Shown piece after piece: positions 1 to 7,722 of a stretch of 7,722 nucleotides of DNA (within the stretch, counting starts at the first letter, position 1; each line of letters starts with the position of its first letter). Origin of the DNA: Deltaproteobacteria bacterium (GTDB lineage Bacteria; JAUYMQ01); the NCBI GenBank assembly GCA_030698575.1, contig JAUYMQ010000303.1, positions 1 to 7,722 on the forward strand, read 5' to 3'. Position numbers and translations under genes: made by a program. The notes beneath the pieces were generated by a model. That model did no database searches. It saw nothing but the letters and a program-made list of their open reading frames with translations, and was not told where the DNA came from.

Positions 1-132
1 CGAGACACTGCCGGTTCTCGCGGTGACCGTGCCGGAAAGATCCCACATCGAGGCGGGGGCGGCGGCCATCGCCTGACCCGCGCCCAGCAATACGAACACG
101 ATGATCCAAAGACCGAGTTTTGCCTTTTGCAT
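1..132 (-). CDS. Secreted protein of unknown function (N-terminal part only)
   Basis: This is a 44-codon open fragment that starts with ATG at 132 and runs off the left edge. The N-terminus looks like a Sec signal peptide: MQKAK gives a positive n-region, residues 7-17 form a hydrophobic core (LGLWIIVFVLL), and an AMA-A or AAA-P junction near residues 22-26 is a plausible signal peptidase I site. No lipobox cysteine is visible. The mature part that can be seen begins ASMWDLSGTVTA, which I do not recognise as a family. An AGGGAGG SD site lies six bases upstream, so the start is well supported. It follows the AGPS-like gene at 40 bases in the same direction, so the two may share a transcript and the protein may act with that enzyme in the envelope; this is inference. 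The function cannot be judged from so short a piece. Confidence 0.75.
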   Translation of the reverse strand, partial: MQKAKLGLWIIVFVLLGAGQAMAAAPASMWDLSGTVTARTGSVS

Positions 133-138
133 GACTTG

Positions 139-145
139 CCTCCCT
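139..145 (-). promoter_or_regulatory. Ribosome binding site of the secreted protein
   Basis: Reading the minus strand, AGGGAGG sits six bases before the ATG at 132. It is one of the strongest SD matches in the window and fixes the start of the edge gene. Confidence 0.7.
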
Positions 146-172
146 GTCCGGCTGACTGAAGCCGTTAGAGGC

Positions 173-1816
173 TCAGTTCAGCCGGTCGAAGAGAACGCCC
201 GGGTTCAGGATGCCCCGTGGATCTAGACGCTTCTTGGCGGCGCGCAACGCATCGGCCACCAGCGGGGGGCATTCGTTCAGATACCAGGGCTGGTGGTCGC
301 GCCCGACAGCGTGATGGTGCGTCGTCGCCCCGCCCAGGCGGTCGATGGCTTCCGACGCCGCCTCCTTGATCGCGTCCCACTGCGCAAGGCGCGCGCCGGG
401 CCGCCCCGGGGCGATGACCGTGTAGTAGGGAGCGGGCCCATCCGGATAAACGTGCGTGAAGCGGCAGGTGAGCATGCCGCCGCCGCACACGCGGTCGAGA
501 GCGTCAGTCACCGCCTCCTTCACGCCTGCGTGGAATTTCTCGAAGCCCGACCAGGTGCAGGCGGTCTCGAAGGTGTCCGGAATGAACCCGGCGCGCACCA
601 GATGGTCCCGAATGTAGGGGGCGTCGAGGAACATCCGGCGCCACTGGCCTGCTTCTTCGGGCCGCCCCGCCCCCCCGCTGCCCGCCCTGTCGCTCTCCCC
701 CTCACTTACCCGCGTGTCGCCGGCGACGCTGCCGCCCCGGCCCAGGGCGATCTCGAGGGCCCGGTCGAGCCAGGGGCCGAGCGGGTGATCCGCCGACTCG
801 AAGGCGACGAGCAGCACCGCGCTCCCGTCACTGCGCACGCTGTTCAGCATCGCCTCGCCCGGGTCGAGGAGCCGGCAGTTCGACGGATGGAGATCGGATT
901 GGGCGAGATCGCGCGCCGCCTCCACCGCCTGCCGGAAATCCTGGAAGGCCACGGTGGCGCTGGCGCGAAAGACGGGCCGGCGCAGGACGCGCATGGAGGC
1001 CTCGGTGATGACGCCGAGGCTTCCCTCGCTGCCGAACAGCAGCCGCTTGGGCTCCGGCCCCGCCCCGCTCGACGGAAGGCTGCGGGTCTCAATGATGCCC
1101 GCGGGCGTGACGGCGCGGATGCTGTGGGTGAAATCGTCGATGTGCGTGAACACGGTCGCGAAGTGCCCGCCGGAACGAGTGGCGATCCACCCGCCCAGCG
1201 ACGAGAACTCGAAGGACTGCGGGAAGTGCCGGAGAGTGAGCCCCTCGCCCCGGAGCTGCGCCTCGAGCCCGGGGCCGAGCGCGCCTGCCTGGAAGCGCGC
1301 GAGGCGGCTCTCGCGATCGAGATCGAGAAGTTTGCCGAGGCGGGAGAGGTCGAGGCTCACGACACCGGGATAGCGCTCGCGGAGGCCGCGGGGCTCGACA
1401 CCGCCGACCACGCTGCTCCCGCCTCCGTAAGGAACGACCGCGTAGCCGTGGCGGTCGCAGGTGTCGAGCACCTGTACGACCTCTTCCTCGCTCGCGGGGT
1501 AACAGACCAGATCGGGCGCCGCGGCGAAGTCGCGGTCGAATGCGCGCAGCAGATCACGCAGGCCCTTTCCGTAGGTGTGGCCCGCGCGCTCGAGGGGATC
1601 GTCGGTGGCGCCGCAGCGCCCTAGCGAGTCGGCGCCCTCGCGAATGCGATTCGCCGGCAGGGCGATCTCGCCGATCTGCGGCGCGAGGATCGCTTCCGGC
1701 GCGGCGATGCCGAAGGTCTCGCAAGCGCGCTTGATGAGCGGGCGCGTCACGGCTTCATCCGGCCCGCCGCCCTCCACGCCCCAGCCCCAGAACTTCCTGC
1801 GCCGCATGTCGCGCAT
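173..1816 (-). CDS. AGPS-like FAD-binding oxidase (alkyldihydroxyacetonephosphate synthase family)
   Basis: This 547-residue flavoenzyme has the VAO/PCMH FAD-binding fold followed by an FAD-oxidase C-terminal domain. Family members such as eukaryotic AGPS exchange the acyl chain of acyl-DHAP for a fatty alcohol, forming ether lipids; many bacterial members have no proven substrate. Visible landmarks, in order: KFWGWG (residues 8-13), the FAD pyrophosphate loop PYGGGSSVVGG (129-139), FPQSFEFSSLGGWIATRSGG (198-217), FGSEGSLGVITEA (261-273), YIRD (401-404), FETACTW (416-422), APYYTV (462-467), TTHHHAVG (498-505) and LDPRGILNPG (531-540). Arg403, Tyr464/465 and His500-502 correspond to the arginine, tyrosine and histidine cluster needed for AGPS catalysis, so the enzyme looks active. 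FAD is expected to be non-covalent, as in AGPS. Residues about 371-389 are a Ser/Gly/Glu-rich insert before the conserved W-x8-Y-I-R-D segment. No signal peptide is seen, so it is cytoplasmic or membrane-peripheral. The ATG at 1816 has GGGGGA only three bases upstream; the ATG at 1807 (residue 4) is an alternative start. Exact substrate unproven. Confidence 0.9.
   Translation of the reverse strand: MRDMRRRKFWGWGVEGGGPDEAVTRPLIKRACETFGIAAPEAILAPQIGEIALPANRIREGADSLGRCGATDDPLERAGHTYGKGLRDLLRAFDRDFAAAPDLVCYPASEEEVVQVLDTCDRHGYAVVPYGGGSSVVGGVEPRGLRERYPGVVSLDLSRLGKLLDLDRESRLARFQAGALGPGLEAQLRGEGLTLRHFPQSFEFSSLGGWIATRSGGHFATVFTHIDDFTHSIRAVTPAGIIETRSLPSSGAGPEPKRLLFGSEGSLGVITEASMRVLRRPVFRASATVAFQDFRQAVEAARDLAQSDLHPSNCRLLDPGEAMLNSVRSDGSAVLLVAFESADHPLGPWLDRALEIALGRGGSVAGDTRVSEGESDRAGSGGAGRPEEAGQWRRMFLDAPYIRDHLVRAGFIPDTFETACTWSGFEKFHAGVKEAVTDALDRVCGGGMLTCRFTHVYPDGPAPYYTVIAPGRPGARLAQWDAIKEAASEAIDRLGGATTHHHAVGRDHQPWYLNECPPLVADALRAAKKRLDPRGILNPGVLFDRLN
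665..687 (-). other. Potential G-quadruplex motif inside the AGPS-like gene
   Basis: On the minus (coding) strand this stretch has four guanine runs of 3, 3, 7 and 4 with loops of 1, 4 and 1 bases, which fits the usual G3+N1-7 rule. A further GGGGG run lies just upstream at about 697-701. It encodes part of the low-complexity Gly-rich insert of the oxidase, so it could simply reflect repeated GGN codons. Folding is not proven. Confidence 0.4.
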
Positions 1817-1888
1817 GTTTCCCCCGCTTCCATTCTAGGCTCATCCACCCCTTAGCACATCCACTTGCGACGGTCACCGCCACGGATG

Positions 1889-1898
1889 TTGCGCGCAA
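1889..1898. promoter_or_regulatory. Perfect 10-bp palindrome (TTGCGCGCAA), candidate operator
   Basis: TTGCGCGCAA equals its own reverse complement and lies in the divergent intergenic region between the AGPS-like gene and the Tat-subunit gene. The 9-base symmetric CGGTCACCG lies at 1871-1879. Such symmetry suits a dimeric regulator, but a palindrome of this size is also expected by chance in GC-rich DNA. Confidence 0.25.
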
Positions 1899-1911
1899 TG
1901 CCCCCCTCCCC

Positions 1912-1940
1912 TTGACGCACCCGGACCCTTGTCCCATTCT
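1912..1940 (+). promoter_or_regulatory. Candidate sigma70-type promoter of the dehydrogenase pair
   Basis: TTGACG (1912-1917) is a 5/6 match to the -35 consensus. A 17-base spacer separates it from CATTCT (1935-1940), a weak -10 with A, T and T at consensus positions 2, 3 and 6. Transcription would begin near 1947 and read into the Tat-subunit and GMC genes. The spacing is ideal but the -10 is poor, so an activator or another sigma factor may be involved. Confidence 0.35.
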
Positions 1941-1947
1941 GGTCCGG
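1921..1947. repeat. Inverted repeat CCGGACC-N13-GGTCCGG over the candidate promoter
   Basis: The 7-base arms at 1921-1927 and 1941-1947 are exact reverse complements with a 13-base centre. The repeat spans the candidate -10 element and the expected transcription start. It could be an operator for a repressor of the dehydrogenase pair, or a hairpin at the start of the transcript. The downstream arm is followed by a second GGTCC copy that adds no further symmetry. Confidence 0.4.
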
Positions 1948-2060
1948 TCCAACCCGAGCGGAGGGCCACTGCCCGCATGATGGATCGCCGCCACCAATCT
2001 ATCGAATCTACAGGCCCAAGCCGGCAACCCGTGATCCCCCTCGAGCGCGCGCTGTCCGGC

Positions 2061-2579
2061 ATGAACCGGCGGGACTTCATCCGGCGTTCCGCCGCCGGCC
2101 TCGCTGGACTCACTCTGGCCCAGGCTCTTCTCCCCGCCTGCTCACCCGGGCGAGCCGCGCCCCCCGATCTCCGCGCCCTGGGCCCCGTCGAATTCGCGAC
2201 CCTCTCGGCCGCGGCCGATCGCATCATGGACGGCATGAACTATCCCGGCGGCGCCGACGCCGTCACGATTCTCTTCGACCAGGATCTCGCCCGCGTGCCA
2301 CCCTGGATCAGGTCTCTCTTTATCGACGCGGTCCGGTTTCTCGAATTCTCGCCGCTGCTCTTTTCCTTCCCGCCGGGTCGGTTCAGCACGCGCTCCGCCG
2401 AAGCACGCGATCAAATTCTTCGGGACATGGCCGCGAGCGCGCTTCTCATCCGCCGCCAGGTGTACGCGGGCATCAAGCAGTCCATTCTCTTCACCGCCTA
2501 CTCGCAGCCGGCAACCTGGGCCCCACTGGGATACGAGGGGCCGGGCGCCGTCTTCGAGCGGCGCGGGGGGAAGAAATGA
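2061..2579 (+). CDS. Tat-exported small subunit, gluconate 2-dehydrogenase subunit 3-like, probable lipoprotein
   Basis: This 172-residue protein begins with a textbook twin-arginine signal, NRRDFIRRS (residues 2-10), then a hydrophobic stretch AAGLAGLTLAQALLPA. Cys27 in LLPACS makes a plausible lipobox, so it may be exported folded and lipid-anchored. The mature part shows LGPVEFATLSAAADRIMDG and, near the C-terminus, TWAPLGYEGPG. These resemble the gluconate 2-dehydrogenase subunit 3 family (start of mature domain, and the W-x-x-x-G-Y-x-G-P tail). In related enzymes such small subunits carry the flavoprotein through Tat as a hitchhiker and stabilise it. The next gene overlaps it by four bases (ATGA), which supports a complex. 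The start is uncertain. The frame is open upstream to a TTG at 1929, and ATG 1977 has GGAGG 12 bases before it. Codons from 1977 to about 2028 lack the GC-rich third positions seen afterwards, and ATG 2061 places RR at residues 3-4 as usual, so I prefer 2061 despite its weak SD. Confidence 0.85.
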   Translation: MNRRDFIRRSAAGLAGLTLAQALLPACSPGRAAPPDLRALGPVEFATLSAAADRIMDGMNYPGGADAVTILFDQDLARVPPWIRSLFIDAVRFLEFSPLLFSFPPGRFSTRSAEARDQILRDMAASALLIRRQVYAGIKQSILFTAYSQPATWAPLGYEGPGAVFERRGGKK

Positions 2580-4102
2580 TAAGGGTCGGCCGCGAGGTCA
2601 CCAGCGCCACGAAGGATCGGGCCGATGTCTGCGTTATCGGCAGCGGCTCCGGCGGCGCCGTGATGGCGGCGCTACTCGCCGAGTCGGGCAAGGACGTCGT
2701 GGTTCTCGAAGAGGGCGGCAATTTCACGGCGCGGGATTTCACGGGCCGCGAAGGAGAGATGTACCCGCTGCTCTACCGCGACGGCGGCGGGCAGTTTTCC
2801 GCCGACGGCGGGGTGAACGTCCTGCAGGGACGCGCCGTGGGCGGAAGCACCCTCATCAACGCGGCCGATTGCACGCGCATTCCGCCCGAAGTGCTGGAGC
2901 ACTGGGGCACCGTTTACGACGTGGAAGGCGTGAACGAGAAGACGCTCCGCGATTCCTATTCACGCGTCGAGCGCGCGCTCGGCGTGACCGACATCCTGGA
3001 AGGGCAGATCAACCGGAACAACGCGCTCCTCCTCGAGGGCGCGACGAAGCTCTCGATGAAGGGGGGCACCTTCCGCACCAACCGGACGGGCTGCGCCGGC
3101 ATCGGCACCTGCCTGATCGGCTGCCCGGTGAACGCCAAGAAGGGGGCGCATCTGAACTACATCCCCCGTGCGCTTGCCGCCGGCGCCCGTATCTACGCCG
3201 ACGCGCGCGCCGATCGCATCGTCGTCAACAACGGGGCCGCCACCGGTGTGCGTGGTTCGATCCTGGACAGGGAGCGGGGGATCGCCACCTATCCCATCGA
3301 GATCGAGGCGGAGCACATCGTGGTTTCCGCCGGCGCGATCCACACGCCGCTCCTGCTCGCGCGGTCCGGTCTGGGCGGCGAGCAGGTGGGCCGCAACCTC
3401 ACCCTGCAGCCGCAGATTCCCTTCATCGCACTGTTTCCCGAATCCGTCGTCGCCTGGAAGGGGATCCCCCAGTCCACCTATGTCGACGCATTTGATCACA
3501 ACACCGCCAAGCACGGCCTGGGCGGGTACCGGATGGAGGGGATCAGCGGAGGCCCGGGCTTCGCGTCGTTCATCTTCCCGGGCATCGGAGCGGCGCACCG
3601 GCAGCTCTTCGAAAGGTTCGCGAACACCGCGACGGCGCTCATCCTCGTTCCCGACCGGCCCGGCGACGGATTCGTGAGCGCCCAGAAAGGCGGCGGCGCG
3701 AAGATTACCTACACCGTGCAGGATCTCTGGCGGAAGAATGCGCGGAAGGGAATTGCTGCGGCGGCGCGCTGCTACCTGGAGGCGGGCGCGGAGGCCGTTC
3801 TCTGGGCCGACGAGACTGCCGAGGTGATCCGGAGCCTGAAGAAGGCCGAAAAGGCCGCCGCGAATGCGCCGCTCGCCGTCTCGTCGGCGCGGCTGGTGAG
3901 CGCCCACTGCCAGGGCACCTGCCGGATGGGGGAAGATGAGAAAACCTGCGTGGCCGACAGCCGCGGGCGAATGTACGGCGTGAAGGGAGTCACCATCTGC
4001 GACGCGAGCCTCTTTCCCAGCAGCGCCTCCACCCACACGATGATCCCGACCATGGCCATGGCCGATCTCATCGCACACCACCTCATCGACTCAGGCGCCT
4101 GA
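2576..4102 (+). CDS. GMC-family FAD-dependent dehydrogenase, catalytic subunit, with probable 3Fe-4S cysteines
   Basis: This 508-residue flavoprotein would oxidise an alcohol or sugar hydroxyl, passing electrons to an outside acceptor. The Rossmann FAD motif GSGSGGAVMA is at residues 22-31, with the strand-ending acid in VVVLEEGG at 41-48. GRAVGGSTLINA (85-96) is the GMC signature region, VVSAGAIHTPLLL (249-261) the second GMC signature, and SAHCQGTCRMG (442-452) carries the expected catalytic His443. FPSSASTHTMIP (480-491) has His487 where the second active-site residue (His or Asn) is expected. Cys173, Cys179 and Cys183 have CX5CX3C spacing, the same as the 3Fe-4S ligands of direct-electron-transfer FAD-glucose dehydrogenases. 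There is no signal peptide, so export would depend on the Tat subunit upstream. The ATG overlaps that gene's TGA, with GGGGGG five bases upstream. Gluconate/fructose dehydrogenase and long-chain alcohol oxidase relatives both fit, so the substrate is unknown. No cytochrome c subunit follows. Confidence 0.9.
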   Translation: MIRVGREVTSATKDRADVCVIGSGSGGAVMAALLAESGKDVVVLEEGGNFTARDFTGREGEMYPLLYRDGGGQFSADGGVNVLQGRAVGGSTLINAADCTRIPPEVLEHWGTVYDVEGVNEKTLRDSYSRVERALGVTDILEGQINRNNALLLEGATKLSMKGGTFRTNRTGCAGIGTCLIGCPVNAKKGAHLNYIPRALAAGARIYADARADRIVVNNGAATGVRGSILDRERGIATYPIEIEAEHIVVSAGAIHTPLLLARSGLGGEQVGRNLTLQPQIPFIALFPESVVAWKGIPQSTYVDAFDHNTAKHGLGGYRMEGISGGPGFASFIFPGIGAAHRQLFERFANTATALILVPDRPGDGFVSAQKGGGAKITYTVQDLWRKNARKGIAAAARCYLEAGAEAVLWADETAEVIRSLKKAEKAAANAPLAVSSARLVSAHCQGTCRMGEDEKTCVADSRGRMYGVKGVTICDASLFPSSASTHTMIPTMAMADLIAHHLIDSGA

Positions 4103-4110
4103 GGGCAGAT

Positions 4111-4126
4111 CCGTCCGCGAGGGCGG
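4111..4126. other. Short GNRA-loop hairpin between convergent genes
   Basis: CCGTCC-GCGA-GGGCGG can form a 6-bp stem (one G-U pair as plus-strand RNA) with a GCGA tetraloop, nine bases after the stop of the GMC gene. There is no T-tract on either side, so it is not a convincing intrinsic terminator. It may stabilise the 3' end or help end transcription in the 56-base convergent gap, which holds nothing else I can identify. Confidence 0.3.
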
Positions 4127-4158
4127 CACACCCTGCTCAATTCTGAACCGGGGATTGG

Positions 4159-5598
4159 TCAGCCTGTGAGCTTGCGGAAGATGTCGACGTACTGGATGAG
4201 ATGCCGCACGCCGAGGAAGTGCACGATGGCCCGGCGCCGGGCGTTGCGGCCGAGGCGGCGCGCCAGATCGCGCGCGCCAAGCATGCGCTGGAGCGCGTCG
4301 CCGAACTGCTTCAGGTTTTTCGGATCGTCAATGAGCAGGCCGTGGATGCCGCTCTTGATCTGGTCCTGGATCCCGCCCACGCGGCTGGCGACGATCGGAC
4401 GCCCCTTCCACATGGCCTCGGTCACCGTCAGCCCGAACCCCTCATAGAGGCTCTTCTGCACGACCACCGCGGCGTGGCGCTGGATGGCGTTCACGATGGC
4501 CGCGTTCTCCTCGATATCCTGCATGGGAAGCGAGACGAGGTGCACCCGCGCGCGTTTTGCGGGGGGTAACGCCTTCCACGCGGCGATGCATTCCGCGAGC
4601 ACCACTGCCCCCTCGGGATCATCCGAGACGCCGCTAACATCGGGGCCCACGAGCGCGAGGTGCGCGTCCGCCACACCGTTGAGGTGAGCGGCGAAGCCCT
4701 GCATCACGCCTGCCATGTCCTTCAGCCGATCCCAGCGCGAAACCTGCACCACCAGCGGCGTGTCGAAACCGGGAACCTGGCTGTTGCTGACGATCTCAGC
4801 CCGCGAACGAACGACCGCCTCGGCGCCGTTGTGACGCCTGAAAATCGGCTCAGTGTCGCTGTGGCCGGCGTTCACGAGCCCCACGTGCCGCAGGATGGCG
4901 TGGACCGTGGCCCTCGGTATTTCGTAATTCTTCGAAGAGAACGGGTCGATGGAGGGCGCCACCGTGAAAGTCCGGCTCCGGTCGATCCAGGGCGGCGCAT
5001 AAGCGTCGCGGGAGAAGACGTAACCGTGGGCGCTTCCGACGTACCTGCGCAGGAACTCCCAGGTCTGGCTGATCACGCCCTGCTGATCGTCGTGCCCGAT
5101 GTGGCAGCGCCAGATCACGAGTGCGCCGAGCTCGACCATCGCCGAAACGAGGCCGGCAGTCTGGGGATCGTGGAGAAGGACGAGATCACCCGGCCTGATG
5201 AACCGCCTGAGCTCCACCGCGTTGAAGGCCGACACGGCGGCGTAGTGAGGGTGATCAGCCTCCCCGGGCTCCTCGCCCTGCGCCAGGAGACCGTGCAGGC
5301 CGTTGTGAATCCGCTTGGTGAGTGCGTAGAACTCCGGATCCCCCTCGATGACCAGCCAGCGCGCGTCGACCCCGGCGTCGCGGGCGTAGGGGAGGATTGA
5401 ATAGAGGATCTCCGCGACCCCGCCGCCCGTGGCGGTGGAGTTCACGTTCCAGACTCTGATTTTCGAGAATCCCGTTCGCGCCCAGGCAGCTACGACCTCA
5501 ACCGCGGCCATGCGCTTGTCGCCGATGGCGGGGCGGAACCGCTCCAGGGGGAGCGAACCGATATCTACTTCTTGCACAGGCGGCATATCAGAGATCAC
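4159..5598 (-). CDS. treT: GT4 glycosyltransferase, trehalose synthase (TreT-like)
   Basis: This 479-residue protein is a retaining GT4 enzyme of the TreT/trehalose phosphorylase group, which joins NDP-glucose and glucose into trehalose in the cytoplasm. Landmarks: EVDIGSLPLERF near residues 10-21; NVNSTATGGGVAEIL (51-65), the glycine-rich acceptor/donor loop; RWLVIEGDPEF (80-90); LLHDPQTAGL (141-150); WRCHIG (163-168); APSIDPFSSKN (214-224); VSRWDRLKDM (286-295) with Arg288 and Lys293 for the nucleotide phosphates; and EGFGLTVTE (386-394), the EX7E motif with Glu386 and Glu394. Compared with archaeal TreT as I remember it, residues about 241-278 form an extra segment, which I believe is usual in bacterial homologues. 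The start used is GTG at 5598; ATG 5586 (residue 5) is an alternative, and neither has a clear SD. It follows hflC by 44 bases in the same direction, so probably shares its transcript. Trehalose phosphorylase or another glucosyl transfer cannot be excluded. Confidence 0.85.
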   Translation of the reverse strand: MISDMPPVQEVDIGSLPLERFRPAIGDKRMAAVEVVAAWARTGFSKIRVWNVNSTATGGGVAEILYSILPYARDAGVDARWLVIEGDPEFYALTKRIHNGLHGLLAQGEEPGEADHPHYAAVSAFNAVELRRFIRPGDLVLLHDPQTAGLVSAMVELGALVIWRCHIGHDDQQGVISQTWEFLRRYVGSAHGYVFSRDAYAPPWIDRSRTFTVAPSIDPFSSKNYEIPRATVHAILRHVGLVNAGHSDTEPIFRRHNGAEAVVRSRAEIVSNSQVPGFDTPLVVQVSRWDRLKDMAGVMQGFAAHLNGVADAHLALVGPDVSGVSDDPEGAVVLAECIAAWKALPPAKRARVHLVSLPMQDIEENAAIVNAIQRHAAVVVQKSLYEGFGLTVTEAMWKGRPIVASRVGGIQDQIKSGIHGLLIDDPKNLKQFGDALQRMLGARDLARRLGRNARRRAIVHFLGVRHLIQYVDIFRKLTG

Positions 5599-5642
5599 TT
5601 CGGCGTGGGGGGTAGTGAACTGAAGGAGGGATTGCCTCTGGC

Positions 5643-6572
5643 CTACTTCGCCCGTTGTAGGAACTCGAAGAATTCGCCCTCGGTCGAGAGAATCAGCCAG
5701 TCATTCTTATCCAGAGTCTTCGGATAAGTTTCTATCGTCTTGAAAAACTTGTAGAAATTCGGGTCTCGCCCATAGGCGTCGGCGTAAATGGGCGTTGCTT
5801 CCGCGTCGGCGCGTCCGACGATCGCCTGTGATTTGCGGTAGGCGTCGGACGTGATCGACTCCAGCTCCCGTTCCTTCTCTCCGCGGATGCGGGCGCTGTC
5901 CCCGAGCCCTTCCGAGCGGAACCGCTCGGCGATGCGCTTTCGCTCGGCGATCATCCGCTCATAAACCGTCGCGCGGACGGTCTCATTGTAATTGATCCGC
6001 TTGAAGCGCATATCCACCACCTCGATCCCGAGATCGGAGGTGCGTTTCTGAACCTGCGTGAGGATAAGCGCCATGATTCCTGCGCGGCCGCTCTTCACCT
6101 CGCCGAGGCGCGTGATCTGCTCTTCCTTCGCCAGGTCGGGATCGATCTGGACCTCGCGATTGGTCGATCGCACTATCTCCACCAGGTTGTGCGACGCCAC
6201 GGCGTTGCGGGTCTCGCCGTCGATGATGTCGTCGAGCCGCGACTGGCCGCCCCGTTCGTCCCGGAGGCGCTGGAAGAAGAGCAGCGGCTGCGAGATTCGC
6301 CAGCGCGCGTAAGTATCAACCAGAATGAAACGCTTGTCTTTGGTAGGGACCTGGTTCGGGTCGCCGTTCCACTCGAGGAACCGCTTGTCAAAGAAGTGCG
6401 CCTCCTGAACGAAGGGCATCTTGAAATGCACACCCGGGTTCTTGATCGGCTTCCCGACGGGACGCCCGAACTGCGTGATGACCACCTGCTGCGTCTCATC
6501 AACGATGAAGACGGCGCTGCTCACGACGATGAGCACCGCAATCACAATCACTGCTGCGAGTCCGCCCTTCAC
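5643..6572 (-). CDS. hflC: HflC, SPFH-domain membrane protein of the HflKC complex
   Basis: This 309-residue protein is close to the length of E. coli HflC (334). With HflK it forms a membrane cage around the FtsH protease and modulates its action on membrane and regulatory proteins. Residues 5-24 are a single N-terminal membrane helix (LAAVIVIAVLIVVSSAVFIV), followed by DETQQVVITQFGRPVG (25-40), the start of the SPFH/band 7 domain, with PGVHFKMPFVQ at 46-56. A charged helical segment (about 199-258) includes RFRSEGLGDSARIRGEKERE, and ADAEATPIYADAYGRDPNFY (255-274) is the typical HflC signature before the C-terminus FFEFLQ (301-306). The start is GTG, overlapping the hflK stop as GTGA. A GAAGGGGGA SD site lies six bases upstream, so translational coupling with hflK is likely. 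The gene looks intact and ordinary for the family. Confidence 0.96.
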   Translation of the reverse strand: MKGGLAAVIVIAVLIVVSSAVFIVDETQQVVITQFGRPVGKPIKNPGVHFKMPFVQEAHFFDKRFLEWNGDPNQVPTKDKRFILVDTYARWRISQPLLFFQRLRDERGGQSRLDDIIDGETRNAVASHNLVEIVRSTNREVQIDPDLAKEEQITRLGEVKSGRAGIMALILTQVQKRTSDLGIEVVDMRFKRINYNETVRATVYERMIAERKRIAERFRSEGLGDSARIRGEKERELESITSDAYRKSQAIVGRADAEATPIYADAYGRDPNFYKFFKTIETYPKTLDKNDWLILSTEGEFFEFLQRAK

Positions 6573-7585
6573 GATCCGTCCCCCTTCTCTTCCTTTGATC
6601 CGAACAGATTCTCGCCGAGCGGCAGCAGCGGGATGATGTTCTTCGCCTTGTCGTCCACAATGATCTTGTGGCCGACTTTGGGAAGCACCTCTTCCATCAT
6701 TTCGACGTACATCCGCCGGCTCGTGACCTCGGGGGCCTTCTGGTACTCGGCGTAGAGGCGCTTGAACCGCTCCGCCTCGCCCTTGGCGCGATTCACGCGG
6801 TTGATCGCGTATCCTTCGGCCTGCTGGACGGTCTGCAGGGCCTCGCCGCGCGCCTTCGGGATCACACGGTTGTATTCCGCGCGCGCCTGGTTGATCAGCT
6901 TCTCCTTCTCTTGCTGCGCCTGGTTGACCTCGTTGAAGGAGGGCTTGACCTCTTCGGGCGGCGTCACGTCCTGGAGGATCACCTGGTCGACGCGCAGCCC
7001 GGTTTCGTACTGATCACAGAGCAACTGCAGCCGGTCGGCCACATCAAGGGCCAGCTCGGAACGGCCTACGGTGAGGACCTCGTTCACCGTGCGATCACCC
7101 ACAACCTCGCGCATCACCGCCTGCGTCATGTAGCGGAAGGTCTCGCCCACGTCGCGCACACGGAAGAGAAACTTGTAAGGATCGACGATGCGGAACTGCA
7201 CGGTCCATTCGACGACCGCAACGTTCAAATCTCCGGTAAGCATCAGCGATTCGTCGTCGAAGTCGCCCACCGCGTACTGCGTGTTTATTCCCGGGCGCAG
7301 GGTGCGAAATCCGAACTCCTCTTTCATCTGGCGCTGGGTCTGCACCGTGTAGACGCGCTCGATGCCCATGGGCAGCTTGAAGTGGAGCCCCGGGTCGACT
7401 GTGCGGTTGTAGGCGCCGAGCCGGAGGACGACACCGACGCTCTCCGGTCCGATCTGGTACCAGGATGTGAAGATGATAAAAACGACGAGGATCACGACAA
7501 CCACGGGAAACCCGCCGCTGGGCAGGAAGCGCCCCAGCCTGGGAACCCGGTACTGACTCAGATCAATGGGGCCCTTATTCGACAC
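6569..7585 (-). CDS. hflK: HflK, SPFH-domain membrane protein of the HflKC complex
   Basis: This 338-residue protein is the HflK partner of HflC. A short 25-residue cytoplasmic N-terminus with basic residues precedes one membrane helix (residues 26-41, FPVVVVILVVFIIFTS). The SPFH domain then starts IGPESVGVVLRLGAYNRTVDPGLHF (45-69; key residues Glu48, Arg55, Gly57, Gly66) and includes DVTPPEEVKPSFNEVN (206-221). A long charged helix at about 222-282 (QAQQEKEKLINQAR, QQAEGYAINRVNRAKGEAER) is a predicted coiled coil. The family-typical segment SRRMYVEMMEEVL is at 289-301. The glycine-rich, extended N-terminus of E. coli HflK (419 residues) is missing. The start is GTG at 7585 with GGGGGA five bases upstream. 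It is first in the hflK-hflC-glycosyltransferase cluster and overlaps hflC by four bases. Confidence 0.96.
   Translation of the reverse strand: MSNKGPIDLSQYRVPRLGRFLPSGGFPVVVVILVVFIIFTSWYQIGPESVGVVLRLGAYNRTVDPGLHFKLPMGIERVYTVQTQRQMKEEFGFRTLRPGINTQYAVGDFDDESLMLTGDLNVAVVEWTVQFRIVDPYKFLFRVRDVGETFRYMTQAVMREVVGDRTVNEVLTVGRSELALDVADRLQLLCDQYETGLRVDQVILQDVTPPEEVKPSFNEVNQAQQEKEKLINQARAEYNRVIPKARGEALQTVQQAEGYAINRVNRAKGEAERFKRLYAEYQKAPEVTSRRMYVEMMEEVLPKVGHKIIVDDKAKNIIPLLPLGENLFGSKEEKGDGS
6579..6587 (-). promoter_or_regulatory. Ribosome binding site of hflC
   Basis: GAAGGGGGA on the minus strand, six bases before the GTG start and inside the last codons of hflK. It supports both the non-ATG start and coupled translation of the two subunits. 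Confidence 0.6.
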
Positions 7586-7590
7586 CCTGC

Positions 7591-7596
7591 TCCCCC
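7591..7596 (-). promoter_or_regulatory. Ribosome binding site of hflK
   Basis: GGGGGA on the minus strand, five bases before the GTG start of hflK. There is no in-frame ATG nearby, so this site decides the start. Confidence 0.55.
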
Positions 7597-7626
7597 GTGG
7601 ACGGAGTTGTCGTCGATCGCCGGCTG

Positions 7627-7655
7627 ACTATACCGATCGCGGCCCCTGTCAACAA
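7627..7655 (-). promoter_or_regulatory. Candidate promoter of the hflK-hflC-glycosyltransferase cluster
   Basis: On the minus strand TATAGT (7632-7627) is a 5/6 match to the -10 consensus. Seventeen bases upstream is TTGTTG (7655-7650), a partial -35. A perfect TTGACA (7652-7647) overlaps it but would leave only a 14-base spacer. Transcription would start near 7620, giving a leader of about 35 bases that includes the hflK SD. I see no heat-shock sigma32-type element in its place. Confidence 0.5.
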
Positions 7656-7722
7656 CCGGAGGCCGTCAGGGATCTCACTTCCGCCTGATCGATCATTTCA
7701 GGGATTGGGAGGCTCGGCTTCG
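7649..7722 (-). CDS. Possible C-terminal end of an upstream gene
   Basis: One minus-strand frame is open from the right edge for 23 codons and ends in TGA at 7651-7649. It reads KPSLPIPEMIDQAEVRSL and ends TASGC. The other two minus frames stop earlier. The fragment would end just upstream of the hflK promoter -10, a natural position for a preceding gene, but it is too short to tell from chance and I recognise no family. A plus-strand frame (GSHFRLIDHFRDWEARL) is also open here. Confidence 0.25.
   Translation of the reverse strand, partial: KPSLPIPEMIDQAEVRSLTASGC

Follow-up and report, generated by a model that had tools for sequence, protein, structure and literature searches.

BcGDH of Burkholderia cepacia (6a2u, 8hdd, 8grj) is an FAD-dependent glucose dehydrogenase made up of gamma, alpha and beta subunits. 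The catalytic alpha subunit is a GMC flavoprotein that carries a C-x5-C-x3-C motif and has no signal peptide of its own, while the gene for the small subunit, which has a Tat signal, lies just upstream. In the structure, the small subunit packs beside a 3Fe-4S cluster, which is separated by 7-8 angstrom from one of the hemes of the cytochrome subunit (PMC9727119). In the literature found, the small subunit is presented as a Tat hitchhiker, and the cytochrome is counted among the parts of the complex. The fructose dehydrogenase of Gluconobacter (FdhSCL; 7w2j, 8jej) also possesses a cytochrome subunit, FdhC.

The gene pair considered here resembles the first two components of these enzymes. It lies in a window of 7722 bp, which is one whole contig (G000:C35) of genome G000. 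This assembly comprises 4.13 Mb in 653 contigs and is 91.6% complete and 4.6% contaminated, such that a gene that is not found may be unassembled. G000 is also the sole member of its phylum among the genomes surveyed. The relevant features of the window are these:

173-1816, minus strand: divergent neighbour, a GlcD-like FAD-linked oxidase (PF01565, PF02913)
1960..1965, plus strand: GGAGGG, Shine-Dalgarno-like, followed after 11 nt by an in-frame ATG (1977) (from the sequence)
2061..2579, plus strand: small subunit, 172 aa, Gluconate_2-dh3-like, with a Tat signal (ORF and profile searches)
2061..2141, plus strand: Tat signal region (NRRDFI and a hydrophobic stretch), with C27 of LLPAC as its last residue (TIGR01409)
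2576..4102, plus strand: GMC flavoprotein catalytic subunit, 508 aa, without a signal peptide (PF00732 2.8e-44, PF05199 2e-20)
3092..3124, plus strand: Cys173-x5-Cys179-x3-Cys183, predicted 3Fe-4S ligands (alignment to BcGDH alpha Cys212/218/222)
3905..3907, plus strand: His444, predicted GMC catalytic histidine (invariant in the 27-sequence alignment A2)
4034-4036, plus strand: His487, probably the second residue of the catalytic pair (alignment A3; Asn in most relatives)
4159-5598, minus strand: convergent neighbour, a TreT-like GT4 glycosyltransferase (TreT_GT1 1.9e-41), 57 nt past the GMC stop

The small-subunit and GMC genes overlap by 4 nt (a shared ATGA), and the GMC reading frame, which begins MIRVGREVTSATKDRADVCVIGSG, lacks a signal peptide. 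A preliminary description of this DNA had proposed a small subunit with a Tat signal overlapping a signal-less GMC flavoprotein, flanked by a divergent gene before and a convergent gene after, with no cytochrome encoded alongside. Both reading frames are found as listed above, and the description is confirmed. The heme-binding motif CxxCH is absent from every window ORF of at least 80 aa, and thus no cytochrome gene accompanies the pair. Past the TreT-like glycosyltransferase gene come hflC and hflK, encoded on its strand, with that gene directly downstream of them. As greedy ORF calling yields antisense noise in the GC-rich G000 genome, searches with protein families were substituted where it was important.

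Translation of the small subunit may in fact begin at the ATG at 1977, 84 nt ahead of 2061, giving a protein of 200 aa. A good Shine-Dalgarno sequence precedes this codon and none precedes 2061. Initiation at 1977 would place an n-region of 28 residues ahead of the Met-Asn-Arg-Arg of the Tat motif, resembling several relatives. The signal itself scores 18.5 bits against NCBIfam TIGR01409 (cut-off 16.7), and G000 encodes TatC (E 1.2e-67), so that both a twin-arginine signal and a gene for the translocase are present, as expected of a Tat substrate. C27 is the sole cysteine of the small subunit; the LLPAC in which it sits is lipobox-like, although non-consensus, with Pro at -2. Family membership is harder to read from single sequences. 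The window small subunit alone (P0001) scores 15 bits against PF13618 (Gluconate_2-dh3), below the cut-off of 23.4, and 19 of 31 aligned small subunits match this family at E <= 0.01. A small-subunit profile searched against PDB sequences found no true relative, the top matches being unrelated chains and a repeat protein that looks designed. As an annotation for small subunits of this kind, ‘gluconate 2-dehydrogenase subunit 3’ is misleading.

Assignment of the catalytic subunit is more straightforward, with GMC_oxred_N (PF00732; 151.9 bits) and GMC_oxred_C (PF05199; 74.2 bits) both above their curated cut-offs. A profile built from alignment A2 and run against all PDB sequences matched BcGDH alpha best (6a2u/8hdd, about 3e-39), followed by the large subunit of fructose dehydrogenase (7w2j and others). 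In this alignment the three cysteines of the window GMC protein fall on the solved 3Fe-4S ligands. C173, C179 and C183, along with H444, are invariant in the 27 aligned sequences of A2; the C-x5-C-x3-C motif arises in only 0.3% of shuffles of the window protein and is present in 81 of 90 GMC ORFs surveyed among relatives; the preliminary description had not mentioned it. A cysteine motif by itself does not fix the type of cluster. Nevertheless, the homology suggests that Cys173, Cys179 and Cys183 hold a 3Fe-4S cluster. An AlphaFold model of the GMC protein (P0002), made from four alignment rows, had a mean pLDDT of 59 and a pTM of 0.68, with the cluster loop below 50, and was discarded for questions of cluster and interface. 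Compared with PDB folds, the model identifies the GMC fold only, choline oxidase and many others being tied near the top.

Judged by alignment, then, the pair keeps the Fe-S exit port of the known sugar dehydrogenases and is not encoded with their cytochrome. Gene order, the Tat signal of the small subunit and the signal-less GMC subunit are all as in BcGDH, and the fold of the large subunit and the aligned Fe-S cysteines are shared with fructose dehydrogenase. Unlike BcGDH, however, the window pair has no triheme beta subunit, either linked or detected in the genome, and FdhC likewise has no counterpart with the pair. There are further differences from BcGDH. The latter has Cys212-Cys213, the second of which forms a disulfide with the small subunit, whereas the window GMC protein has a single cysteine at the first ligand position; the window small subunit has a longer and different C-terminus (LGYEGP); and the window catalytic subunit falls in a separate clade of the tree.

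In order to place the missing cytochrome in context, relatives were surveyed, covering 90 GMC ORFs in 88 loci (32 genomes, 3 MAG contigs and 4 plasmid records). A small-subunit partner was found upstream of 58, downstream of 2 and fused to 14, with none detected for the remaining 16. The 16 include contig-end fragments, three loci (L099, L153 and L156) at which the profile missed an annotated or visible small subunit, and L154, a likely missed fusion with about 168 aa ahead of the flavin domain. A cytochrome gene directly adjoins the pair in none of the 74 partner-bearing relatives (60 adjacent pairs and 14 fusions), 62 of which have at least 1.5 kb of sequence past the GMC gene. Within 2 kb of the GMC gene only two cytochrome genes were seen, at L129 (661 bp away, same strand) and L139 (1.9 kb, opposite strand). 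Classical loci, found with a BcGDH fragment, served as controls, and here a triheme cytochrome accompanies the pair in six of six: all five annotated loci and an unannotated B. multivorans locus, in which a frame with three CxxCH motifs lies just downstream of the GMC gene.

A profile of the classical triheme cytochrome (A4) found no match in G000 at 1e-10, with the genome 91.6% complete, and no full-length match in the 40 other genomes that contain relatives, 10 of which give partial stretches of fewer than 170 of its 463 positions. Because of these negative results, together with the 0/74 adjoining genes, the lack of a linked cytochrome is the rule in the window pair's own family. In a quick tree with SH-aLRT support, which calls for cautious reading, the window pair sits in a clade of seven with full support; every member is a Tat pair and none has a cytochrome. 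The classical enzymes group apart from it in a supported clade of their own. A cytochrome always near homologous pairs, which the preliminary description had named as a refutation, is clearly not what the survey found. The idea of an enzyme of the classical three-subunit type that exceptionally lacks its cytochrome is not supported; what stands is a Tat-dependent pair without a linked cytochrome. In G000 the gluconate/fructose type of triheme cytochrome was not found, and an unlinked 331-aa protein with three PF00034 domains is encoded on contig C458.

At L099 (6791-9554, genome G014) an enzyme of this type is combined with another sort of cytochrome: a GMC gene, a small subunit with a Tat-like and lipobox-like signal and a c7-type multiheme cytochrome with six CxxCH motifs stand in a row. 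This locus is a distant relative on a remote branch of the tree. Elsewhere in G014, at L096 (C113), a GMC gene of the family is split into two frames by a stop and is probably a pseudogene or a frameshift.

G000 itself contains eight related GMC proteins and eight small subunits, matching pair for pair, a count that excludes a ninth, remote GMC protein on C101. The pairs are on C35, C192, C33, C311, C96, C278 (as a fusion), C236 (with the small subunit downstream) and C432; on C432 the small subunit is followed by a GMC start at the contig end, and probably supplies the front part that the truncated GMC gene on C467 lacks. No heme-binding ORF was found beside any of the eight. At the paralogous pair on C96, a gene for a DsbA-like thioredoxin-fold protein begins at the GMC stop (L067:3818-4435).

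The arrangement is not a curiosity of G000. Two-gene, cytochrome-less pairs stand unremarked on annotated plasmids of Paracoccus, Rhodobacter, Caballeronia, Burkholderia multivorans and Alteromonas macleodii, labelled as a ‘GMC family oxidoreductase’ with a Tat or ‘gluconate 2-dehydrogenase subunit 3 family’ protein, and the design is therefore common. These pairs differ from that of the window in that their GMC proteins are 26-32% identical to the window protein and lie mostly on deeper branches of the tree. A literature search, with most subscription journals outside its reach, found no study of a cytochrome-less pair and no biochemistry of a close relative.

What does the small subunit do in such enzymes? 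Scripted classification of 74 small subunits gave 31 with a Tat-like signal, 3 with a membrane or Sec-like segment and 40 with none; a lipobox-like Cys is present in 8 of the 31 Tat proteins. Unsignalled small subunits accompanying unsignalled flavoproteins are presumably cytoplasmic, which means that the small subunit is retained where there is nothing to export. In fused proteins the same two domains form one chain, most without an export signal (examples are G000:C278, L009 from a Ktedonobacterales MAG, and L144), and fusion requires about seven changes on the tree, compared with about five for the Tat trait. Because export signals are missing from about half of the relatives, fusion is recurrent and the BcGDH small subunit packs beside the cluster, the small subunit seems to act primarily as a structural partner of the Fe-S site and secondarily as a Tat hitchhiker. 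The hitchhiker role proposed earlier thus fits the Tat pair of the window, but it is probably not the main one. That the two proteins pair is suggested by the overlap of their genes, their conserved adjacency, the 14 natural fusions and homology to the gamma-alpha complex of BcGDH. A C-terminal [G/D]Y-x-GP motif is found in 28 of 31 Tat relatives versus 7 of 43 others, and is absent from five classical small subunits. A link between this motif and Tat was considered and rejected, as phylogenetically independent pairs lend it no support; it is a signature of the clade only.

Taken together, the window pair probably encodes an exported two-subunit dehydrogenase in which electrons pass from FAD to the 3Fe-4S cluster and on to a shared, unlinked acceptor, with no cytochrome in the complex (probability roughly 0.55). 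The flavoprotein, with FAD and His444/His487, would act in the periplasm, where its Tat partner is predicted to bring it, oxidising an alcohol or a sugar-like compound. Electrons would leave FAD singly for the surface cluster on Cys173/179/183, a path proposed because of the homology to BcGDH. The small subunit would pack against and stabilise the cluster region and carry the folded, cofactor-loaded flavoprotein through Tat, and it may stay tethered to the membrane via C27. The cluster would then pass its electrons to either quinone or a general c-type cytochrome. In function the pair corresponds to the half of a BcGDH-type enzyme at which electrons enter; it is outside the three-subunit family, since the triheme subunit, one of those that define that family, was looked for and not found.

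Two other readings are less probable. The pair might be a classical sugar dehydrogenase with its triheme cytochrome encoded at another place or lost in an assembly gap, as the shared catalytic and small-subunit design, the same Fe-S ligands and the fragmented, incomplete assembly would allow. This is very improbable, however, as the A4 searches described above were negative in G000 and returned no full-length match in the other genomes, the cytochrome would have to be missing for all eight G000 pairs, and the classical enzymes form a clade of their own. Hardly more probable is an oxidase, with FAD reoxidised by O2 and an Fe-S motif that is a vestige or serves a structural purpose. Oxidases are indeed frequent among GMC enzymes of solved structure, but the Fe-S cysteines are invariant across great divergence and the nearest solved enzymes by sequence are dehydrogenases.

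The identity of the shared acceptor is a finer question. There is a slight and tentative lean towards the membrane quinone pool, because signal-less relatives use the same Fe-S architecture in a compartment from which c-type cytochromes cannot be reached. Somewhat less favoured, though a serious contender, is a general periplasmic cytochrome encoded elsewhere, either class I monoheme or the C458 protein, docking at the cluster like the third heme of BcGDH beta. The short cluster-to-heme distance in BcGDH is in keeping with this, as are the class-I cytochrome domains found in 35 of the 41 genomes with relatives. Given the 17 PF00034 matches in G000, including the three-domain C458 protein, a cytochrome acceptor is quite possible in this organism. 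On the other hand, the C458 protein does not match the profile of the classical GDH/FDH cytochromes and is encoded close to a further cytochrome fragment and a gene resembling phosphate transporters, half of the relatives seem to be cytoplasmic, and six of the 41 genomes have no class-I domain. Among these six, G014 carries a Tat pair in the window's clade (L072) and has no PF00034 match at 97% completeness, although as it encodes another multiheme cytochrome, a cytochrome could still act there.

The genes neighbouring the pair are not conserved in the window's clade, apart from an enolase-superfamily gene at two loci, and so they do not name the substrate. Genes of this superfamily (mandelate racemase type) adjoin the pair in two close relatives (L113:3021-4385 and L116:3590-4942), and Burkholderia multivorans (L153) likewise has an enolase-like gene upstream of its pair. 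Sugar acids or similar compounds are a possible substrate hinted at by these neighbours. In L155, on the Alteromonas macleodii plasmid, and L154, from Deinococcus radiodurans, an aldehyde dehydrogenase gene directly follows the GMC gene, pointing to oxidation of an alcohol to an acid in these two cases.

A broader, and still tentative, suggestion is that the pairs and fusions make up a class of Fe-S GMC dehydrogenases in its own right, whose members span phyla, occur on both sides of the membrane and pass electrons from a 3Fe-4S cluster to a non-heme acceptor, for example quinone, with the cytochrome-bearing sugar dehydrogenases as a separate, specialised branch. If this were true, the ‘hitchhiker’ would be foremost a conserved lid over the Fe-S site, and its Tat signal a lineage-specific addition. 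A large family with an Fe-S exit port, without a cytochrome and often without an export signal makes other acceptors of such clusters directly testable, and the pairs offer smaller enzymes for bioelectrochemistry.
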